This document shows positions 1-64,000 of a stretch of DNA of 64,000 bases, one piece after another. Below the pieces are notes generated by a model. That model saw only the letters and a list, made by a program, of their open reading frames with translations. It was not told where the DNA came from and searched no databases. Position numbers and translations under genes: made by a program. How positions within the stretch are numbered: position 1 is the first letter of the stretch; every line of letters starts with the position of its first letter. Source of the stretch: Luteolibacter pohnpeiensis (lineage in GTDB: Bacteria > Verrucomicrobiota > Verrucomicrobiia > Verrucomicrobiales > Akkermansiaceae); NCBI RefSeq assembly GCF_016595435.1, contig NZ_JAENIJ010000021.1, positions 1-64,000 on the forward strand, in the 5' to 3' direction.

Positions 1-2
1 GC

Positions 3-98
3 GCGGAGGTCTTGGCGTCACATCAGATTGCATCACGCGGCCGTTTTGGGTTCCATTTGGGAACGAGTGGTGTAGCCTTTGTTGTGGCTGAAATCTAA
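3..98 (+). CDS. Possible 3' end of a gene cut by the window edge
   Basis: Frame 3 is open from the window edge to a TAA at 96-98. It gives about 31 residues ending GTSGVAFVVAEI, which is hydrophobic and protein-like. The other two frames are also open for a similar distance, so this is weak. If real, it is the C-terminus of a protein whose body lies to the left. No function can be assigned. Confidence 0.22.
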   Translation, partial: AEVLASHQIASRGRFGFHLGTSGVAFVVAEI

Positions 99-204
99 CT
101 TATGAGATGTTATAGGCAACGAGCATTCGCCCGTACCTGACATTTTTTGTCATTCTGCTAAATTTGGACTTGCACCGCATAAATAGTGAATACAATGTGT
201 ATGC

Positions 205-846
205 ATGCGAGGTGTTTACATTTTCAGTTATCTACTTCTCTCGGCGGGATTCGCGTCGGCCGCTACCATCATTGATGATTTCAGCACCGGGAGTCTTGCT
301 TTCGATTCTTCCGACTCGATTTCACAAGAGGGCTTGGATACAAACTCCGTTCTAGGTGGCCGCCGCTCGGTTAGCGGATCCGCGCTGGGGTCGGCATCAA
401 TGGATGTGCGAGTCAACACGACTGAGGGTGCCTTCCAATTCACAAGTAGCGATTTCGGCTACTTCTCGGTTTCCTATTCTATTGATGTGGAGAACCGTGT
501 TGATCTGCTCGCCAACGGAGACACAGCCTTCGTTCTCAGCTTCTCGTTCGTAGACCCTGGCTTCTGGCGAGGGAGATATGGACTCACAGTTGATGGCGTT
601 CGCTACAGTCTCGCGAGCGAGATATTCGCCTTGAACGGCTCGGGAACAATAGAAGTCCCATTTTCTGCGTTTACGAGCGCAACATCATTCACTCCATCAG
701 AGATCGTGTTTTCCGCAGATCGAGTCGAGCCGAACTTGCGCCTTGAGCTTTCGTCGATCTCGACGATACCCGAACCGCGGTTGGCCATCCTTCTTGCGGT
801 TGGAGCACTCTTCACGACAATGAATTGCAGAACCAGGCGGGGATGA
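205..846 (+). CDS. PEP-CTERM sorted exported protein
   Basis: A 213-residue exported protein of unknown role. Residues 1-19 are a signal peptide (hydrophobic SYLLLSAGFASA, then a cleavable A-S-A). The middle is Ser/Thr-rich and beta-type. The C-terminus from about residue 188 has the PEP-CTERM plan: an IPEPR motif, a short hydrophobic stretch (LAILLAVGALFTT) and a basic end (RTRRG). In known systems the PEP motif is cut by an exosortase during surface export; no exosortase lies in this window. The stop codon TGA (844-846) falls at the left edge of repeat A, as if the gene were the first unit of the repeat-delimited array. Base composition is lower in GC than the core genes after 4.2 kb. Confidence 0.8.
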   Translation: MRGVYIFSYLLLSAGFASAATIIDDFSTGSLAFDSSDSISQEGLDTNSVLGGRRSVSGSALGSASMDVRVNTTEGAFQFTSSDFGYFSVSYSIDVENRVDLLANGDTAFVLSFSFVDPGFWRGRYGLTVDGVRYSLASEIFALNGSGTIEVPFSAFTSATSFTPSEIVFSADRVEPNLRLELSSISTIPEPRLAILLAVGALFTTMNCRTRRG

Positions 847-937
847 CAATCCGCTACCCCCGCCGCGAGTCGGAGATTGAACCGTGACTAGAACCTTTTA
901 ACCCTGAGTCGGACTGGCGCTCTCGGTAGTGGGTGCC
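845..937 (+). repeat. Interspersed ~95-bp repeat, copy A
   Basis: This copy begins GACAATCCGCTACC, contains GAGTCGGAGATTGAA and CTGAGTCGGACTGGCGCTC, and ends GGTAGTGGGTGCC. The outer ends are complementary (CCGCTACC against GGTAGTGG, one G-T pair), so the copy could fold with a paired base. GAGTCGGA occurs twice inside as a direct repeat. Copies B (2205-2304) and C (2837-2933) share the same order of blocks. It touches the stop codon of the upstream gene, and the next ATG comes at 976. This is like an integron attC site in position and size, but strict RYYYAAC/GTTRRRY core sites are not evident. Confidence 0.7.
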
Positions 938-975
938 ACCACCTCGACGTTAGATAGATAGACTGAAATTATTCA

Positions 976-1053
976 ATGCAAACTTTACCACTTGTCCTCG
1001 CTCTAGCTGTTGGAGCGTTGGCGACGGTGGAAAGCTCGTGCTCATGGATATAA
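976..1053 (+). pseudogene. Short lipoprotein-like start, truncated
   Basis: ATG at 976, 38 bp after repeat A, opens a 25-codon frame beginning MQTLPLVLALAVGALATVE and followed by SSCS, like a signal peptide with a nearby cysteine. TAA at 1051 ends it. The sequence after the stop (1054-1200) holds degenerate direct repeats (CTTGTCCT.CGCTCT and GCGTAGG.GATAT each occur twice) and no convincing gene. It is probably the 5' remnant of a decayed secreted protein gene, but it could be chance. Confidence 0.22.
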
Positions 1054-1203
1054 CTGCGTAGGAGATATCAAAATGAGCGAACAAGGTGGTCTACTCAATG
1101 CTTACTCGCATCACAGCTCGTGCTTGTCCTTCGCTCTGGCACGAGTCGCGCCACGGGCGAGCGTAGGTGATATTGAAGGTTCTGCTAAATAATTCTAATA
1201 AAT

Positions 1204-1518
1204 ATGAATACCGACCTTGATAGAGTAACTCAAAGAGTTGAGCGTCTTGAACTCCAGAATCGACGATTGCGGTATTTTACTTTCGGAGTCTGGCCGTTCG
1301 TTTTGGCGATCATCACAGTTCTCGTTCTGCTTCCCGCGAAGATCGATTTTAAAGCAATGAAGCTCCTATTAGCCTGGGTTGGAGCAATTGTTGGACTGCT
1401 CGTGATCGCCTTAACGATTGCAATTGCTTGTTGGTTCCTGCTCAGGGTGGCGGTCGACTTCAAGAATCGCAATTCCCGGTTCGTTCTTAATCCTGGAAGT
1501 CGGAAGCTATCTGATTGA
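1204..1518 (+). CDS. Small two-helix membrane protein
   Basis: A 104-residue protein not recognised as a known family. Residues 1-24 are charged and heptad-like (DRVTQRVERLELQNRRL), suggesting a short coiled coil. Two strongly hydrophobic segments follow at about 26-45 (FTFGVWPFVLAIITVLVLLP) and 55-82, then a basic tail. This is the layout of a small inner-membrane protein with cytoplasmic ends. It sits in the AT-richer accessory stretch between repeats A and B. An opposite-strand frame overlaps it but lacks the membrane pattern. Confidence 0.55.
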   Translation: MNTDLDRVTQRVERLELQNRRLRYFTFGVWPFVLAIITVLVLLPAKIDFKAMKLLLAWVGAIVGLLVIALTIAIACWFLLRVAVDFKNRNSRFVLNPGSRKLSD

Positions 1519-1564
1519 AAGAACCCTACAGCGTGTGTGCTGATCTTTGACACTCGCCGGAAAA

Positions 1565-2232
1565 ATGCATCGCTTCGCCCTAATACGCCTCGTGTTTTTC
1601 GTTTCTTCGTGTGCGGTGTCTACTGATGGTTATTTCAAATCAATTTCCGTCAGTCTTCCAACGTAGAATGATTCGGACGTCACGGATACGCTGACTCCGG
1701 GGAAGCCGACGAGAGACGTAGACGATGATAGAACCATCAGTGGCTAAGTGAAGAGGCTGAAGAGTGCGATGACGACCTCAACGGCGGTCGGCACGGGAGC
1801 TTGAGAGTCCTTATGTGACTCTTTTCCGATTTTCCACCCCGCCATGCGGGCCAACTTGGTTCAAGACCGAGTCTCTCGCCACGAATTATCGTGGGGACGA
1901 GGGCTGTTTACTTGGTGGCTTTCACACAAGGCCCTGGAAACTACCGAAACAACGAAGAGTTGACCTATCTGTTTCAGGGGCTCTCTTACGACGAGAAGAT
2001 TTTTATATCCGGTGACTTTCGAGTGACCCACGCGATCCTTCGCGCCACCATTGATTCTATTTCCGACTACGACTACATCGACGACAAGGTTCAATAGGTT
2101 GCGAGGGCGTTGGCCCGCCAGACAGACCCGACTTCCTTACCTGATCTGAAGGTTATCCGTGAGTGGGTGGCCTCGATATCAATCTATCAAGCTCAACAAA
2201 CCACGGCTGGACAATCCGCTACCTCGCTGTGA
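1565..2232 (+). pseudogene. Decayed lipoprotein-like gene ending in repeat B
   Basis: ATG 1565 starts a lipoprotein-like leader (MHRFALIRLVFFVSSCAVST, with VSSC as a lipobox-like site). The frame then meets TAG at 1664 and further stops, but protein-like sequence continues (NDSDVTDTLTPGKPTRDVDD). After a frame change near 1820-1890 a second coding-like stretch runs from about 1891 (VGTRAVYLVAFTQGPGNYRN...). It passes an in-frame TAG at 2095-2097 and continues (VARALARQTDPTSLPDLKVI) to a TGA at 2230-2232, inside repeat B. I read this as one secreted protein gene broken by three or more stops and one frameshift. Its final residues, AGQSATSL, are encoded by the repeat. Confidence 0.4.
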
Positions 2233-2304
2233 GTCTGAGATTGAAACTTGAAAAGATCTATATATTCTGAGACGGACTGGTGCTCTCGTTAGCGGGTGCT
2301 AGGC
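2205..2304 (+). repeat. Interspersed ~95-bp repeat, copy B
   Basis: The copy runs from GGCTGGACAATCCGCTACC through GAGTCTGAGATTGAA and TCTGAGACGGACTGG to GTTAGCGGGTGCTAGGC. The outer blocks are complementary over about 7 bp (ATCCGCTA against TAGCGGGT with one G-T pair). The broken upstream gene ends inside it and the next gene starts at ATG 2324, 20 bp downstream. Its spacing and relation to genes are the same as in copies A and C. Confidence 0.72.
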
Positions 2305-2323
2305 ATCAAACGTGATACAGAAA

Positions 2324-2920
2324 ATGAAGACCATTCTATGCTTCTTTCTCTTGGCTCTCCGATTATTTGCAGCAGAGCCATGTCCGGTTTGCGGAGGCGA
2401 ACTTACCACCGTTGGGATGATCAAGGATGATCTTTCCAAGCCGAACAAAAACGAGTGGGTTTGGCGCGGCAGCCCGGAATGCGGACTTCAGATGTTCAAT
2501 GACGACTCTCCAATCTGCAAGCGCTGTTGGTTTGTTTCGGATGGTGGCACTCCGGTGTGGTGGAGACGCTCCAGTGAACTACCTGACTCTTTTCTTGTTC
2601 CATTCTCTGTGGCGATTCGCAATTTTCCTGTACCGCCCAAATCAGCGAGCTACGAACAACGATTTGTTGAAGGTACACGGACTGAGTCTATCCATTTCTG
2701 GTGTGATGACTCTCCTGAACTGATCGCAAAGTTCCGCAAGTATTGCATAGAGAACAATCTTTCTATCGATATCTCTGCGAAGCACGATGGCCAAGTGTTT
2801 ATAGATATTGAACCAGTCGTGGGACAACAAGGCGGCGCTGGACAACCCGCTGCCACTTCTGAGTCGGATTCGGAGGGTGGTGAAAATCATCAACCTGAAT
2901 CGGATGAGCGCTCCCAGTAA
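2324..2920 (+). CDS. Exported Cys-rich protein with zinc-ribbon-like N-terminus
   Basis: About 198 residues. A GTG at 2312 is possible, but the ATG at 2324 gives a clean signal peptide (MKTILCFFLLALRLFAAEP). Directly after it come CPVCGG (about residues 20-25) and a later CKRC, two Cys pairs like a treble-clef or zinc-ribbon site, then a Trp-rich stretch (VWWRR). The family was not recognised. The last 28 residues (AGQPAATSESDSEGGENHQP onward, acidic) are read from repeat C, so the tail is probably acquired rather than part of the fold. The start lies 20 bp after repeat B. Confidence 0.6.
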   Translation: MKTILCFFLLALRLFAAEPCPVCGGELTTVGMIKDDLSKPNKNEWVWRGSPECGLQMFNDDSPICKRCWFVSDGGTPVWWRRSSELPDSFLVPFSVAIRNFPVPPKSASYEQRFVEGTRTESIHFWCDDSPELIAKFRKYCIENNLSIDISAKHDGQVFIDIEPVVGQQGGAGQPAATSESDSEGGENHQPESDERSQ

Positions 2921-2933
2921 CGGGTGGTTGGGC
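2837..2933 (+). repeat. Interspersed ~95-bp repeat, copy C (overlaps 3' end of a gene)
   Basis: The copy starts CGCTGGACAACCCGCTGCC, has GAGTCGGATTCGGAG and CCTGAATCGGATGAGCGCTC, and ends GTAACGGGTGGTTGGGC. It matches the block order of A and B with substitutions and a different middle. Outer-arm pairing CCCGCTG/CAGTAACGGG is imperfect. It is translated in frame by the preceding gene almost to its end. The next ATG lies at 2956, 22 bp downstream. Confidence 0.7.
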
Positions 2934-2955
2934 ACATACATTTTGCAAAAAGAAG

Positions 2956-3309
2956 ATGGTAATTATCGCAAAACTTAAGGCGTCGGGCGTTCGCGTGGCC
3001 ATCATTGGAACTGGTTACGGCGCACTCGAATCGGCCAGAGCGAGTTGAATTTTCAGTGATCTGCTTCCGAGCTATATGAGCGGGTGACTTGGGGAGATTG
3101 TTGTATCCAGGAAGAATGGTGGGATTTTATGGTGTCCCTCCCATGAGAGTCAGATCGTAGAGATTGATGGAGTAGCCGTTGATAGCGTGTTGCAAGGCGG
3201 CGCTGCTACAGAGAGCGCTGCTGATCTTGTGTTCCCTACATCGACTGCCGAAGAGGTGCGCAATCCCCCACAGTTCATCGCTTTCGTGACGGAAGACCGT
3301 GATAGGTAG
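2956..3309 (+). pseudogene. Orphan reading frame interrupted by two in-frame TGA codons
   Basis: ATG 2956 opens a frame (MVIIAKLKASGVRVAIIGTG...) that meets TGA at 3046-3048, continues 12 codons to a second TGA, and continues in the same frame with protein-like sequence (EIVVSRKNGGILWCPSHESQ, IVEIDGVAVDSVLQGGAA) to TAG 3307-3309. That is 118 codons including the final stop, with only TGA as internal stops. The likely reading is a decaying gene after repeat C. TGA recoding is possible but unsupported: I see no selenocysteine insertion element. The minus-strand frame over the same bases (3127-3456) is less protein-like. Confidence 0.35.
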
Positions 3310-3508
3310 TTTTTGGGCAGTGGTCGTATCGAGACTGAGTTTAGTGAGTGGCAGTCGCCGCAAAAAAGAATCACAGAATAAGGTGCTGCGTCCGTAGGAG
3401 ATCAGCCTGCGAGTTAGTTTTAGAGCTTCCATACCATCGCAAATGAAATTATGCATTCGCTGAGAAATTTATGATTAACATATTAGTCTTTGAGGTGCTG
3501 TCCCACAG

Positions 3509-3692
3509 ATGAATCAAGAAAGGAAACCATGATCCTCGGCGACGGTATCTCTACAAAGAGCAAGTTTCTGCGAAGTTCTCTGAATGGCTTAAGTCGTGTG
3601 ACCAAGAAAATCATAAAGACCAAGCGGTCCCAGGCAACGGGCGTCCATCCTTACCTGGATCTTGTATGTTCTGGGTGAAAATGTATGTATAA
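3509..3692 (+). pseudogene. Possible frameshifted small gene upstream of the 3685 membrane protein
   Basis: ATG 3509 gives MNQERKP then TGA at 3530-3532. Shifting the frame back by one base just before it gives a continuous protein-like run (RRRYLYKEQVSAKFSEWLKS, CDQENHKDQ...) to TAA at 3690-3692. That stop overlaps the start of the next gene (ATG 3685) by 8 bp, the spacing seen for translationally coupled genes. It may be a 60-residue gene broken by a one-base change, or chance. No family was recognised. Confidence 0.28.
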
Positions 3693-4065
3693 CTCAGTGC
3701 TCACCTTGATCCTGCTTGCAATTGCCGGTGTTGTCCTTCTTGGCGGATATGTTGCCGTTTGCCGTTGGCTAGTGAAGGGGCAGGCGTGGGGTTTCCTCTA
3801 CGTTGCCTACTTTGTGTTGTTTGGCACGGTCGGCGGTTGGGTTTTCACTTTTGCAATGTCGCCGTCTGGTGTCGCCGCAATGAGTGCAATGTTTCTTTCC
3901 ACCGTTGCGCTCGCCGCATGCCTGATTTGTGCGATTGTGGTTAGCTCTCGGGAGAAGAAGAGCCGGGCAGAGTGGATCATCCTAGCCGCAGGTTGCTCTT
4001 ACCCGATTTGTCTCGGAGTGATGGTAGGCATCGGATTCTTGCTCGACTCACGGCTACCATCGTAG
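3685..4065 (+). CDS. Small four-helix membrane protein, unknown
   Basis: A 126-residue protein with four clear hydrophobic segments at about 5-28, 37-60, 65-87 and 98-120. They are separated by short loops, with a charged loop SSREKKSRAEW before the last helix. No catalytic motif is visible and the family was not recognised. It is the last gene of the accessory stretch before the core minus-strand genes, and it converges on aroE. Confidence 0.6.
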   Translation: MYNSVLTLILLAIAGVVLLGGYVAVCRWLVKGQAWGFLYVAYFVLFGTVGGWVFTFAMSPSGVAAMSAMFLSTVALAACLICAIVVSSREKKSRAEWIILAAGCSYPICLGVMVGIGFLLDSRLPS

Positions 4066-4197
4066 CTGGTTTTTTTGTTCTATGCAAAAATGAACCAGAG
4101 AAACCCTGCGTCATTCCTAGTGCTTTTCAGCGGCATGACTCCAATGCTGGGTGGTATGGTCATGAGAGGCTTTTGAGAATGATTCGCGGATCATTTC

Positions 4198-5118
4198 TCA
4201 ATGGATACGGGCCGCCATGGCTTCCCGCATCACACTGATCGGGTCCGTTTGGGGAAACCAGTGTTGGAACGCAAGCACGCCTTGATGGATCAGCAGTGAC
4301 AGGCCGTTTGCGGTTTTGCATTCCAGCGCCGAACCAGCCGCGAGCAGGGGAGTGACTGCAGGCTGGTAAATGGTGTCATAGATCAAATGGCGGCTGCGCA
4401 GTAAAGTTGGCGGCAAGATGGACGGATCGCCGACTTTAAGGCCCACTGAAGAAGTATTCACGATCAAATCACAACTCCGACATTGTTGGGAGAGTTCTTC
4501 ATCTTCAAAGGACAATGCCGTGATGTCCTGGGTCGACCCCAGCGCCAGCATGCGATTCACCAGCGGGCCGAGCTTCGATACGGTGCGGTTTACCAGCACC
4601 AGTTTTTCGACTCCCTGCATGGCACACTGTGTCGCGATAGCCTGGCCAGCTCCGCCGCCTGCACCCACGATCATGACTTTCAGGGTGGAGAGCGTGGTGT
4701 TGAATTCGTCGGCGATGGCGCGGACAAAACCCGGTCCATCCGTGTTGAAACCTCGGACAGCATCCGCATCGAAGCGCACGGTGTTCACCGCCCCAAGAGA
4801 TCTGGCATCCGGGTGCACCTCGCTGCATGCTTCCAAAGCCTCGAATTTATGCGGAACCGTGACGTTGCAACCAATGAAATCAAGAGCTCTCATCCGGTCG
4901 AATGCTTCCGCGACCCGTCCCGGTTCCACCAATACCCGGATGTAACGCGCATCGATATCATTCGCATCGAGCGCCGGTTGTTGGAGATAGGGGGACGCCG
5001 AGTGCGCAATCGGATTTCCAATGACCGCCAGTTTTGCGGGTTTGGAATGCCCAGCATCCAGGGTATCGCGAGAAACCAAGTCTTCGAGGGAGTAAACTTC
5101 AGGCATGAGATCGATCAA
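4198..5118 (-). CDS. aroE: Shikimate dehydrogenase
   Basis: NADP-dependent reduction of 3-dehydroshikimate to shikimate in aromatic amino acid synthesis. The substrate domain has GNPIAHSASPYLQQPALD, the catalytic Lys in NVTVPHK, and the Asp in GFNTDGPGF. The Rossmann part has GAGGGAGQAIATQCAMQG. Two starts are possible: TTG 5118, whose TTGA overlaps the stop of gltX, or ATG 5106 four codons on. The ATG gives 302 residues, slightly long for the family owing to an N-terminal extension (PEVYSLEDLVSRDTLDAGHS) before the fold. It is translationally coupled to gltX. A hairpin (4175-4201) overlaps its stop but has no U-run. Confidence 0.93.
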   Translation of the reverse strand: MIDLMPEVYSLEDLVSRDTLDAGHSKPAKLAVIGNPIAHSASPYLQQPALDANDIDARYIRVLVEPGRVAEAFDRMRALDFIGCNVTVPHKFEALEACSEVHPDARSLGAVNTVRFDADAVRGFNTDGPGFVRAIADEFNTTLSTLKVMIVGAGGGAGQAIATQCAMQGVEKLVLVNRTVSKLGPLVNRMLALGSTQDITALSFEDEELSQQCRSCDLIVNTSSVGLKVGDPSILPPTLLRSRHLIYDTIYQPAVTPLLAAGSALECKTANGLSLLIHQGVLAFQHWFPQTDPISVMREAMAARIH

Positions 5119-6434
5119 GAAAGAGTCAGCGATTGGGCAAAAGCAGCCACGCGGGCGGCACTTCGCTCACGGCCAAGCAAATTGAGGATGTCGCCGAGGT
5201 CTGGGCCGTGTCCTCGGCCGGAGAGTGCGACCCGCAGTGGGAACATGAGTTGTCCGGGCTTTGCACCAGCTTCTTTGGCCACTGTGCTGAGAGCTTCTTT
5301 GGCCGAATCCGCAGACCAAGGATCCAGGTTGCGGAAAGTGGCAGCAAGTTTTTCCAGCAGGCCAGCTGCTGCGGCATTGGCTTGAACCTTTGCAACTGCT
5401 TCTGCATCGAAAGGACCATCATCTTTCAACAGGAAATCGATGGAAGACGGAACCTCGGCAAGCAGCCGCACTTTCTCTTTAACCGCGGTAGCCACTTGCT
5501 CAAAATTTTGAGGAATCGGCAGCCCAGCGGCTTCTACGAAGGGCTTTGCGGCTGCGGCGAATGACGGCACATCGAGTTTTGCGAGGTGCTGCTGGTTCAT
5601 CCAGGTGCATTTCTCGATATCGAATCGTCCTGGTGAACGGTTGACCGCTTCCAGTGAGAATCGCTCGATCAGCTCATCGGGATTGAAAATTTCCTCATCG
5701 GTTTTTGGATTCCAGCCCAGCATGGCGATGAAATTGACCACAGCATTCCCGAGAAATCCCTGACGCGGGTAATCCCCAACGGCTGCTCCGATGTCACGTT
5801 TCGACATTTTTGAGCCGTCAGCATTGAGAATCAGTGGGATATGAGCGTATTGCGGTGCTTTCCCACCAAACGCCTCAATGAGCTGCAAGTGCTTCGGCGT
5901 GTTCATCAGGTGATCCTCGCCGCGAATCACGTGGGTGATCTCCATTTCCAAATCATCCACCACATTCACAAAGTGAAAGACATAGGATCCGTCTGAGCGA
6001 CGGATGACCATGTCCGGCGTGTTGGATTCGTCGCGGTAATCGATGGTGACCTCGCCGCAAACGGCGTCGTGCATGGTGACGGGCTTGCGTTCGAAGCGAA
6101 ATCTCCAGGCGCCACCGTCTTCGTAGACCCGATCGGCATCTTGCAGTTTGGCGAACCATTGGTCGTAGATTTCTTTGCGCTGGCTTTGAAAATACGGTCC
6201 GTGATTGCCTCCGACTTTGGGGCCTTCATCCCAGTCCAAACCGAGCCAATCCATGCCGTCGAAAATAGCCTGGCGGGCTTCCTCCGTATTCCGTGCTTCG
6301 TCGGTGTCCTCCACGCGCAACACGAAGCAACCTCCGTGTTTTCTGGCGAAAAGCCAGTTGAAGAGAGCAGTGCGTGCACCTCCCACATGCAAGTAGCCTG
6401 TAGGTGAGGGGGCAAATCGGGTACGGACGGTCAT
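5115..6434 (-). CDS. gltX: Glutamyl-tRNA synthetase
   Basis: Charges tRNA-Glu (and often tRNA-Gln in bacteria lacking GlnRS); its product also feeds the HemA pathway encoded at 33-35 kb. The class I signature HIGH appears as HVGG in RFAPSPTGYLHVGGARTALF and KMSKS as KMSKR (about residue 223). The C-terminal helical anticodon-binding part follows. The start chosen is ATG 6434, giving 439 residues beginning MTVRTRFAPSP. An upstream ATG at 6485 would add 17 residues unlike the family. The stop overlaps the aroE start. Confidence 0.95.
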   Translation of the reverse strand: MTVRTRFAPSPTGYLHVGGARTALFNWLFARKHGGCFVLRVEDTDEARNTEEARQAIFDGMDWLGLDWDEGPKVGGNHGPYFQSQRKEIYDQWFAKLQDADRVYEDGGAWRFRFERKPVTMHDAVCGEVTIDYRDESNTPDMVIRRSDGSYVFHFVNVVDDLEMEITHVIRGEDHLMNTPKHLQLIEAFGGKAPQYAHIPLILNADGSKMSKRDIGAAVGDYPRQGFLGNAVVNFIAMLGWNPKTDEEIFNPDELIERFSLEAVNRSPGRFDIEKCTWMNQQHLAKLDVPSFAAAAKPFVEAAGLPIPQNFEQVATAVKEKVRLLAEVPSSIDFLLKDDGPFDAEAVAKVQANAAAAGLLEKLAATFRNLDPWSADSAKEALSTVAKEAGAKPGQLMFPLRVALSGRGHGPDLGDILNLLGRERSAARVAAFAQSLTLS

Positions 6435-6504
6435 GCGGCTGTGTAGTGGCAGTCGACGCAGGAAGCAAGTGCTTCGATGAGACAAAGTCTGCAGGGACAG
6501 ATGC

Positions 6505-7101
6505 TTAGCCCTGCAAGCCGCGCAATGCGCCGCGGATCAAAATCTCGGTCGTGGCAGCAGGATCGGCATCGAGAATTTTCCGGACAGCCTTGCGTGCATC
6601 CACCTGCTTGTAGCCCAAGGCAATCAGCGCAAGTTCCGCATCGGCAGCACATTCGCTGACCGAACCGGACGCGGCATCCTGCCAAGTGTCGGTAACGCCG
6701 ACTTTATCTTTCAATTCCAACACAATGCGTTCGGCCGTTTTTTTGCCGACGCCTTTGACTTTGGAAAGACCGGCGACATCACCAGAAACAACGCATTGTT
6801 TGAACTTCGAAACTTCAACGCCGCTAAGCACCGCAATCGCCATCGAAGGACCAACACCGCTCACGCGATCAATCAGCAGCAGGAAAATATCCCGTTCTTC
6901 TTCACTCGCGAAGCCAAACAGCTTCTGGCCTAGCTGACTGAAATGAAGGTGCGTCCGCAGATCCACCTTGACTCCCTCGGAGGCATGCAACCGATCGAAT
7001 GTGGAAACTGGGATAAACACTTCATAGCCGACACCTTGGACGTCCACCACCAACCGGTTGGGATAGGCTTCGATTAGAGTTCCGCGAAGTCGGGCGATCA
7101 T
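6505..7101 (-). CDS. ruvA: Holliday junction DNA helicase subunit RuvA
   Basis: RuvA binds the four-way junction and loads RuvB for branch migration. It is 198 residues from ATG 7101 (MIARLRGTLIEA), the usual start; the longer frame from 7140 adds 13 atypical residues. The N-terminal OB domain (1-65) is followed by two helix-hairpin-helix motifs (VSGVGPSMAIAVLSG, VKGVGKKTAERIVLELKDK). The C-terminal RuvB-binding domain has ALIALGYKQVDARKAV. ruvB and ruvC are not adjacent. Confidence 0.94.
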   Translation of the reverse strand: MIARLRGTLIEAYPNRLVVDVQGVGYEVFIPVSTFDRLHASEGVKVDLRTHLHFSQLGQKLFGFASEEERDIFLLLIDRVSGVGPSMAIAVLSGVEVSKFKQCVVSGDVAGLSKVKGVGKKTAERIVLELKDKVGVTDTWQDAASGSVSECAADAELALIALGYKQVDARKAVRKILDADPAATTEILIRGALRGLQG

Positions 7102-7155
7102 GCGTTCTGCTTTCTTGCTCCGAGTGCCAGAGCATTGCAACGTAGAGTTTTAAAA

Positions 7156-7231
7156 TGGAGCCGGCTAACGGATTCGAACCGTTGACCTACTGATTACAAA
7201 TCAGTTGCTCTACCAACTGAGCTAAGCCGGC
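7156..7231 (-). tRNA. tRNA-Thr (UGU anticodon)
   Basis: The minus strand folds into a full cloverleaf. The acceptor GCCGGCT pairs with AGCCGGC, followed by T and an encoded CCA. The D-arm is GCTCAGTTGGTAGAGC, the anticodon stem CTGAT/ATCAG has loop TTTGTAA (anticodon TGT), and the T-arm is TTCGAATCC. Length 76 nt. Confidence 0.95.
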
Positions 7232-7311
7232 CAAGGACCATGGGGTCGACAGGGCGGAGTATTCCCAAACTTTGGATGTGGGGAAGCCCAAATTTAAGAA
7301 AAGCTACATTT

Positions 7312-7486
7312 TTATGAACGCTGCCCTTGATCCCGATGCAGAATGACCTTGCCAGCGACCTTTGCCGTCAGGTAGATCGTTCCGCCGCGCTGCTACACCA
7401 CTCCGCGTTCCACTGCCGCCTGTGCCAAATCACGTAAATTGGCACGCTGCAGTAGAACTAAGAATCGGTGAGCAACGCAACTTCTG
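7312..7486 (-). pseudogene. Gene remnant between two tRNAs
   Basis: On the minus strand a coding-like frame reads LVLLQRANLRDLAQAAVERG then VV, meets an in-frame TAG (7393-7395), and goes on QRGGTIYLTAKVAGKVILHR to a TAA at 7312-7314. The composition is protein-like on both sides of the stop, so it looks like the 3' fragment of an inactivated gene. The family was not recognised. The rest of the 7232-7519 spacer shows nothing clear. Confidence 0.3.
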
Positions 7487-7519
7487 GAGCTTCAGTTCAT
7501 TCTGATTCCGCAAGTGTAT

Positions 7520-7592
7520 GGGCCTGTAGCTCAGCGGTCAGAGCAGGGGACTCATAATCCTTTGGTCGTGGGTTCAAACCCCACCGGGCCCA
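7520..7592 (+). tRNA. tRNA with CAU anticodon, probably tRNA-Ile2 (lysidine type)
   Basis: The acceptor GGGCCTG pairs with CGGGCCC, followed by discriminator A; CCA is not encoded (CCT follows). The anticodon loop is CTCATAA (anticodon CAT). The body (AGAGCAGGGGACTCATAATC, then CTTTGGTCG) resembles bacterial tRNA-Ile2, whose CAU is modified to lysidine by TilS and reads AUA. It is unlike elongator or initiator tRNA-Met; no initiator features are present. The Ile2 assignment is inferred from memory of the E. coli sequence. Confidence 0.85.
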
Positions 7593-8004
7593 CCTTGACT
7601 CGATCCGCAAGAAATCCGCGAAGATCGTCCGATCCGCATTACGTTTTCACGTAACTCAGAGGTCTCTCAATCAGCACTTTTGCCCCAGTTCGGATGGCAT
7701 TCACGCATCGCTTGTTGGTCATGGAAATGACGAAGATCGGCAGAGAAAAGTTTCAATAAGCGGTTTGGTGAGCCGCTAAATGCATCTGCAACCTGATTTT
7801 TGTCACTTTCGATGCTTTTTTGATCCATCGACCGTCGATGAGTTTCAATTGAGAAGAGCGATCATAACATATTTCACGAAAATATAGGGAATCGCCTATA
7901 ACGTATTGGCGTAATACACGCCTGAACATATAATCAATATAAATTGACTATTACTGATGCCTAGGTCAGTCTGCTAGGGATTTTCAACTATCCATTTCGG
8001 CGTC
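7593..8004. other. Intergenic spacer, promoter region of the PEP-CTERM gene
   Basis: No gene is evident in these 412 bases. A small hairpin AGCGG...CCGCT occurs near 7759-7777. The last 150 bases are AT-rich (ATATAATCAATATAAATTG near 7930) and probably hold the promoter of the gene at 8005, but I cannot assign -35/-10 boxes with confidence. Confidence 0.4.
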
Positions 8005-8763
8005 ATGAAATTTGCCATACTTCCTTCGGTCATTGCTTTTTGTAGCTTTGTTCAACCTGCAGCTGCGGACATTGCAGTTTATTTCTCTCCCAACGACATT
8101 GAATCCGCCGAGGCGAGCGGCATTGTCGGGGCTAAGACCGAAACCTTCAGCAACGCCAGTATCGGAACATTAACGACCTATCGGAGTAATGCATTGGGAG
8201 GAACTTATACCTCAGTTCAAGGGACGTCATACTTTCAGGTTAACAATCGCTATGGCGCCAGCAATGGGGGCACGCAATTTGCCGTAAAGGGCGGCGCCAT
8301 TACTTCTCTAACACTTGATGAGGAAGTGAGTTACTTTGGATTCTACTTCACTGCGGGTGATATCTATAACAGCATCGATTTGTATTCAGGTGATACCCTG
8401 CTCATGGCGTTCAGCACTGAGACCCTGATTGACTACATTCCGAGAACCGCGGGGACGACGGTTACTGCAATTGATGGAAACACCTATAACACCATCGATT
8501 ACTATGGCCAGCCAGTCACGAACTTGAATGGCAATGAGCCATATGCCTATATCCACTTTTTTGCGACGGATGGAACGACGATTGATCGGATCGATTTCCA
8601 TCAAGAGGTGAACACCAATACCTCGGTCTTTGAAAATGATAACCACAGCACTTTGGTTGTTGCTCCCACAGTTCCAGGTAGTTTCGTTTATTTGATTCCA
8701 GAGCCTAGTTCTCTTATCTTGAGCTCATTAGGATTGCTCTTTGGGGTGCGCAGACGTCGATAG
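8005..8763 (+). CDS. PEP-CTERM sorted exported protein
   Basis: A 252-residue exported protein. The signal peptide MKFAILPSVIAFCSFVQPAA ends before ADIAVYF. The body is rich in Thr, Ser, Tyr and Asn and looks all-beta, with a phage-tail or fibre-like low-charge composition; no catalytic motif was seen. The C-terminus has the sorting signal: IPEPSS, hydrophobic LILSSLGLLFGV, basic RRRR at the very end. Exosortase-dependent surface or matrix export is inferred. It stands alone, with a strong terminator just downstream. Confidence 0.85.
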   Translation: MKFAILPSVIAFCSFVQPAAADIAVYFSPNDIESAEASGIVGAKTETFSNASIGTLTTYRSNALGGTYTSVQGTSYFQVNNRYGASNGGTQFAVKGGAITSLTLDEEVSYFGFYFTAGDIYNSIDLYSGDTLLMAFSTETLIDYIPRTAGTTVTAIDGNTYNTIDYYGQPVTNLNGNEPYAYIHFFATDGTTIDRIDFHQEVNTNTSVFENDNHSTLVVAPTVPGSFVYLIPEPSSLILSSLGLLFGVRRRR

Positions 8764-8793
8764 TCTGTTGTCCAAGTTCGATTTCTTCTTTTT

Positions 8794-8824
8794 GCACCGC
8801 CCGGCTATTCGGGCGGTGCTTTTT
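8794..8824 (+). terminator. Rho-independent terminator of the PEP-CTERM gene
   Basis: A perfect 10-bp GC-rich stem GCACCGCCCG / CGGGCGGTGC with a 6-base loop is followed by five T residues, 31 bp after the stop codon at 8763. This is the clearest intrinsic terminator in the window. Confidence 0.93.
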
Positions 8825-8935
8825 GATGGAGGTCCTGCTGGTAATGAAACGCGGATGTTTTTTTAGGATTCTCGTTTCAGCCACAGCTGTTACGAAGTGC
8901 CATTGCTCCAAGCTACAGCCTGCATCATTATCGAT

Positions 8936-9409
8936 ATGAAGACCTACTGGAAAATCACCCTGACGTATCTGATTTTCGGGATTTCATGGATTTTGATCAC
9001 GGATCTGATCGCGTTCGGTTTTTCGCCGGATAACAAGATGTTTGCCCTCGTCGAAGTCCTGAAAGGCTGGTTCTACGTGTTTTTATCAGCCGCCGTCATC
9101 TTTTACCTGACCCGAAACGCATTCTTCAAACAAGCGGCCGCCCATGAGGAAAAGTTCGCGATTTATCAGAATACGATTCGCGGGGTTCATCACATTTTCC
9201 TCAACTATCTGAATCAAATGCAGTTGATGACGTTGGAAGCGGAGAGATTTCCAGATTTTGACAGTGAAGCGCTTGAACTCTCCAAGTCTGCCTCTGCTGA
9301 AGCGGCCGAAGAGCTGATGAAGCTGGGAGAAATCGAAAAAATCTCACCGGAGAACATCGAATCATTTGTGTTCCGGAAAATGGAGCAGAAGCCGGAGAAC
9401 GTGCCGTAA
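8936..9409 (+). CDS. Two-helix membrane protein resembling a sensor N-terminus
   Basis: 157 residues from ATG 8936 (an upstream ATG at 8897 adds 13 unlikely residues). Helix 1 at about 5-26 (ITLTYLIFGISWILITDLIA) and helix 2 at about 42-62 carry the pattern found at the N-terminus of some PAS/GGDEF or kinase membrane sensors. Here no sensor or output domain follows, only a charged helical C-terminus of about 95 residues (AHEEKFAIYQNTIRGVHHIF...). It is either a stand-alone small protein or a truncated sensor. Confidence 0.55.
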   Translation: MKTYWKITLTYLIFGISWILITDLIAFGFSPDNKMFALVEVLKGWFYVFLSAAVIFYLTRNAFFKQAAAHEEKFAIYQNTIRGVHHIFLNYLNQMQLMTLEAERFPDFDSEALELSKSASAEAAEELMKLGEIEKISPENIESFVFRKMEQKPENVP

Positions 9410-9615
9410 AGCACGGTTTCCTCTTATCCGTTGCCTATTAGAATACTGTTTGTTTGAGCTGGAGACTTTCGGTCCATGCCATCCATGTCGTCGTGGGATC
9501 GTGCTTGCGGATGGATGTGGTGCGGATTATCCCGGTGGCGCTTTCGTCACCTGATCCAGCTTGCGCCATTCAGTTTGGTCGCGGCCGCGGACCTTCTGAC
9601 GCGAAGGTTACTTTT

Positions 9616-10290
9616 ATGAAATGGCTCACGATTGTTGTCCCGGTGCTTTGTTTGATTGGCGGTTTTGTTGATGAATTTTTCCCTCTTCCGTTCAGCAACA
9701 AAGAGTTTGGAATCATGGAGAACCTCACGGTGTTGTTTTTAGCCCTATCCATCCTCATTCTTCTTTTTCGAGGATTTCGCGGGTTTGGGAAAATGCGGCC
9801 GTTGGACCGGATGGTTTTAATCGTTCTGTTGCTTGGGAGTATTTACTTTCTGGGGGAAGAAATCAGCTGGGGGCAACATTTCTTCGGCTTCCACACGCCA
9901 GAGGGATATCGCGAACTTAATTACCAGGGTGAAACCAACCTCCACAACCTCGGTGGAGAACTGAACAAGAAGTTATTCGACCGGCTGCCACGGCTGATTG
10001 TTGGAATTGGCGTCTTCTTTTCCGGGATCATTTTTCCATTCATTCCCAACAAACTACCAGAGTGGATCCGTCGTTATGTCCCTGGTAAAGACGTGGTTTT
10101 TACTTCAATTCTGGCGGTCGGCATCTCTCTCCCGAGCAAGGTTTATCGAATGATCACGGGCGTCAAAGATGGTTTTGATGCGGGTGAGGCCAAGGAGATG
10201 TATATCGCTCTTTTCATCCTGTTGTTCTGTTTGGCATTCCTCCGGATGCTCAAAAAAGAGAGGCAGAATTCCGTTTCGGTGCCCAACTAA
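9616..10290 (+). CDS. Conserved multi-span membrane protein with GEEISWGQ motif
   Basis: 224 residues from ATG 9616; the longer frame from 9454 lacks a sensible N-terminus. About six hydrophobic segments surround a conserved-looking polar loop with GEEISWGQHFFGFHTPEGYR and GETNLHNLGG. I recall similar EEISWGQ...NLHN loops in uncharacterised bacterial membrane proteins, but know no function. Acidic and His residues in the loop could bind metal; this is inference only. Confidence 0.6.
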   Translation: MKWLTIVVPVLCLIGGFVDEFFPLPFSNKEFGIMENLTVLFLALSILILLFRGFRGFGKMRPLDRMVLIVLLLGSIYFLGEEISWGQHFFGFHTPEGYRELNYQGETNLHNLGGELNKKLFDRLPRLIVGIGVFFSGIIFPFIPNKLPEWIRRYVPGKDVVFTSILAVGISLPSKVYRMITGVKDGFDAGEAKEMYIALFILLFCLAFLRMLKKERQNSVSVPN

Positions 10291-10387
10291 TCGGGTCATT
10301 CATCGCGAACGCTGGAGCACCATCATTTCGTGTCAGAAACGCGGATTTTTTGCTTGGCCACATCAACTGGGCGCATGAGTTTACGCC

Positions 10388-10993
10388 ATGGAAGCTAAAA
10401 AAACCGCATTAGTCTTAATTGAGTTTCAGAACGATTTCACGACCGAAGGAGGCGCTCTCCACGGCGCGGTGAAGGACGTCATGGATCAAACCTCCATGCT
10501 GGCCAACACGATTGCTACCGTCAAAGCCGCTCGTGAAGCTGGAGTGACCATTATTTTCTCGCCGATCGAGTTTGTCGCTGGTTTCGGTGAAATCACTCCG
10601 AATCCCTACGGCATTCTCAAAGGAGTGGTGACCTCGAACGCTTTCGTCAAGGGAAGCTGGGGTGCGGCAGCAGTTGATTCCTTGCAACCGGAGCCTGGCG
10701 ATATCGTGATTGAAGGAAAGCGTGGACTTGATGCATTCGGCTCCACCAACCTGGATTTCATTCTGCGCAGCCGCGGATTGGAAAACATGGCAGTCTGTGG
10801 ATTCCTCACCAATTGCTGTGTCGAAAGCACCATGCGCACGGGCTATGAGCGCGGCTACAAGGTCATTACTTTGAAAGACTGCACCGCTGCCACCAGCATG
10901 GAGGAACACGAAGCCGCACATCGCTTCACCTATCCGATGTTTTCCAATCCGATGAACCACAACGAGTTTCTCGCAGAATTGGCATCTGCCTGA
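10388..10993 (+). CDS. Isochorismatase-fold cysteine hydrolase
   Basis: 201 residues, a single-domain amidohydrolase of the nicotinamidase/isochorismatase family. The nucleophile region is clear: CGFLTNCCVESTMRTGYERG, with Cys following the usual cis-peptide position, and a Lys occurs in EGKRGLDAF. The first catalytic acid, usually Asp in a DxQxxF motif, is Glu here (IEFQNDF). The substrate is unknown. The gene is monocistronic, 45 bp before the DUF1592 gene. Confidence 0.82.
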   Translation: MEAKKTALVLIEFQNDFTTEGGALHGAVKDVMDQTSMLANTIATVKAAREAGVTIIFSPIEFVAGFGEITPNPYGILKGVVTSNAFVKGSWGAAAVDSLQPEPGDIVIEGKRGLDAFGSTNLDFILRSRGLENMAVCGFLTNCCVESTMRTGYERGYKVITLKDCTAATSMEEHEAAHRFTYPMFSNPMNHNEFLAELASA

Positions 10994-11038
10994 ATTTCCG
11001 GCCAAGTTCCCTGAAAGACAAAAGCGCAAGGATGGCGT

Positions 11039-13366
11039 ATGGGTTTGGAATCCATGCGGAATCCCTGCGCATTTTTTTTGATCTCGCTGATCTGCCTGCA
11101 GGCCTTGCAAGCGGAGGACGGTTTGTCGATTTATGCCAAGCAGTGCGCATCCTGTCATGGCGATCACGGTCAGGGAGTTGCCGATGAATGCGAAGATCCC
11201 TTGCAAGGAACTCGATCCCTGGAATCGCTGGCCCGCTACATCGAAAGGCGGATGCCGGAAGACGATCCGGAATTGGTCATTGGGGACGATGCGCGCCAGG
11301 TGGCGGCATACATCTATGAAGCATTTTACTCAGTTGACTCCCAGTCGGCATCGAAGCCTGCCGCTGAACCCGCATTCGCACGCCTGACGAATCGTCAATT
11401 TCGTGAATCCGTCGCAGACCTGATCAACAGCTTTTATAAGCAACCGCAGATGGCGGAAGGCACTGGCCTGCGTGCCAAATATTTCGAATCGGACGGAATG
11501 AATAAAAAGGCCCGCCAAGGTATGGAGCGGGTGGATCAGAAGCTGGACTTCGACTTCGGGGAGGGGGCTCCGGCGGATGGGATCAATCCCGAGCAATTTT
11601 CGGTTGCCTGGGAAGGGTCGCTCAACGCGCCGGAAACCGGATGGTATGAATTCCGGATGAGCACTCCAAATGGTGCCCGTTTCTACCTGAATGGCGATAA
11701 GCAAAATGGGGACTCGAACAGTCGGGATGACAGCGGGGCAAAACGGCAAACCGCATTGATCGACGAGTGGGTGAGTTCTGGCACGGAAGTGAGAACCTCA
11801 TCTGCCAGGATCTTTCTGTTAGGCGGTCGCGGCTATCCGATTCGATTGGATTATTTCAAATACAAGGAACCGCGGGGCATGGTGAAAGTGGAATGGAAGC
11901 CGCCGCATTCCGAGTGGGAATTACTAGGTGTGCCGTATTTGTCACCGGCGGATTCCAAGCGAACTTTTGTGGTGAACACCAGTTTTCCGCCTGATGATGC
12001 GAGTGAGGGGTATGAGCGCGGAACCGGGATTTCCAAAGCTTGGCATGAAGCGACCACTCTGGCGGCGATCGAGGCCGCAGATGAAGTGGTTTCGCGGATT
12101 GGTTTGCTAACCGGAGTGAAGGCAGACGCCCCGGATCGAGTGGAGAAGCTCAAAGGATTCATTGCAACATTTGCGGAACGCGCATTCCGCCGCCCCTTGG
12201 ATGATGACGCCCGACAACGCTACATCGACCACGCTTTTGCAGGCGATGTCACTGCGGATCAGGCCATCAAACGGGCGGTGATCATGATCTTGAAATCCCC
12301 ACGATTTCTTTATCCCGAGCTTACGTCGGAAAAAGACGACTACACCATCGCCAGCCGCCTTGCTTTGGCATTGTGGGATTCCATCCCTGATGAAAAACTG
12401 AGAAATGCGGCGAAAGAGGGGAAACTCCGTGATGTGGCGGAAGTCCGCAGGCAAACCGAGCGCATGGCGGCAGACCCGAGGGCGATCGCGAAAGTGGAGG
12501 CCTTTTTTGCAGGATGGCTGAAGCTGGATGCGGAGGATGAATTGCAGAAAGATCCGCAAAAATTTCCCGGTTTCGATGCGGCAGTGGCATCGGATTTGCG
12601 GCGCTCATTGCAGTTGTTTGTCGATCACGTCATCACCAGCGAAACCTCGGATTATCGCGAGCTCATCCACGCCGATTACCTGATGTTGAATGCTCGTCTC
12701 GCGCACTACTACGGAGTCCCGGCTCCAGACGGCGATGGTTTTCATCCTGTGAAAATGGAAGCAGGGCAGAGGTCTGGCATATTGACCCATCCATACCTTC
12801 TTTCACGACTTGCTCATGAAGACTCAACCTCGCCGATCCATCGTGGAGTCTTTCTAACAAGAAATGTGTTAGGGGGAGTGCTCAAGCCACCCCCCAAGGC
12901 CATTTCCTTCGAAGATCATCCATTCACTCCGGGCATGAGCATGCGTGAAAAGGTGACGGAGATCACCCGCAGTAGCTCATGCATGACATGCCACGAACGG
13001 ATCAACCCACTTGGGTTTTCACTTGAGAATTTCGATGCGACTGGAAGATTTCGCACGGAGGAAGATGGCCGGCCCATTGACCAAGTGGCGGATTTTATCA
13101 CCAGTTCTGGCGATACGGTAGAGCTAAAAGGACCGGAAGATGTTGCGAATTTGGTTCTCCAGTCACCGGAGGCACGCATGGGATTTATCGAGCAATTGCT
13201 GCGGTATACTTTGAAACAAAATCCCGATGTTTACGGGAATCGATCGGTTGATCGATTGGAAGATGACTTCACTCAATCGGGTGATAACATCCGCAAACTT
13301 TTCATGGAAATCTGTGCCGTCGGAGCCTTGGACCGCATTCCGGATCTGAAGCAGGCGGCGAACTAA
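11039..13366 (+). CDS. Exported cytochrome c / PA14 / DUF1592-1588-1585 protein
   Basis: 775 residues. A signal peptide (ACFFLIS-type, ending LQAEDG) precedes an N-terminal mono-heme c domain (CASCHGDHGQG at about 37-47). A PA14-like carbohydrate-binding region lies at about 145-310 (WEGSLNAPETGWYEFRMSTP). The PVC-specific series follows: DUF1592 (about 375-500), DUF1588 (about 580-690, with a CMTCHERINPLGFSLENFD heme-like motif) and DUF1585 (about 700-770). Such proteins are abundant in Planctomycetes and Verrucomicrobia and are thought to act in periplasmic electron transfer or polysaccharide breakdown; no reaction is established. A 27-bp gap to the DUF1552 gene indicates an operon. Confidence 0.88.
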   Translation: MGLESMRNPCAFFLISLICLQALQAEDGLSIYAKQCASCHGDHGQGVADECEDPLQGTRSLESLARYIERRMPEDDPELVIGDDARQVAAYIYEAFYSVDSQSASKPAAEPAFARLTNRQFRESVADLINSFYKQPQMAEGTGLRAKYFESDGMNKKARQGMERVDQKLDFDFGEGAPADGINPEQFSVAWEGSLNAPETGWYEFRMSTPNGARFYLNGDKQNGDSNSRDDSGAKRQTALIDEWVSSGTEVRTSSARIFLLGGRGYPIRLDYFKYKEPRGMVKVEWKPPHSEWELLGVPYLSPADSKRTFVVNTSFPPDDASEGYERGTGISKAWHEATTLAAIEAADEVVSRIGLLTGVKADAPDRVEKLKGFIATFAERAFRRPLDDDARQRYIDHAFAGDVTADQAIKRAVIMILKSPRFLYPELTSEKDDYTIASRLALALWDSIPDEKLRNAAKEGKLRDVAEVRRQTERMAADPRAIAKVEAFFAGWLKLDAEDELQKDPQKFPGFDAAVASDLRRSLQLFVDHVITSETSDYRELIHADYLMLNARLAHYYGVPAPDGDGFHPVKMEAGQRSGILTHPYLLSRLAHEDSTSPIHRGVFLTRNVLGGVLKPPPKAISFEDHPFTPGMSMREKVTEITRSSSCMTCHERINPLGFSLENFDATGRFRTEEDGRPIDQVADFITSSGDTVELKGPEDVANLVLQSPEARMGFIEQLLRYTLKQNPDVYGNRSVDRLEDDFTQSGDNIRKLFMEICAVGALDRIPDLKQAAN

Positions 13367-13393
13367 ACGCAGTCGCGAACTTACAACATTCTC

Positions 13394-14707
13394 ATGAATA
13401 TCACCACACGCCGCCAGTTTCTCCGTCAACTTGGATTGTCGGCCGCAGCCCTTCCATTTTTGCCATCGCTCCCATCGTTGGCAGGGACAGTGAGCGAATC
13501 CCCACCTCAGCGGATTATTTTCATGTTCACCCCGAATGGCACCATCCCGGAAGATTTTTGGCCGGATGAAACGGGGGCCGATTTCAAATTAAAGCGAATT
13601 CTCTCGCCCCTGGAGCCGTTCAAAAACCGGATGATCACCTTGAAAGGCGTCTGCAATAAAATCGGTGGCGATGGTGACGGGCACATGCGTGGCATTAGCT
13701 GTCTGCTGACTGCGGATCAGCTTTTACCGGGAAATATCCAAGGCGGTGGCAATAAACCCGCAGGCTGGGCTGGAAATATCTCGATCGATCAGGAAATCAA
13801 AAATTTTCTCCAGGCCAACGCCGCGACTTCAACTCGCTTCGGCTCGCTGGAACTCGGCGTTGCGGTGCCAAATCGTGCCGATCCATGGACCCGGGAAGCC
13901 TACGCAGGCCCGAATCAACCACTTGCTCCAATCAGTGATCCCTATGCTCTTTTTGATAAACTTTATGGCAATCAGAAGAATCTGGAGAACCTCGGCAGTA
14001 TCCTCGATGATGTGCGCGATGATTTGAAATGGATCTCAGCCAAAGTGGATCCGAAAGAGCGCGAGATGCTCGATCAGCATGCAACATTTGTGCGCGAAAT
14101 GGAACAGGACCTTCAACGGTCCGATACGCAGCAGTTGATGTTTCCCGCACCTGTTTTGGAACAAGGAGTTGTGCTTGATAATGACGGAATTCCCAAGATC
14201 AGCGCGATGCAAATCGACTTGTTGGTCAATGCATTTGCTAACGGCATGGCGCGCGTCGCGACTCTGCAATACACCAATAGTGTCGGTCAGGCGCGGATGC
14301 GCTGGCTCGATATCAATGACGACCATCATCATCTTTCTCACGAGCCGGATAACAATGAGGAAGCCCGCGAGAAATTGGTGAAAATCAATACCTGGCTATG
14401 CCAGCAATTGTCGGATCTGGCTCGGAAGCTGGATGCGATTCCGGAGCCTGGAGGTTCCGGGACGATGCTGGACCACACCACGATTGTATGGACCAACGAG
14501 TTGGGCAAAGGCAATTCACACTCGCTCGACAATCTGCCATTCGTGATGGTCGGCGGAGGTTTGGGTTTTAAAGGAGGCCAAGCCTTGAGCTTTGATAATG
14601 TGCCACATAATCGGCTCTGGATGTCAGTGGCTCATGCGTTTGGACACCCGATTTCGACATTTGGACGTCAGGAATTTTGTGCGAATGGCCCGCTCAGCCT
14701 CAGCTAA
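13394..14707 (+). CDS. Tat-exported DUF1552 protein
   Basis: 437 residues, with a twin-arginine leader (TTRRQFLRQLGLSAAALPFL). The mature part matches the DUF1552 family (an alkaline-phosphatase/sulfatase-like relative, DUF1501 clan): PPQRIIFMFTPNGTIPEDFW, then GGDGDGHMRGISCLLT, then a C-terminal block around WTNELGKGNSHSLDNLPFVM and GGGLGFKGG. DUF1552 genes regularly pair with DUF1592 genes in PVC bacteria; here it follows in the same operon. Tat export suggests folding, perhaps with a metal, before secretion. The substrate is unknown. Confidence 0.88.
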   Translation: MNITTRRQFLRQLGLSAAALPFLPSLPSLAGTVSESPPQRIIFMFTPNGTIPEDFWPDETGADFKLKRILSPLEPFKNRMITLKGVCNKIGGDGDGHMRGISCLLTADQLLPGNIQGGGNKPAGWAGNISIDQEIKNFLQANAATSTRFGSLELGVAVPNRADPWTREAYAGPNQPLAPISDPYALFDKLYGNQKNLENLGSILDDVRDDLKWISAKVDPKEREMLDQHATFVREMEQDLQRSDTQQLMFPAPVLEQGVVLDNDGIPKISAMQIDLLVNAFANGMARVATLQYTNSVGQARMRWLDINDDHHHLSHEPDNNEEAREKLVKINTWLCQQLSDLARKLDAIPEPGGSGTMLDHTTIVWTNELGKGNSHSLDNLPFVMVGGGLGFKGGQALSFDNVPHNRLWMSVAHAFGHPISTFGRQEFCANGPLSLS

Positions 14708-14843
14708 GTTCATCGACGCCAATTCGATCGCGCACACGGTGGAATCGAAGAGAGCTGCTTTGGCTCGCTAACGATTCTTTGTCATTTCCTGTTTTGCATT
14801 TTACGGGCTGGGAAAGGCCGTCTAGCGTCCGCGATCTTAATTC

Positions 14844-15875
14844 ATGAAAGCACTTGTTAAAGCTAAAGCGGAGCCGGGACTTTGGCTGGAAGACGTACCG
14901 GAACCTGAAGTCGGAATTAACGACGTCCTGATCAAAGTCCACAAAACGGGCATTTGCGGGACGGATCTTCACATCTATAACTGGGACTCGTGGGCGCAGA
15001 AAACGATCCCAGTTCCCATGGTCGTCGGCCACGAATTTGTCGGCGAAGTGGTTTCCGTCGGTTCGAATGTCGTTGATTTTCATGAAGGTGAAATCGTCAG
15101 CGCGGAAGGTCACGTGGTTTGCGGTCGCTGCCGCAACTGCCTCGCCGGTCGCCGCCACCTGTGCAAAGACACGGTCGGCATTGGGGTCAACCGGACCGGT
15201 GCTTTCGCCGAATACATCAGCGTGCCGATGACGAACGTTTGGCACCACACCGCAGGCATCGACGAAGATGTCGCTTCCATTTTCGATCCCTTCGGCAACG
15301 CAGTCCACACCGCGCTTTCCTTTGATCTCCTCGGCGAAGACGTGCTGATCACCGGCGCTGGCCCGATCGGTATCATGGCCGTTGCCATTGCCCGCCATGC
15401 GGGTGCCCGAAATGTGGTGATCACCGATGTGAACGACTATCGCCTGGATCTGGCGAAGCAAATGGGCGCGGACGTCGCCCACAACGTGAAAACCGGCAGT
15501 CTCGCCGATGTGCAGAAAAAACTCGGCATGACTGAAGGCTTCGACGTCGGTCTGGAAATGAGCGGAAATCCGAATGGATTCCGCGACATGATCGACTCGA
15601 TGTGCCACGGCGGCAAAATCGCGCTGCTTGGCATTCCAAGCGAACCGATGGCGATCGACTGGAACAAGGTCATCTTCAGCATGTTGACGATCAAGGGGAT
15701 CTACGGCCGTGAGATTTTCGAAACCTGGTATAAGATGCGCGTCTTGCTCGAAAGCGGACTCGATATCAAACCGGTCATCACGCACCGCTACGGAGCTGAC
15801 GAATTCGAAAAAGGCTTTGCAGTCATGAACAGCGGTCTTAGCGGCAAAGTCGTGCTCGATTGGAGCGTGTTCTGA
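14844..15875 (+). CDS. tdh: L-threonine 3-dehydrogenase
   Basis: Oxidises L-threonine to 2-amino-3-ketobutyrate with NAD. It is a zinc-dependent MDR enzyme of 343 residues: catalytic zinc ligands in [13 protein letters not shown] and GHEFVGEV, structural zinc Cys cluster in [15 protein letters not shown], and NAD site [20 protein letters not shown]. Length and motifs fit the E. coli-type enzyme (341 residues). It is followed after 63 bp by kbl, which takes its unstable product. A 501-codon antisense frame here is a shadow. Confidence 0.95.
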
Positions 15876-15938
15876 TCCGAAACGCATCCATTTCCCAGCT
15901 TTCTTGATTTCCGGCCAACTTGCCCCTAACCATCGCGC

Positions 15939-17123
15939 ATGAACGCAACTTTCAAAGCACACCTCGATAGCCAACTCGACTCGATCCGCGAGGCTGGCAC
16001 CTACAAAAGCGAACGCACATTGACCACGCCGCAAGGAACGATGGTCGAGACCACCAGTGGAAAATCGGTGCTCAACATGTGCGCCAACAACTACCTTGGT
16101 CTCGCTCAGCATCCGAAGATCCGCGAAGCAGGTCACGAAGCGCTCGATCGCTGGGGCTACGGCTTGGCAAGTGTGCGTTTCATTTGCGGCACCCAGGGCG
16201 TGCACAAGGAGCTGGAAGATGCGCTCAGCAAATTCCTCGGCACTGAAGACACGATTCTCTACAGCTCGTGCTTCGATGCCAACGGCGGCCTATTCGAAAC
16301 TTTGCTCGGTCCGGAAGATGCGATCATCAGCGATGAGCTCAACCATGCATCGATCATCGACGGCGTCCGGCTCTGCAAGGCGAAGCGCTTCCGCTACAAG
16401 AACTGCGACATGGCCGATCTCGAAGCGCAGTTGATCGCCGCGAAGGACGCCCGGTTCCGTCTGATCGCAACCGATGGCGTTTTCTCCATGGACGGCTACA
16501 TCGCTCCGTTGAAGGAAATCTGCGACCTCGCGGACAAATATGATGCGCTGGTCATGGTGGACGATTCCCACTCGGTCGGGTTCATGGGCAAAAGCGGTCG
16601 CGGCACGCACGAACATTGCGACGTGATGGACCGGATCGACATCATCACCGGCACCTTGGGCAAGGCGCTCGGCGGTGCCAGCGGCGGCTACACCAGTGGT
16701 CGCAAGGAAATCGTCGAACTGCTGCGCCAGCGCTCCCGCCCGTATTTGTTCAGCAATACGCTCGCGCCAGTGATCACCGGAGCTTCACTCGAAACGCTGC
16801 GTTTGCTCAGCGAATCGACCGCGCTGCGCGACAAGCTGGAGGAAAACACCCGCTATTTCCGCGAGGCCATGACTGAAGCAGGTTTCAACATCGTCCCGGG
16901 CGAGCACCCGATCGTTCCGGTCATGCTGGGGGATGCAGCACTCGCGACCCAATTTGCCGATGCCATGCTGGAGCGCGGCGTTTACGTCATCGGCTTCAGC
17001 TATCCGGTAGTGCCGCAAGGCAAGGCGCGGATCCGCACCCAGATCAGCGCCGCGCACAGCCGCGAAGATCTGGAATTTGCGGTCAAGGCCTTCATCGAGG
17101 TCAAAAAGGAACTCGGCGTATGA
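15939..17123 (+). CDS. kbl: Glycine C-acetyltransferase (2-amino-3-ketobutyrate CoA ligase)
   Basis: A PLP enzyme that splits 2-amino-3-ketobutyrate with CoA into glycine and acetyl-CoA, completing threonine breakdown. 394 residues, alpha-oxoamine synthase fold: [44 protein letters not shown], and the PLP lysine in [15 protein letters not shown]. Its stop overlaps the next start as ATGA, so the rhodanese-like gene is translationally coupled. Confidence 0.95.
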
Positions 17124-17668
17124 CCACGGCTGCGGAGCTCTCGACTGCCAGCACCATGCGGGAAATCCTGGACACGCTTCCAGGTGCCCGCAGGGCGATC
17201 TTTGCCAAGTATCATCTCGGCGGCTGCCAAAGTTGTGCCTTCTCCGACGACGAAACGCTGGCAGAACTCTGCCAGCGGGCAGGGGAGCTACCCGAAACCG
17301 AAGTGCTGGCTCATTTGCTGGAAAGTCACGAGCACGATCTGCAAATGCTGGTCGAACCGTCGACCGCAAAGCAATGGATCGAAGCCGGAGCGGTTCGGTT
17401 GATCGATATCCGGACCCGGGAAGAGCACGATGCGGTGCTTATCGAAAATTCGGATTTTTTCACCCAAGACCTACAACAGGAATTGTTTGCAGGAAATCCC
17501 GAACAAACTTTCGTGCTGTATGATCACTCCGGCAAAGGCGTTCTCGATCAGGTCGCCTGGTTCCGCGGTCACGGATTGAAAAAGACCTTTGGACTGCGTG
17601 GCGGCATCGATGCCTGGAGCCAGGAAGTCGATTCCACGATTCCACGATATCGGATCGAGGTCGATTGA
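17120..17668 (+). CDS. DUF1858-like plus Cys-less rhodanese protein
   Basis: 182 residues in two parts. Residues 10-60 resemble the small Cys-pair domain of the DUF1858/ScdA-N type ([20 protein letters not shown]), which in relatives handles iron-sulfur or sulfur chemistry. Residues 75-180 are a rhodanese domain ([34 protein letters not shown]). The active-site loop reads [12 protein letters not shown], with no Cys where the persulfide-forming Cys belongs. Sulfurtransferase activity is therefore unlikely, and a binding or regulatory role is more plausible. It is coupled to kbl by a 4-bp overlap. Confidence 0.72.
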
Positions 17669-17787
17669 GAATGATTCCGGTGCGTGAAGTTCCTTTGGCT
17701 CTTATTGCCAGCTGATCTTGCAGAGTTGCGAAATCGCATACTGCATGGAATTACACTAGCCAAAGCGCTTGCCTGGCGGTGTGAGAG

Positions 17788-19068
17788 TCAGGCAGCGTCT
17801 TGATCGCTGCGGCGGCGGCGAATGGATGGCGCACGTTCACCGAGAACGACCGGGCGATTGATGGTGATCGCTTCCACATCGTCGCGAGATGGGGTGTCGA
17901 ACATCACATCGAGCATGAGGCGTTCGAAAATCGATCGCAACGCACGCGCTCCAGTGCCGCGTCGAACGGCTTCCTCTGCCATTGCGCGGAGTGCGTCGCG
18001 GGTGACACGGAGCTTCACATTGTTCATCGCCAGCTGCTTGCTGTACTGCTTGACCAACGCGTTTTTCGGCTCGGTGAGAATTGAGATCAACTCGTCTTCG
18101 GTGAGCTTGCGCAGCGATGAAATGACGGGGAGGCGACCGATGAATTCCGGGATCAAACCGAAGTGCAGGAGATCTTCCGGTTGCACCTTGTCGAGCACGT
18201 TGAAATTCGGATCGTCCAGTTCCTGGTTGCTCACTTCCGAGTGGAAACCAAGGGTGTTGCGTCCCAATCGGCGGCGCACCAGATCTTCCAGGCCGACGAA
18301 AGCGCCACCGCAGATGAACAGGATCTTCTCCGTATTCACCTGAATGTATTCCTGCTGCGGGTGCTTGCGGCCTCCTTGAGGCGGGACATTGCAGACGGTG
18401 CCTTCGAGGATTTTCAGCAGAGCCTGCTGAACGCCCTCACCGGAAACGTCGCGAGTGATCGAAACATTTTCGGTTTTGCGACCGATCTTGTCGATTTCAT
18501 CGACATAAATGATGCCGCGTTCTGCGCGGGAAACATCGAAATCGGAAGCCTGCAGCAGGCGGAGAATGATGTTTTCAACATCTTCACCCACGTATCCGGC
18601 TTCTGTCAGGGTAGTCGCGTCGACAATGCAGAAGGGGACATCAAGCACTCGCGCTAAGGTGCGGGCAAGGAGCGTTTTTCCGGATCCGGTCGAGCCCAGC
18701 AGGAGAATGTTGGATTTCTCAATCTCAACATCGCGAAACTCGTCATCGACTTTCGCCTTATCCTGATTGAGCCGCTGGTAGTGATTGTAAACTGCCACGG
18801 CCAGCACCTTTTTGGCGGTTTCCTGGCCGATGACAAATTCGTTCAGCTTGTCGCGAATGTCGGCTGGCGATGGCGTCCGCAATTCGGTTTTCGTGCCGAT
18901 TGTGGCGCCTTTGCCCGACGCTCCACCCAATTCCTTTTCAAGAATGTTGGAGCAGACGTCGATGCATTCGTTGCAAATGTAAACACCTGGCCCGGCGATC
19001 AATTTTTTCACCTCGGAGTGGCTCTTTCCACAGAAAGAACACATCGTGAGATTGGAAGCGCGGGCCAT
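17788..19068 (-). CDS. clpX: ATP-dependent Clp protease ATP-binding subunit ClpX
   Basis: AAA+ unfoldase that recognises substrates and feeds ClpP. 426 residues: N-terminal zinc-binding domain with CSFCGKS and CNECIDVC, Walker A GSTGSGKT, Walker [11 protein letters not shown], pore and sensor regions, and GRLPV near sensor 2. It follows clpP by 45 bp in the tig-clpP-clpX order common in bacteria. A TGCCTG/CAGGCA hairpin lies across its stop codon at about 17770-17796 without a U-run. Confidence 0.97.
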
Positions 19069-19113
19069 TAGTTTTACAGTAGCGGATTCAGAGGGTTACG
19101 CAAGAGGCGATGA

Positions 19114-19797
19114 TCAGCCTTCTTCCTTGGGAGCATCCATGGCGGCTGCCACAGCGTCTGGAAGTTGTTTGCGACTTTCTAGGACTTTGTCAACCAATCC
19201 ATAAGCAACCGATTGCTCGGCGGTCATGTAATTGTCACGGTCGGAGTCATTTTCAACCTGCTCGATGGTTTTGCCAGTATGCTTGGCAAGGATGCCATTG
19301 AGGCGCTTCTTGAGGTTGAACATGAAGCCGATGGTCCGTTCGACGTCCGAAGCAGTTCCTTGCGCGCCACCGGAAACCTGGTGAATCATGACGTGTGAGT
19401 TTGGCAGGCAAAAGCGTTTGCCTTTGGTGCCGGCAGTCAGCAACACCGAGCCCATGGAGGCGGCGATGCCGATGCAGTAGGTGTTCACGTCGCAGGTGAG
19501 GAATTGCATCGTGTCATACATCGCCAGTCCGGCGGTTACGGAACCTCCGGGAGAGTTGATGTAGATGTGGATGTCCTTCTTCGGATCCTGCATTTGCAGG
19601 AAAAGAAGTTGGGCGATGACGGAATTCGCAACGTAGTCGTCGATTGGCGTGCCGATGAAAATGATCCGGTCTTTGAGAAGACGGGAGTAAATATCAAAGG
19701 AGCGCTCGCCGCGGCCATCGGATTCGATGACGACGGGAACATAGTAACTGTTGCGAGGCTCGCTGGAGCCCATCACGGGAGATTGGAAGTTATTCAT
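19114..19797 (-). CDS. clpP: ATP-dependent Clp protease proteolytic subunit ClpP
   Basis: Serine protease subunit of the ClpXP barrel. From ATG 19797 (MNNFQSP) it has 227 residues; longer starts up to 19851 would lie further inside tig. The catalytic Ser is in [11 protein letters not shown], His in [11 protein letters not shown], and Asp within the DRDNYMT region. [17 protein letters not shown] is typical. The chosen start overlaps the tig stop by 8 bp, implying coupled translation. The C-terminal DAPKEEG tail is slightly longer than usual. Confidence 0.95.
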
Positions 19798-21118
19798 CGA
19801 TGGTTGCATCTGCAGTTTCCTCAACGGTGGCGTGCTCGACCAGGAAGTCAATGGTCTTGCCGATCACCATGGAGCTGCGGATGTTTGAGAGACGTCCTTC
19901 ACGTTGAAGATCGCGGATGAACTTCTTCGGTGCCACTTTGCGTTGGGCTGCGATTTGAGCCAGGTGATTCACCAGTTCGTTGTCGGATACGGTGATGTTC
20001 TCAGCGCGTGCGATTTCTTGGAGAATGAAGTTGGTGCGCAGGTTGGCGACAGCTTGGTTGCCGGCGGATGCCATGATTTCAGCTTGCTGCGAAGTCACTT
20101 CCTCCTTGCTCATGCCCGATTGCATGCCACGGCTGATCATGGCGTTCGCCTGGCTTTGCGTTTCCTGATTGATCAGGGCTTCCGGCAGTTCGAAATCGAC
20201 CTGCTCGTTGAAGTGGGAAACGATTTGATTCACTTTGGAATCGTCGATTTTGCGGCGGCGCTCACCTTCGAGATTCTCGCGGATGATGCTCTTGATGCCG
20301 TCCATGGTTTGACCAGGGGCCAGCTTTTCCGCCAATTCGTCATCCAGTTCAGGAAGTTGTGCTTCCTTCAACTCCTTGAGGGTGACCTGAAATGTGATTT
20401 CCTTGTTCTGCAGATCGTTGACCGGGAAATCATCAGGTAGAGTGAGGGTGATTTCTTTGGAGTCACCAACGTTCATGCCTTCGAGCTGCAGGGCAAATCC
20501 TGGAAGGAATGCTTTTTCATCCAAACGGACCCAGAAGCCTTCGCGGCTGGAGAGATAACCTGCGGATTTACCGAGAAATTCCTCAGTTGGTTTGCCTTCG
20601 ACCGTGGAAGAGTAGTCGATCACGGCAAAATCTCCGGCAGCAGCAGCGCGGCCTTCGATGTCGGAGAAATCTGCGAAACGCTCGCGCAGCGCCTGCAATT
20701 GAGCATCCAATTCTTCCTCAGGAAGCGCAAGAGGTGGAACTTTGACGGTGAGATTCTTGTAATCCGGGAGGCTGAAGTCAGGAGCGAGTGTCAGCTTGGA
20801 CTCAAAGCTCATCGAGCCGTCCGGGTTGGTCACCAGATTTTCTGGAATGCCGAAATCGAGAACCTTGAGCGATTCTTGTTTCAGCGCTTCGTCATAAGCT
20901 TCATTCACCAGAGCACCAGTGAGTTCCTCAGTGATTTCCTTTTGGAACCGCTTTTCGACCAGTGCGCGGGGAGCTTTTCCGGGACGAAAACCTTGGATAC
21001 GGGCCTTGTTCGCATAGCCGCGGACGATCTGATCCCGCTGGCCATTGACCTTATCCGAGGGGATTTCCACACGAAGGGTGGCGACGCATTTAGGCTGCTT
21101 CTCAACGACAATGTTCAT
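19790..21118 (-). CDS. tig: Trigger factor
   Basis: Ribosome-associated chaperone and prolyl isomerase. 442 residues from ATG 21118 ([11 protein letters not shown]); the longer frame adds MKPGPFI. The ribosome-binding signature appears as [16 protein letters not shown] (about 45-60). The FKBP-like domain spans about 150-235 ([32 protein letters not shown]) and a helical C-terminal arm follows. It is the first gene of the tig-clpP-clpX operon. Confidence 0.95.
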
Positions 21119-21202
21119 GATGAATGGGCCGGGTTTCATGGCCCGGGGGCGAGAAGCTAGGGGGACTAAGGGGCGATTGTCAAACGGGGTCTTCCAGAAA
21201 AC

Positions 21203-22027
21203 TCATCCTGTGGCTCCCGTCCAGCTCCAAAGTGTTGGGTCGAGCTGGTCTCGAGCTGCGGCGATGTGCTTTTCAGCATCATCCGCTTGATCCAAAATGG
21301 CAAAAATCGTGGAGCCGGATCCGCTCATCAAGGCGGACAGACCTCGGTCCAATAGCCACTGTTTCATCTCGGCCAAAAACCGGTGTTTGCGGAAAACGGG
21401 CAATTCCAAGTCATTGACCATCTGTCCCCAAGGAAATGTTACGGGATCATGGCTAATCCCGGGCAATGGCTTGGCGTCGTGCCACCGGCCATAGGCATCC
21501 GGGGTGGAAACGGCGAAAGTCGGTTTTAAAAGCAGCAACTGGATCGGCGGAATGGATGGCACCGGAGTGATGATTTCACCGCGACCCGTGCAGCGTGCAG
21601 CTCCATTTCCCAGGAAAAACGGGATGTCCGATCCCAAACTGGCGGCAATCCCCGAAAGCGCGGCCTGATCCAACGGGTTTCCGTGCAATTCGTTCAAGGC
21701 GGAGAGTGTCGTCGCCGCATCGCTGCTGCCACCGGCAAGACCAGCTCCGTGTGGAATGACTTTGCTCAAGGAGATGTGGAATTTGCAGGTAGTTCCTGTG
21801 GCTGATTCGAAAGCTCGAACCGCCTTCACCACCAAATTGGATTCATCCGATGGCACCGATGGGTCGTCACAGGAAAACGAAAACCGTTCGGATTCCTCAA
21901 ATACCAGTGAATCGCAAAGTCCAGGCAAGCGAACCATCAAAGTATCGATCTCGTGAAATCCGTCGGTCCGTTTGCCGAGAACCCGAAGAGACAGATTGAT
22001 TTTGGCGGGGGCGAGGAACGATTGCAT
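21203..22027 (-). CDS. ispE: 4-diphosphocytidyl-2-C-methyl-D-erythritol kinase
   Basis: GHMP kinase of the non-mevalonate isoprenoid pathway. 274 residues with the N-terminal substrate motif FLAPAKINLSLRVLGKRTDG, the ATP loop PHGAGLAGGSSDAATTL and the C-terminal LMSGSGSTIFAI. It lies 8 bp after pgeF on the same strand, so co-transcription with marR and pgeF is likely. Confidence 0.95.
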   Translation of the reverse strand: MQSFLAPAKINLSLRVLGKRTDGFHEIDTLMVRLPGLCDSLVFEESERFSFSCDDPSVPSDESNLVVKAVRAFESATGTTCKFHISLSKVIPHGAGLAGGSSDAATTLSALNELHGNPLDQAALSGIAASLGSDIPFFLGNGAARCTGRGEIITPVPSIPPIQLLLLKPTFAVSTPDAYGRWHDAKPLPGISHDPVTFPWGQMVNDLELPVFRKHRFLAEMKQWLLDRGLSALMSGSGSTIFAILDQADDAEKHIAAARDQLDPTLWSWTGATG

Positions 22028-22035
22028 AAAATTTT

Positions 22036-22827
22036 TTAAAAATCTCGGGTAATCAGTGCCATCATCCGACCTGTTTTGCCTTTCTCCATCCGGTAACTGT
22101 AAAAGCGCGCCAGATCAGCCGCGGTATCGAGGCCGCAGTCAGAAAATTCAGCGATTCCGGCAGCTTCTGCCTGGCGACCGATTTCTGCCGCGAAATCGAT
22201 CTCATAGTGCGGTGGGCGGATGCATGGGCCGAGCACGGCAGTCACATCCTCCGGTCGGGTGCCGAACTCGCGCTCCATCGCGGCCAGCCCGGCAGTCAGG
22301 ATATTGCCCTCGGTGCCTTTTTTGCCGGAATGAAGCAGTCCGATCGCGCCCGACTTCGCATCTGCCAGCCAGATCGGTCCGCAATCCGCCACATAAATTG
22401 CCAACGTGTGGCCGGGTTGGTTGGTGATCAAGCCGTCGACTCCTGCCATGACCGGGAGTCCATCCGATGCCTCAATGGCGTTGGATGCAGGAATGACTGC
22501 GATCCCGGTGCCGTGAATTTGTTCAGCTCGCCACCATGAGGCGTCCGGGGAAAAATGTTGAACGGCAGTTTGATGGGAGCGACGCAGGCTGCGCATGGCG
22601 GCATCCCGGTCACCGGTGATTTCAAGGCCGGGAATTCGTTCGACCCAGTCCGCGCGGATGCCGGGCAGGGATTGGATCGGTTTGAGAAATTTGGGGAGCG
22701 CCTCCGTCACTTCGGGACCGTAACGGAGGCACTCAAGCTTCGCCAAGCGGGTTATTCCATTTGGGGGAATTCGTGAATCATGCCATGACGCGACCTTGGA
22801 TAGCGCGTTTGGTATGCTCGACGGCAT
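22036..22827 (-). CDS. pgeF: PgeF/YfiH-type laccase-domain protein (purine nucleoside or muropeptide-edit family)
   Basis: About 263 residues of the polyphenol-oxidase/PgeF family, cytosolic proteins that bind zinc. Members are reported as peptidoglycan-editing factor or purine nucleoside phosphorylase-like enzymes. The metal ligands are present: His in AEQIHGTG, Cys in VADCGPIWL, His in LLHSGKKG (a variant of the usual HAGWRG), plus LGPCIRPPHYE. The start is uncertain: ATG 22827 overlaps marR by 50 bp, while family homology begins only around 22700. Operon with marR and ispE. Confidence 0.8.
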   Translation of the reverse strand: MPSSIPNALSKVASWHDSRIPPNGITRLAKLECLRYGPEVTEALPKFLKPIQSLPGIRADWVERIPGLEITGDRDAAMRSLRRSHQTAVQHFSPDASWWRAEQIHGTGIAVIPASNAIEASDGLPVMAGVDGLITNQPGHTLAIYVADCGPIWLADAKSGAIGLLHSGKKGTEGNILTAGLAAMEREFGTRPEDVTAVLGPCIRPPHYEIDFAAEIGRQAEAAGIAEFSDCGLDTAADLARFYSYRMEKGKTGRMMALITRDF

Positions 22828-23239
22828 CTGCCTCGTCTTCATCCATACCTGCGAGGATTCCGGCGAGGTCGGAGGCGATCTCTTTCCGCATTTTGGAAAC
22901 GAGTTCGGTTCCTTTGGCCGTGATTCTCACCATGATCTTGCGGCGATCTTCCGCAGCATGCATGCGCTCAACGTAGGACAGCTTTTCCAAACGATCGACC
23001 AAGCCGGTGGCTGCGGCAGTCGAATGCCCCATCTTTTTCGCGATATCCGACATCGTCAGGTAATCTTCGCTGGAGAGATAGGTCAAAAGGAAGAACTGGG
23101 GGAACGAGATGTTTCCTTTGTTGAGTTCGGTGGACAGGTTCAGAATGCAACTTCTCTGTGTAAACAAGACGAAGTCAGCTAATCGATCGGCATCGGCGCC
23201 GATCGAAGCGCCCGAGGCGTTCGATGTGCTCAATTTCAT
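22778..23239 (-). CDS. MarR-family transcriptional regulator
   Basis: 153 residues, winged-helix MarR type: an N-terminal dimer helix, the recognition region YLTMSDIAKKMGHSTAAATG, the wing with RRKIMVRITAKGTEL, and C-terminal dimerisation helices. The ligand is unknown. A 20-bp palindrome at 23305-23324, 66-85 bp before the start, is a good autoregulatory operator candidate. It overlaps the start of pgeF, so it may control pgeF-ispE. Confidence 0.9.
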   Translation of the reverse strand: MKLSTSNASGASIGADADRLADFVLFTQRSCILNLSTELNKGNISFPQFFLLTYLSSEDYLTMSDIAKKMGHSTAAATGLVDRLEKLSYVERMHAAEDRRKIMVRITAKGTELVSKMRKEIASDLAGILAGMDEDEADAVEHTKRAIQGRVMA

Positions 23240-23304
23240 TTTGGCTGGTTGTAGTGTTCATGTTTTGGGACATGTAAGGGAGCACAGCCATTACGTTAAA
23301 CAAG

Positions 23305-23324
23305 CTACCTAGTTACCTAGATAG
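23305..23324. promoter_or_regulatory. Palindromic operator candidate upstream of marR
   Basis: CTACCTAGTTACCTAGATAG is self-complementary at 16 of 20 positions, with CTAG cores spaced eight bases apart, in an AT-rich stretch before the marR start. MarR dimers usually bind such 16-20 bp inverted repeats. Assignment is by position and symmetry only. Confidence 0.5.
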
Positions 23325-23495
23325 TTATCAACGCCAAAGTGAATAATTTCAAAAAGACGGCTGTGCAACCAAGTGGGACTTTTTGAAAGTATTCAAGTTC
23401 GGAACATTTGGGAAGCAAAGAATTTGGGAAATGCTAAATAAAAGGTGCTCAGTCCTGTCCTGAACTTGCTTCAAATGTTCGTCAAATCCTGGAAA

Positions 23496-24005
23496 TTATT
23501 GAGCTTTTTCCGTCTTTTCGTCGGGCTCATCTTTTTTCGCTTTCTCAGTCTCCTGGATCTCAACCGCGCGCTGCAAAGCTGGCGGAAGATTGGTGATTGA
23601 GGGCGTCAGGTCGTCGGCTTTTGACTGAATTTCAGGCCGATCAAAAACCGCGTCTCCAACCGCAACTTGACCGGATTGTAGGTCTGCGGCGGCGTATTGG
23701 CCCAGATGCTCGCCGGTTGCCAATAGGTTGGCGGTTCTTCCGTCGTTTCCTCGGGAAGTCAGTATCGAATCGGGAGCGATGTCCCATTTGGCATAAGATT
23801 GAATCAAAACAAACCGGTGGTCGGCCGGCACAGAGGCGATGCGGCCGATCAGTCTTGGCAGGGTGACGGGCTCTTTTTTCGGCGCCGGTCCCGTAGGTGC
23901 TGGTTCCTCTTTGGACAGGGAGCAGGAGGCCAGGGCCAGAATGGGCAACAGGCAGATCAGGAATGCAGCCATATGACAGGGTTTTATCGGAAGTTGCATG
24001 GGCAT
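23496..24005 (-). CDS. Putative lipoprotein with charged C-terminus
   Basis: About 169 residues from ATG 24005 or 23999; the frame extends upstream to 24200 but that would overlap the neighbouring gene. The leader ends in a lipobox (LPILALASC), followed by a Pro/Glu linker (KEEPAPTGPAPKKEP). The compact region at about 50-125 has an HRFVLIQSY...ILTSRGNDG pattern, as in short beta-rich periplasmic domains, and the tail is Lys/Glu-rich (EKAKKDEPDEKTEKAQ). The family was not recognised. It starts 14 bp after the metalloprotease gene on the same strand. Confidence 0.65.
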   Translation of the reverse strand: MPMQLPIKPCHMAAFLICLLPILALASCSLSKEEPAPTGPAPKKEPVTLPRLIGRIASVPADHRFVLIQSYAKWDIAPDSILTSRGNDGRTANLLATGEHLGQYAAADLQSGQVAVGDAVFDRPEIQSKADDLTPSITNLPPALQRAVEIQETEKAKKDEPDEKTEKAQ

Positions 24006-24018
24006 CGTGGGGGGCGAA

Positions 24019-25230
24019 TCAGTTGGTGACGGTTCGCGGGGATTCTGAGGCTGTTTGCAGCGAATCTTTGACCTGTGACTGGCGGTTTGAGGTGGATGTT
24101 GTGGTCTGAACGTCCAGAGCAGTTGCGACCAAACGATAGAATGCTTTTTCATCATTCGGGCTGGCATCGGTCCAGGATTCAATTTGTTTGTTTCCTGCAA
24201 TGACCGGACTCAACGGAGAAAAGGTGATGAGATCCTCGGAATGCTCGATCTGATAGCTCATGAAGCTGCTCGAAGGCCATGAAAATTGAGCCGAGGTTGG
24301 ATTGGTGATGGCATTGCTGAATCGGGCAGGTGGGGCGACTTCCCATCCGATGTCCACCAACGCCGAAACATCGAGGTCTGTGGCAACACAGAGTGGGGAA
24401 TAACCGATTGTCGTCGCTGCGCGCATCAAGATCGGCCCAACGACTCCATGCTCAGTTTGGAAAGAGCCGAAAAATGGGCTGGTTAGCAGAGTTTCACCGA
24501 AATGTCCGCCGTTATCGGTCACGGATGGAGTTACACCGCAGGATCGGGCTGAGGCCACGCCGTTAAAGTCGGTGCCGGAAATCAGATTATCCCAGGATGC
24601 AGCCGTTCCGATGCCCAGAACATGGCCCAATTCGTGAAGGGCGATGGTGATGAAATTTGGACGGCTGCTATCGGCTGTGCTGGTAAAATTGAAATCGCGG
24701 TCCCGATTGAACGCGATCGTCCCGCCCCAGGGCGCGAAGTCGGTTTTTTGGTCATTCGCGGAAGCCGGGTAATCAGCGCCCGGATTTCCGCGTGAACGAA
24801 GTCGGCTAATCCACATGGAGGTCCCACTGGCGGAAAATCCACCGGGCCCACCGATGCCTAGAGTTGAACCAGCGAGTGAGCGACTTCCCACGAACACGAT
24901 GATCGTGTCTTCCGGGACGACGAGATTGGAGATTGACGTGCTCTCCCCGCTTTCTGGATCGAGCGGTACAGCTGCCCAGGATGATTGTGAAAATTCCGAG
25001 GCATCAATCTGTAGCAGGTGGTCCTGCAGCATCGATCCCCAGAACTTCGCCACGGATTCCATGGCTGCTTTTTTTTCAGCGGTATCGAAGAAATTGGCGG
25101 TATCAAATCGATAATCGATCTGGATTTCGATTGCCTGGGCCTGATCGACTGCGCTTCCCGCGACGAGGAACAGCAGACTACCCAGGCATCGAAAATTTTT
25201 GGGAATTTTCGAAGAAAGCTCAGTGATCAT
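24019..25230 (-). CDS. Secreted matrixin/leishmanolysin-like zinc metalloprotease
   Basis: 403 residues from ATG 25230, with a signal sequence ending near GSAVDQAQA. The zinc helix is HELGHVLGIGTAASW: the first two His and the catalytic Glu are present, but the third His of HExxHxxGxxH is replaced by Thr, so the third ligand must lie elsewhere, as in leishmanolysin-like peptidases. The C-terminal part of the domain has DVSALVDIGWEV, typical of this group. Residues about 315-385 form a small beta domain (SAQFSWPSSSFMSYQIEHSE) of the kind ending many verrucomicrobial secreted proteins. Extracellular protease role inferred. Confidence 0.75.
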   Translation of the reverse strand: MITELSSKIPKNFRCLGSLLFLVAGSAVDQAQAIEIQIDYRFDTANFFDTAEKKAAMESVAKFWGSMLQDHLLQIDASEFSQSSWAAVPLDPESGESTSISNLVVPEDTIIVFVGSRSLAGSTLGIGGPGGFSASGTSMWISRLRSRGNPGADYPASANDQKTDFAPWGGTIAFNRDRDFNFTSTADSSRPNFITIALHELGHVLGIGTAASWDNLISGTDFNGVASARSCGVTPSVTDNGGHFGETLLTSPFFGSFQTEHGVVGPILMRAATTIGYSPLCVATDLDVSALVDIGWEVAPPARFSNAITNPTSAQFSWPSSSFMSYQIEHSEDLITFSPLSPVIAGNKQIESWTDASPNDEKAFYRLVATALDVQTTTSTSNRQSQVKDSLQTASESPRTVTN

Positions 25231-25299
25231 TGCCTGAACCATTGGTAGCCGGCGGTGATCTGACAATCTATTTCCCTTTCTTCGGAAGTAACGCGAAGC

Positions 25300-26847
25300 T
25301 TACTGGCCTTGATCGGATGGGTTTTCAGGCTTCTCCGGTTGGGCAGGTGTCTCCGGTTGAGCAGGTGTCTCCGGTTGAGCAGGTGTCTCCGGTTGGGCAG
25401 GTGTCTCCGGTTGGGCAGGTGTCTCCGGTTGGGCAGGTGTCTCCGGTTGGGCTGGCTTCTCCGGTTGGGCTGGCTTCTCCGGTTGGGCTGGCTTCTCCGG
25501 TTGAGCTGGCTTCTCCGGTTGAGCAGGTGTCTCCGGCATTTCAGGAACTTCCTTTGCGGGGGCAGGAGCTGATGGAGTTGGCTTTGTCTCGCTAGTTTGC
25601 CTCATCGGCGGGATGGAAATCGGCGGAGTTACAGCCGTGACACCCGATGTAGGAAGCGGAGCCTGCCGTGGGGCTTGCCCCGGTTTGAGTAGCATGCCGG
25701 TCCGATCTTTCAGAACTGGATCGAGCATGTATTTGCTGACTTCAAAGACGCGACCCGCGAGTTTCTTGGTCTTGCTGACTTCTTCTTCCAGTGCTTTCAG
25801 GCGGTCGGTGAAGGCGGCATCCTTTGTTTTTGCTTGTTCGGGAGTTTCGCCCTCTTCCTTTTTCCGTTCTTTTGCCAGATCTGCGGAAATATCCACCGAC
25901 ATGAGATACGTTTCCTCAGCGGGTTGGGCTGGATTCGCAGGATCATCTGAAGGAGTGGGTTCTTTCGGAACGGTTGGCTGGAATTGAATGGTGTAGGTGA
26001 GTCCCTCGACGGTTTGTAAGGTCAGCGTCTGCTTTTTATTTTCGATGCCGCGTTTGGCGACCTGATCTGCCGGAACGACATCTTCAAATTGCAGATAGCT
26101 GAACAAACTCTTCAGAGGCGATAGCACGTCCGGGTCTAATGAGGTTCCAGGTGCCGCGTCGTCCAGAGTGTAAGTATCATTTTCGGTGGATCGGCTGACC
26201 TTCCAGTCGACCTTTGAGGTGCCGGGCTCGGTGACGGAAATGGATTTGATCTTCTCAATTTTGACGAAGTCCTCGGAGAGCCAGCTCTTGGGATCGCTGC
26301 TGACGGATGGGAACAGCTCGCTGGTGGCGTAGAAGCCGGAGCTATCGTCCGCATTGCGTAAGAAACGTCCACTCACCGGTGTGGATGCCTCGCCGCCGCC
26401 GATTTCTTTGCCGAGGTTGATTCGGTCCAGCTGGTTACCTTTGTCATCTTTAAAAGTGACTACCAATCCATGGAGTTCCGGTTTTGTGGATGATTCATCC
26501 ATGCCGAAGTGTGGTGCGAATGATGGACCGGCTTCGATCGCTTGGGTGATTTTCAGGTCACTGAGCTTGCGAAGGAATTCATTAATGGTGTTGGTATTGG
26601 CAGGGTAGTCATCGCGTTGTGCGATTTTCCATTCGCCGTCTTTTTTCTGCAGGGTGGTTTTTTGGTCGGCACCATCGATCTCGATGCTCGCGACGTCTGT
26701 GGCAGGGAACGACGTGAAGAATTTCTCACCTGGGGCACGCTTGGTGGTGCTGTCCTCGGTCTTGCTCTGGCCGAGTTTGACAATGGAAATGGTGATGCCG
26801 AGGACAACGGCAATGGACCATAAGATGATTACCTGGCGTTTGTTCAT
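25300..26847 (-). CDS. DUF4340 membrane-anchored protein with PAQPE repeat tail
   Basis: 515 residues. One N-terminal membrane helix ([18 protein letters not shown]) precedes DUF4340 domains (about 35-330), found regularly beside GldG-like ABC components; the soluble part should face the periplasm. After about residue 400 a low-complexity tail has eleven AQPE(T/K)P hexapeptides, encoded by 18-bp DNA repeats. The tail resembles Pro-rich periplasm-spanning or cell-wall linkers. It lies 49 bp after the GldG-like gene and is the last gene of the four-gene ABC operon. Confidence 0.8.
25319..25540. repeat. 18-bp tandem repeat array inside the DUF4340 gene
   Basis: On the plus strand the unit is TCTCCGGTTGGGCAGGTG or close variants (GAGCAGGTG, GGGCTGGCT), in about twelve head-to-tail copies, coding on the minus strand for AQPETP or AQPEKP. 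The unit keeps two plus-strand frames open as well, which explains the false frames there. Such arrays can change copy number by slippage. Confidence 0.92.
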
Positions 26848-26896
26848 GTTGAGAAGCGGGGTTGGGTCGGGAAGATAATCGGGGTTTGGCGTTGGA

Positions 26897-28807
26897 TCAG
26901 CGGGCGCGGGTGGATGAGCGGCGTTTGATGAAAAGTCCGAGTCCGAACAAAATCACGAGGAGAGGCATCGTGGCGACGTTGATCAGGGTGATCTTGCCTG
27001 CCAGCGCATCCTTCTGTCGTCGCAGTTCCTTTTGTTGATCGCGGATCATGCGGGAGTAGTTGACTTGCTCTTCCCGCAGTTTCTGGATTTCAGCTTCCTG
27101 CTCAGGGGAAAGGTAGAGCTCGGAGCTTCTGGACTTCTGTGCTTGCAGTGCACTGAGCTTTTGCTGGGCTGCCTTTTGCTTTTCCTGGAACTCTTCGATC
27201 TTGGCTCCGACGGACTTATTGAAGTCAGCTTCCATTTTTTGAATCACTGTGAACGGACGTTGCACGGCGGAGCGGGAACGGGAACCGATCAGGTATTTCG
27301 AGCCGGTTGCCTGATCCAGAATGTTGAACAACAAGGTGATGTTGCCATTGATCGGGGTGGCCATTTGCATGCCGCCGAAATTTTGCACGTTGTAGGCGAA
27401 GTTGTCGTAGAACGCGTCGACATCGGCGATGAGAAACACGTTGCCTGTCGCGGTCGCTTCCTTCAGGTAAGTCGGCTTGGCTTCGGCATCTTTACTGTCT
27501 GCGGCCTTGTCATCCTTGGCAGTGGCATCTTTGTCCTCGCTGCCAGGTTTTCCTTTCGGGAAAGCGGTCTTGAATTTGCCGGTCAAATAAGTGACCAGGT
27601 CATACGAAGCGCCGGTGGGGTGGAGCGAAGTGTTCAGGGTAGGGTCCAGGCGGGAAGCGCGCATCGAATCGACGAAAGCCGCTTGGTTGGATGATTTGAT
27701 CAAGGTCTGCGTCTCAATTCCAGCGCCACCGGTTTTGGTGAATCCGCCTGGCAGGAACATGGTGACCGCATTCAGATCTTTGGTAATGACACTGTCCTTC
27801 TGAGGCATCGAAGAGTTTGGCAGTGTCAGAACTGCGATGCCCGGGCGGTTGTCCGAAAGCGTGGTGGCATGGACTGGATCTGCCAGGGTTTTGGCTGATT
27901 CGAAGGAAATGCCCCATGCGGGGAGCAATGTTGGTAGGGTTGAGCTGGTTGGAAGTCCCTGTTGCCCCATCATCGGGTTCTGAGGTGCGGTCATTTGCAC
28001 CGCGACCGAGTAAGGGTCTAAGCAGGCAACCACCGTTCCTCCACCCAGAAGGTATTGATCTACGGCAAATTCAGTAGCAGGGCTGATGGTGGCAGGATGG
28101 AATAGCAGCAGAACTTTGATTTCCTTCGGATCGATGGTTTCGACATCCATCGGAATGTCGCGAACGTCGAAGGACTGTTTGAGCTGCTGATAAACGACCC
28201 AGCCAGGCATGCCTTGCTGTCCGGGCATGGGCGAAGGACTGCCGCCGAGTTTGAGGGCGGACATCACGCCGATCACCGGTTTGGTTGGCATGGAAACATC
28301 AGAGATCGCTTTGGATAACTGATATTCGAGCATGGTTTCCTCGTTGGGGTTGAGGAAAGGAAGTACACTCGTTTTATCCAGGCATGAAATCGCGAGGCCA
28401 AAGTAGAGGTTCTGATCGTTGAAGCGCTGACCGTTGATGCCGTCCAGATTGGCGGAATCCTCGGCATCGGTATCAGGTTGCGGATCGAGGTTTTCAATCC
28501 GGAGTTTGCCATGTGAAAGCGAGGCATATTCCTTGAGCAGGTCATCCACACGGCGCATGTGGAGCTTCAATTGCTCCGGCAGGTAGTCGGTATTGCGGGT
28601 GGCGTAGTAGCGGATGACGACGGGGGTATCCAGATGCTCAAGAATCGAGCGTGTGCCATCGGATAAAGTATGGATTTTGTTTTCCGTGAAATCCGCACCA
28701 TGATTGCCGAAGGATGTTAGAGAAACCAACCAGTTCGCCAGAATGGCGATGGCGACGAGAGCGGCGATGCCGAATGCGGCTCGAGTGACCGGGCGAGAAG
28801 TTTTCAT
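26897..28807 (-). CDS. GldG-like ABC transporter auxiliary subunit
   Basis: 636 residues. One N-terminal helix (about 12-30) is followed by the GldG/ABC-associated domain (SDGTRSILEHLDTPVVIRYY) and a large periplasmic region with GGGTVVACLDPYSVAVQ. A coiled coil at about 540-600 (EEFQEKQKAAQQKLSALQAQ) precedes a C-terminal helix and basic end. GldG works with the permease GldF and ATPase GldA in gliding bacteroidetes, but homologues occur in non-gliding bacteria, so motility is not implied. The permease gene is 9 bp upstream. Confidence 0.85.
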   Translation of the reverse strand: MKTSRPVTRAAFGIAALVAIAILANWLVSLTSFGNHGADFTENKIHTLSDGTRSILEHLDTPVVIRYYATRNTDYLPEQLKLHMRRVDDLLKEYASLSHGKLRIENLDPQPDTDAEDSANLDGINGQRFNDQNLYFGLAISCLDKTSVLPFLNPNEETMLEYQLSKAISDVSMPTKPVIGVMSALKLGGSPSPMPGQQGMPGWVVYQQLKQSFDVRDIPMDVETIDPKEIKVLLLFHPATISPATEFAVDQYLLGGGTVVACLDPYSVAVQMTAPQNPMMGQQGLPTSSTLPTLLPAWGISFESAKTLADPVHATTLSDNRPGIAVLTLPNSSMPQKDSVITKDLNAVTMFLPGGFTKTGGAGIETQTLIKSSNQAAFVDSMRASRLDPTLNTSLHPTGASYDLVTYLTGKFKTAFPKGKPGSEDKDATAKDDKAADSKDAEAKPTYLKEATATGNVFLIADVDAFYDNFAYNVQNFGGMQMATPINGNITLLFNILDQATGSKYLIGSRSRSAVQRPFTVIQKMEADFNKSVGAKIEEFQEKQKAAQQKLSALQAQKSRSSELYLSPEQEAEIQKLREEQVNYSRMIRDQQKELRRQKDALAGKITLINVATMPLLVILFGLGLFIKRRSSTRAR

Positions 28808-28816
28808 AGGTAATAA

Positions 28817-29548
28817 TCAGGCGCGTTTGGCGGAAAGGATGGCGCTGGTGCCGAGGAGAGGGATGAAGATCAGTGAGGCGAACCAGACGGCGTCCTGCAC
28901 TCGGAACAGACCACGGTTCAAAGAACTGAAGTGATCCCACACCCCAAAGGAAGTGAATGCTTCAACCACGGAGGTTGGTGCCATTTTGGAGAACTGCATG
29001 ACCAAGTCGTCATAAGAGCAGAGCACCATGAGGACGCAGACGAATACGGAAACGATGAGGCAGACGACCTGATCTCGTGTGAATGCGGATACCAACATGG
29101 TCACCGCGAGGAAGGTGCAGCAAACCAGGAAACTGCCGAGATAACCTGCGGCGATCGCGCCGTTATCGGGCTCACCGAGATAATTGACCGTGATGACGAT
29201 GGGGAACGTGAGAGCCAGTGCGATCAGCCAGACCGTGGCGGCGGAGAGGAATTTGCCGAGAATGGCACTCCAGGTGGATGTTGGAAAGGTGCCTAACAGT
29301 TCGACGGTTCCGTTGCGCTGCTCATCTGCCCATAATTTCATGCCCACAGCGGGGGCCAGCAGCATGAACAACCACGGGTGCCAGAAAAAGAATGACCATT
29401 CGAGTGATGCATCGCCGACCTTGATGAACTGACCGAACGAGAAGGTCATGATCATCGAGAACAGCAGGAAGATCACGATGACTGCGTAGGCGGTGGGTTG
29501 GGTGAAGTAGCTTTTCAGCTCTCTCTTGTAAATGGTGAGAAATGACAT
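28817..29548 (-). CDS. ABC-2 type permease (GldF-like)
   Basis: 243 residues with six membrane segments in the ABC-2 layout. It starts FLTIYKRELKSYFTQPTAYA, the N-terminal cytoplasmic helix typical of this family, and EQRNGTVELLGTFPTS is the conserved coupling region. It sits between the ATPase (30 bp upstream) and the GldG-like gene (9 bp downstream). The substrate is unknown. Confidence 0.88.
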   Translation of the reverse strand: MSFLTIYKRELKSYFTQPTAYAVIVIFLLFSMIMTFSFGQFIKVGDASLEWSFFFWHPWLFMLLAPAVGMKLWADEQRNGTVELLGTFPTSTWSAILGKFLSAATVWLIALALTFPIVITVNYLGEPDNGAIAAGYLGSFLVCCTFLAVTMLVSAFTRDQVVCLIVSVFVCVLMVLCSYDDLVMQFSKMAPTSVVEAFTSFGVWDHFSSLNRGLFRVQDAVWFASLIFIPLLGTSAILSAKRA

Positions 29549-29578
29549 GATTGGAGGTGGCTAGGGAAGGACTGCGGA

Positions 29579-30310
29579 TCAGGCGGCGGCTTCGGTGTCA
29601 CGAGTGGTGACGGTGCGGAAAAGATCGGTAAGCGATCCAGTTCCGGATTGTTCAATCAGTTCGGCAGGAGTGCCATCTGCGACGATTTTTCCCCGGTCGA
29701 CGATGACGGCGCGGGTGCACGCCGCCTCGACTTCCTCCAGGATGTGGGTGGAAAACAAAATCGCCTTGGTCGTTCCAAGGCGTTTGATCAGCTGGCGGAC
29801 CTCATATTTCTGGTTTGGGTCAAGACCGTCGGTGGGTTCATCGAGAATCAGAACTTCTGGGTCGTGCAACAGTGCCTGGGCAAGACAGGTGCGGTGACGA
29901 TAACCCTTGGAAAGTGTGTCAATCGATTGGCGCGCTACATTTTGCAGGAAGCAGGTTTCGATCGCTCGCTCAACCGCGTCCCGTTTTCTGGAGCCTCTCA
30001 GACCGCGGATTTCCGCGCAGAACTTGAGGAAGCTGGTCACCGTCATGTCCTGATAAAGGGGGGCGGATTCCGGGAGATAGCCAATTTTGGTTTTTGCTTT
30101 GGCTGGATTGTCGACAATGGAGATACCACAGATTTTGGCATCTCCAGAGGTTGGGGGAAAAAATCCGGTAACCATGCGCATGGTGGTGGATTTTCCTGCA
30201 CCGTTTGGCCCTAAGAAGCCAAGCACCTCGCCCGGTTTTACGGAGAACGAGAGATTGTCGACGGCGAGTTTGGTTCCGAATTGTTTGGTCAGGCTTTCGA
30301 CTTCGATCAT
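29579..30310 (-). CDS. ABC transporter ATP-binding protein (GldA-like)
   Basis: 243 residues. Walker A GPNGAGKST, Q-loop in GYLPESAPLYQDMTV, signature LSKGYRHR (a variant of LSGGQ usual in this subfamily), Walker B VLILDEPTDGLDP and the H-loop STHILEEVE. It is the first gene of the operon ATPase-permease-GldG-DUF4340, all on the minus strand; together they form one exporter-type complex in the inner membrane. Confidence 0.92.
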   Translation of the reverse strand: MIEVESLTKQFGTKLAVDNLSFSVKPGEVLGFLGPNGAGKSTTMRMVTGFFPPTSGDAKICGISIVDNPAKAKTKIGYLPESAPLYQDMTVTSFLKFCAEIRGLRGSRKRDAVERAIETCFLQNVARQSIDTLSKGYRHRTCLAQALLHDPEVLILDEPTDGLDPNQKYEVRQLIKRLGTTKAILFSTHILEEVEAACTRAVIVDRGKIVADGTPAELIEQSGTGSLTDLFRTVTTRDTEAAA

Positions 30311-30556
30311 TGGGTCGGATGTTTTGATTCGCGGCGTTTCACGAAAACGAGCGTTATCGCGAAGACGGTTTGTTTGTAAAAATGGAGGGGATGGATAAAA
30401 AGAGGAATCCGTCGTTTTTCAAAGATTGTTGGAACGGAGTATTCCGCCAAAGCTCCTCAGAGACTGAGTCTTGCGAGAAAAATCTAACGGATCTTCTACG
30501 GTGCGAAATCGAGCATGCTTGCGCAGGATATCCGCTCGTGTAATCTTTTTCTACTG

Positions 30557-31183
30557 ATGACGAGTCTTGAACTGCCCGATCGTTGCGGTGTCATGCTGCT
30601 GCCCGACTGCACTCTCTTTCCCCATGGAGGACTGCCGCTGCGAATTTTTGAACCACGCTATCGCGAAATGCTCGAACGGGCATTGGAAGGGGATTGTTTT
30701 TTTGCCATCGCCCGCAGGGTCGCTGACGAAGGCGAAGATCTCGCGGAGTGCGCGGCGAAAATCGGAACCATAGGCCTGGTGAGAGCATCGCGTGAGCAGG
30801 AAGACGGGACCTCTGAACTATTGCTGCATGGGGTCATGCGGGTGCGGTTTACCCAGTGGCACCCGGAATACAGCTACCCATGCGCGAGCATCCAACCGCA
30901 ATTGCTTTATTTCGATCCCGAAAATCAGGCGGAGGCAGCGATGAAAACCCTGCGCGGTGCGGTGGAAGATGCCATTCGCGAGTTGCCGGATGAAGTTCAG
31001 AAAGGGATTCTTTCGCTGCTGGATCGGTCGGACGGACCCGGCTTGATGACGGATATCGTAAGCCAGCAATTCGTCCACGATCCGGACCTGCGGCAGCACT
31101 TGTTAGAGCTTGATTCCGCAGGTGAGCGCATCCCGTTGCTTTGCGAATACCTCCGCAATGCAACGATCAGTCACGATGAGTAG
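30557..31183 (+). CDS. Lon N-terminal domain protein
   Basis: 208 residues from ATG 30557; the frame opens at 30515. It is a stand-alone Lon substrate-binding (LON) domain: LPDRCGVMLLPDCTLFPHGG, LRIFEPRYREMLERALEGD, then GTIGLVRASREQEDGT. No ATPase or protease part is present. Such proteins are common and their function is poorly known. It is divergent from the ABC operon and convergent with cobA/hemD. Confidence 0.85.
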   Translation: MTSLELPDRCGVMLLPDCTLFPHGGLPLRIFEPRYREMLERALEGDCFFAIARRVADEGEDLAECAAKIGTIGLVRASREQEDGTSELLLHGVMRVRFTQWHPEYSYPCASIQPQLLYFDPENQAEAAMKTLRGAVEDAIRELPDEVQKGILSLLDRSDGPGLMTDIVSQQFVHDPDLRQHLLELDSAGERIPLLCEYLRNATISHDE

Positions 31184-31203
31184 TCGAACGCCGGGTCGTC
31201 GGG

Positions 31204-32712
31204 TTATGCTTTGAAATAGTCGACGATTGCCTGGGTCAGGCCGGGGATGTCGTGCTGGGTCGCTTCGACAGCAGGCGGCATGCCCTTGCTGCGGAGGTTC
31301 TTGCCAGTTACCGGGCCGATGCTGGCGGCCACGCAATCATCCGGCCAATCCAGTCCGAGATTGAAGAAATGGTCCACGGTGGAGCTGGAAGTGAACGTGA
31401 TCATGTCCGCACCTTGTTCGACCAGTTTCGCTCGGGCACCGGTGAGGTCCTCGGTTTCGGCGACGGTCCGGTATGCGATGCATTCGTCGACGATCGCGCC
31501 GAGTTTCTCCAGGCCCTTGCCGATGATGTCTCGTGTTTCTTCCGCCTTCACCCAGAGCATGGTCAGGTTCTCAACGGATTCATTTTCGAACGCCTCGATC
31601 AATCCTTCCGCCACGAAGCGTTTTGGGATGAGATCGACGGTGAATCGATATTCCTGAATCTTGGCTGCAGTTCCCGCGCCGATCGCTGCAATGCGCGGAT
31701 TGCCTAAGCTACGGGCATCACCGTAGGTCGCGAAGAAGGCTTCGAAGAATTTTTCCACGCCATTCGGACTTGTGAAAACGAGCCAGTCATATTCATGGGC
31801 GTGAGTCACCATTTCCGCGAACCCGAGTTTGTCCTCCGGTGGCTCGATGCGAATGGTGGGAAGCTCGATCACATCGGCGCCCAGGTTCCGCAGGTTTTTG
31901 GAAAGTTCGCCCGCTTGTTCGCGCGTGCGGGTGACGACGATCTTTTTGCCAAACAACGGCCGGGTTTCGAACCAGTTGATCTTGGATCGCTCTTTCACCA
32001 CGTTGCCAATCACCGCTACAGCGGGTGAGCTGAAGTCGACCGATTCCGCGATGTCGGCGATGGTGGTTAGAGTTCCTTCGATCGTCCATTGCGAACCCGT
32101 CGTGGCCCAGCGGGTGAGCGCGATCGGTGTGTCTGCTTCGGCTCCATGTTCGATGAATGCGTTGGCGATTTCCCGCAAACGGGAAACTCCCATCAGAAAC
32201 ACCTTGGTTCCCGGAGTTTTCGCAAGCTGAGCGTAATCGACCGAAGTGAAGCCCTTGGTCGGATCTTCGTGGCCGGTGAAAATGGTCAACTGCGTGTTGT
32301 GATCGCGATGTGTCACGGGGATGCCCGCATAGGAGGGGCCACCGATTGCGGAGCTGATGCCGGGGACGATTTCAAAAGGAACTCCGGCAGCTGCAAGCTC
32401 GGCAGCCTCCTCGCCGCCGCGACCGAAAATCATCGGATCACCGCCCTTCAGCCGGACCACGGATTTGCCTTGCTGGGACTTCTCGACGATCAGCTCGTTG
32501 ATTTTGTCCTGCGGTAGCGCGTGATCCTTGGCGCGTTTGCCAACATAGATTTTTTCGCATCCCGGTTTCGTCCAGCGGAGCAACTCCGGGCTACTAAGGG
32601 CATCGTACACCAGCACATCCGCCGCCTCGATGCATTCTTTGGCGCGTAGGGTGACAAGGCCAGGGTCGCCTGGGCCGGCGCCGACGAGATAACAAATTCC
32701 GGATGCGGTCAT
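31204..32712 (-). CDS. cobA-hemD: Uroporphyrinogen-III C-methyltransferase / uroporphyrinogen-III synthase fusion
   Basis: 502 residues in two enzymes. Residues 1-245 are SUMT (CobA/CysG-A): VGAGPGDPGLVTLRAKECIE, LKGGDPMIFGRGGEEA, and GVSRLREI, making precorrin-2 from uroporphyrinogen III with SAM. Residues 255-502 are HemD (KKIVVTRTREQAGELSKNLR; MITFTSSSTVDHFFN), closing hydroxymethylbilane to uroporphyrinogen III. The fusion puts the branch to siroheme/cobalamin on the same chain as the ring closure. ATG overlaps the hemC stop by 4 bp. Confidence 0.94.
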   Translation of the reverse strand: MTASGICYLVGAGPGDPGLVTLRAKECIEAADVLVYDALSSPELLRWTKPGCEKIYVGKRAKDHALPQDKINELIVEKSQQGKSVVRLKGGDPMIFGRGGEEAAELAAAGVPFEIVPGISSAIGGPSYAGIPVTHRDHNTQLTIFTGHEDPTKGFTSVDYAQLAKTPGTKVFLMGVSRLREIANAFIEHGAEADTPIALTRWATTGSQWTIEGTLTTIADIAESVDFSSPAVAVIGNVVKERSKINWFETRPLFGKKIVVTRTREQAGELSKNLRNLGADVIELPTIRIEPPEDKLGFAEMVTHAHEYDWLVFTSPNGVEKFFEAFFATYGDARSLGNPRIAAIGAGTAAKIQEYRFTVDLIPKRFVAEGLIEAFENESVENLTMLWVKAEETRDIIGKGLEKLGAIVDECIAYRTVAETEDLTGARAKLVEQGADMITFTSSSTVDHFFNLGLDWPDDCVAASIGPVTGKNLRSKGMPPAVEATQHDIPGLTQAIVDYFKA

Positions 32713-33677
32713 GACAGGGATTGGAAAAGCTGGAAGGCGAGGGAGATCGGGTTGGCTGCAAGTCCACTGACTTCGGCGGTTTTCGGGGTGCCGCCTTGTT
32801 CCGGGAATACGATTGCTTTGAGGAATAGGTAGTCCTCCTTGATGCAGGATGAAACGCCAACAGGTGTGTGGCAGCCTCCATCCAGCAGTCGCAGAAACTC
32901 ACGCTCGGCGCGAATGCGGGTCCATGTCTCCGCGTGGCCGATCGAGTGCGCCAGCGCGCGCGAACGAGCGTCATGCGAGCGGATTTCCAGACCGATCGCG
33001 CCCTGACCGGCCGCGGGCAGAAATTGATCCTCCGGCAGGCGGTAGACGTGCAGATTGGTGAAACCATTCACGGATTCAAATTCCGCGCCTTCGGCTTCAG
33101 AGAAAGAAATCAGGTTCAGTCGGATCAAGCCGGCTTCAGCCAGTAGAATCGCGTCGTAATCGTTGCCGTCTGAAAGTTTTTGCAACCGGGTCGGGACGTT
33201 CCCGCGAATGTCTTGGGTGACCAGATCCGGGCGAAGCCATTTGAGCTGCATGGCCCGGCGGACGCTGCTGGTTCCCACCCGTGCTCCTTTTGGCAAACCA
33301 TCGAGACCACCTGGCTGGCAGGTGATCAGGACATCGCGAATCGGCGCGCGTTCCAACACAGCGGCCAATTCAAAGCGCTCGCCCAAGGTGGTTGGCATGT
33401 CCTTGAGGCTGTGCACGGCAATGTCGATATCGCCGCTGTCCAGGGCTTGTTCGAGTTCCTTGATGAAGACTCCTTTATCGAAAATCCCTTCCGCTTTGGC
33501 CACTTCACTGAGCGCTACATCCGTGCGGCGATCGCCCGTGGTTTTGATCACCTGGCGCTGAATGGAAATCCGGGGAAACGCCTGAGCCAGCGACGCCTCG
33601 GTGGCGGTAGCCTGCACCAAGGCAAGTTCGCTGCCACGGGTGCCAACGATGATGGGTGGGGTGGGGATGTCGCTCAT
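32709..33677 (-). CDS. hemC: Porphobilinogen deaminase (hydroxymethylbilane synthase)
   Basis: 322 residues. It joins four porphobilinogens into hydroxymethylbilane. The dipyrromethane cofactor Cys lies in LLDGGCHTPVGV. VGTRGSELALVQA and HSLKDMPT are typical, with the catalytic Asp in the latter. It starts one base after the hemA stop and overlaps cobA-hemD downstream, so the genes are tightly coupled. Confidence 0.95.
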   Translation of the reverse strand: MSDIPTPPIIVGTRGSELALVQATATEASLAQAFPRISIQRQVIKTTGDRRTDVALSEVAKAEGIFDKGVFIKELEQALDSGDIDIAVHSLKDMPTTLGERFELAAVLERAPIRDVLITCQPGGLDGLPKGARVGTSSVRRAMQLKWLRPDLVTQDIRGNVPTRLQKLSDGNDYDAILLAEAGLIRLNLISFSEAEGAEFESVNGFTNLHVYRLPEDQFLPAAGQGAIGLEIRSHDARSRALAHSIGHAETWTRIRAEREFLRLLDGGCHTPVGVSSCIKEDYLFLKAIVFPEQGGTPKTAEVSGLAANPISLAFQLFQSLS

Positions 33678-33678
33678 C

Positions 33679-34689
33679 TCAGGTTCCAGGAAGATTCAGT
33701 TTTTTCAATTCGAGATCAATGATCCGTTCGCATTCGGTGATTTGGCGCTGGCGGCGTGTGCGAGCCTCCTCTGCCAGCTGTTCCAAAGTGTCGATGTCGT
33801 AAAGGTATACTTCGTCAATTTCAGCCACTGCGGGATCAATGTCGCGCGGGACAGCGATATCGATGAAGAACAGCGGGCGGAATTTGCGGGCGCGGCGTAC
33901 CATTTCGACGTCAGCTCGTTTGATGATGGCGTGAGGGGCACCGGTGGAAGAAATCACGACGTCGACTTGTTCCAGAACGCGCTGCCAATCGTCGAATCGA
34001 ACCGCGCTGCCGCCCATGTCGCGGGCCAGTTCTTCCGCGCGCTCAAACGAGCGGTTGGTGACAAAGATCGATCGCGCACCGCGGGAAACCAGGCTTTGCG
34101 CGGTGATCCGGCTCATTTCCCCAGCGCCCAGAATCATCACCTGGCTGTCTTTGAGGTGACCGAAGATTTTTTCCGCGAGATCGACCGCGACGTTTCCGAT
34201 CGAGGTCGAGCCTTCCTGAATGCGGGTTTCTGTGCGGACTTTTTTGCCGACGCTGAACGCGCGCTGGAACAGGCGATTCAGGATTGAGCCAGTGGAGCCG
34301 GCTTCGAGCGCGGCATTGTAGGCCTGTTTGACCTGGCCGAAAATTTCAGTTTCGCCCAGCACCATGGAATCGAGACCACTCACGACCCGGCAGAGGTGGC
34401 GGGCGGCATCCGCCTTTTCCAATCGGTAAAAGTGTTCGGATATTTCGGCTTCGAGCTTTTCCCGCGCTGAGAGCCCTTGCTCCAGGCGTTCCAAGGTGGC
34501 GTGAGCATTTTCTCCGGCGAGGTAAAATTCCGTGCGATTGCAGGTGGAGACGACGACGCCCTCAGGAACATCCGCGAGAGCCGCGATTTCTGCAGCGGCT
34601 GCGCCGAGCTTATTGGTTCCCACGGCGAAGCGCTCACGCACCTCCACAGGCGCGGTCCGGTGGTTCAGTCCCAGGCAAAGAAGTTCCAT
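33679..34689 (-). CDS. hemA: Glutamyl-tRNA reductase, short form
   Basis: Reduces glutamyl-tRNA to glutamate-1-semialdehyde, the first step of C5 tetrapyrrole synthesis. The catalytic Cys is in VVSTCNRTEFY; GLDSMVLGETEIFGQVKQAY and the NADPH fold with GAGEMSRITAQSL are present. The protein is 336 residues and stops shortly after DIAVPRDIDPAVAEIDEVYL and one helix, where E. coli-type enzymes (about 418) continue with an approximately 90-residue dimerisation domain. No frame continuing that domain is apparent downstream, where hemC begins at once. The start overlaps the ccsA stop by one base. Confidence 0.93.
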   Translation of the reverse strand: MELLCLGLNHRTAPVEVRERFAVGTNKLGAAAAEIAALADVPEGVVVSTCNRTEFYLAGENAHATLERLEQGLSAREKLEAEISEHFYRLEKADAARHLCRVVSGLDSMVLGETEIFGQVKQAYNAALEAGSTGSILNRLFQRAFSVGKKVRTETRIQEGSTSIGNVAVDLAEKIFGHLKDSQVMILGAGEMSRITAQSLVSRGARSIFVTNRSFERAEELARDMGGSAVRFDDWQRVLEQVDVVISSTGAPHAIIKRADVEMVRRARKFRPLFFIDIAVPRDIDPAVAEIDEVYLYDIDTLEQLAEEARTRRQRQITECERIIDLELKKLNLPGT

Positions 34690-35453
34690 CAGATCAGGGC
34701 AAAAACGGCGAGGGAAAGCACGAAAACCGCTACGGTGAAGAGCGACAGGCTTCTTCCACTTAGTCCGCGTTTGGCTCGGACCAACAACAGGATTGCGTAG
34801 GCGAACCAGACTGCGATTGCAGCGATCAAGTGAGCCATGGAGCCGTTCCGTGGCATGAGTAATCCGGCGATGATGCCGATGGTGAGCAGTCCCAGCCCCA
34901 GCCAGAGCAATCTTCCCAGCGAGGTCAGGAGCTCACGTATTGGCGGGAGATTGCGGAATAAGCCGCCTGCCATCTGGTGGGCTTTGAGTTGGTGATCGAG
35001 AACCAAAAACATCGTTCCTGCGACTGCGGCGAGGGCAAATGCTCCGTAGGATAAGACCGAAACGGCCGAATGGGTTTCGCCCCACGGGCTGGTATTGGCG
35101 ACCCGTTCCGGAGATACAGCTAAAACGCCCGGGAATAAGGCGGTGGATTGGAAAATCACCACCAAGGGAGCGGAGAAGACGCCCAACAGCGAGATCCGGT
35201 AAGCCGGGCCGATCAGCAGATAGAACAGCGTCAGGGACCAGGAAAGGTAAACCAGAATCTCACCGGTGTCGCGCAGCGGGCAGGCGGCACGGTCCTGGCC
35301 CCGCACGGTGAGAAATCCGAGTTGCAGCAGAAAGGTTCCCGCCATCCAGATGACGGTCCATCGGCTGCGTTTGCCCTGGCGCACCGAAAGGATGCCCCAG
35401 AACGCGCCCGCGGCGGCGAGCAGCGTGGAGAAGATCAGCAACCAATGGTCCAT
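34689..35453 (-). CDS. CcsA/HemX-family membrane protein
   Basis: 254 residues from ATG 35453 (MDHWLLIFSTLL); starts at 35465 and 35495 are also possible. Eight or so hydrophobic segments. The family core appears as SPWGETHSAVSVLSYGAFAL and GLLMPRNGSMAHLIAAIAVW, with His residues that in CcsA bind heme during cytochrome c maturation. Next to hemA the family is usually called HemX, reported to affect HemA level. It is first in the order ccsA/hemX-hemA-hemC-cobA/hemD. Confidence 0.82.
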   Translation of the reverse strand: MDHWLLIFSTLLAAAGAFWGILSVRQGKRSRWTVIWMAGTFLLQLGFLTVRGQDRAACPLRDTGEILVYLSWSLTLFYLLIGPAYRISLLGVFSAPLVVIFQSTALFPGVLAVSPERVANTSPWGETHSAVSVLSYGAFALAAVAGTMFLVLDHQLKAHQMAGGLFRNLPPIRELLTSLGRLLWLGLGLLTIGIIAGLLMPRNGSMAHLIAAIAVWFAYAILLLVRAKRGLSGRSLSLFTVAVFVLSLAVFALI

Positions 35454-35528
35454 GCCTCTTTCCATGCCCCCCGGAGCCGCCGCGCGCAAGGACAACTCAT
35501 ATCGAATTCAGGAATCGTCAGTTTTCGT

Positions 35529-38500
35529 TCATCGAGTTGCGTCTTCCACGACTCTCAAACGATAGAACTGCTTGGAACCAGTTGGCTCGTCCGAGATCGT
35601 CAGCATGCCGTTCGAATCGGGCAGATTGAGATCGGTGCTGGAGTCAAACAGCACATCCGCCTCGTTCCAAACATCGAGATCGCTGGAGCTTTCAACGATC
35701 CAACGCAATCCACGAAGGGATGGGTCGTATGGGAAGCTGAATGATGCCGTGGTGCCCGAGAATGTCAGCTTCGGCAGGAAGTCTTGAACGTTGTCTCCGG
35801 CACCCACTCCCAGTGCATAGCGCAGCAGGTTCGGCACTCCATCGCCAAACGGCGTGGCTTCCGGATCGGAAATCGCCGCATTGGCTGCATCCGCAGCGCT
35901 GAAGAACGCGGATCGGAATGCTTCGTAGGTCAGTGCTTTGCCATCGAAGCGGATTTCCAGAATCCGTCCACTGGTGGAACCGCTGGAGGTGCTGAGCGTG
36001 GTTGGCACACTGGTGAGTGTGGCGCCGGTACTCAATCTCCAAGTCTGACCATTGAACGAGTAACTACCGGCACTGTCAGCGATGAAGACGCGGGTCGTGC
36101 TTGCATCCAGAACATCTGCTACGGAAGCCGACGCAGGAAGGAGGTAGCCGCCCTGAACAATCGTCGCGGATGTCACGCTGGATAGATCGAGATAGAAGTC
36201 CTGGCTCGTCGGGACGCCCGGTGAGTTGGTGATGATCAACGCATTGCCGCTGTCCGACGAATCGGAAAGATCAGGAGCAGATGTGGTGAAGATCATGGAG
36301 CGGTTCAACCCGGTGATTGCAGGTGTGGTCAGGCTCGTGCCGGGAAGGACGAGACTGCCGGTTCCGCTGAGTGCAGCCGTGGAACCGCCAACGTTCAGAA
36401 CACCAGAGTCCGCCAGATTGATGGCGGAACCGATGGAGCCGCGGAGCATGAGTTGACCGTTTTCGATCTGAACATCTTGCGTGTAGCTGGAATCATCTCC
36501 GGACAGGGCCAGAATGCCGCCCCCGGTTTTCCGCATGCTACCAGTGCCGCGAAGCGCGCCGGTGACTTGCAGTTCGTTGGTTCCGCCGTCGACGTGGAGG
36601 TCGGTGTCGGATTGGAACTCCAGATTGTTGGAGAGGATGGCAAGATTGTTGTCGTTGCTGCCGGGATCGTAGCGAAGTGCTCCGAGTTTGCCCAAGCCGG
36701 ACGAATCATCGATTTCCTCACCACGGCCAGAGCCATTCAGGAACAGATCGCCGCCGAAGGTGTAGAGTCGAGGTTCCTCAGCACTGCCGCCGGAAGTGAG
36801 TCGCAACTGACCACCATCGAGCACGGTAACCGAAGGCGTGTTCGGCATCGCAGATGGTCCCGTCACTTGAAGGACGCCTTCTTCGATCCGGGTCGCTCCC
36901 GAGTAGAGCTTGTCGTCTCCGGTGAAGCTGGCAACACCGGCGCCGAGCTTGGTGATTCCACCGGTTCCGGTCCAGGATTCGCGCAGACGCAGGGCACCGT
37001 AATCTCCGTCACCGACGAGGTTGGTCACGTTCAATTGCAGATCGCTGTTGAGTTGGGTGCCACCTGCGACTTCGATTTCCACATAACCTTCTCCCGTTCC
37101 GCTGATGTCCAGCTCGGCGGGATCGTCGCCGTTGTCAAAGGTGAGGGAATTGCCTTCGTCTTCGCCTTCAATTCGGTTCCGATCGACCGAGCCGTCTTGA
37201 GGGAATGTGATCTTGCCGACGGTGACAGACGCCTGGAGGTTTACGTCGCGATCTCCTGCAGATGGAGGTCCGATGATCGGTGATGCACCCACGCCATTCG
37301 GGTAATCGGCAGGGCTGGTCGACCAGTTCGAGTTATTATTCCAGTCCGCTGTAATGGTTGGAATGAATTCCGGGTCACCATCTGGCACGGCAAAGGTTTC
37401 CGTGCTGGCGGTGCTCCAGCTGGTACCGTTCCATGCGCGGACGATCAGAGTCGAAGCAGAGCCGATGTCAAAGGTGCCGGTGTAGACCAATCCTTGTGAA
37501 GTGCCACCACTTGCCCGTGGGTCGGAACCGTCCAGGGTGTAGTAAAGGGTGCCTGATCCCGAGATGGTGACCAGATTTCCAGAAACCGTAATAGTCGGTG
37601 CCGAAGGCAAGGTGCCACCAGTAACCGTGCGGTTGTCGATCCAGCTCGCCCGATTGAGAATCCAGGTGAGCATGGCCTGCGTTTCAGCGGTAAATGAACC
37701 ACTGCGGGGTTCATTGGACGACCAGCGTGCCGCATCGCGTGCAGCTGCGGAGGTGAGACCATTTGCGGTGCTGTCGATCTCATCTCGCATGGAAAGAACC
37801 AGTTCGGTCAAACTTTCGTCGGAGAACACGGTTTTGCGCAATTCAGCCCAGCGGTCGTAGAACTTCTGCGCGAAATCAGGGTCCGATGACAGCATTCCCC
37901 ACCAATCGTAATCGAAATACTGGGTTGCGTCGGAGCTGCCATACCAAGTGGTGGCGCTGTCATCCCGGCCATCGTAGGAGTCCATCGAACGGTCGAAATC
38001 CCAGACTGGGCCAGCGGAGAGCTTGGCATTCTGTGGCTTGTAGAAAAAGGCGCTCAGGCGCAGGCCATCCACGTTCTTCGAAAATGAAACCATCAGCAAA
38101 TGGTCAATCCACGCATCTCGATCGATGTAATTGAGGTAGTTATGAGTGCTAAATCCGTCCGCTTGATCAGCGTAGAGCGCGTCTTCAAAGCTCTGAACAT
38201 AAGATCGTATGTATGCCACCTGTCGCGACCCCGAGGTCGCCGCACTATCCGATGTGTAAGGCCCTCCATCGAGATCTTCCATTTTCGGTCGGCTCAGAAT
38301 GATGGAGTTGGTAGTTCCTGAAATTTGCGTTGGGATTCCGTGGTTGGTCCGCCAGTCGTATTCATCGGAATCCGCGCGATCGATTTTCAGCAGGTAACCA
38401 CCGGTCCAATCGCCTTCCGCCAGCGGATCAATGGTGCCGTCAGGTGGGACATCAGACGAGTCCACCGTGCCGTAGCCGATTCGGGTGCTGTTGAGCTTGA

Positions 38501-40310
38501 TCTGCTCCATGAAAACATAGACCCCGGCGTAATCGGAATCGACAAGGTCACCCCCGTCACTGTTGTAGAATACTTCGACGAAACGGGTACGCGGCGCATA
38601 GCGGCCAAGGCGGCGCGAAACTTCATAGATGAACGGATTTCGGGTATAGGTCCGGTCAAAGTAGTATGGAGCGTAGAAAACCCAGTCCGATTCGGCGGGC
38701 ATGTCGAGAATTTCGAGATCCTTGCCATTGTCGGTTTCATCCCAAAACTCGACGCTGTAGGGTTTTTTCGGGAAATTCTGAGAAGAGGAGCCCCGGTAGC
38801 GGATGCCTTCGCGAGTCGAGACATCCGGTTGATTGGCCAGCGAGCTTACGCCGTTTTCGTCGCGATCAAATAACTGGAAGTAGGCACCAAGCCGTGTGGT
38901 GTCGTTCAGGGTCTGGCCCTGGGCATCCATCACGATCATTGGTAGGTTGGACTCACGATTCGCGAGGCTGCTGCTCAATCGAAGGTAGTGCACCGTGCTG
39001 GTGGCACCGCCAGCTCCGGATGAATCAAATATCCGTGCTCTGAGCAAAGTGGTGGCATTGAGTGTCAATGCACCGGTGTAGAGGGTCGAGGTCGCGGTTG
39101 GGACGCTGCCGTCGGTGGTATAACGAATTTCCTTACTGGAGGCGACAGCGCCGGAAATCGTCACCGATTTACTGCCGGTGAAAGTTCCGGAAGGAGATGA
39201 GAAAGTGACAGTATCATCCAACAGCAGGCCATCACTTCCGGAATTTGGGGCACCCGGGGTTGGGACTGCAAAAAAGCCGACCTGCGGCTCTTCATCAGGT
39301 TTCGGAACTTGTGCCCAGAGCTCTGGGGAAACCAGAAAGTCGGTGCTGCTGGTATTCAGGTTGAAGCCCTGAAAGGCCATCACGTTGCTACCAGCCGTCA
39401 ACTCACTGATATGATCATTGAGGTTCGTGATTTGCCGGACGAGGCCGTCGACATCATCCACTTTACCGCTGGCCGAAGAATTCCAAGCAAGCGTCGTAGG
39501 GGCATTTACGGCGTCCACACGGGTTGTGCCGCCGTTCAGGAAGGCAGCGTAGCCGTCGTCGTATCGAGTGCGCATTTCCAACGCGAGGATTTGACTTGGG
39601 TCATCCACGGTGAATGGCACGCGGAAATAGATGCTAGTGCGCTGCTGATAGAGCTGGCTCTGCACATTGGTCGTGATGTAAGGGGTCAGATCCACCGGGC
39701 TGGTGCTGAGGTCATAGCCGAGTCCCAAGCTCCCGGTAGTCCAGGAAGTGTCGGAGAAATCTTTCGCAATCCAAGTGTCACCGAGTGTCGAGCTGGTAGG
39801 AACCTGATACTTGACGGAACTACCGAGACCAAACAGCTGAACCCACTCGCTGGGATTGGTCACGCCATAGGATAGATCGGTTGATTGGGAAGGGTATTCA
39901 GGCGAGAACTCGGTGGCGATGCTGACGCCATCGGGCGCGACGAGAGCCAGATATTCGCCTCCGGCGGAAAGGGCGAAGTTCGTGTGGAGCTCACTGCCAG
40001 CAACCGCCCGATCTTTGTTGGAAGCGAAAACAACCAGATAGCCATCCGGCGCAAGCGTGGTCCCCGGGAACGTCCATTTCGTAAGGTTGTCCGCTTTATC
40101 CGTTAAATGCCAACCATTTAGATTGATGGTTTCGGTGGTTGGATTGTGGATCTCAATCCAATCGGAATGATCTCCATCTTCGTCGGTGATGGAGTTGTCA
40201 TTGGACGCCATGAATTCAGTAATCACCGGCTGGGCGTTCGCGAGGCCGATGGATGACAAGATTGTCACCAATAGGAGGAGTAAATTCTTTGACACTGCGC
40301 GACTGTTCAA
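35529..40310 (-). CDS. Giant secreted protein: lamin-tail, CotH kinase-like, beta-strand repeats
   Basis: 1593 residues. Signal peptide (LLLLLVTILSSIGLANAQ) to about 26. A lamin-tail domain spans about 28-140 (ITEFMASNDNSITDEDGDHS, DWIEIHNP). A chitobiase-C-like domain lies near 385-435 (RYTTDGSVPTATSTLYTG), then a CotH-type domain at about 450-820 (GIRYRGSSSQNFPKKPYSVE; AGPVWDFDRSMDSYDGRDD). A second chitobiase-C-like repeat (LYYTLDGSDPRASGG) follows near 960, then autotransporter-associated beta-strand-like repeats at about 1050-1330. The C-terminal region has the FGDGVPNLLRYALG motif common in verrucomicrobial exported proteins. CotH proteins elsewhere phosphorylate secreted proteins; the Asp-rich site WDFDRS is visible. 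Likely surface or extracellular. Confidence 0.82.
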   Translation of the reverse strand: MNSRAVSKNLLLLLVTILSSIGLANAQPVITEFMASNDNSITDEDGDHSDWIEIHNPTTETINLNGWHLTDKADNLTKWTFPGTTLAPDGYLVVFASNKDRAVAGSELHTNFALSAGGEYLALVAPDGVSIATEFSPEYPSQSTDLSYGVTNPSEWVQLFGLGSSVKYQVPTSSTLGDTWIAKDFSDTSWTTGSLGLGYDLSTSPVDLTPYITTNVQSQLYQQRTSIYFRVPFTVDDPSQILALEMRTRYDDGYAAFLNGGTTRVDAVNAPTTLAWNSSASGKVDDVDGLVRQITNLNDHISELTAGSNVMAFQGFNLNTSSTDFLVSPELWAQVPKPDEEPQVGFFAVPTPGAPNSGSDGLLLDDTVTFSSPSGTFTGSKSVTISGAVASSKEIRYTTDGSVPTATSTLYTGALTLNATTLLRARIFDSSGAGGATSTVHYLRLSSSLANRESNLPMIVMDAQGQTLNDTTRLGAYFQLFDRDENGVSSLANQPDVSTREGIRYRGSSSQNFPKKPYSVEFWDETDNGKDLEILDMPAESDWVFYAPYYFDRTYTRNPFIYEVSRRLGRYAPRTRFVEVFYNSDGGDLVDSDYAGVYVFMEQIKLNSTRIGYGTVDSSDVPPDGTIDPLAEGDWTGGYLLKIDRADSDEYDWRTNHGIPTQISGTTNSIILSRPKMEDLDGGPYTSDSAATSGSRQVAYIRSYVQSFEDALYADQADGFSTHNYLNYIDRDAWIDHLLMVSFSKNVDGLRLSAFFYKPQNAKLSAGPVWDFDRSMDSYDGRDDSATTWYGSSDATQYFDYDWWGMLSSDPDFAQKFYDRWAELRKTVFSDESLTELVLSMRDEIDSTANGLTSAAARDAARWSSNEPRSGSFTAETQAMLTWILNRASWIDNRTVTGGTLPSAPTITVSGNLVTISGSGTLYYTLDGSDPRASGGTSQGLVYTGTFDIGSASTLIVRAWNGTSWSTASTETFAVPDGDPEFIPTITADWNNNSNWSTSPADYPNGVGASPIIGPPSAGDRDVNLQASVTVGKITFPQDGSVDRNRIEGEDEGNSLTFDNGDDPAELDISGTGEGYVEIEVAGGTQLNSDLQLNVTNLVGDGDYGALRLRESWTGTGGITKLGAGVASFTGDDKLYSGATRIEEGVLQVTGPSAMPNTPSVTVLDGGQLRLTSGGSAEEPRLYTFGGDLFLNGSGRGEEIDDSSGLGKLGALRYDPGSNDNNLAILSNNLEFQSDTDLHVDGGTNELQVTGALRGTGSMRKTGGGILALSGDDSSYTQDVQIENGQLMLRGSIGSAINLADSGVLNVGGSTAALSGTGSLVLPGTSLTTPAITGLNRSMIFTTSAPDLSDSSDSGNALIITNSPGVPTSQDFYLDLSSVTSATIVQGGYLLPASASVADVLDASTTRVFIADSAGSYSFNGQTWRLSTGATLTSVPTTLSTSSGSTSGRILEIRFDGKALTYEAFRSAFFSAADAANAAISDPEATPFGDGVPNLLRYALGVGAGDNVQDFLPKLTFSGTTASFSFPYDPSLRGLRWIVESSSDLDVWNEADVLFDSSTDLNLPDSNGMLTISDEPTGSKQFYRLRVVEDATR

Positions 40311-40450
40311 TCAGTCAACAAGCTGGGGAGCAAGGTCAGTTTTACCGCGACATTGCGAATCGCACCAATTTCCTTTTTTGACTCGAATGTCATCATCGTT
40401 TAAAGTCGGTGGCTTGGCTTTAGTAGCCGCAAACGAACCACCAAATTGCC

Positions 40451-40870
40451 ATGAAATACGTTACCAAAATTGCACTTCCGATGTTGATCGCCCCACTTCT
40501 GCTCGCTTCATGCGACAAGAGCTCTCCTGATGCCAGCAGCCGCAAAATGGACTCAGGGGCCGATAAAGTCGCCGAAGGTGCTGGCGAGATGATGGAGGCC
40601 ACTGGAGAAAAACTCAGCAAGGCAACCGACGCTGCAGCAGAAAAGAGCAAGGAAGTCATGTCCGACCTGGGTGAGGCGACGAAGGAGGGCTTGGAGAAGG
40701 CGAAAGAAAAAGGCTCCGAAATGATGGATCACACGGCGGATAAAATGGAAGAAGGCAAGGAGGCCGCAAAGGCGAAGACGGCTGAGATCATGAAAAAGGC
40801 GGGTGAAAAAATGGATGAAGCCGCCGATAAAACCGAAGAAAAGGCCGATGAAATGAAGGAAGGCGAATAA
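40451..40870 (+). CDS. LEA/apolipoprotein-like repetitive lipoprotein
   Basis: 139 residues. The lipobox LLLASC follows a short leader. The rest is an almost uninterrupted amphipathic helix of 11-residue-like repeats rich in Ala, Lys, Glu and Met (EKLSKATDAAAEKSKEVMSD; DKMEEGKEAAKAKTAEIMKK), like group 3 LEA proteins or apolipoproteins. No Pro-rich or catalytic parts. A protective or membrane-associated envelope role is inferred. It is divergent from the giant surface protein and convergent with the WD40/TPR gene (20 bp). Confidence 0.75.
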   Translation: MKYVTKIALPMLIAPLLLASCDKSSPDASSRKMDSGADKVAEGAGEMMEATGEKLSKATDAAAEKSKEVMSDLGEATKEGLEKAKEKGSEMMDHTADKMEEGKEAAKAKTAEIMKKAGEKMDEAADKTEEKADEMKEGE

Positions 40871-40889
40871 TTGCCAGAAATCACCGATT

Positions 40890-43622
40890 TTACCAAGTCA
40901 ACTGGCGCAGGGTGGCTTTCAAGCCATCCGGCCAGTTGAGGGTTTCCAGAGTGGCAGGGTCTTTCCAGTCTGGGTTTAGCTCCACCAATTCCTGAAAATG
41001 CCGTTGGGCTTCTTCAGGATATCCAGACTGCGCGGCGGAGATCGCCAAAAGCGCCAGGGCGTTTTCCTGCGAATCATCCGCGTAGCCTGCGGCGAGGCCA
41101 ACCAGCAGGAAATCGTAGGCGAACTCCGGTCGCTCTGTGAGTAAAGCAATCCACCCCGACTGTAGGGCGTAATCGGCATTTTGCGGGAACTCCGACATGC
41201 CTTTTCCCAGAATATTCATCGCCTGTTTGCCCTTGCCCAGTTGGAACGCAGAATACGCGGCTTCAGTGAAATCGTGTGGCACATGAGCCTCAGCCGGGTA
41301 GTCGGTGATGAGCGATATCCACGCTTCGTGGGCATCCTGATAGTGTTCCAGAGTTGTCAGTGCCGTGGCTTGGCTGCGAATGCATGGGGCCGGATCTGCT
41401 CCGAGCTTGAGGGCTAAATTGGCAATTTGGTTTGCTTCGTCGGCGGTATCTCGAAGTTTTGCCATGGTATATGCCGCATCCGAACAAGCCACTGCGAGGG
41501 TTTTCCGTCCGACTTGGGCCAATGTCTCGGGCGATAGCAGCCGTTTGGCCAACTGATGCATTTGCTCGACCGTCGGGTCTTCAGGGAGCGACAGGGGCGC
41601 CAGCTCCTGATCCAAAGTCGATTGAAGTTGGTCGAATGCGGCTTCGAAATCGACCTGCTCCCATCCGTCCCAATTTTGAACCATGCGGATTTTATCATAC
41701 CGGGGCACTCCATTTGGCCACAGGCTGATCACTTCCGGCAGTCGTTTCTCCAAAATCCCGATTCTCGAAGCGGCCAGTCGTTGCAAGAGAGGGGGTAAAT
41801 CTTCTGCACGCTGGACGCAGGCGGAGATGATTGCCGACTCGTTGGATTTCATGGCGAGGCGTAGCGCTTCTGCCGCTACGGGGCCTTTCTTGGGACTTTG
41901 TTCGAGATAGGATAAAATCTGATCCTTGTCCCCGGATTCGAAAAGCTCCCGGACGACTTTCAACGGATCCGTGGACGGGGGTTGGGATGAGGAATCCTCC
42001 TCGATTTCATGGCCAACCCATTTGGAGCGATTCAGTCGATCCCATAGGGGCTTTGTTACATCCGCAGGCAATCCAATGGGAGGGTCTCCGGCAACAGCAT
42101 TGAGGACATCTCCGAAATCGATTTCCGGTAGAACTTTCTTCAACTCCGTCGTGCGGATGATGCTGAGGCGCTGATATCGCTCATCGTCGTTCAGTGGATG
42201 CAGCATCGAATCTTGCTCTCGAAATTCGAGTCCGCACAGAGCGCTGCAGATGGAGCCTAGGGCTGAAATGGATTCAGTATCAGGTGGTTCAGGCGCATCG
42301 ATGCCTGATGGCTCATTCTTTGTAGCCGGCAAGAGAGTGTAGATTTCAAGCATCCCGCTGCGGGTTCCGACATAGGCTTTGTTGCCTTCGAACGCCAAGG
42401 CGGTGACTTCACCTGAACTCCGGATCGGGCTACGATTTGCGCCGTTGAAAAATGTCGTCGTTTTCTGCACCGTTAGAGGACTGTCTTTGCTCGGAACAAG
42501 ATTCGCCCAGACTGAAGATTGGCGGCTCCAGGGAATCGCCAGCAGATCCGTACGGTCTTTGATCGCCAGTTTGCGCGGGAGATTGGCTCCTTGGTCGAGC
42601 AGCAGTGCTGGCTGGCTTTTTCCGAGAAGGTAAACCCCTTGAAGGATTTTCGCTGGGTAGGGAGCAGGTAAATTGGAGATCTGTTCGTTCGGAGTGAGTG
42701 AAATCTGAGTGACGGACGCATCTGGCATCAGCAATTGCAGGCCGCTGCGGTCCAATCTTGCCGCAACTGCTGGCGAGTTCAGTTTTTCGCTGCGGAAAAC
42801 TTCACCGGTGGCGCTGTCGCAAATGTCCCAGGTCAAATGATCGGCTTCAGGGCGAGCGAGCAATAAATCGTCCGGCGAAAAAACAAGTACGGAGCTTGGA
42901 TTGGTATGATCCGGCAGCGAGCCGAGATCGCGGATAGGCTCCATGGTCCATGCGTCGCAGAGCAAGGTAACCGCGTGATCTCCAGAACCGCGCTGAACGA
43001 CCAAATACTTGCCGTTCGGAGAAACGGTCAGGCTGCTGGTGGATGCTCCATGGACCGGGAAAAGTTCGGCTCGCATTGACCACGAAATCGCATCCCATCG
43101 GACAGTCGTATTCAGCTCGTCGCGTTGCCGACCCTGAGATAGGCTTACCCAAAGCGAGCCATTCGCAATCGCAAGGTGCTCAATGGGTATCTGGTGCTGG
43201 ATCTTCGCTTTTGGGAAATACCACTGAATTTTTGTCAGTAGCATGATTAAGTTCCTTCTAGCTTGGACGTTCCCTGGATCGAGCCGGAAGGCGGCAAAGT
43301 TGAGCGCAAGCGCTTCATCCGCCGGTGAATCTTCAGCGGAATCAATCAAATCAGCAGCCAATGCCTTTGCAGACTCCTGATTGTCATCCTGTTGAGGGTT
43401 TGTGGAGGCGGCATCGACCGGTGGCAATTCCGTGCCTGGAGCCGTGCCGAGAGGTTTGGCGGCAGATGCGGAGCTTTGGGCCGATTTCTCCGGCTTTGCA
43501 CTCTTCGGGGAACGGGGAGTGGATTTGTTGCAGGTAGCCAGGGTGGCACAGAGCAATGCCCCAGCGGTGACTGCAGCCCGCCGAAAGGTCTTGAACTGGA
43601 GATCGTTGACTCTGGAGGACAT
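40890..43622 (-). CDS. Lipoprotein with WD40-like and TPR-like regions
   Basis: 910 residues. The leader ends in a Cys (TAGALLCATLATC), then a Lys/Ser/Pro linker. Residues about 120-430 carry WD40-like blades (LFPVHGASTSSLTVSPNGKY, LVVQRGSG; ALAFEGNKAYVGTRSGMLEI). Residues about 640-905 are helical, TPR-like (AYSAFQLGKGKQAMNILGKG; AAQSGYPEEAQRHFQELVEL). No kinase domain is present, though such WD40/TPR sets often accompany PVC serine/threonine kinases. A perfect hairpin abuts the start codon (43622-43646). Confidence 0.75.
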   Translation of the reverse strand: MSSRVNDLQFKTFRRAAVTAGALLCATLATCNKSTPRSPKSAKPEKSAQSSASAAKPLGTAPGTELPPVDAASTNPQQDDNQESAKALAADLIDSAEDSPADEALALNFAAFRLDPGNVQARRNLIMLLTKIQWYFPKAKIQHQIPIEHLAIANGSLWVSLSQGRQRDELNTTVRWDAISWSMRAELFPVHGASTSSLTVSPNGKYLVVQRGSGDHAVTLLCDAWTMEPIRDLGSLPDHTNPSSVLVFSPDDLLLARPEADHLTWDICDSATGEVFRSEKLNSPAVAARLDRSGLQLLMPDASVTQISLTPNEQISNLPAPYPAKILQGVYLLGKSQPALLLDQGANLPRKLAIKDRTDLLAIPWSRQSSVWANLVPSKDSPLTVQKTTTFFNGANRSPIRSSGEVTALAFEGNKAYVGTRSGMLEIYTLLPATKNEPSGIDAPEPPDTESISALGSICSALCGLEFREQDSMLHPLNDDERYQRLSIIRTTELKKVLPEIDFGDVLNAVAGDPPIGLPADVTKPLWDRLNRSKWVGHEIEEDSSSQPPSTDPLKVVRELFESGDKDQILSYLEQSPKKGPVAAEALRLAMKSNESAIISACVQRAEDLPPLLQRLAASRIGILEKRLPEVISLWPNGVPRYDKIRMVQNWDGWEQVDFEAAFDQLQSTLDQELAPLSLPEDPTVEQMHQLAKRLLSPETLAQVGRKTLAVACSDAAYTMAKLRDTADEANQIANLALKLGADPAPCIRSQATALTTLEHYQDAHEAWISLITDYPAEAHVPHDFTEAAYSAFQLGKGKQAMNILGKGMSEFPQNADYALQSGWIALLTERPEFAYDFLLVGLAAGYADDSQENALALLAISAAQSGYPEEAQRHFQELVELNPDWKDPATLETLNWPDGLKATLRQLTW

Positions 43623-43646
43623 TCCCGTGGAATAAAACCACGGGAA
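43622..43646 (-). promoter_or_regulatory. Perfect hairpin directly before the start codon
   Basis: On the minus strand TTCCCGTGG-TTTTATT-CCACGGGAA forms a 9-bp perfect stem whose last A is the A of the ATG at 43622-43620. It would cover the ribosome binding site of the WD40/TPR lipoprotein gene. It also lies 41 bp after the topB stop and could end that transcript, but no T-run follows the stem. Confidence 0.55.
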
Positions 43647-43686
43647 CTTGAATTTGTCTTAGGATTCCCGGTGGCCGGTGGACTTG

Positions 43687-46215
43687 CTACTTTTTCGCTG
43701 CGGCTTTTTTGGCGGCGCGTGGCGGGAAATCGAAGCCGATTTTGCCGTCTTTCGGATCAAACGTGAGATGGGCGTCGAATTTCCGTTTGGTGCGGTTTGA
43801 GACAAAGCCTTTCAATAGATCGGTCTTGCCTTCGGAGAGCAATTTCAATGCCTGATCCGCTGGGATTTCACGCTGGAGGATGGACTTGCCGATCCGAATT
43901 CCGTTGGCGTCCTTCTTCGTGACGAGCTCCGGCACATGATAGGCTTTTTCGGTTTCGTAAACTTTCACCTTCTTGCCATCGGCAAGTGTCGCTTCGCCTA
44001 GTAACTGATCTTCCGTCAATTCAACTGCGCTGTCTTTTTCATCGCTGTCGAACACGAAATTCACTTTGAATTTCTCGTCCAACGCCAGGCTGGCATCGAA
44101 TAGCTTGTTGAATCGCGACTTGAATCCGCTCAATGGGCCGACAGTGCCTTTGAGGAATAACTCCTTGAGCTCTTCTTCGGTGATGAGGCGGCCAGCGATG
44201 TGTTTTTTCAGTTTGAACGGAGTGTCCGGATCGCGCGATTCGTAAGTCGCATCGGTTTGACGCAGAACAAAATCGCCGTGCACGGGGTGGTGCACTTCCA
44301 CGTCCGGGAACTTCTGGCTCTTGGCAGCTTCGGCCAAATGATGGGCTTTTTCGACGATCTCGTTGGTGTAGGAGATGATCTCCTTCATGAACGCTGGGCG
44401 CTCCAGCAATCCTTGCTCCATCTGGCGCAATTTGTATTCCCAGTCACCAGTGAGCTTCGGCGAATAGAGACCCTCAATGTTCATTTGGTGGACCAAAGAG
44501 ATCAGGCGCATGCCGGTTGGCGTCACGTGAAGGTCGCGGCCGTCCCGCGCCATGTATTTTTGGGAAATCAATCCCTCAATTGTTGCCGCGCGGGTAGCGG
44601 GGGTGCCGAGACCGCGTTCGGACATGGCTTCGCGGAGCGCCTCATCATCGACCAATTTTCCTGCCCCTTCCATCGCGGAAAGCAAAGTGGACTCGGTGAA
44701 CCGAGCTGGCGGACGGGTTTGCTCGTGGATCAGTTCGATCGCATCCACATTGGCTTTTTCGCCCTCATCGACTGCAACGAGTTCGTCTTTGCCAGCCGCA
44801 ACGCCTGGGCGACGACCGTAAACTTCAAGCCAGCCGGGCTTGGTCAGGATTCGTCCATCGGTTTTGAACACATCCGTAACGGAGCCGTGGTCGATTTTGG
44901 TCAGACGGGTGGTTTGTTCGAACTCCGCGTGGGGGTAAAACACGGCGATGAACCGTTTGACGATCATGTCGAAAACTTTTTGCTCCGTGTCCGAAAGTTT
45001 GGCGAATTTGCCGGTCGGAATGATCGCAAAGTGATCCGATACCTTTTTGGAATCGAACACCCGGCGCAGCTGCGTCAGCTTCGGACCCTTGCCATCGCCG
45101 CTGCCAGCCAGAACAGCTTTGGCGAATCCGGCGACATCGAGGTCGCTGTTGCCGATTTCCTGCATCGTTTCCCGGACGTTTGGCAAATAATCCTCCGGCA
45201 AATAGCGGGAGTCGGTCCGGGGATAGGTGATCACCTTATGTTTTTCATAAAGTGCCTGGGCGATTTGAAGTGTGCCCTTGGCGGAAAACGGCGCTTCACG
45301 CTGCAGGGTCGTCAGGTCGTAGAGCTGCGGCGCAATTTGGGATTGGGCTTTTTTCTCTTCGCTGACCGTGCCGGATTTGCCTTCGCAGCGATCGCGAATG
45401 GTTTCGGCAGTCGACTGATCCCAAATGCGTTCCTGGCGACTGTGCGGGTTCGACTCATCTTTTTTCCATGCCGGATCGATCCATTTGCCGAGATATTGGC
45501 CAGCGGATACACCAAAAGTTCCGTGAACTTCGAAGTATGGCGTTGGTTTGAAGGCTTGGATTTCAGCCTCACGAGCGGCCAGGATGGCCAAAGTTGGCGT
45601 TTGCACCCGACCCGCTGCGGTGATGTTGAATCCGCCGTGGCGCGAGTTGAAGCAGGTCAGAGCACGGGTTGCATTCAGGCCGACCAGCCAGTCGGATTCC
45701 GAGCGGCATTTCGCGGCATCCGCCAGCGGCTTCATTTGCTCATCCGTGCGGAGTTTATCCCACGCTTCGAGAATGGCATTATTGGTCATCGATTGCATCC
45801 ACAGCCGCTTCACTGGCTTTTGGATGTTTCCGATTTCAATGATGTAGCGGAAAATCAGCTCTCCTTCGCGGCCGGCGTCGCAAGCATTGACGATGAGGTC
45901 GACGTCCTTGCGTTTGGCAAGCTTCAGCACTTGCTTGAGGCGCGCCTCGGAAGTGGCGATGGGATCCAGTTCAAAACGATCGGGAATGGCGGGGAGAACA
46001 TCAAATTTCCAAGGCAGCTTTTTCCCGTTTGGCCCCATCGGCATGCGCAACTCCACCAAGTGACCGACTGCTGAAGTGATCACGGCATCGTCATTTTCGA
46101 AGTATGCATCACGGCCCGAACCTTTCTTTTCGAACTTTCCGAGCACCTTCGCGAGGGCGCGGGAGAGGTCGGTCATGACACTTGGCTTTTCGGCAATGAT
46201 GAGTGTTTTTCCCAT
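43687..46215 (-). CDS. topB: DNA topoisomerase III-type (type IA) with basic C-terminal extension
   Basis: 842 residues. The Toprim domain has [20 protein letters not shown] and the acidic [13 protein letters not shown]. The active-site Tyr lies in [15 protein letters not shown]. The core ends near residue 600. Beyond it come about 240 residues of Toprim-associated C-terminal repeats ([40 protein letters not shown]) without zinc-finger Cys clusters, and a lysine-rich tail. This resembles the extended TopB-like enzymes rather than the 653-residue E. coli TopB. A 624-codon antisense frame is a shadow. Confidence 0.92.
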
Positions 46216-46302
46216 GGAATGAAGATGGCTGGCGAGGCGTTGCTTGGAGGGACTAGGCCCGGAAAATCGGATTTTGCAAGCGGATTAAGGCGAAGCCGTC
46301 AC

Positions 46303-47415
46303 TCAACGCAGGGTGTAGCGGAATCCAGGAAGCACCCGAATCAAACGGCGCATTTCCAATTTCATGAGCGTCGCGGTGACGACGTGGGCGGGAAGACCTG
46401 ACTTTTCAATGATCAGATCGACCGGGGATTCGGCAGCGTTGATGTAAGAGAAAATCTTAGCTTCATCCTCGGGTAATTCAGGAAGCGGAAGTGGCTTGTC
46501 AGAAGGCGTAGCTGTGCTCTTTTGCAAAGGAAGCTGGCCGAGATCTTCTAAAATATGATCGCCGTCCATCACTAGAGTTGCTCCGTCACGAATCAACTGA
46601 TTGCAGCCGAGCGAGGTAGGTTTGTCGATGGGTCCTGGCACGGCAAATATGGGCTTTCCATATTCCGAGGCCAAATTGGCGGTAATGAGAGAACCGGACC
46701 ACGCCGGACATTCCGTGACCAGAATGGCTTGTGACCAAGCGGCGACGATGCGGTTCCTCATGGGGAAAGTTTGCTTATCTGGCGCCGTGTTTAAGGGGAA
46801 TTCAGAAACAACAGCTCCATGGCCTTCGGCGATTTTTGCAGCAAGCGCCAGGTTTTCAGGTGGATAGAGTTTTGCCAAACCGGATCCAAGGACCGCAATG
46901 GTGCGACCGTTGGCAGCTAGTGCGGCCTCGTGGGCGGCGGTATCGATGCCGCGCGCCAAGCCGGAAATGATGGTGTAGCCCGCGCTGGCGAGTTGATAGG
47001 AGAGTTTCTTGGTCGCTTGTTTGCCGTAATGGGTCGTTCGTCTGGAACCGACGACCCCGATCGCATGGCGATCTTTTGGGGATAAGTCACCCCATACATA
47101 CAACAGTAGGGGAGGGTCGTAGGCATCCCGCAGCGGTGCGGGGTAGTCGGCGTCATCGTGGGTGATGATCGAAATCCCACGTTGTTCCGCATCGGCGATT
47201 TCAGTGAGCGGGTCCGCGTGTGATTCCCAGGAAGTGATGATTTTTGCCGTTTCCTCGCCAATGCCGTCGACTCGCATCAGTCGATCCTTGGGGGCATTGA
47301 GGATGGCGGTGGCGTCCGTGAAGGATTCCAACAGACGGCGCACGCGGATGGGGCCAATTCTTGGCAGTAAATTCAGAGCAACCAGTGCTTCCCGGGGAGA
47401 CATTGACGTGAGCAT
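46303..47415 (-). CDS. dprA: DNA processing protein DprA
   Basis: 370 residues (ATG 47415; 47403 also possible). The N-terminal helix-hairpin-helix region (LNLLPRIGPIRVRRLLESFT) precedes the Rossmann fold that binds single-stranded DNA and loads RecA in natural transformation (GVVGSRRTTHYGKQATKKLS; SGLARGIDTAAHEAALAANG; TECPAWSGSLITA). A C-terminal winged helix occupies about 305-370. It begins 7 bp after the FAN1-DnaQ stop on the same strand. Confidence 0.94.
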   Translation of the reverse strand: MLTSMSPREALVALNLLPRIGPIRVRRLLESFTDATAILNAPKDRLMRVDGIGEETAKIITSWESHADPLTEIADAEQRGISIITHDDADYPAPLRDAYDPPLLLYVWGDLSPKDRHAIGVVGSRRTTHYGKQATKKLSYQLASAGYTIISGLARGIDTAAHEAALAANGRTIAVLGSGLAKLYPPENLALAAKIAEGHGAVVSEFPLNTAPDKQTFPMRNRIVAAWSQAILVTECPAWSGSLITANLASEYGKPIFAVPGPIDKPTSLGCNQLIRDGATLVMDGDHILEDLGQLPLQKSTATPSDKPLPLPELPEDEAKIFSYINAAESPVDLIIEKSGLPAHVVTATLMKLEMRRLIRVLPGFRYTLR

Positions 47416-47421
47416 GCAGAT

Positions 47422-49617
47422 TTAGGGTCGCGTGGCGATCTCGGATTCCTGGAATGAACTGGTTGGTTTAATAATGCGTTTGAGATTGATCAGTTTGAGC
47501 AATTCTGCGGTGGCTGCAGCATCACACAACGCCCGATGATGCCGATCCAATGAGATGGAAAACTCATCGCACAGTCGGGAGAGTTTGTAGGACTCCAATC
47601 CCGGATAGAATTTCCGCATTGCCACCACGGTGCAGAGTGTTGGGCGGCGAAAGTTTTGCCCGAGACGAGTGTATTCGTCGCGAAGGAATCCGTAGTCGAA
47701 ATTCGCATTGTGAGCGACCAACACGGCATCGCCCACAAATTCTCGAAACGAATCGGCAATCTGTTCGAAAGTGGGGGCATGCTCAACCATTCGATCATCA
47801 ATTCCCGTGAGTTCGGTGATGATTTTTGGAATCCGGCGCTGCGGGTGGATTAACGTCTGAAATTGATCAATCACCTCACCATTGCGGACCTTTAGTGCTC
47901 CGATTTCTGTCACCCGGTGACTTTCCGAGCGACGCCCCGTGGTTTCGAGGTCGACCACGACGTATTCCTGCATCGGATCGATCCACCACTGCACCCTGAG
48001 CACCCCAACGTCGAAACCAGCTACGCGCAGGGCTTCCATTTGCACCAATTGATGTCGCCGGATCTGGTCTCCCTCGGCTTTGATTTCGAGGAATTTCACC
48101 CCATCGGGATCGAAAACCAACAAATCGGGGTAGCCTCTTCCATTGGATTTAGGATCTGCTGCGATTCTCCGCAAAATGGTGGCTGTGGCCGTGGGAGTTG
48201 CGGCTTTCAAAAACCGGATCAGCATTGGCAAATCTTCCTCACGCCAGTGAAAGATACCGTTCGGTTGTCCGAAGTGATTGGAGAAAACCTCCTGGATCCA
48301 GGCTTCCGCTTTCGCTGTGCCGAGCCATTGCAAACGCGCCTCAATGACATCGGCCTGTTTCTCCGCAAAGCTTCGGTTTAGAAGTTGGGTGGGTCGCAGC
48401 TCAAACTCATTGGGAGTCGCGCAACTGGATTCGCCGTGAAGCGCATCCCAGAACATTACGCCAAACAACACCGACCAAAAATGATTCTCCACATGGATCG
48501 CCGTTTGACCCAGCTCCATGAAATGTCTGACCACCGCTTCTTCGGGCTGATCACGGAAGGCCTCGTCCAGTTTTAGAATCGGGGCTTCGCGCAGTAGCTG
48601 GGTGAGTCTGCCGATTTTGCGGCCGCCAAATTTCCGGGCATGAAAATCCTCGGCAAACAAGAGCTCTTCATCACTTGCAGGCTGATCGATAATTCGCTGC
48701 AAAAATGCCTGCACGATTTCGGTTTCTCCGCGTGCGTGACGAAGTCGGCAAATGCGCTCGCGGGCAGGGTGGTGATCCGATAGTTCATAAACCTGCAGAG
48801 CCTGTGGAATACAGTCGATGCGTTCCAGGCGTCCACCAAGCTGGGCGATGACGCGATGGAATTTTGCCTCCGTTTCCCGGTCGACTGCTGGTGGCCAATC
48901 TGCTGCAGAATCCGCGATGATGAGCAATTCACCGGGGTCCGCAGTCTCAATTTTTGTGGCGATCGAGCTGTAAAAAAATGCTGACTTGGCGCTTTGCGGA
49001 CTCTGAAATCTGGCCTCGAATTGAGTTTGTGCGGACTGAGTTTTCACAATTCCCAAGTCCCTCAATGCAAATGCCTGCAGGCTATCACGGGTTTTGCCGA
49101 AATAGAGAAAAAGCAAATACTCGAGCGTCTGTGTTCGAGCCTGGACGGTGAAGGATTCCAGCGTGAAGTGCCTGGCGAAATCTGCGAAACCGTAGCTTTC
49201 TCTGACCCAATTTCGGATCTGCTGTTTGGTTTTGCCGCTTGTGCAGCACTTCGCTGGATTTTCATCCGATTTCAGAAATTGGACGAGTTCAGCACGAGTT
49301 AGCAGATCTAACCATTCATCAACATCCGCTGCCTCCAAGGGTCGGATAAAGCCAAGCTCCCGCAGTTCGAGAAGCGAACTGTCGCGATCAGGGATTTCTG
49401 AATATTTGAATGACTCGATTCGAAAAATTCGCCCCCGGCGATTCGTCATTCTTACTTTCAATGCCTGAGCTTGTTGCCCCAATTGGTTGAAATGCTCGAT
49501 ATATTCACGTTCTTCGTCAGCCAACACTTTGGCATAGTGATTTTCTAAAAATGCGACCATTTCCTTAAAATGGTCGAGATAGTAGAAAGTTCGAAGTGTT
49601 GGAAATGGATGAGGCAT
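47422..49617 (-). CDS. FAN1-like VRR-NUC nuclease fused to a DnaQ-type 3'-5' exonuclease
   Basis: 731 residues from ATG 49617 (the frame opens at 49644). Residues 1-190 match the bacterial FAN1 N-terminal region (FYYLDHFKEMVAFLENHYAK; EIPDRDSSLLELRELGFI). A helical middle part (about 230-430) is TPR-like. The VRR-NUC domain lies at about 440-548, with GYPDLLVFDPDGVKFLEIKA then EGDQIRRHQ giving the PD-(D/E)xK residues. A complete DEDDh exonuclease follows from 551: VVVDLETTG, VAHNANFDYGF and HRALCDAAATAELL. FAN1 enzymes cut crosslinked or flap DNA; fusion to a proofreading-type exonuclease suggests stepwise incision and trimming. dprA follows after 7 bp. Confidence 0.85.
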   Translation of the reverse strand: MPHPFPTLRTFYYLDHFKEMVAFLENHYAKVLADEEREYIEHFNQLGQQAQALKVRMTNRRGRIFRIESFKYSEIPDRDSSLLELRELGFIRPLEAADVDEWLDLLTRAELVQFLKSDENPAKCCTSGKTKQQIRNWVRESYGFADFARHFTLESFTVQARTQTLEYLLFLYFGKTRDSLQAFALRDLGIVKTQSAQTQFEARFQSPQSAKSAFFYSSIATKIETADPGELLIIADSAADWPPAVDRETEAKFHRVIAQLGGRLERIDCIPQALQVYELSDHHPARERICRLRHARGETEIVQAFLQRIIDQPASDEELLFAEDFHARKFGGRKIGRLTQLLREAPILKLDEAFRDQPEEAVVRHFMELGQTAIHVENHFWSVLFGVMFWDALHGESSCATPNEFELRPTQLLNRSFAEKQADVIEARLQWLGTAKAEAWIQEVFSNHFGQPNGIFHWREEDLPMLIRFLKAATPTATATILRRIAADPKSNGRGYPDLLVFDPDGVKFLEIKAEGDQIRRHQLVQMEALRVAGFDVGVLRVQWWIDPMQEYVVVDLETTGRRSESHRVTEIGALKVRNGEVIDQFQTLIHPQRRIPKIITELTGIDDRMVEHAPTFEQIADSFREFVGDAVLVAHNANFDYGFLRDEYTRLGQNFRRPTLCTVVAMRKFYPGLESYKLSRLCDEFSISLDRHHRALCDAAATAELLKLINLKRIIKPTSSFQESEIATRP

Positions 49618-49740
49618 CAGTCTTGATGCGGAGAACCGAAGCAATGATTTGCAATGTGTTCAAGTGAATAGTTTTCGGGGAAGTGCTTGGATTCCGCAAA
49701 TGGATCAAAAAATCCCGAGCTACCAACCTGAATGCGCGGA

Positions 49741-50949
49741 TCAGCTTTTACTTAGCGCAATCAGCTCAAGTAATTTTTCGGCACAGGCAACAGCGAATTG
49801 AGGATCGTTGATCTCCAGATCGTAGGACTGAACTGGAATTTTCACATGGGAGGAAAGCGCGGTAAATAATGCGTCGTCAGCGATTGGATCGTTGAATTCC
49901 TGACCCGGAGAGCCAAGCGCGCTTAGCCCGAGACGAGGAAACATCAGTGCCGAAGGCGCGGTCCACAGGTTGATTTTTTCCGCCATGATTTCGCCGATTT
50001 TCGAACACTCATCTGCTGAGGTGCGCATGAGGGTGATTTGCGGGTTGTGCCGATAAAATTTTCGGTTGGCGAACTTGTGAGGAATCGTATCCGGCTCGCC
50101 GAAATTGATCATGTCGATGCATCCTGGGGCAATCACCACCGGGATGTTGGCGGTCGCCGCGGCTTCCAACCGGTGTGGACCTGCGCCCATGATGCCGCCG
50201 ACGGCTTCGTCCGCCAATTCGGTGGTGGTGAGATCAAGTACGGCGGTTACCATACCACTTTCGATCAAGGATTCCATGATGCGCCCACCGGCGCCGGTTG
50301 CCGCGAAGATGAGAACTTCATAGCCGGCTTGTTCCAGGACTTCCTTCGCTTTCGTCACACAGGCAGTCGTGTTGCCGAACATGCTGGCGACGATCAGAGG
50401 GCGCGATTCTCCGACATTCACCTCGCATTCCACCATGCCGCAGATCGCGCCTGCAGCCTGACTGAATAGCGTCCGCGAAAGTCGGTTGAGTCCGGCGACA
50501 TCGGCGATGCTCGGCATCATGACAATGTCTTTGGTGCCGAGGTAAGCCGCGGTGTTGCCGGCGGCGAGAGCGGAGACCATGAGCTTGGGAAGACCAAGCG
50601 GAAGGGCGCGCATGGCGGTGGTGGCGAGCGCGGTTCCTCCGCCTCCACCGAGTGAAATGACTCCCTGGATGGCATTTTCAGCGGCCAGTCTCGCCAGTAA
50701 AATGGCGGCGGCATTCCCCATGGCGGTGACGCATTCTCCGCGATCTTTACGGGCGAGTAGGGGTGCCAGGTCGAGCCCGGCGGCTGCCGCTACCTGTTCC
50801 CTTGTGATATCTGGCACGATGCTTGCGGGCGCTCCGGTGCCGACGTCGATGAGTAAAGTTTGCTGACCACGTTGACGGATTTTTTCAGCGATGAATTTGT
50901 GCTCCTCACCTTTGGAATCGAAGGTGCCGATGACTGCGATGGTGGCCAT
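49741..50949 (-). CDS. Tm-1-like ATP-binding (UPF0261) protein
   Basis: 402 residues. N-terminal nucleotide-binding part: AVIGTFDSKGEEHKFIAEKI; then SLGGGGGTALATTAMRALPL, GLPKLMVSA and GTKDIVMMPSIADVAGLN. The family is named for tomato Tm-1, whose N-terminal part binds viral replicase; bacterial function is unknown. In fungi and plants the domain is joined to a TIM-barrel PEP-hydrolase-like domain, and here that partner is encoded nearby (52706-53575) on the opposite strand. It is divergent from glycerate kinase with a 160-bp shared promoter region. Confidence 0.88.
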   Translation of the reverse strand: MATIAVIGTFDSKGEEHKFIAEKIRQRGQQTLLIDVGTGAPASIVPDITREQVAAAAGLDLAPLLARKDRGECVTAMGNAAAILLARLAAENAIQGVISLGGGGGTALATTAMRALPLGLPKLMVSALAAGNTAAYLGTKDIVMMPSIADVAGLNRLSRTLFSQAAGAICGMVECEVNVGESRPLIVASMFGNTTACVTKAKEVLEQAGYEVLIFAATGAGGRIMESLIESGMVTAVLDLTTTELADEAVGGIMGAGPHRLEAAATANIPVVIAPGCIDMINFGEPDTIPHKFANRKFYRHNPQITLMRTSADECSKIGEIMAEKINLWTAPSALMFPRLGLSALGSPGQEFNDPIADDALFTALSSHVKIPVQSYDLEINDPQFAVACAEKLLELIALSKS

Positions 50950-51109
50950 TTGTTAGTAGAATCGATGGGTGGATTTTTGCGATGGTGTCTGATCTCGCGG
51001 AGATCGTCACGTTTGTTTTGGAGGACTAGGTAATTCAACTTGCCGCCGCAAGTTTGAATCACTAGGGCTAAGCTGAAGCCTGCCAAGTGGTGGGGAACTG
51101 ATAACCCAT

Positions 51110-52222
51110 ATGTCATCGAGATTCTTAGTCGCGCCGGATAAATTTAAAGGTTCACTTACTGCAAAGGAGGCAGCGGATGCCATGATTGCTGGTATCATCG
51201 CTGCCTGTCCGACGGCTGAAATCGATTATTGTCCGATCGCGGACGGGGGTGAGGGATTCATGGATGCGCTGGCGGAAGCCATGCATGGAGAATGGATCGA
51301 TTGTCCTGCGGTGGATGCGCTGAATCGGCCGATCCAGAGTCGCTATGCCATCGCCCAAACTGCGGAGGGCAAAATTGCGATCATGGAAATGGCTGAGACC
51401 GCAGGAATTTGGCGGATCGGGAAAGATGAATTATGTCCATTGCTGGCGACCACTAAAGGAGTCGGTATGCAAATCGCGGACGCCGTTTTGAATCACCAGG
51501 TGGATCGGGTCATTCTTGGTTTGGGTGGGAGTGCCACCAACGACGGCGGGGCTGGAATGGCGGCTGCGCTCGGAGTTGAATTTTTGGATGCCTCAGGACA
51601 GCCGATCGATGTGGTGCCTCAGTGCTTTTCACAATTGGCCTCGGTGGATCTAAGTAAACGCATTCCACTTCCTGCCATGGTGGCAGCATGCGATGTGGAA
51701 AATCCTCTGCTGGGAAACCGGGGAGCGACGGCGGTTTTTTCAAAACAGAAGGGAGCGAGCGATGAGGATCGCCTGCTGCTTGAACGGGCCTTGGCGGCCT
51801 TGGCAGATCACAGCGCGGGATGGGTGGCCGCAGAAAAACCCGGAGCTGGAGCTGCGGGTGGGCTGGGATTCGGCTTATTGCATTTCACCGGGGCGACTCT
51901 GGAATCCGGCTTTGATTTGATTTCCGGATTGCTGCGGTTGGATGAGAGGGTGGCATCCGCAAGTCATGTTGTAACCGGCGAAGGGGCTCTGGACTATCAG
52001 AGTTTGGCGGGAAAAGGTCCGGTGTCGCTGGCAAGAATGGCAGTAAGATCAGGCGTCCCAGTGACGGCATTTTGCGGGATGGTGGACCAGGAAGTTCGGG
52101 CGAGCGGGTTGTTTCATGGAATTCACAGCCTTGCCGAAACCGGTTTGCCATTGGATGAGTTGATTTCGCGGGCTGGAACTCTGCTGAGTGAAATCGCCGA
52201 ACGCACGTTTAGAAAATCATGA
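51110..52222 (+). CDS. Glycerate kinase (GlxK/GarK family)
   Basis: 370 residues. It phosphorylates D-glycerate to 2-phosphoglycerate in this family. Motifs: DKFKGSLTAKEAADAMIAGI, PIADGGEGFMDAL, GLGGSATNDGGAGMAAALGV and GAGAAGGLGFGLLHFTGA. It heads a three-gene plus-strand run and overlaps the cupin gene by 4 bp (ATGA). The product, 2-phosphoglycerate, leads directly to PEP, which fits the PEP-hydrolase-like gene downstream. Confidence 0.93.
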   Translation: MSSRFLVAPDKFKGSLTAKEAADAMIAGIIAACPTAEIDYCPIADGGEGFMDALAEAMHGEWIDCPAVDALNRPIQSRYAIAQTAEGKIAIMEMAETAGIWRIGKDELCPLLATTKGVGMQIADAVLNHQVDRVILGLGGSATNDGGAGMAAALGVEFLDASGQPIDVVPQCFSQLASVDLSKRIPLPAMVAACDVENPLLGNRGATAVFSKQKGASDEDRLLLERALAALADHSAGWVAAEKPGAGAAGGLGFGLLHFTGATLESGFDLISGLLRLDERVASASHVVTGEGALDYQSLAGKGPVSLARMAVRSGVPVTAFCGMVDQEVRASGLFHGIHSLAETGLPLDELISRAGTLLSEIAERTFRKS

Positions 52223-52620
52223 AACGAAAACCATTCATCACCGAGGCTGAAGCCATTAAGGAAGATTTCAAAGGCAGGACCAACTATTGGCTATGCAACC
52301 CAGAGGTGGCGGATGCCAAGGGCTTGCAGATTTGCCGGGCCGTGCTGCCACCGGGGGAAGGGCACAATTTCCATCGCCACCCGGAATTGGAAGAAGTGAT
52401 TTATGTGCTCCAAGGCAAGGTCGAACAATGGGTGGAGCAGGAGAAACAAGTGCTGAATCCGGGCGAAGTGGCTCACATTCCGGCCGATGTGGTCCATGCG
52501 ACTTTCAATGATTCCGATGAGGATGCGGTGATTCTGGCGATCCTTTCTCCGGCGGCGAGCCATGGCCCGGCGACGGTTGATGTTTTTGACGATGAGCCTT
52601 GGAAATCAATGCGTGGCTGA
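52219..52620 (+). CDS. Small cupin protein
   Basis: 133 residues, single cupin barrel. Metal site motif 1 is GHNFHRHPELEEVIYVLQG (two His and a Glu) and motif 2 is PADVVHATFN with the second-strand His. Such proteins are isomerases, dioxygenases or sugar-acid lyases; the substrate here cannot be told. It is translationally coupled to glycerate kinase, so a role in making or handling glycerate or a related acid is likely. Confidence 0.85.
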   Translation: MKRKPFITEAEAIKEDFKGRTNYWLCNPEVADAKGLQICRAVLPPGEGHNFHRHPELEEVIYVLQGKVEQWVEQEKQVLNPGEVAHIPADVVHATFNDSDEDAVILAILSPAASHGPATVDVFDDEPWKSMRG

Positions 52621-52705
52621 TGTTGAGAGCTGACAAATACATGTGGATTCCCCGATAGAGCCTTTCCTCGACTTAGGCCTGTAGGCCGGGTTCCATGTTC
52701 TGCGT

Positions 52706-53575
52706 ATGCCGAATCAATGGACAGGAAAAGGAAACCCCTACACCCGCAGCGAAGTTCTCGAGCGTCTGAACGATACGATCTCGAAAGGTGAAGCGATCAT
52801 CGCTGCCGGGGCAGGGACGGGAATCAGTGCGAAGTTCATTGAAAAAGGCGGAGCCGATCTCATCATTATCTACAATTCCGGTCGTTTCCGGATGATGGGA
52901 CATGGCTCGACAGCTGGCATGATGGCCTATGGCGATGCCAATGCCGTGGCGATGGAAATTGGCGAATATGAAGTGCTTCCCGTGGTCGAGGAAGTGCCCG
53001 TGATCTGCGGGGTTCATGCTACCGATCCACGCCGCCGGATGTGGCATTGGCTTGGGAAAGTGAAAGATATGGGCTTTTCCGGAGTGAATAATTTCCCGAC
53101 TCACACCATCATCGATGGTCATTTCCGTGGGGTCTTGGAAGAGACCGGGATGAGCGTGCAAAAAGAATACGAAATGGTCGCTCTCGGAAGGAAAATGGAC
53201 CTTTTCAGCATCGTTTACGTCGGCTCACCCGAAGAGGCGGTCGAAATGGCCAAGGCGGGAGCTGACGCGATCATCGCACACGTCGGAACCACCGTGGGTG
53301 GCTCGATCGGCGTGACCAATGCCGTAGCAAGCTGGGATGATACGATCAAACGGACGCAAGACATTATCGACGCGGCGAACACGGTTCGTAAGGACATCCT
53401 GTTCCTGTGCCATGGTGGTCCGATCAACACTCCTGAGGATGCGGCACGGGTGATCGACAAGACCGATTGTGTCGGCTTCGTCGGTGCGTCGAGTTTGGAA
53501 CGAATGGGCGTTGAAGCTTCACTGACAAGCCTCACTCGCGAATTCAAATCGATCTCGCTGAAACGCAAGAACTGA
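52706..53575 (+). CDS. Phosphoenolpyruvate-hydrolase-like TIM barrel
   Basis: 289 residues. The N-terminal barrel has ISKGEAIIAAGAGTGISAKF, ADLIIIYNSGRFRMMGHGST, and VPVICGVHATDPRRRMW. The second half has DAIIAHVGTTVGGSIGV, typical of the PF09370-type family named as phosphoenolpyruvate hydrolase or TIM-barrel signal transduction. It lies 85 bp after the cupin and near the Tm-1-like gene, its known fusion partner in eukaryotes. The reaction is not established by experiment known to me. Confidence 0.87.
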   Translation: MPNQWTGKGNPYTRSEVLERLNDTISKGEAIIAAGAGTGISAKFIEKGGADLIIIYNSGRFRMMGHGSTAGMMAYGDANAVAMEIGEYEVLPVVEEVPVICGVHATDPRRRMWHWLGKVKDMGFSGVNNFPTHTIIDGHFRGVLEETGMSVQKEYEMVALGRKMDLFSIVYVGSPEEAVEMAKAGADAIIAHVGTTVGGSIGVTNAVASWDDTIKRTQDIIDAANTVRKDILFLCHGGPINTPEDAARVIDKTDCVGFVGASSLERMGVEASLTSLTREFKSISLKRKN

Positions 53576-53620
53576 GCTCGTTTCAAGAACTTGTAGCTCG
53601 AATTTTGCTGAAAGTTCCAT

Positions 53621-53636
53621 TACTGGAAATCCAGTA
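53621..53636. promoter_or_regulatory. 16-bp palindrome upstream of ThuA operon
   Basis: TACTGGAAATCCAGTA has perfect 7-bp arms and a two-base centre, 10 bp before the ATG at 53647. It could be an operator, or a hairpin that covers the ribosome binding site. Symmetry and position only. Confidence 0.4.
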
Positions 53637-53646
53637 GTTCAAAGTC

Positions 53647-54426
53647 ATGAAAAGCTCCAACCATCATCATCGATTCCTCGCCGCTGGCTGTGCGCTGGCA
53701 TTTTCCCTTCTTTCTTCCATGCCTGCGATGTCAGAAGATTTGCCGCCGGATAGCATTGCTCCGATGGGGCAGAAGTGGGCTGAAAAAAAAGCTGCGGATA
53801 CGATTCGGGTGCTTCTTGTCGGATCCGGCAGTTCCCACGATTTCCCGAAATACTTCCTCAAGGCGGACAGCGAAACGCTGACGAAAGCCGGCGGAATGGA
53901 AGTGACGGCGACGCCTAATCTTGAGGAAGCCCTCGCTCTATTGCCGGAAGCCGATGTATTGGTTTTCAGCGGCAACCACGACCAGTGGGGAACCGAGAAA
54001 TTCCAGAAAGCACTCAATCAGTTCGCGGATGATGGGCACGGAGTCATCATTCTCCACGCGGGGACTTGGGTGCATCCATGGGCTGGATACAACGATCGAT
54101 TTGTCGGCGGCGGTTCCACCGGACATGGTTATGGCGAATTTGAAGTGGCTGTGGAAAAGCAAAAAAATCCAGTCATGAACGGCGTGCCCAAGACTTTCAA
54201 AATCGTTGATGAAAGTTACCGGCATACTTTCAGCGAGGACGCCAAGGTCATTGAGCTGGCAGAGAACCATGCGGATGGACAGAAGCACGCCTGTGTCTGG
54301 ATTGTAAAAGACCGCAAGGCACGGATTGTCGACATCACGCTCGGCCATGCGGATGAGGCTCACTCCAATCCAGCCTATCAATCCATTCTCACCAATGCGG
54401 TGAAGTGGGTGGCAGAAGGCCGCTGA
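53647..54426 (+). CDS. Exported ThuA-domain protein
   Basis: 259 residues. The leader MKSSNHHHRFLAAGCALAFS has a lipobox-like C, then LLSSMPAMSEDL. The ThuA fold (glutamine amidotransferase-like) follows: IRVLLVGSGSSHDFPKYFLK, DVLVFSGNHDQWGTEKFQKA, GVIILHAGTWVHPWAGYN. ThuA proteins are linked to trehalose and keto-sugar metabolism; exported forms are common in PVC bacteria. 16 bp separate it from the larger ThuA fusion. Confidence 0.85.
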   Translation: MKSSNHHHRFLAAGCALAFSLLSSMPAMSEDLPPDSIAPMGQKWAEKKAADTIRVLLVGSGSSHDFPKYFLKADSETLTKAGGMEVTATPNLEEALALLPEADVLVFSGNHDQWGTEKFQKALNQFADDGHGVIILHAGTWVHPWAGYNDRFVGGGSTGHGYGEFEVAVEKQKNPVMNGVPKTFKIVDESYRHTFSEDAKVIELAENHADGQKHACVWIVKDRKARIVDITLGHADEAHSNPAYQSILTNAVKWVAEGR

Positions 54427-54442
54427 ACAAAAGAAGCGACAC

Positions 54443-57400
54443 ATGAGACGATTTACCCTCGCGATCTTTCTGTTCGGTCTGGCGGTTCCGGTTTTTGGAC
54501 AAGCTGCGAAAACTCCCGGCCGTTTGGAGGTGCTATTTTTGGGAGATGATCGCGGTCATCAACCGATTGAGCGCTACCGGGTCTTAAAGCAAGCACTCGG
54601 ACCGCGAGGCGTGAATCTCACTTATGTGGAAGATCTGAGCAAGATTACCGCAGAGAATCTGGCTCTCCAGGATGCTCTGATCGTCTACGCAAACCATGAG
54701 GAGGACCAGGTTCCTGAGGCAATCTTGCCTTGGGTGAAGTCCGGTGGGGCTTTGGTGGCGCTGCATAGTGCATGCGGGAATTTCCATCCATCGAAATCCT
54801 GGTTCGATCTGGTCGGCGGTCGTTTCCAGAGTCACGAAGGTCATGAGTTCAGTCCGGTGAATGTGGACAAGAATCATCCGATCATGCGCGATCTGCCGAC
54901 GCTCGAATGTTGGGATGAGACCTACGTGCATACCGATCTAACCGATGATCGTCATTTGCTGCAGGAACGTCCTGCGCTTAATGCTGGTGAAACCGAGCCG
55001 GAGCCGTGGACCTGGACCCGTGATGAGGGCAAGGGGCGGGTATTTTACACCGCGAGCGGTCACGACCTCCGCTGCTGGAATTTGCCAGCTTATCAGGAGC
55101 TGGTTTATCGAGGGATTCTGTGGTCCGTGGGCGATGCCAGAGCAAAGGAGTTCCTGGCGGTGGAGATCCCTAAACTGGAAATGGAAACTCCGCGGATTTC
55201 CAATCGGGCTCATCCGGAGATTCCGATGATGGAGTTGCAGAAGCCGTTGTCAGCTGAGGACAGTGCGAAGCATGCGCAGGTTCCAGCTGGGACAAAGCTT
55301 GAGCTGTTTGCCAGCGAACCCATGGTCATCAATCCGATCGCGATCGATTGGGATGAGCGAGGTCGGGCATTCGTCGTAGAAAGTTTTGGCTATCCCAATG
55401 ACGTGCCGATGGAAGTGGGGCGCGGGAAGGATCGGATCAAGATTCTAGAGGACACGGACTTCGATGGCAAAGCGGACAAGATGACCTTGTTTGCAGATGG
55501 CCTCCGTCATTGCACGACCACCGTTTTCTATGATGGTGGTGTAATTGCAACCGACGGACCGGACATTGTTTTTCTAAAAGACAAGAATGGCGATGGCTGG
55601 GCGGAAGTTCATCGTCGGCTGGCGACAGGTTTGAATATGTCCGACACCCATGCTGCAACTTCGCATTTCATGTATGGCGTGGATAACTGGATTTACGCGA
55701 CGGTTGGTTACAGCGGAGTGGATCTGAATGTTAACGGCGAGACCCACAAATTCGGCAATGCGGTGTTCCGGTTTCGACCTGATTTTTCAGAACTCGAACA
55801 TCTCCAAAATACCTCTAACAACACTTGGGGATTAGGATTCACCGAGGACGGAGATGTGATTGGATCCACTGCGAATAACAATCCATCGTGGATGGTATCT
55901 ATTCCAAGTTCCGCCTATCAGGGAACCGGAATCGAGCAACCACAGACGCCGCGGATTGAGACTTCGACTTTTATCTATCCGAATACGTTTGATATCACCC
56001 AAGTCGATCAAATCAACCGATTCACTGCAGGTGCGGGTCATCAATTCTATACCGATGACTTGTTAGCCGCAGAGTTGAAACCCAACGATGCTTTCATTTG
56101 TGAACCCACTGGACACCTGGTGGCATTGGGAACCATACATGACAATGGTTCGCTGAAAACGACCGTGATGCGGGGCAATAATTTGTTCGCCAGCTCGGAT
56201 GCCTGGTGCGCTCCCGTTGCCGCACGTCCAGGTCCGGATGGGGCGATGTGGATTGCTGATTGGTATGATCCGATCATTCAGCACAATGTTGTGTTTCGAT
56301 TTTGGAATCCGGCCCGCGGCTATGATCAGCCACACAGTCCGTTCCAGACCGGCGATCCCGGACCAGGGAAGGGAAATGCGTATGTCACGCCGCTGCGCGA
56401 CAGTGAGCACGGGCGCATCTGGCGGATTGTTCCAATGGATGGAAACGCCCGCAAACCATTGGCGCTCGATCTAACCAAACCCGCAACCTTGATGGCCGGG
56501 CTGAAATCACCTTCACAGGCTGTAAGGCTCCAGGCTCAGCGCCTGCTGATTGAGCGCGGCAAGGAAGATGCTGTTGCACCGTTGGCAGCCTTGATCGAAC
56601 AAAGTGCCAAGGCGGAGGGAAGTGACAAGCCTCTCGCTGCCATGCACGCGATTTGGGCACTCGAAGGACTCGGGCTCAAGCCGGGAAGTGCGGCCTATCA
56701 GGCAGTGGCTGGCGTGCTCGCAACTCCAGGCACGCATCCATTGCTTCGCCGTCACGCATTGGCCGCTTTGGGGGCTGACGATCCCGCGGTAATCCAGTTG
56801 CTCCCTGAGCTGCTGGCCCGTGCATCGTCTCCGCGAAATCAATTGTTCAATCTGATCGCCTGCGCCGAGACATCACCTAACGATGGGGTGGCAAAGGCTG
56901 TATGGCATTTAGCCAATCATGGCTCATCATTGGATGATACCCAACGCGAAGCGATCCGCCTGGCCATGCATCGCCAAGGCTTCAGCATGCTTGCTGTTGC
57001 TGTCGGGGAACTCGAAGACAAACTTCCGGAAAGCTGGCAAGGCAAGGCTCTGATCGAAGTCGCCGAGCAGATCGCGGCTGGTCCTAACAAGCCCGCTTTG
57101 GTGGCACTGCTCGATCAGGCTCCGCTTGCACTGCGGGAACAATTTGCTCCGGCCCTGGCGAAGGCGGGTACGGAGGCTCCGGAGGCGGAAAAACTTCCCG
57201 ATCATTTGATCGCCGGTCGCGATGCCTATATGAAAGCCTGCATCGAATGCCATCAGGTCACAGGTTTGGGCATGTCCGGCACGTTTCCTCCCTTGAAAGG
57301 TTCCGAGTGGGTTCGTGGAAATCCGCGCACCATTCTGCGAATTATGTTAGGTGGTCTTTCCGGGCCGATCGAAGTGAAAGGCGAAAAGTTTGATAGTGTG

Positions 57401-57586
57401 ATGCCGGGTCACAGTCACATCGATGACGAGGAAATAGCAGCGATTGCGAGCTACGTCCGATATGCCTTTGGTGATCTCAAGGAAAAGCCATTTCCGCCAG
57501 CGGAGGTGAAAGCGCTCCGCCCTGAAATTGAAAAGCGCATGTTTGCTCCTTGGACGGTGAAGGAGCTCAAGGCGCTCGAGCGCTGA
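54443..57586 (+). CDS. ThuA / beta-propeller dehydrogenase / HEAT / heme-c protein (PVC type)
   Basis: 1047 residues. Signal peptide to about 22; ThuA domain about 25-230 (LEVLFLGDDRGHQPIERY; GGALVALHSACGNFHPSKSW). A membrane-bound-dehydrogenase-type propeller spans about 280-640 (KLELFASEPMVINPIAIDWD; GPDGAMWIADWYDPIIQHN). HEAT-like helices lie at about 670-910. The C-terminal cytochrome c (about 920-1040) has CIECHQVTGLGMSGTFPPLK, with axial Met probably in SVMPGHSHIDDEE. The set of domains suggests periplasmic sugar oxidation coupled to electron transfer. Confidence 0.9.
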   Translation: MRRFTLAIFLFGLAVPVFGQAAKTPGRLEVLFLGDDRGHQPIERYRVLKQALGPRGVNLTYVEDLSKITAENLALQDALIVYANHEEDQVPEAILPWVKSGGALVALHSACGNFHPSKSWFDLVGGRFQSHEGHEFSPVNVDKNHPIMRDLPTLECWDETYVHTDLTDDRHLLQERPALNAGETEPEPWTWTRDEGKGRVFYTASGHDLRCWNLPAYQELVYRGILWSVGDARAKEFLAVEIPKLEMETPRISNRAHPEIPMMELQKPLSAEDSAKHAQVPAGTKLELFASEPMVINPIAIDWDERGRAFVVESFGYPNDVPMEVGRGKDRIKILEDTDFDGKADKMTLFADGLRHCTTTVFYDGGVIATDGPDIVFLKDKNGDGWAEVHRRLATGLNMSDTHAATSHFMYGVDNWIYATVGYSGVDLNVNGETHKFGNAVFRFRPDFSELEHLQNTSNNTWGLGFTEDGDVIGSTANNNPSWMVSIPSSAYQGTGIEQPQTPRIETSTFIYPNTFDITQVDQINRFTAGAGHQFYTDDLLAAELKPNDAFICEPTGHLVALGTIHDNGSLKTTVMRGNNLFASSDAWCAPVAARPGPDGAMWIADWYDPIIQHNVVFRFWNPARGYDQPHSPFQTGDPGPGKGNAYVTPLRDSEHGRIWRIVPMDGNARKPLALDLTKPATLMAGLKSPSQAVRLQAQRLLIERGKEDAVAPLAALIEQSAKAEGSDKPLAAMHAIWALEGLGLKPGSAAYQAVAGVLATPGTHPLLRRHALAALGADDPAVIQLLPELLARASSPRNQLFNLIACAETSPNDGVAKAVWHLANHGSSLDDTQREAIRLAMHRQGFSMLAVAVGELEDKLPESWQGKALIEVAEQIAAGPNKPALVALLDQAPLALREQFAPALAKAGTEAPEAEKLPDHLIAGRDAYMKACIECHQVTGLGMSGTFPPLKGSEWVRGNPRTILRIMLGGLSGPIEVKGEKFDSVMPGHSHIDDEEIAAIASYVRYAFGDLKEKPFPPAEVKALRPEIEKRMFAPWTVKELKALER

Positions 57587-57602
57587 TCGCTTCGGTTAGA
57601 GT

Positions 57603-58532
57603 TCAGAGTCGTGGGCGATTTCTAGCAACCGGAGTCTCTCCGGTTGCGATCGCCCGCCGATGCTCGGAGGGTCTCCAGCCGATCCATTTGGTGAAGGTGT
57701 TGGAAAAGGTGCCGATGCTTTCAAAGCCAACCGTTTTGGCGATTACTTCGACTTTGTCGTCGGTAACGGAGAGCAGGTGACGGGCGCGTTGCAGTCGCAG
57801 GAAAGTCAGATGCTGCATCGGGCTGCGACCCAGCTCTTTGCGGGAAACGCGGCGCAGGTGTTCTTCGCTCATGCAGGCGATGGCCGCCAGTTTTGAAAGT
57901 GTCCAGGGTTGGGCGAGTTCGGCCTCGACCTGTTGCCACACCCGCCACAGACGTGAGTCGGATTGATGAGGTTGGGCGAAGCGCATCACATAATGCTGGA
58001 TGAGTTCGCTCCAGTGATGCAGCGCGGATGGGGCGTTGGCTCCCATGCATTCGCTGTGCAGGCCGTTGATCGAAGCTCGCAGGGGTTCGGCATCGAATGG
58101 ACCGGTGACTGGTGAGATCGCAGAGACGATCGGCCGGGTTTCGCGCGATTCCTGATAGCGCACCCAGGCGAAGTGCCAAGGTTTCCCGGGCAGGCATTTG
58201 AGCGAGTTCATCACAAAGGGTGGCTGCAGGCAGGCCTGGCCCGCGCGGATTTTTTTCCAATTTCCATCTGCCAGAATCACTCCTTCACCGTGAAAGCAGG
58301 CGAGCATGAAGGTGCCGCTTTGATCTCGGCGAATGATCTCGAAAGGAGACCACGCCTGCATGATGCCGACGTGGGCGACGTGATGTTGACCCAAAAGTGG
58401 GCAAATCGGCGCATTGTTGAACCAACCTCGTGAATGGGCAGCGTCCGCACGAACGATGATGCTGTGGGTGTCGTCGCCGAGAATATCCACATCGGCCAGA
58501 TCTGAAGGGAGTTCTGATTCACCGGTAGCCAT
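57603..58532 (-). CDS. AraC-family regulator
   Basis: About 309 residues from ATG 58532 (the frame opens at 58622). An N-terminal sensing region has cupin-like strands (GTFMLACFHGEGVILADGNW). The C-terminal double helix-turn-helix has WTLSKLAAIACMSEEHLRRV and VEVIAKTVGFESIGTFSNTF followed by KWIGWRPSEHRR. It probably senses a sugar and may control the convergent ThuA operon or the divergent HAD gene; neither is shown. Confidence 0.88.
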   Translation of the reverse strand: MATGESELPSDLADVDILGDDTHSIIVRADAAHSRGWFNNAPICPLLGQHHVAHVGIMQAWSPFEIIRRDQSGTFMLACFHGEGVILADGNWKKIRAGQACLQPPFVMNSLKCLPGKPWHFAWVRYQESRETRPIVSAISPVTGPFDAEPLRASINGLHSECMGANAPSALHHWSELIQHYVMRFAQPHQSDSRLWRVWQQVEAELAQPWTLSKLAAIACMSEEHLRRVSRKELGRSPMQHLTFLRLQRARHLLSVTDDKVEVIAKTVGFESIGTFSNTFTKWIGWRPSEHRRAIATGETPVARNRPRL

Positions 58533-58710
58533 GCTCTGAAACGACCCTGCATCAGGCGGCGGACCCGTGGCAAGGGAGCAATTTGGAAAGCTCTTTTGTG
58601 CTGCCCGGACAGCTGCGATCAAACATCCCTTAAAAAACGAAAAAATCGGCCCCTTTTATATCGGACAGGTCTTGCCTTTAGTGGTGGTTCCACTTAAAGC
58701 GCTGCGCACC

Positions 58711-59328
58711 ATGACAAGCGTAGGCCCGATTACTTTCCCACTTGATGGTTACGATGCAGTGATTTTTGATTGCGATGGCACCTTGGTTGATTCCATGCCA
58801 GCTCACTTTGAAGCTTGGTGCGAGGCGCTCGCCCTCCATGGTGCCGGTGGCGTTTTTAAAGAGGATGTTTTCATCGCGATGGGCGGTCGTCCGACCTTGG
58901 ACATTGTCATTGATCTCAACAGCCAAAACGACCTGAAACTCGATCCGGAGGCTGTTGCATTTGCAAAACGCGAATCGTTCCTGAAGCGCATGCCGGCAGT
59001 GCGATTGATCAAGGAAGTCGCCGAGTTCGCCGAATCCCTGCGCGGCAAAAAGCCGATGGGAATCGCCACCGGCGGCACCCGCATGGTGGTCGAAAAAACT
59101 CTCCAAGCGGTGGGTTGCTCAGACTGGTTTGATGAAGTGGTGACCGCAGATGATGTGAAGGAAGGAAAGCCATCTCCTGAGATTTTCCTGCGTGCTGCGG
59201 AACTTCTCGGCGTTGAGCCATCGCGCTGCCTGGTGTTGGAGGACGCACCGGCCGGCATTCTTGCCGCCCAACGCGCCGGCATGCAGGTGATCGCGATCCC
59301 ATCGCCATTGGAGTCGTTTCCGAGCTGA
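58711..59328 (+). CDS. HAD phosphatase, beta-phosphoglucomutase-like
   Basis: 205 residues from ATG 58711; the frame opens at 58567 but the start gives a clean family N-terminus. HAD motif I is VIFDCDGTLVDSMPAHFEAW, motif II is in IATGGTRMVV, motif III Lys is in DVKEGKPSPEIFLRAAE, and motif IV is CLVLEDAPAGILAAQRAGM. The alpha-helical cap after motif I is of the beta-PGM/phosphogluconate phosphatase type. The substrate is probably a small sugar phosphate. Confidence 0.9.
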   Translation: MTSVGPITFPLDGYDAVIFDCDGTLVDSMPAHFEAWCEALALHGAGGVFKEDVFIAMGGRPTLDIVIDLNSQNDLKLDPEAVAFAKRESFLKRMPAVRLIKEVAEFAESLRGKKPMGIATGGTRMVVEKTLQAVGCSDWFDEVVTADDVKEGKPSPEIFLRAAELLGVEPSRCLVLEDAPAGILAAQRAGMQVIAIPSPLESFPS

Positions 59329-59335
59329 TGTCCTG

Positions 59336-59375
59336 CCGGAAAGGAACCATTTCTGATGAAATTATTTCTTTCCGG
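59336..59375 (+). promoter_or_regulatory. Hairpin in the HAD-guaB spacer
   Basis: CCGGAAAGGAA pairs with TTTCTTTCCGG over 10 of 11 positions, with an 18-base loop, 45 bp before the guaB ATG. It lacks a clear T-run directly after it, so it may be a weak terminator for the HAD gene or a leader structure for guaBA. Confidence 0.35.
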
Positions 59376-59419
59376 GGATTCAGGCTTGCCTAGCGGGGAA
59401 CTCCTCTATTGACTCCCCC

Positions 59420-60874
59420 ATGGCGGAGATTTCCCTAGGTCTTTCATTTGACGATGTGCTTCTGGTGCCGGCATACAGTGCCGTTCTTCCTGGTGAAGCA
59501 GATCTTTCCACTCAAGTTACAGCAGATATTTCTCTGCATATTCCGGTCGTGTCCGCTGCAATGGATACGGTTTCCGAGCACGATCTCGCGATCGCTCTGG
59601 CACGCGAAGGCGGCATCGGCGTGATCCACCGCGCTTGCCCGATCGATGAGCAGGCGGTCATGGTTTCCCGCGTCAAGCGTTCGGAAAACGCCGTGATCCA
59701 AAAGCCCCTCACGGTGCGCAAGGAGGATACGATCGCTCACGTTCGTGCGATCATGGCGCAGAACGGATTTTCCGGATTTCCGGTAGTTGATGAAGCCGGG
59801 CATCTCGAAGGCATGGTCACCGGGCGCGACATCCGTTACCTGGATCGGTCGGATGCCCTTGTCAGCGATGTGATGACTCCGCGTGAGAAGCTGATCACCG
59901 CACCTGCCAATACCGAGCTCGAGGAAGCTCGCCGGGTTCTTTACCAAAACCGCATCGAGAAGCTTCCACTGGTGGATGCAAACGGTTGCCTGGTCGGGTT
60001 GATTACCGGATCGGACATCGAAAAGCGAGTGACCTTCACCAACGCGGCCAAAGATGCAAATGGTCAGCTCCGTTGCGGTGCGGCTGTTGGAGTCGGTCCG
60101 GATTGCTTGGATCGTGCCCGTGCCTTGATCGATGCCGGTGCCGATGCGTTGTTCATCGACGCTGCCACAGGACACACCCGCCACGTCATGAACGTGATCG
60201 AAAAATTGCGCGGCCTCTCGGAGCGCCCGGTTGTCGCCGGAAACGTGGTCACCGAGCACGGTGCGCGTGACTTGGTCGCTGCAGGAGCGAGTGCGGTCAA
60301 AGTGGGTGTCGGTCCTGGATCGATTTGCACGACCCGCGTGATTGCCGGAGTCGGCATGCCACAGTTTACCGCGATTCAGAATGTGGCCGGCTATTGCCGC
60401 GAGCACGGAGTCAAAGTCATCGCAGACGGCGGCATTCGTTATTCCGGTGATATCGTCAAGGCGATCGCCGCCGGTGCGGACATGGTCATGCTTGGCTCAT
60501 TGCTCGCCGGAACCCGCGAAAGCCCGGGGCAAACCGTTCAGTCGATGGGCCGCCGTTTCAAAACCTACCGTGGCATGGGCTCGCTCGGGGCGATGCAGAA
60601 AGGCGCAAGCGACCGCTACAGTCAGAACAGTTCCGGCAAATTGGTGGCGGAAGGCGTTGAAGGCCGGGTGCCATACAAAGGTCCGCTCACCGATGTGATT
60701 TTCCAACTGATGGGCGGCCTGAAATCCGGCATGGGCTACGTCGGCGCTTCGAGTCTTCAGGAACTTCGCGACCGCGCGACCTTTACCCAGATCACCGCTG
60801 GCGGTCTGCGCGAAAGCCACGTTCACGACATCGTGATGACTGAAGAACCAACCAACTATCAGCCAGTCAGCTGA
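59420..60874 (+). CDS. guaB: Inosine-5'-monophosphate dehydrogenase
   Basis: Oxidises IMP to XMP with NAD, the first committed step of GMP synthesis. 484 residues: N-terminal barrel strands ([20 protein letters not shown]), a pair of CBS domains at about 95-205, the catalytic Cys in [18 protein letters not shown], and the mobile flap near [10 protein letters not shown]. guaA follows after 34 bp. Length is normal for the family. Confidence 0.97.
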
Positions 60875-60908
60875 GTTTCATTTCCCAAGACTCTTTTCCC
60901 ACCACTCC

Positions 60909-62432
60909 ATGCAGGACCAACAACACGTCGCCGTTCTTGATTTCGGCTCCCAGTACACGCAGCTCATTGTCCGCCGCGTGCGCGAACTCGGATTTTTCGC
61001 AAAACTTTACGCCATTGAGGAATTTCCGGACATCGGTCAACCCGGAGCCATCATCTTGTCCGGTGGTCCCAAAAGCACCAGCGAGCCAGACGCGCCGGAT
61101 CTCGATTTCGATGCGTTGATGGGATTCAATGTCCCGGTTCTTGGCGTCTGCTACGGCATGCAATTGCTGAACATCAAGTTCGGCGGCAGCGTCGAAGCCA
61201 GTGACCGTCGTGAATACGGCCCTGCGAACCTGGTGCTCGATGAAGCGTGCCCGCTTTACGAAGGCATTTCAAAATCGTCTCAGGTTTGGATGAGCCATTC
61301 GGACACGGTGAAAGTGATCCCGGCGGAAACCAAGGTGATCGCCCGCAACCAGCACGGCACCCCGGTTTCGTTGCAATGGAAAGAAGGGGTCTTCGGCATC
61401 CAATTCCACCCGGAAGTGACTCACAGTCATGAAGGATTGCGCATTCTGCAGAACTTCCTCCTCCAAGCGAAGGAGCTTCAGCGTTTCCGGATCGACGACT
61501 TCAAGCGCGAGATCATCGCCGACATCAAGGAGAAGGTTGGCACCAAACAAGTGGTCTGCGGTGTTTCCGGCGGTGTGGATAGTACGGTGCTCGCCGTACT
61601 TCTCAAGGAAGCCGGAGCAAATGTGCGCGCGATCTTTGTCGATCATGGCCTGATGCGTAAAAACGAAGGCGATGAAGTTCGGGCGAACTTCGAGCGCATG
61701 GGCGTGCCGATCGAGACGGTCGATTGCTCGGAGCGTTTCCTCACTGCCTTGAGTGGTGTGGATGATCCGGAGAAAAAGCGCGTGATCATTGGCAACCTGT
61801 TCATCGATGTGTTTTGGGACGCCGTGGGCGATGCTGAATTGCTCGCGCAAGGCACGCTTTATCCGGACGTGATTGAAAGCGCGTCGAATGCGAAATCGAA
61901 GGCATCGAAGATCAAAACCCACCACAACCGGGTCGATCGAATCCTCGAACTCCAAGCTGAAGGCAAGGTGCTGGAGCCATTGGCGGAACTTTTCAAAGAC
62001 GAAGTTCGTGAGCTCGGCACGGCGCTCGGCATCCCGCACGACATCCTGCAACGCCATCCATTCCCAGGTCCGGGTCTTGCCGTTCGCTGCCCAGGCGAGG
62101 TGACTGAGCAAAAGCTTAAAATCATCCGCGACTGCGATTACATCTTCATCAACCAACTCAAGGAACAAGGTTGGTATGATAAAGTCTGGCAATCCTACGC
62201 CTGTTTGGTGCCGGTGAAAACCGTGGGTGTCAAAGGTGATGAACGCAGTTATGAGTGGGCGATTTCCCTGCGCGCGGTGATTTCCGAAGACGCGATGACT
62301 GCCGATTGGGTGGAGCTGCCGTATTCGTTGTTGCGTGAAGCCAGCAACCGGATCTTGAACGACGTATCCGGCATCAACCGCGTGCTTTACGATATTTCGA
62401 CCAAGCCGCCAGCCAGCATCGAGTGGGAATAA
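60909..62432 (+). CDS. guaA: GMP synthase (glutamine-hydrolysing)
   Basis: Converts XMP to GMP using glutamine and ATP. 507 residues: class I amidotransferase domain (about 1-190) with nucleophile in VLGVCYGMQLLNIKF and catalytic His/Glu in FHPEVTHS; ATP-pyrophosphatase domain with VSGGVDSTVLAVL; dimerisation domain to the end (IEWE). Second gene of guaBA. The 394-codon antisense frame is a shadow. Confidence 0.97.
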   Translation: MQDQQHVAVLDFGSQYTQLIVRRVRELGFFAKLYAIEEFPDIGQPGAIILSGGPKSTSEPDAPDLDFDALMGFNVPVLGVCYGMQLLNIKFGGSVEASDRREYGPANLVLDEACPLYEGISKSSQVWMSHSDTVKVIPAETKVIARNQHGTPVSLQWKEGVFGIQFHPEVTHSHEGLRILQNFLLQAKELQRFRIDDFKREIIADIKEKVGTKQVVCGVSGGVDSTVLAVLLKEAGANVRAIFVDHGLMRKNEGDEVRANFERMGVPIETVDCSERFLTALSGVDDPEKKRVIIGNLFIDVFWDAVGDAELLAQGTLYPDVIESASNAKSKASKIKTHHNRVDRILELQAEGKVLEPLAELFKDEVRELGTALGIPHDILQRHPFPGPGLAVRCPGEVTEQKLKIIRDCDYIFINQLKEQGWYDKVWQSYACLVPVKTVGVKGDERSYEWAISLRAVISEDAMTADWVELPYSLLREASNRILNDVSGINRVLYDISTKPPASIEWE

Positions 62433-62452
62433 TTTCCTGAATTTCCAATCCA

Positions 62453-63706
62453 ATGGAAGCAGACGACAACAGGGCGGTTTCCGCGTTGTTTCGTGTCTTC
62501 GGCACGTCTGATCAAGCGCCGAAAGCGGACCGGGTGGAACCCACCCGGCACCGCGGGATGCATCGTGGGGAGTTGATTTTCCTCGCCACGCTCGTGCCGA
62601 TCACTCTGTTGGTTGCCGTTGGAAATGAGCTGGTTCGTTGGCTTGGATGGGGTGTCGGGCTGCTGTTGACGATACCCGCCAGTTTCATCGCTCTGAATCT
62701 TCTAGCGGTCATTTCGGCGGGGAAAAATTCCACGCGAAAGTGGCAGCGGGTTTTGTTGCTTTTCGTGATCTGGGGTTACGCCCGTTATCAGGTAGGCGGA
62801 GTGGTAAGCCTGCTTGCCTGGATCTGGTTTTTGCTTGCGGCATTGAACGGACTCGCCGCTGGGTTGCTGTTGCTAGGCAAATCGGTTCGGCTCGGTTTGC
62901 AGCAGCCAAACCTTTCTGCTTCCAAGCCCTTTCACGGCACTGGACTGATGATTTGGCGCGGAAGTCTGTTGCTGATCGCGCATTTGGGAATCATCGTAGC
63001 GGGATTCTGGATCGGCTGGCGATGGGTCATGGTGGCAGGTGCCATTCTCGATCTCGGATGCCTGGGAGTGGTGCTGAATCCATCAAGCCAATGGCTTGGC
63101 CAGGTCATTCGTCGGCGTTCACGTGAGGGGATTTTGATCACCATTGATGATGGCCCAGATCCGAAGGATACCCCGCGCATTCTGGATCTACTGGATACAT
63201 ATCAAGCGAAGGCAATCTTTTTCATGATTGGCGAAAAAGTCAGACGCCATCCCGAGCTTGCGAGAGAGGTGCTTCGACGCGGACATGAAATCGGCAACCA
63301 TACGATGACCCATCCGCAGGCGACTTTTTGGTGTGCTGGGCCGTGGCGAACGCGACGTGAGATAGTGGCATGTCAAAAGTTGATCGAAGAAACCACCGGG
63401 TTTACCCCAAAATGGTTCCGTGCTCCGGTTGGGCATCGGAACTGGTTCACGCATCCGGTTGCCGCAGCGCTCGGATTGCAGGTCATGGGGTGGACACGCC
63501 GCGGATTTGATGCGATCGGAAATGATGCGAGTAAGGTCTTGGAGCGCATCATCCCGGATCTGACAGATCGCGATATTGTTCTTGTTCACGAAGCGACCCC
63601 GATTGCCGAGGAAGTGATGGAAGGGCTGCTCCGAGCCTTGGCCAACCAACATCACGGCTTGTCCGACCCGGAATCGGGTCCAAGCGAGAAGGTGTGTGAC
63701 TCGTAA
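62453..63706 (+). CDS. Membrane-anchored polysaccharide deacetylase
   Basis: 417 residues. A membrane region with several helices occupies about 35-210. The NodB-type catalytic domain starts at about 222: TIDDGPDP (metal Asp), HEIGNHTMTHP (metal His pair), RAPVGHRN, and IVLVHE. Peptidoglycan or exopolysaccharide is a likely substrate. It starts 20 bp after guaA and may be co-transcribed. Confidence 0.88.
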   Translation: MEADDNRAVSALFRVFGTSDQAPKADRVEPTRHRGMHRGELIFLATLVPITLLVAVGNELVRWLGWGVGLLLTIPASFIALNLLAVISAGKNSTRKWQRVLLLFVIWGYARYQVGGVVSLLAWIWFLLAALNGLAAGLLLLGKSVRLGLQQPNLSASKPFHGTGLMIWRGSLLLIAHLGIIVAGFWIGWRWVMVAGAILDLGCLGVVLNPSSQWLGQVIRRRSREGILITIDDGPDPKDTPRILDLLDTYQAKAIFFMIGEKVRRHPELAREVLRRGHEIGNHTMTHPQATFWCAGPWRTRREIVACQKLIEETTGFTPKWFRAPVGHRNWFTHPVAAALGLQVMGWTRRGFDAIGNDASKVLERIIPDLTDRDIVLVHEATPIAEEVMEGLLRALANQHHGLSDPESGPSEKVCDS

Positions 63707-64000
63707 AAGTGATTACAAAGTCCTGCCTTTTGTGGAGATGACAAACGGCTCGGTGGCGCTATCTTAGAGAGTGCAAACAGTGTGTGGCCGGTTCATGAAA
63801 ACCCGGTTGCACCATTGATTCCAAAAAAGTTTATCCAATTTTCCAACCCGATCCGGATGGTGTCCAGGGAGATCCTGGGACAGGTTGTTATCTTATCCTC
63901 ATGAAACAGAGGACGGGTTGGAACTCTTTCCGCCGGGTGGTCTGTCCTAAATTGACGCGTTATGGTCTGCAGTCAAAAAGCTCATGAAGTCGTATTGGTG
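63707..64000. other. Unassigned right end of window
   Basis: No convincing gene. A 28-codon frame from ATG 63901 ends before the window edge and has no recognisable content. The next gene may start beyond 64000. Confidence 0.4.

Follow-up and report, generated by a model that had tools for sequence, protein, structure and literature searches.

Integron integrases (IntI) are tyrosine recombinases that recognise the folded bottom strand of an intact attC site; strand exchange at the G^TT of its R' box excises or inserts a unit of gene plus attC as a circle, and attI sites are poorly conserved. The closest described systems to the one analysed here are the sedentary chromosomal integrons of Vibrio, Xanthomonas and Treponema, which are alike in having a TIGR02249 IntI, arrays of short co-oriented cassettes, AAC and GTT triplets, R and L arms that pair but leave additional bases on one of the two sides, and cassette ends at G^TT. 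They differ in their R' box, GTTRRRY there and mostly GTTC.. here, and in the fate of the reading frame, which stops in R'' in Vibrio, whereas here R'' is mostly GAAC and the site is predicted to be translated. Sequence conservation of attC is limited to the AAC triplet of R'' and the GTT triplet of R' (PMC3607928). Integrons have already been reported in Verrucomicrobiota (PMC8618304), and taxon-specific attC models exist for 11 taxa, Verrucomicrobia not among them (PMC8352920); our approach is the same, a covariance model of one lineage's attC. Against this background, three repeats in Luteolibacter pohnpeiensis are almost certainly attC sites of a chromosomal integron and mark the distal end of its cassette array, where decay is under way; the integron is of an ordinary kind, its attC being lineage-specific.

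The window, the whole stretch of 64,000 nucleotides that was analysed, starts at base 1 of its contig. The original prediction had described three repeats of about 95 bp sharing an ordered set of blocks. The blocks are indeed present at all three places; both ends were missed, the full sites being about 126–130 nt long with outer R'' and R' boxes. A covariance model trained on 15 sites, the three from the window included, returns exactly three sites in the 64 kb, at 89–105 bits, and an Rfam scan of the window gave two tRNAs and nothing else. The features are as follows, the boxes having been assigned by reading the sequence:

205..846, + strand: ORF of 213 aa, with its stop in L'' of site A
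826..955, + strand: attC site A (copy A of the original prediction, extended), 94.4 bits; R'' GCAGAAC at 827-833, R' GTTAGAT at 949-955, predicted crossover 949^950
950..2312, + strand: cassette unit A-B, apparently decayed
2190..2318, + strand: attC site B, 89.4 bits; R'' GCTCAAC at 2191-2197, R' GTGATAC at 2312-2318, decayed, without GTT
2313..2940, + strand: cassette unit B-C, with one intact gene
2324..2920, + strand: cassette gene, 198 aa from ATG 2324 (GTG 2312 in the ORF listing), reading through attC site C
2821..2946, + strand: attC site C, 105.1 bits; R'' GGACAAC at 2822-2828, R' position ATTTTGC at 2940-2946, decayed, without GTT
2822..2920, + strand: predicted attC-encoded C-terminal tail GQQGGAGQPAATSESDSEGGENHQPESDERSQ, with a TAA stop in L'
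2947..4197, no strand assigned: tract past the last recognised attC, taken as the array's decayed end

AAC is kept in all three R'' boxes and GTT in the R' of site A only, so sites B and C are probably now inactive, having lost GTT. The strict attC core, which the original prediction had called not obvious, seemed absent because the boxes lie outside the extents first given, because mutation has altered two of the three R' boxes in the window and because the consensus of this lineage is GTTC.. rather than GTTRRRY. Decay also shows in the folds. Alone, the three window copies form no hairpin (bottom strand, z +0.6 to +1.5), and the shorter extents first given show no clear structure either (z –1.9 to +1.1), because they exclude the R boxes and the copies are decayed. 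Among intact copies, by contrast, three of four bottom strands fold well as one long hairpin (z –2.0, –2.6 and –1.8; the fourth, –1.0). The original prediction had named further copies and a conserved single-strand fold as its checks: many more copies are found in the genome and in relatives, and attC-like hairpins are found in the intact copies and not in the three of the window.

It had also placed each repeat at the end of a reading frame, with a new ATG following. The first statement is correct for A and C, where ORFs 205-846 and 2324-2920 both stop within the site, and fails for B, which no intact ORF reaches (ORFs 1204-1518 and 1891-2097 of unit A-B both fall short). The second applies at 2324, which starts an intact gene; the ATGs at 976 and 2956 open just 25–30 codons or so. 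Unit B-C is the sole window cassette with an intact gene running into its own site, and this gene has a paralogue in a cassette on contig C230 (L166). The C-terminus of the 205-846 protein looks, by eye, like a PEP-CTERM sorting signal, and the protein has no match in Pfam or NCBIfam. Between site C and the convergent chromosomal gene at 4198-5118, which from its sequence we take to be aroE, the covariance model finds no further attC site. The best reading of the cluster is that an array, which would extend to the left past the contig end at base 1, has its old distal end here. A fragment at 3190-3220, TTGCAAGGCGGCGCTGCTACAGAG, looks like the beginning of an attC and could be one more decayed site that the model does not report. 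At the opposite end of the contig (C133), further attC sites lie on the minus strand at 78149-80033 and 82836-82895 (L168), so that both contig ends look like distal array ends.

Read from better copies elsewhere in the genome, the site measures about 126–130 nt and runs from R'' nnnGAAC through a spacer and a long L'' arm GCTGGACAACCCGCTACC to a loop of about 65 nt, then through the L' arm GGTAGCGGGTGCCAGGC and a second spacer to R' GTTCnnn. The left arm bears two extra As, at the position of the extrahelical bases of attC. RNAalifold recovered part of the stem only, and the stem was therefore named by hand and then tested by covariation. This 22-pair structure, with helices 74% and 88% paired, has 83.9% of its cells paired, compared with 27–41% when the partners are slid by 1–3 columns; its covariation is 0.232 against a shuffled mean of 0.145, a value reached in 0 of 500 shuffles, and compensatory change is visible by eye where CCGGC/GCCGG replaces CCCGC/GCGGG. 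Across 363 sites, R'' ends in AAC in about 320 (GAAC 212, CAAC 59, TAAC 42) and R' starts with GTT in about 314. The GTT is followed by A or G, as in GTTAGAT of window site A, in just about 109 of the 363; GTTC is the commonest, with 202. Two other searches added little: a two-mismatch pattern search of the same genome gave 177 matches and 139 for the reversed control, hence mostly chance, and a simple attC finder run on loci from other phyla was not clearly above shuffled sequence, so a Vibrio VCR array was taken as control. In one relative, G041, the arrays also contain interspersed sites of another attC class (L151-L155), which is shorter, at about 107 nt, and encodes its own tail (..GAANRDNAGCCSQDL).

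The ends of 266 cassettes, drawn from 11 genomes and with a median length of 638 bp, were tested in two ways. When the variable part of R'' is compared with the R' that opens its own cassette at the 5' end, 3.05 of 4 positions are complementary, compared with 2.20 for the R' of its own site and 1.89 for random pairs, by 163 cassettes to 53 in favour of the own-cassette R'. Where different arrays hold near-identical cassettes, these end no more than a few bases from the predicted boundary (for example, 97.5% over 667 bp with offsets of –6 and +6). By both tests, cassettes are units of gene plus attC with ends at G^TT. Stem covariation, boundaries and R''/R' complementarity across the cassette support the view that these units would be exchanged by recombination at G^TT.

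The genome encodes an integron integrase at C66:713-1621, which scores 327–328 bits with TIGR02249 (cut-off 265) and whose nearest solved structure is Vibrio IntI4 (2A3V, 2e-69). From its family, this IntI would act on the attC sites described here. On the intI contig, the sequence breaks off 328 bases ahead of the ORF. The assembly is fragmented, with about 70 attC sites over some 20 contigs, many at contig ends as expected because repeats break assembly; since intI lies on a separate contig from the window cluster, its linkage to an array is shown only in a relative, the complete genome G041:

G041 array 1: intI 2267125-2268069, then sites from 2268740 to 2303922, same strand, about 35 kb
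G041 array 2: intI 2974296-2975207, then sites from 2976336 to 3003036, same strand, about 27 kb
G041 third site cluster: 2725869-2734594, no integrase beside it

Two intI genes thus directly adjoin arrays of dozens of co-oriented sites. On G041:C1, the intI at 2267125-2268069 is oriented like its cassettes and the one at 2974296-2975207 is oriented away from them, the usual arrangement. As side observations on the protein, the L. pohnpeiensis IntI (L040:329-1636) is extended at its N-terminus by about 120 residues that match nothing in Pfam, and the intI frames of several relatives are also long, at 460–545 aa.

Of 59 related genomes, 47 have the site family, as do only 5 of 145 genomes sampled across the phylum, two of these five being L. 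pohnpeiensis itself and G039; TIGR02249 is found at E<=1e-60 in 29 of the 59 relatives and in 0 of 14 control genomes, and one Verrucomicrobia MAG has intI plus 25 sites. Single or paired attC sites lie far from either intI at 606103, 894273, 3155889 and 3488687 of the complete chromosome G004:C1. Clusters of attC without an integrase (CALIN) are a described counterpart, and several clusters in relatives are likewise far from any intI, such as the third cluster of G041; the window cluster cannot be assigned to CALIN or not, because the contig ends at base 1.

That the repeats are built like integron cassettes was therefore a correct reading of the window, given the site family, its stem, the defined cassette ends and the intI in the genome. 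The further suggestion of an unrecognised attC class finds no support, as IntI scores above the curated cut-off and G041 sites of the same family lie beside intI. Service by a recombinase other than IntI, also proposed, is very improbable: the genome does encode other tyrosine recombinases, and 30 of the 59 relatives, several with sites, have no intI at the strict threshold, but an IntI above the curated cut-off exists in the genome itself, IntI adjoins the two G041 arrays, intI-less sites are a known state (CALIN) and the assemblies of many relatives are incomplete. A REP- or MITE-like mobile repeat that favours the 3' ends of genes and is no recombination site can be dismissed as hardly credible, for although copies do lie at 3' ends and some are single and scattered in relatives (G004 606103 and 894273, for example), dozens are co-oriented in runs that begin beside intI, the genome has its own IntI, what recurs is a gene together with its repeat, bounded at G^TT, and the complementarity spans the cassette.

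Reading frames enter these sites in a biased manner. Among 216 ORFs of at least 80 codons that are still open at R'', 184 use one frame and 15 and 17 the other two; their proteins form 184 similarity clusters, of which 152 use the favoured frame, so the bias does not come from one copied gene family. A Vibrio array has the same entry frame, used by 14 of its 14 ORFs, which stop at the TAA in R'' (nnnTAAC); here the frame stays open past R'' because R'' is mostly nnnGAAC. Unrelated cassette proteins are consequently predicted to share attC-encoded C-terminal tails, whose length is set by the site subclass: 32 codons (..GQPATRSESDSEGGDKPQPESEGRSR), 19 codons in G041 (..GAANRDNAGCCSQDL) or 16–17 codons. 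Tails of 31–33 codons occur on 42 clusters, and the 32-codon tail terminates at a TAG or TAA within L'. By a crude test that is confounded by genome, apparent signal peptides open 30 of 47 proteins with the 32-residue tail and 4 of 23 that stop in R''; the excess could hint at an extracytoplasmic role for the former, and is only a lead.

Why the tails exist can be read in three ways. It is quite possible, if tentatively held, that they are a by-product, in which a TAAC core turned into GAAC, taking away the R'' stop and leaving the inherited frame to run on to the next stop without benefit. The use of the same frame in Vibrio, where every ORF of the array stops at the R'' TAA, favours this, as do the 19-codon class, which shows no codon-position pattern, and the frame-breaking indels borne by some sites. 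The loop part of the 32-codon class argues the other way: its diversity at the three codon positions is 0.30/0.16/0.35 (permutation p 1.5e-4), a second-position deficit, and synonymous changes make up 35% of single changes where 21–27% is expected. Because the sequences are related and the test ignores the tree, the pattern is suggestive of constraint rather than proof of it. A second reading, which we regard as rather unlikely, is that attC in this order has a second, selected role, in which it would be translated and would tag unrelated captured proteins with a common C-terminal tail that may serve stability, folding, export or another function.

Small ORFs within attC that keep the stem-loop from forming and link translation to that of the next cassette have been reviewed (PMC8876359). 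On this precedent, read-through might be retained for the effect of ribosomes on the mRNA hairpin, whose melting would aid expression of the next cassette, the amino acids mattering little. The 32-codon class, with its stop in L' near the end of the stem, fits such a role, but melting alone does not explain the second-position constraint, and we consider it unlikely to be why the tails are retained.

The shared tail, predicted from the reading frames, is the part of this work for which we found no precedent, in a literature search whose incomplete coverage makes it weak evidence of absence. On the integron side, our data add an order-wide case to a phylum already listed with integrons (Verrucomicrobiota, PMC8618304). 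Should selection act on the translated attC, integrons would not only move genes but also change the proteins encoded in their cassettes, and R'' would work as a switch between stop (TAAC) and tail (GAAC) that is coupled to the recombination core.

Follow-up and report, generated by a model that had tools for sequence, protein, structure and literature searches.

A FAN1-type nuclease fused to a DEDDh exonuclease in Luteolibacter pohnpeiensis and other bacteria

Analysis of a 64,000-nucleotide stretch of the Luteolibacter pohnpeiensis genome (contig NZ_JAENIJ010000021.1, hereafter the window) revealed a gene that encodes a bacterial FAN1 nuclease and a complete DEDDh exonuclease as one chain. 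Both halves belong to known families, but their combination is undescribed in the open-access literature searched. We read the protein as a two-nuclease DNA-repair enzyme that would make and then widen a gap at branched or interstrand-crosslinked sites, a reading to which we give a probability of roughly 0.55. For bacteria without a Fanconi pathway, knowledge of interstrand-crosslink removal is incomplete, and even in humans it is unclear what comes after the FAN1 incision. The fusion, a natural one, reveals which second activity evolution sets beside FAN1, namely a 3'-5' exonuclease, and allows incision and trimming to be assayed jointly in one protein.

Domain architecture of the fusion

The gene is a single open frame of 731 aa on the minus strand, with the plus strand there full of stops, and the coordinates given for it in the first-pass annotation proved correct (Table 1). 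Use of a TTG start would lengthen the frame to 49644. Because the L. pohnpeiensis assembly is in 254 contigs, the gene needed to be checked for chimerism; chance joining or an assembly artefact was rejected, as dozens of independent genomes carry this same fusion.

Table 1. Features of the fusion gene and its neighbours in the window; residue numbers refer to the fusion protein
Feature	Position	Strand	Basis
Whole gene, FAN1-DEDDh fusion, 731 aa	47422..49617	-	ATG at 49617, stop 47424-47422
FAN1_HTH domain, residues 11-91	49345..49587	-	Pfam PF21315, E 4e-24
FAN1 middle region (SAP/TPR-like), residues 92-435	48313..49344	-	unbroken alignment with PaFAN1
Metal ligand E377, in FAN1 middle region	48487-48489	-	equals PaFAN1 E386, invariant in 24
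VRR-NUC nuclease domain, residues 436-544	47986..48312	-	Pfam PF08774, E 1e-11
VRR-NUC active-site residues	D498 48124-48126, E511 48085-48087, K513 48079-48081	-	invariant in 24
Joint, residues 545-551, conserved D-P-x-Q	47965..47985	-	free of indels in all 24 proteins
DEDDh 3'-5' exonuclease domain, residues 552-710	47488..47964	-	Pfam PF00929, E 7e-38
DEDDh residues	D556 47950-47952, E558 47944-47946, D641 47695-47697, H694 47536-47538, D699 47521-47523	-	invariant in 24
dprA, neighbour 6 bases downstream	46303..47415	-	Pfam; not counted as system part
topB-like type IA topoisomerase, neighbour	43687..46215	-	Pfam; not counted as system part

The FAN1_HTH, VRR_NUC and RNase_T matches all score well above their Pfam curated cut-offs. 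For the first of these the score is 84.7 bits against a cut-off of 27, indicating that a FAN1-type N-terminal domain is present, and it is the only FAN1_HTH domain in the L. pohnpeiensis genome. FAN1 homology, initially claimed for the N-terminal region, holds over the whole length of this half: Pseudomonas aeruginosa FAN1 (PaFAN1, PDB 4r89) residues 18-558 and fusion residues 9-547 form one co-linear alignment (E 1e-35), and the family profile matches PaFAN1 at 3e-71 and human FAN1 at ~1e-41. The VRR-NUC domain with PDL...EIK residues, also noted in the first-pass annotation, was borne out, with D498, E511 and K513 as the residues concerned. Together with E377 these correspond to E386, D507, E522 and K524 of PaFAN1 (numbering from PMC4348246), so that the E...PD...ExK site is complete. 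In the model of PMC4103454, an insertion in the FAN1-type VRR-NUC domain keeps the enzyme monomeric. The spacing between E377 and D498 is 121 residues, equal to that between E386 and D507 of PaFAN1, and the helical insertion that works against dimerisation is therefore probably kept in the fusion.

The second half likewise matched the initial description of a full DEDDh exonuclease on the same chain, having the five catalytic residues (D, E, D, H, D) of the Exo I, II and III motifs and a Pfam RNase_T match that spans residues 553-707 (PF00929, 131 bits against a cut-off of 24). DEDDh structures align over residues 550-710, the nearest in the PDB being the PolC exonuclease 2p1j. The top NCBIfam match is to the DEDDh part of PRK07883 (E 2e-53), with DinG-type fusions and PolC also close; the equivalog cut-off of PRK07883 is missed (182 vs 495 bits).

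Conservation of the joint and both active sites

Conservation was assessed in 24 full-length fusions from Verrucomicrobiota and Proteobacteria with identities down to ~34%, with lengths and spacings taken from one MAFFT alignment. All nine catalytic residues (E377, D498, E511, K513, D556, E558, D641, H694 and D699) are invariant in 24/24. The D-P-x-Q joint connects the final VRR-NUC strand to the opening strand of the exonuclease, and the distance from K513 to D556 is 43 residues in every one of the 24. Residues 508-717 (210 residues), running from the VRR-NUC active site through the exonuclease, make up the longest indel-free block of the fusion. Since a flexible linker should differ in length between proteins, this pattern suggests that the two active sites would be held in a fixed relative position. 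A structure model built from a two-row alignment (the window protein and L002) reached a pLDDT of 42, and no geometry was drawn from it. Positions H16, E19, R186, D324, W381 and R521 are specific to the fused group.

Nei-Gojobori dN/dS values for close pairs were 0.16-0.22 in the FAN1 half and 0.08-0.20 in the exonuclease half, the ranges covering pairs with unsaturated synonymous sites. Both halves are under purifying selection.

Distribution and evolutionary history

Of 387 genomes sampled from the same order, 28 were positive in a FAN1_HTH search, and in all 28 the frame runs on into the exonuclease, although several of these loci end early in the retrieved sequence so that only the junction or the exonuclease start is visible there. 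The fusion also occurs in G188, a genome from another part of the class; in two genomes of another class (G266 and G370) FAN1 is unfused and 517-520 aa long. Beyond Verrucomicrobiota, the search covered plasmid records and one genome-contig scan with single-protein patterns, which yielded one relative. Full fusions with 34-40% identity were found on two Bradyrhizobium and three Pseudoalteromonas replicons, where annotated under the name 'exonuclease domain-containing protein', and the FAN1 copies on Vibrio and Burkholderia plasmids are unfused. The fusion is far commoner than a single sequence could reveal.

The Bradyrhizobium plasmids carry other genes near the fusion. On one, an SRAP (HMCES/YedK-like) gene lies immediately upstream on the same strand (L034:8167-8916); on another, a Ku gene lies ~7 kb upstream (L033:956-1885). 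The record of this latter plasmid annotates only the last ~535 residues of its fusion (L033:8971-11151, annotated start 9547) and overlays the N-terminal part with an opposite-strand hypothetical protein, yet the complete frame is uninterrupted from 8971.

In a tree of the FAN1 part, a single branch with support 100/100 separates fused from unfused rows, for which one fusion event would be the simplest reading, bearing in mind the length of this branch and the small number of unfused rows. The proteobacterial plasmid copies cluster together (95/87) inside verrucomicrobial diversity in the tree as drawn, a placement compatible with horizontal transfer. The exonuclease tree recovers the same main groups as the FAN1 tree. 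One genome without a fusion (G037) encodes a stand-alone DEDDh exonuclease (L132:5742-6500) that falls within the fused clade (98/93); it retains a similar joint, QQEFVVID, with no FAN1 similarity upstream, and probably reflects secondary loss of the FAN1 half.

Genomic neighbourhood

No recurring neighbour was found across lineages at the fused loci. A conserved operon partner was rejected, the immediate neighbours by Pfam being a transporter, a GST, a glutamine synthetase, an AraC regulator and a DUF protein. Within one genus (g2), the fusion is often at a stable chromosomal site beside an ABC-ATPase gene (Pfam) and an mnmA-like gene (named by eye).

Unfused FAN1 genes have a different setting. 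An XPD/DinG-like helicase directly follows FAN1 in G266, G370 and Burkholderia (L040:2257-4572, L041:7462-9743 and L059:6689-8956, with the L041 copy split in two frames) and does not follow the fused genes; the two unfused Vibrio copies are also without such a helicase directly behind them. The verrucomicrobial helicases show a weak PD-(D/E)XK match at the N-terminus. Of 11 fused genomes scanned for Helicase_C_2 proteins, nine have only one, compared with two each in G266 and G370; among the exceptions, the second match in G503 is a 69-aa fragment and that in G188 a distant relative of the FAN1-adjacent helicase. This pattern is suggestive only, and the exonuclease may have replaced a helicase partner.

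Proposed mechanism

FAN1 enzymes combine incision of 5' flaps, a few bases beyond the junction, with a 5'-3' exonuclease activity (PMC4103454, PMC9635880). In the proposed mechanism, the FAN1 half would recognise a 5' flap or stalled fork and, like PaFAN1, incise a few bases to the 3' side of the junction, acting 5'-to-3'. Incision would leave a 3'-OH, from which the attached DEDDh domain, fixed beside the VRR-NUC site, could resect 3'-to-5'. A cut on one side with 3' trimming on the other would take out the patch that carries the lesion and provide a clean 3'-OH from which the gap can be filled. In a mycobacterial fusion of a Cho-like GIY-YIG nuclease with an exonuclease, the latter was proposed to digest from the incision through the lesion (PMC1564403). 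By analogy, an exonuclease that starts from the 3'-OH made by FAN1 would be the simpler reading here; trimming of the other strand, the option raised initially, is possible.

The biological role would be chromosomal repair, not phage defence or competence. We infer this role, along with the substrates, polarity and coupling of the two activities. DEDDh enzymes act on RNA as well, so DNA as the exonuclease substrate is an assumption taken from the FAN1 half. The fused loci form no conserved repair operon, which weighs against the repair reading. Tentatively, and at somewhat below even odds, the fusions could be viewed as a distinct FAN1 subfamily that rigidly couples two nucleases of opposite polarity, so that a single protein could excise DNA on both sides of a crosslink or extruded loop, and that in many of these bacteria supplies the only DEDDh exonuclease.

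Alternative functions

The exonuclease might instead be mainly a proofreader or 3'-end cleaner that edits the gap-filling polymerase or substitutes for pol III epsilon. A scan for RNase_T proteins (E <= 0.001) returned the fusion as the only match in 17 of 23 fused genomes, including G501 and G188, most genomes being 91-99% complete, and these 17 apparently have no separate proofreading subunit of the DnaQ type. The nearest relatives of the domain, of the PolC, DinG and PRK07883 types, also favor such a role. The same domain misses the cut-offs of the pol III epsilon equivalogs (TIGR01406 and NF004316; 107.8 vs 222.7 and 97.5 vs 196 bits), four relatives without FAN1 (G039, G042, G045 and G054) have no RNase_T protein either, so that the lineage manages without one, and the L. 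pohnpeiensis genome encodes two RNase_T proteins besides the fusion. On balance we consider a primary proofreading role unlikely. Fused domains are, as a matter of general knowledge, sometimes retained for binding alone, and a DEDDh domain that acts as a passive DNA-end binder or FAN1 regulator would need little from catalysis; with its five catalytic residues invariant in 24 diverged proteins and a dN/dS equal to or below that of the FAN1 half, this seems very improbable.

Patchy distribution and presence on large plasmids, in one case ~2 kb from an annotated gene for the GTPase-associated-system protein GASH, would fit an anti-phage or plasmid-encoded defence nuclease. We regard this, too, as very improbable: PADLOC matches are confined to the exonuclease domain, the fusion has no conserved partner and keeps its stable chromosomal site in genus g2, and the FAN1 half has no copy in the viral collections searched (50,697 phage records and IMG/VR). 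The least probable function is that of a DNA uptake or transformation factor acting with DprA and TopB; from these neighbours the first-pass annotation had suggested a DNA uptake or repair setting. The neighbours themselves were correctly named, and dprA is 6 bases away on the same strand with topB next. The link to uptake found no support, as dprA and topB are adjacent in relatives without FAN1 beside them and recur at no other fused locus. The window fusion thus appears to be merely upstream of an old dprA-topB pair, and a functional tie was rejected, the fusion being found elsewhere beside unrelated genes.

Relation to known nucleases

The fusion shares with bacterial FAN1 (PaFAN1, PDB 4r89/5y7g; KIAA1018 subfamily of VRR-NUC) the architecture of residues 9-547 and the four metal-site residues; PaFAN1 stops after VRR-NUC, whereas the fusion adds the complete DEDDh exonuclease. 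Cho+Exo and Cho-like+Exo proteins (GIY-YIG + DEDDh, PRK07883) likewise place a damage- or structure-specific endonuclease and a DEDDh domain on one chain, with the same logic of incision followed by 3' trimming (PMC1564403). They differ in the endonuclease, which is GIY-YIG in Cho+Exo with the exonuclease N-terminal, and a PD-(D/E)XK VRR-NUC domain placed N-terminally in the fusion, where no GIY-YIG domain was matched by Pfam. The same exonuclease family is joined to DNA-processing enzymes in the DnaQ-DinG helicase (TIGR01407), PolC and Cas2-DEDDh, in which the partner is a helicase, polymerase or Cas2 instead of FAN1. FAN1 is a further partner for DEDDh fusions besides the polymerase, DinG helicase, GIY-YIG nuclease and Cas2. 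The first-pass annotation had allowed that the fusion might already be well described; no account of a FAN1 + DEDDh fusion was found in the open-access literature searched, and term searches of a 2022 eLife survey of VRR-NUC families returned no mention of it.

Phage origin or spread was rejected: the 50,697 phage records and IMG/VR yielded no FAN1 half, and viral matches to the full profile are to the exonuclease domain only. One viral match that clusters with the fusions (L062) looks by eye like DEDDh + GIY-YIG. This DEDDh protein lies at a contig edge (L062:1-1359), has a GIY-YIG-like C-terminal part that makes it Cho+Exo-like, and is located near genes that by eye resemble integrase and tape-measure genes.
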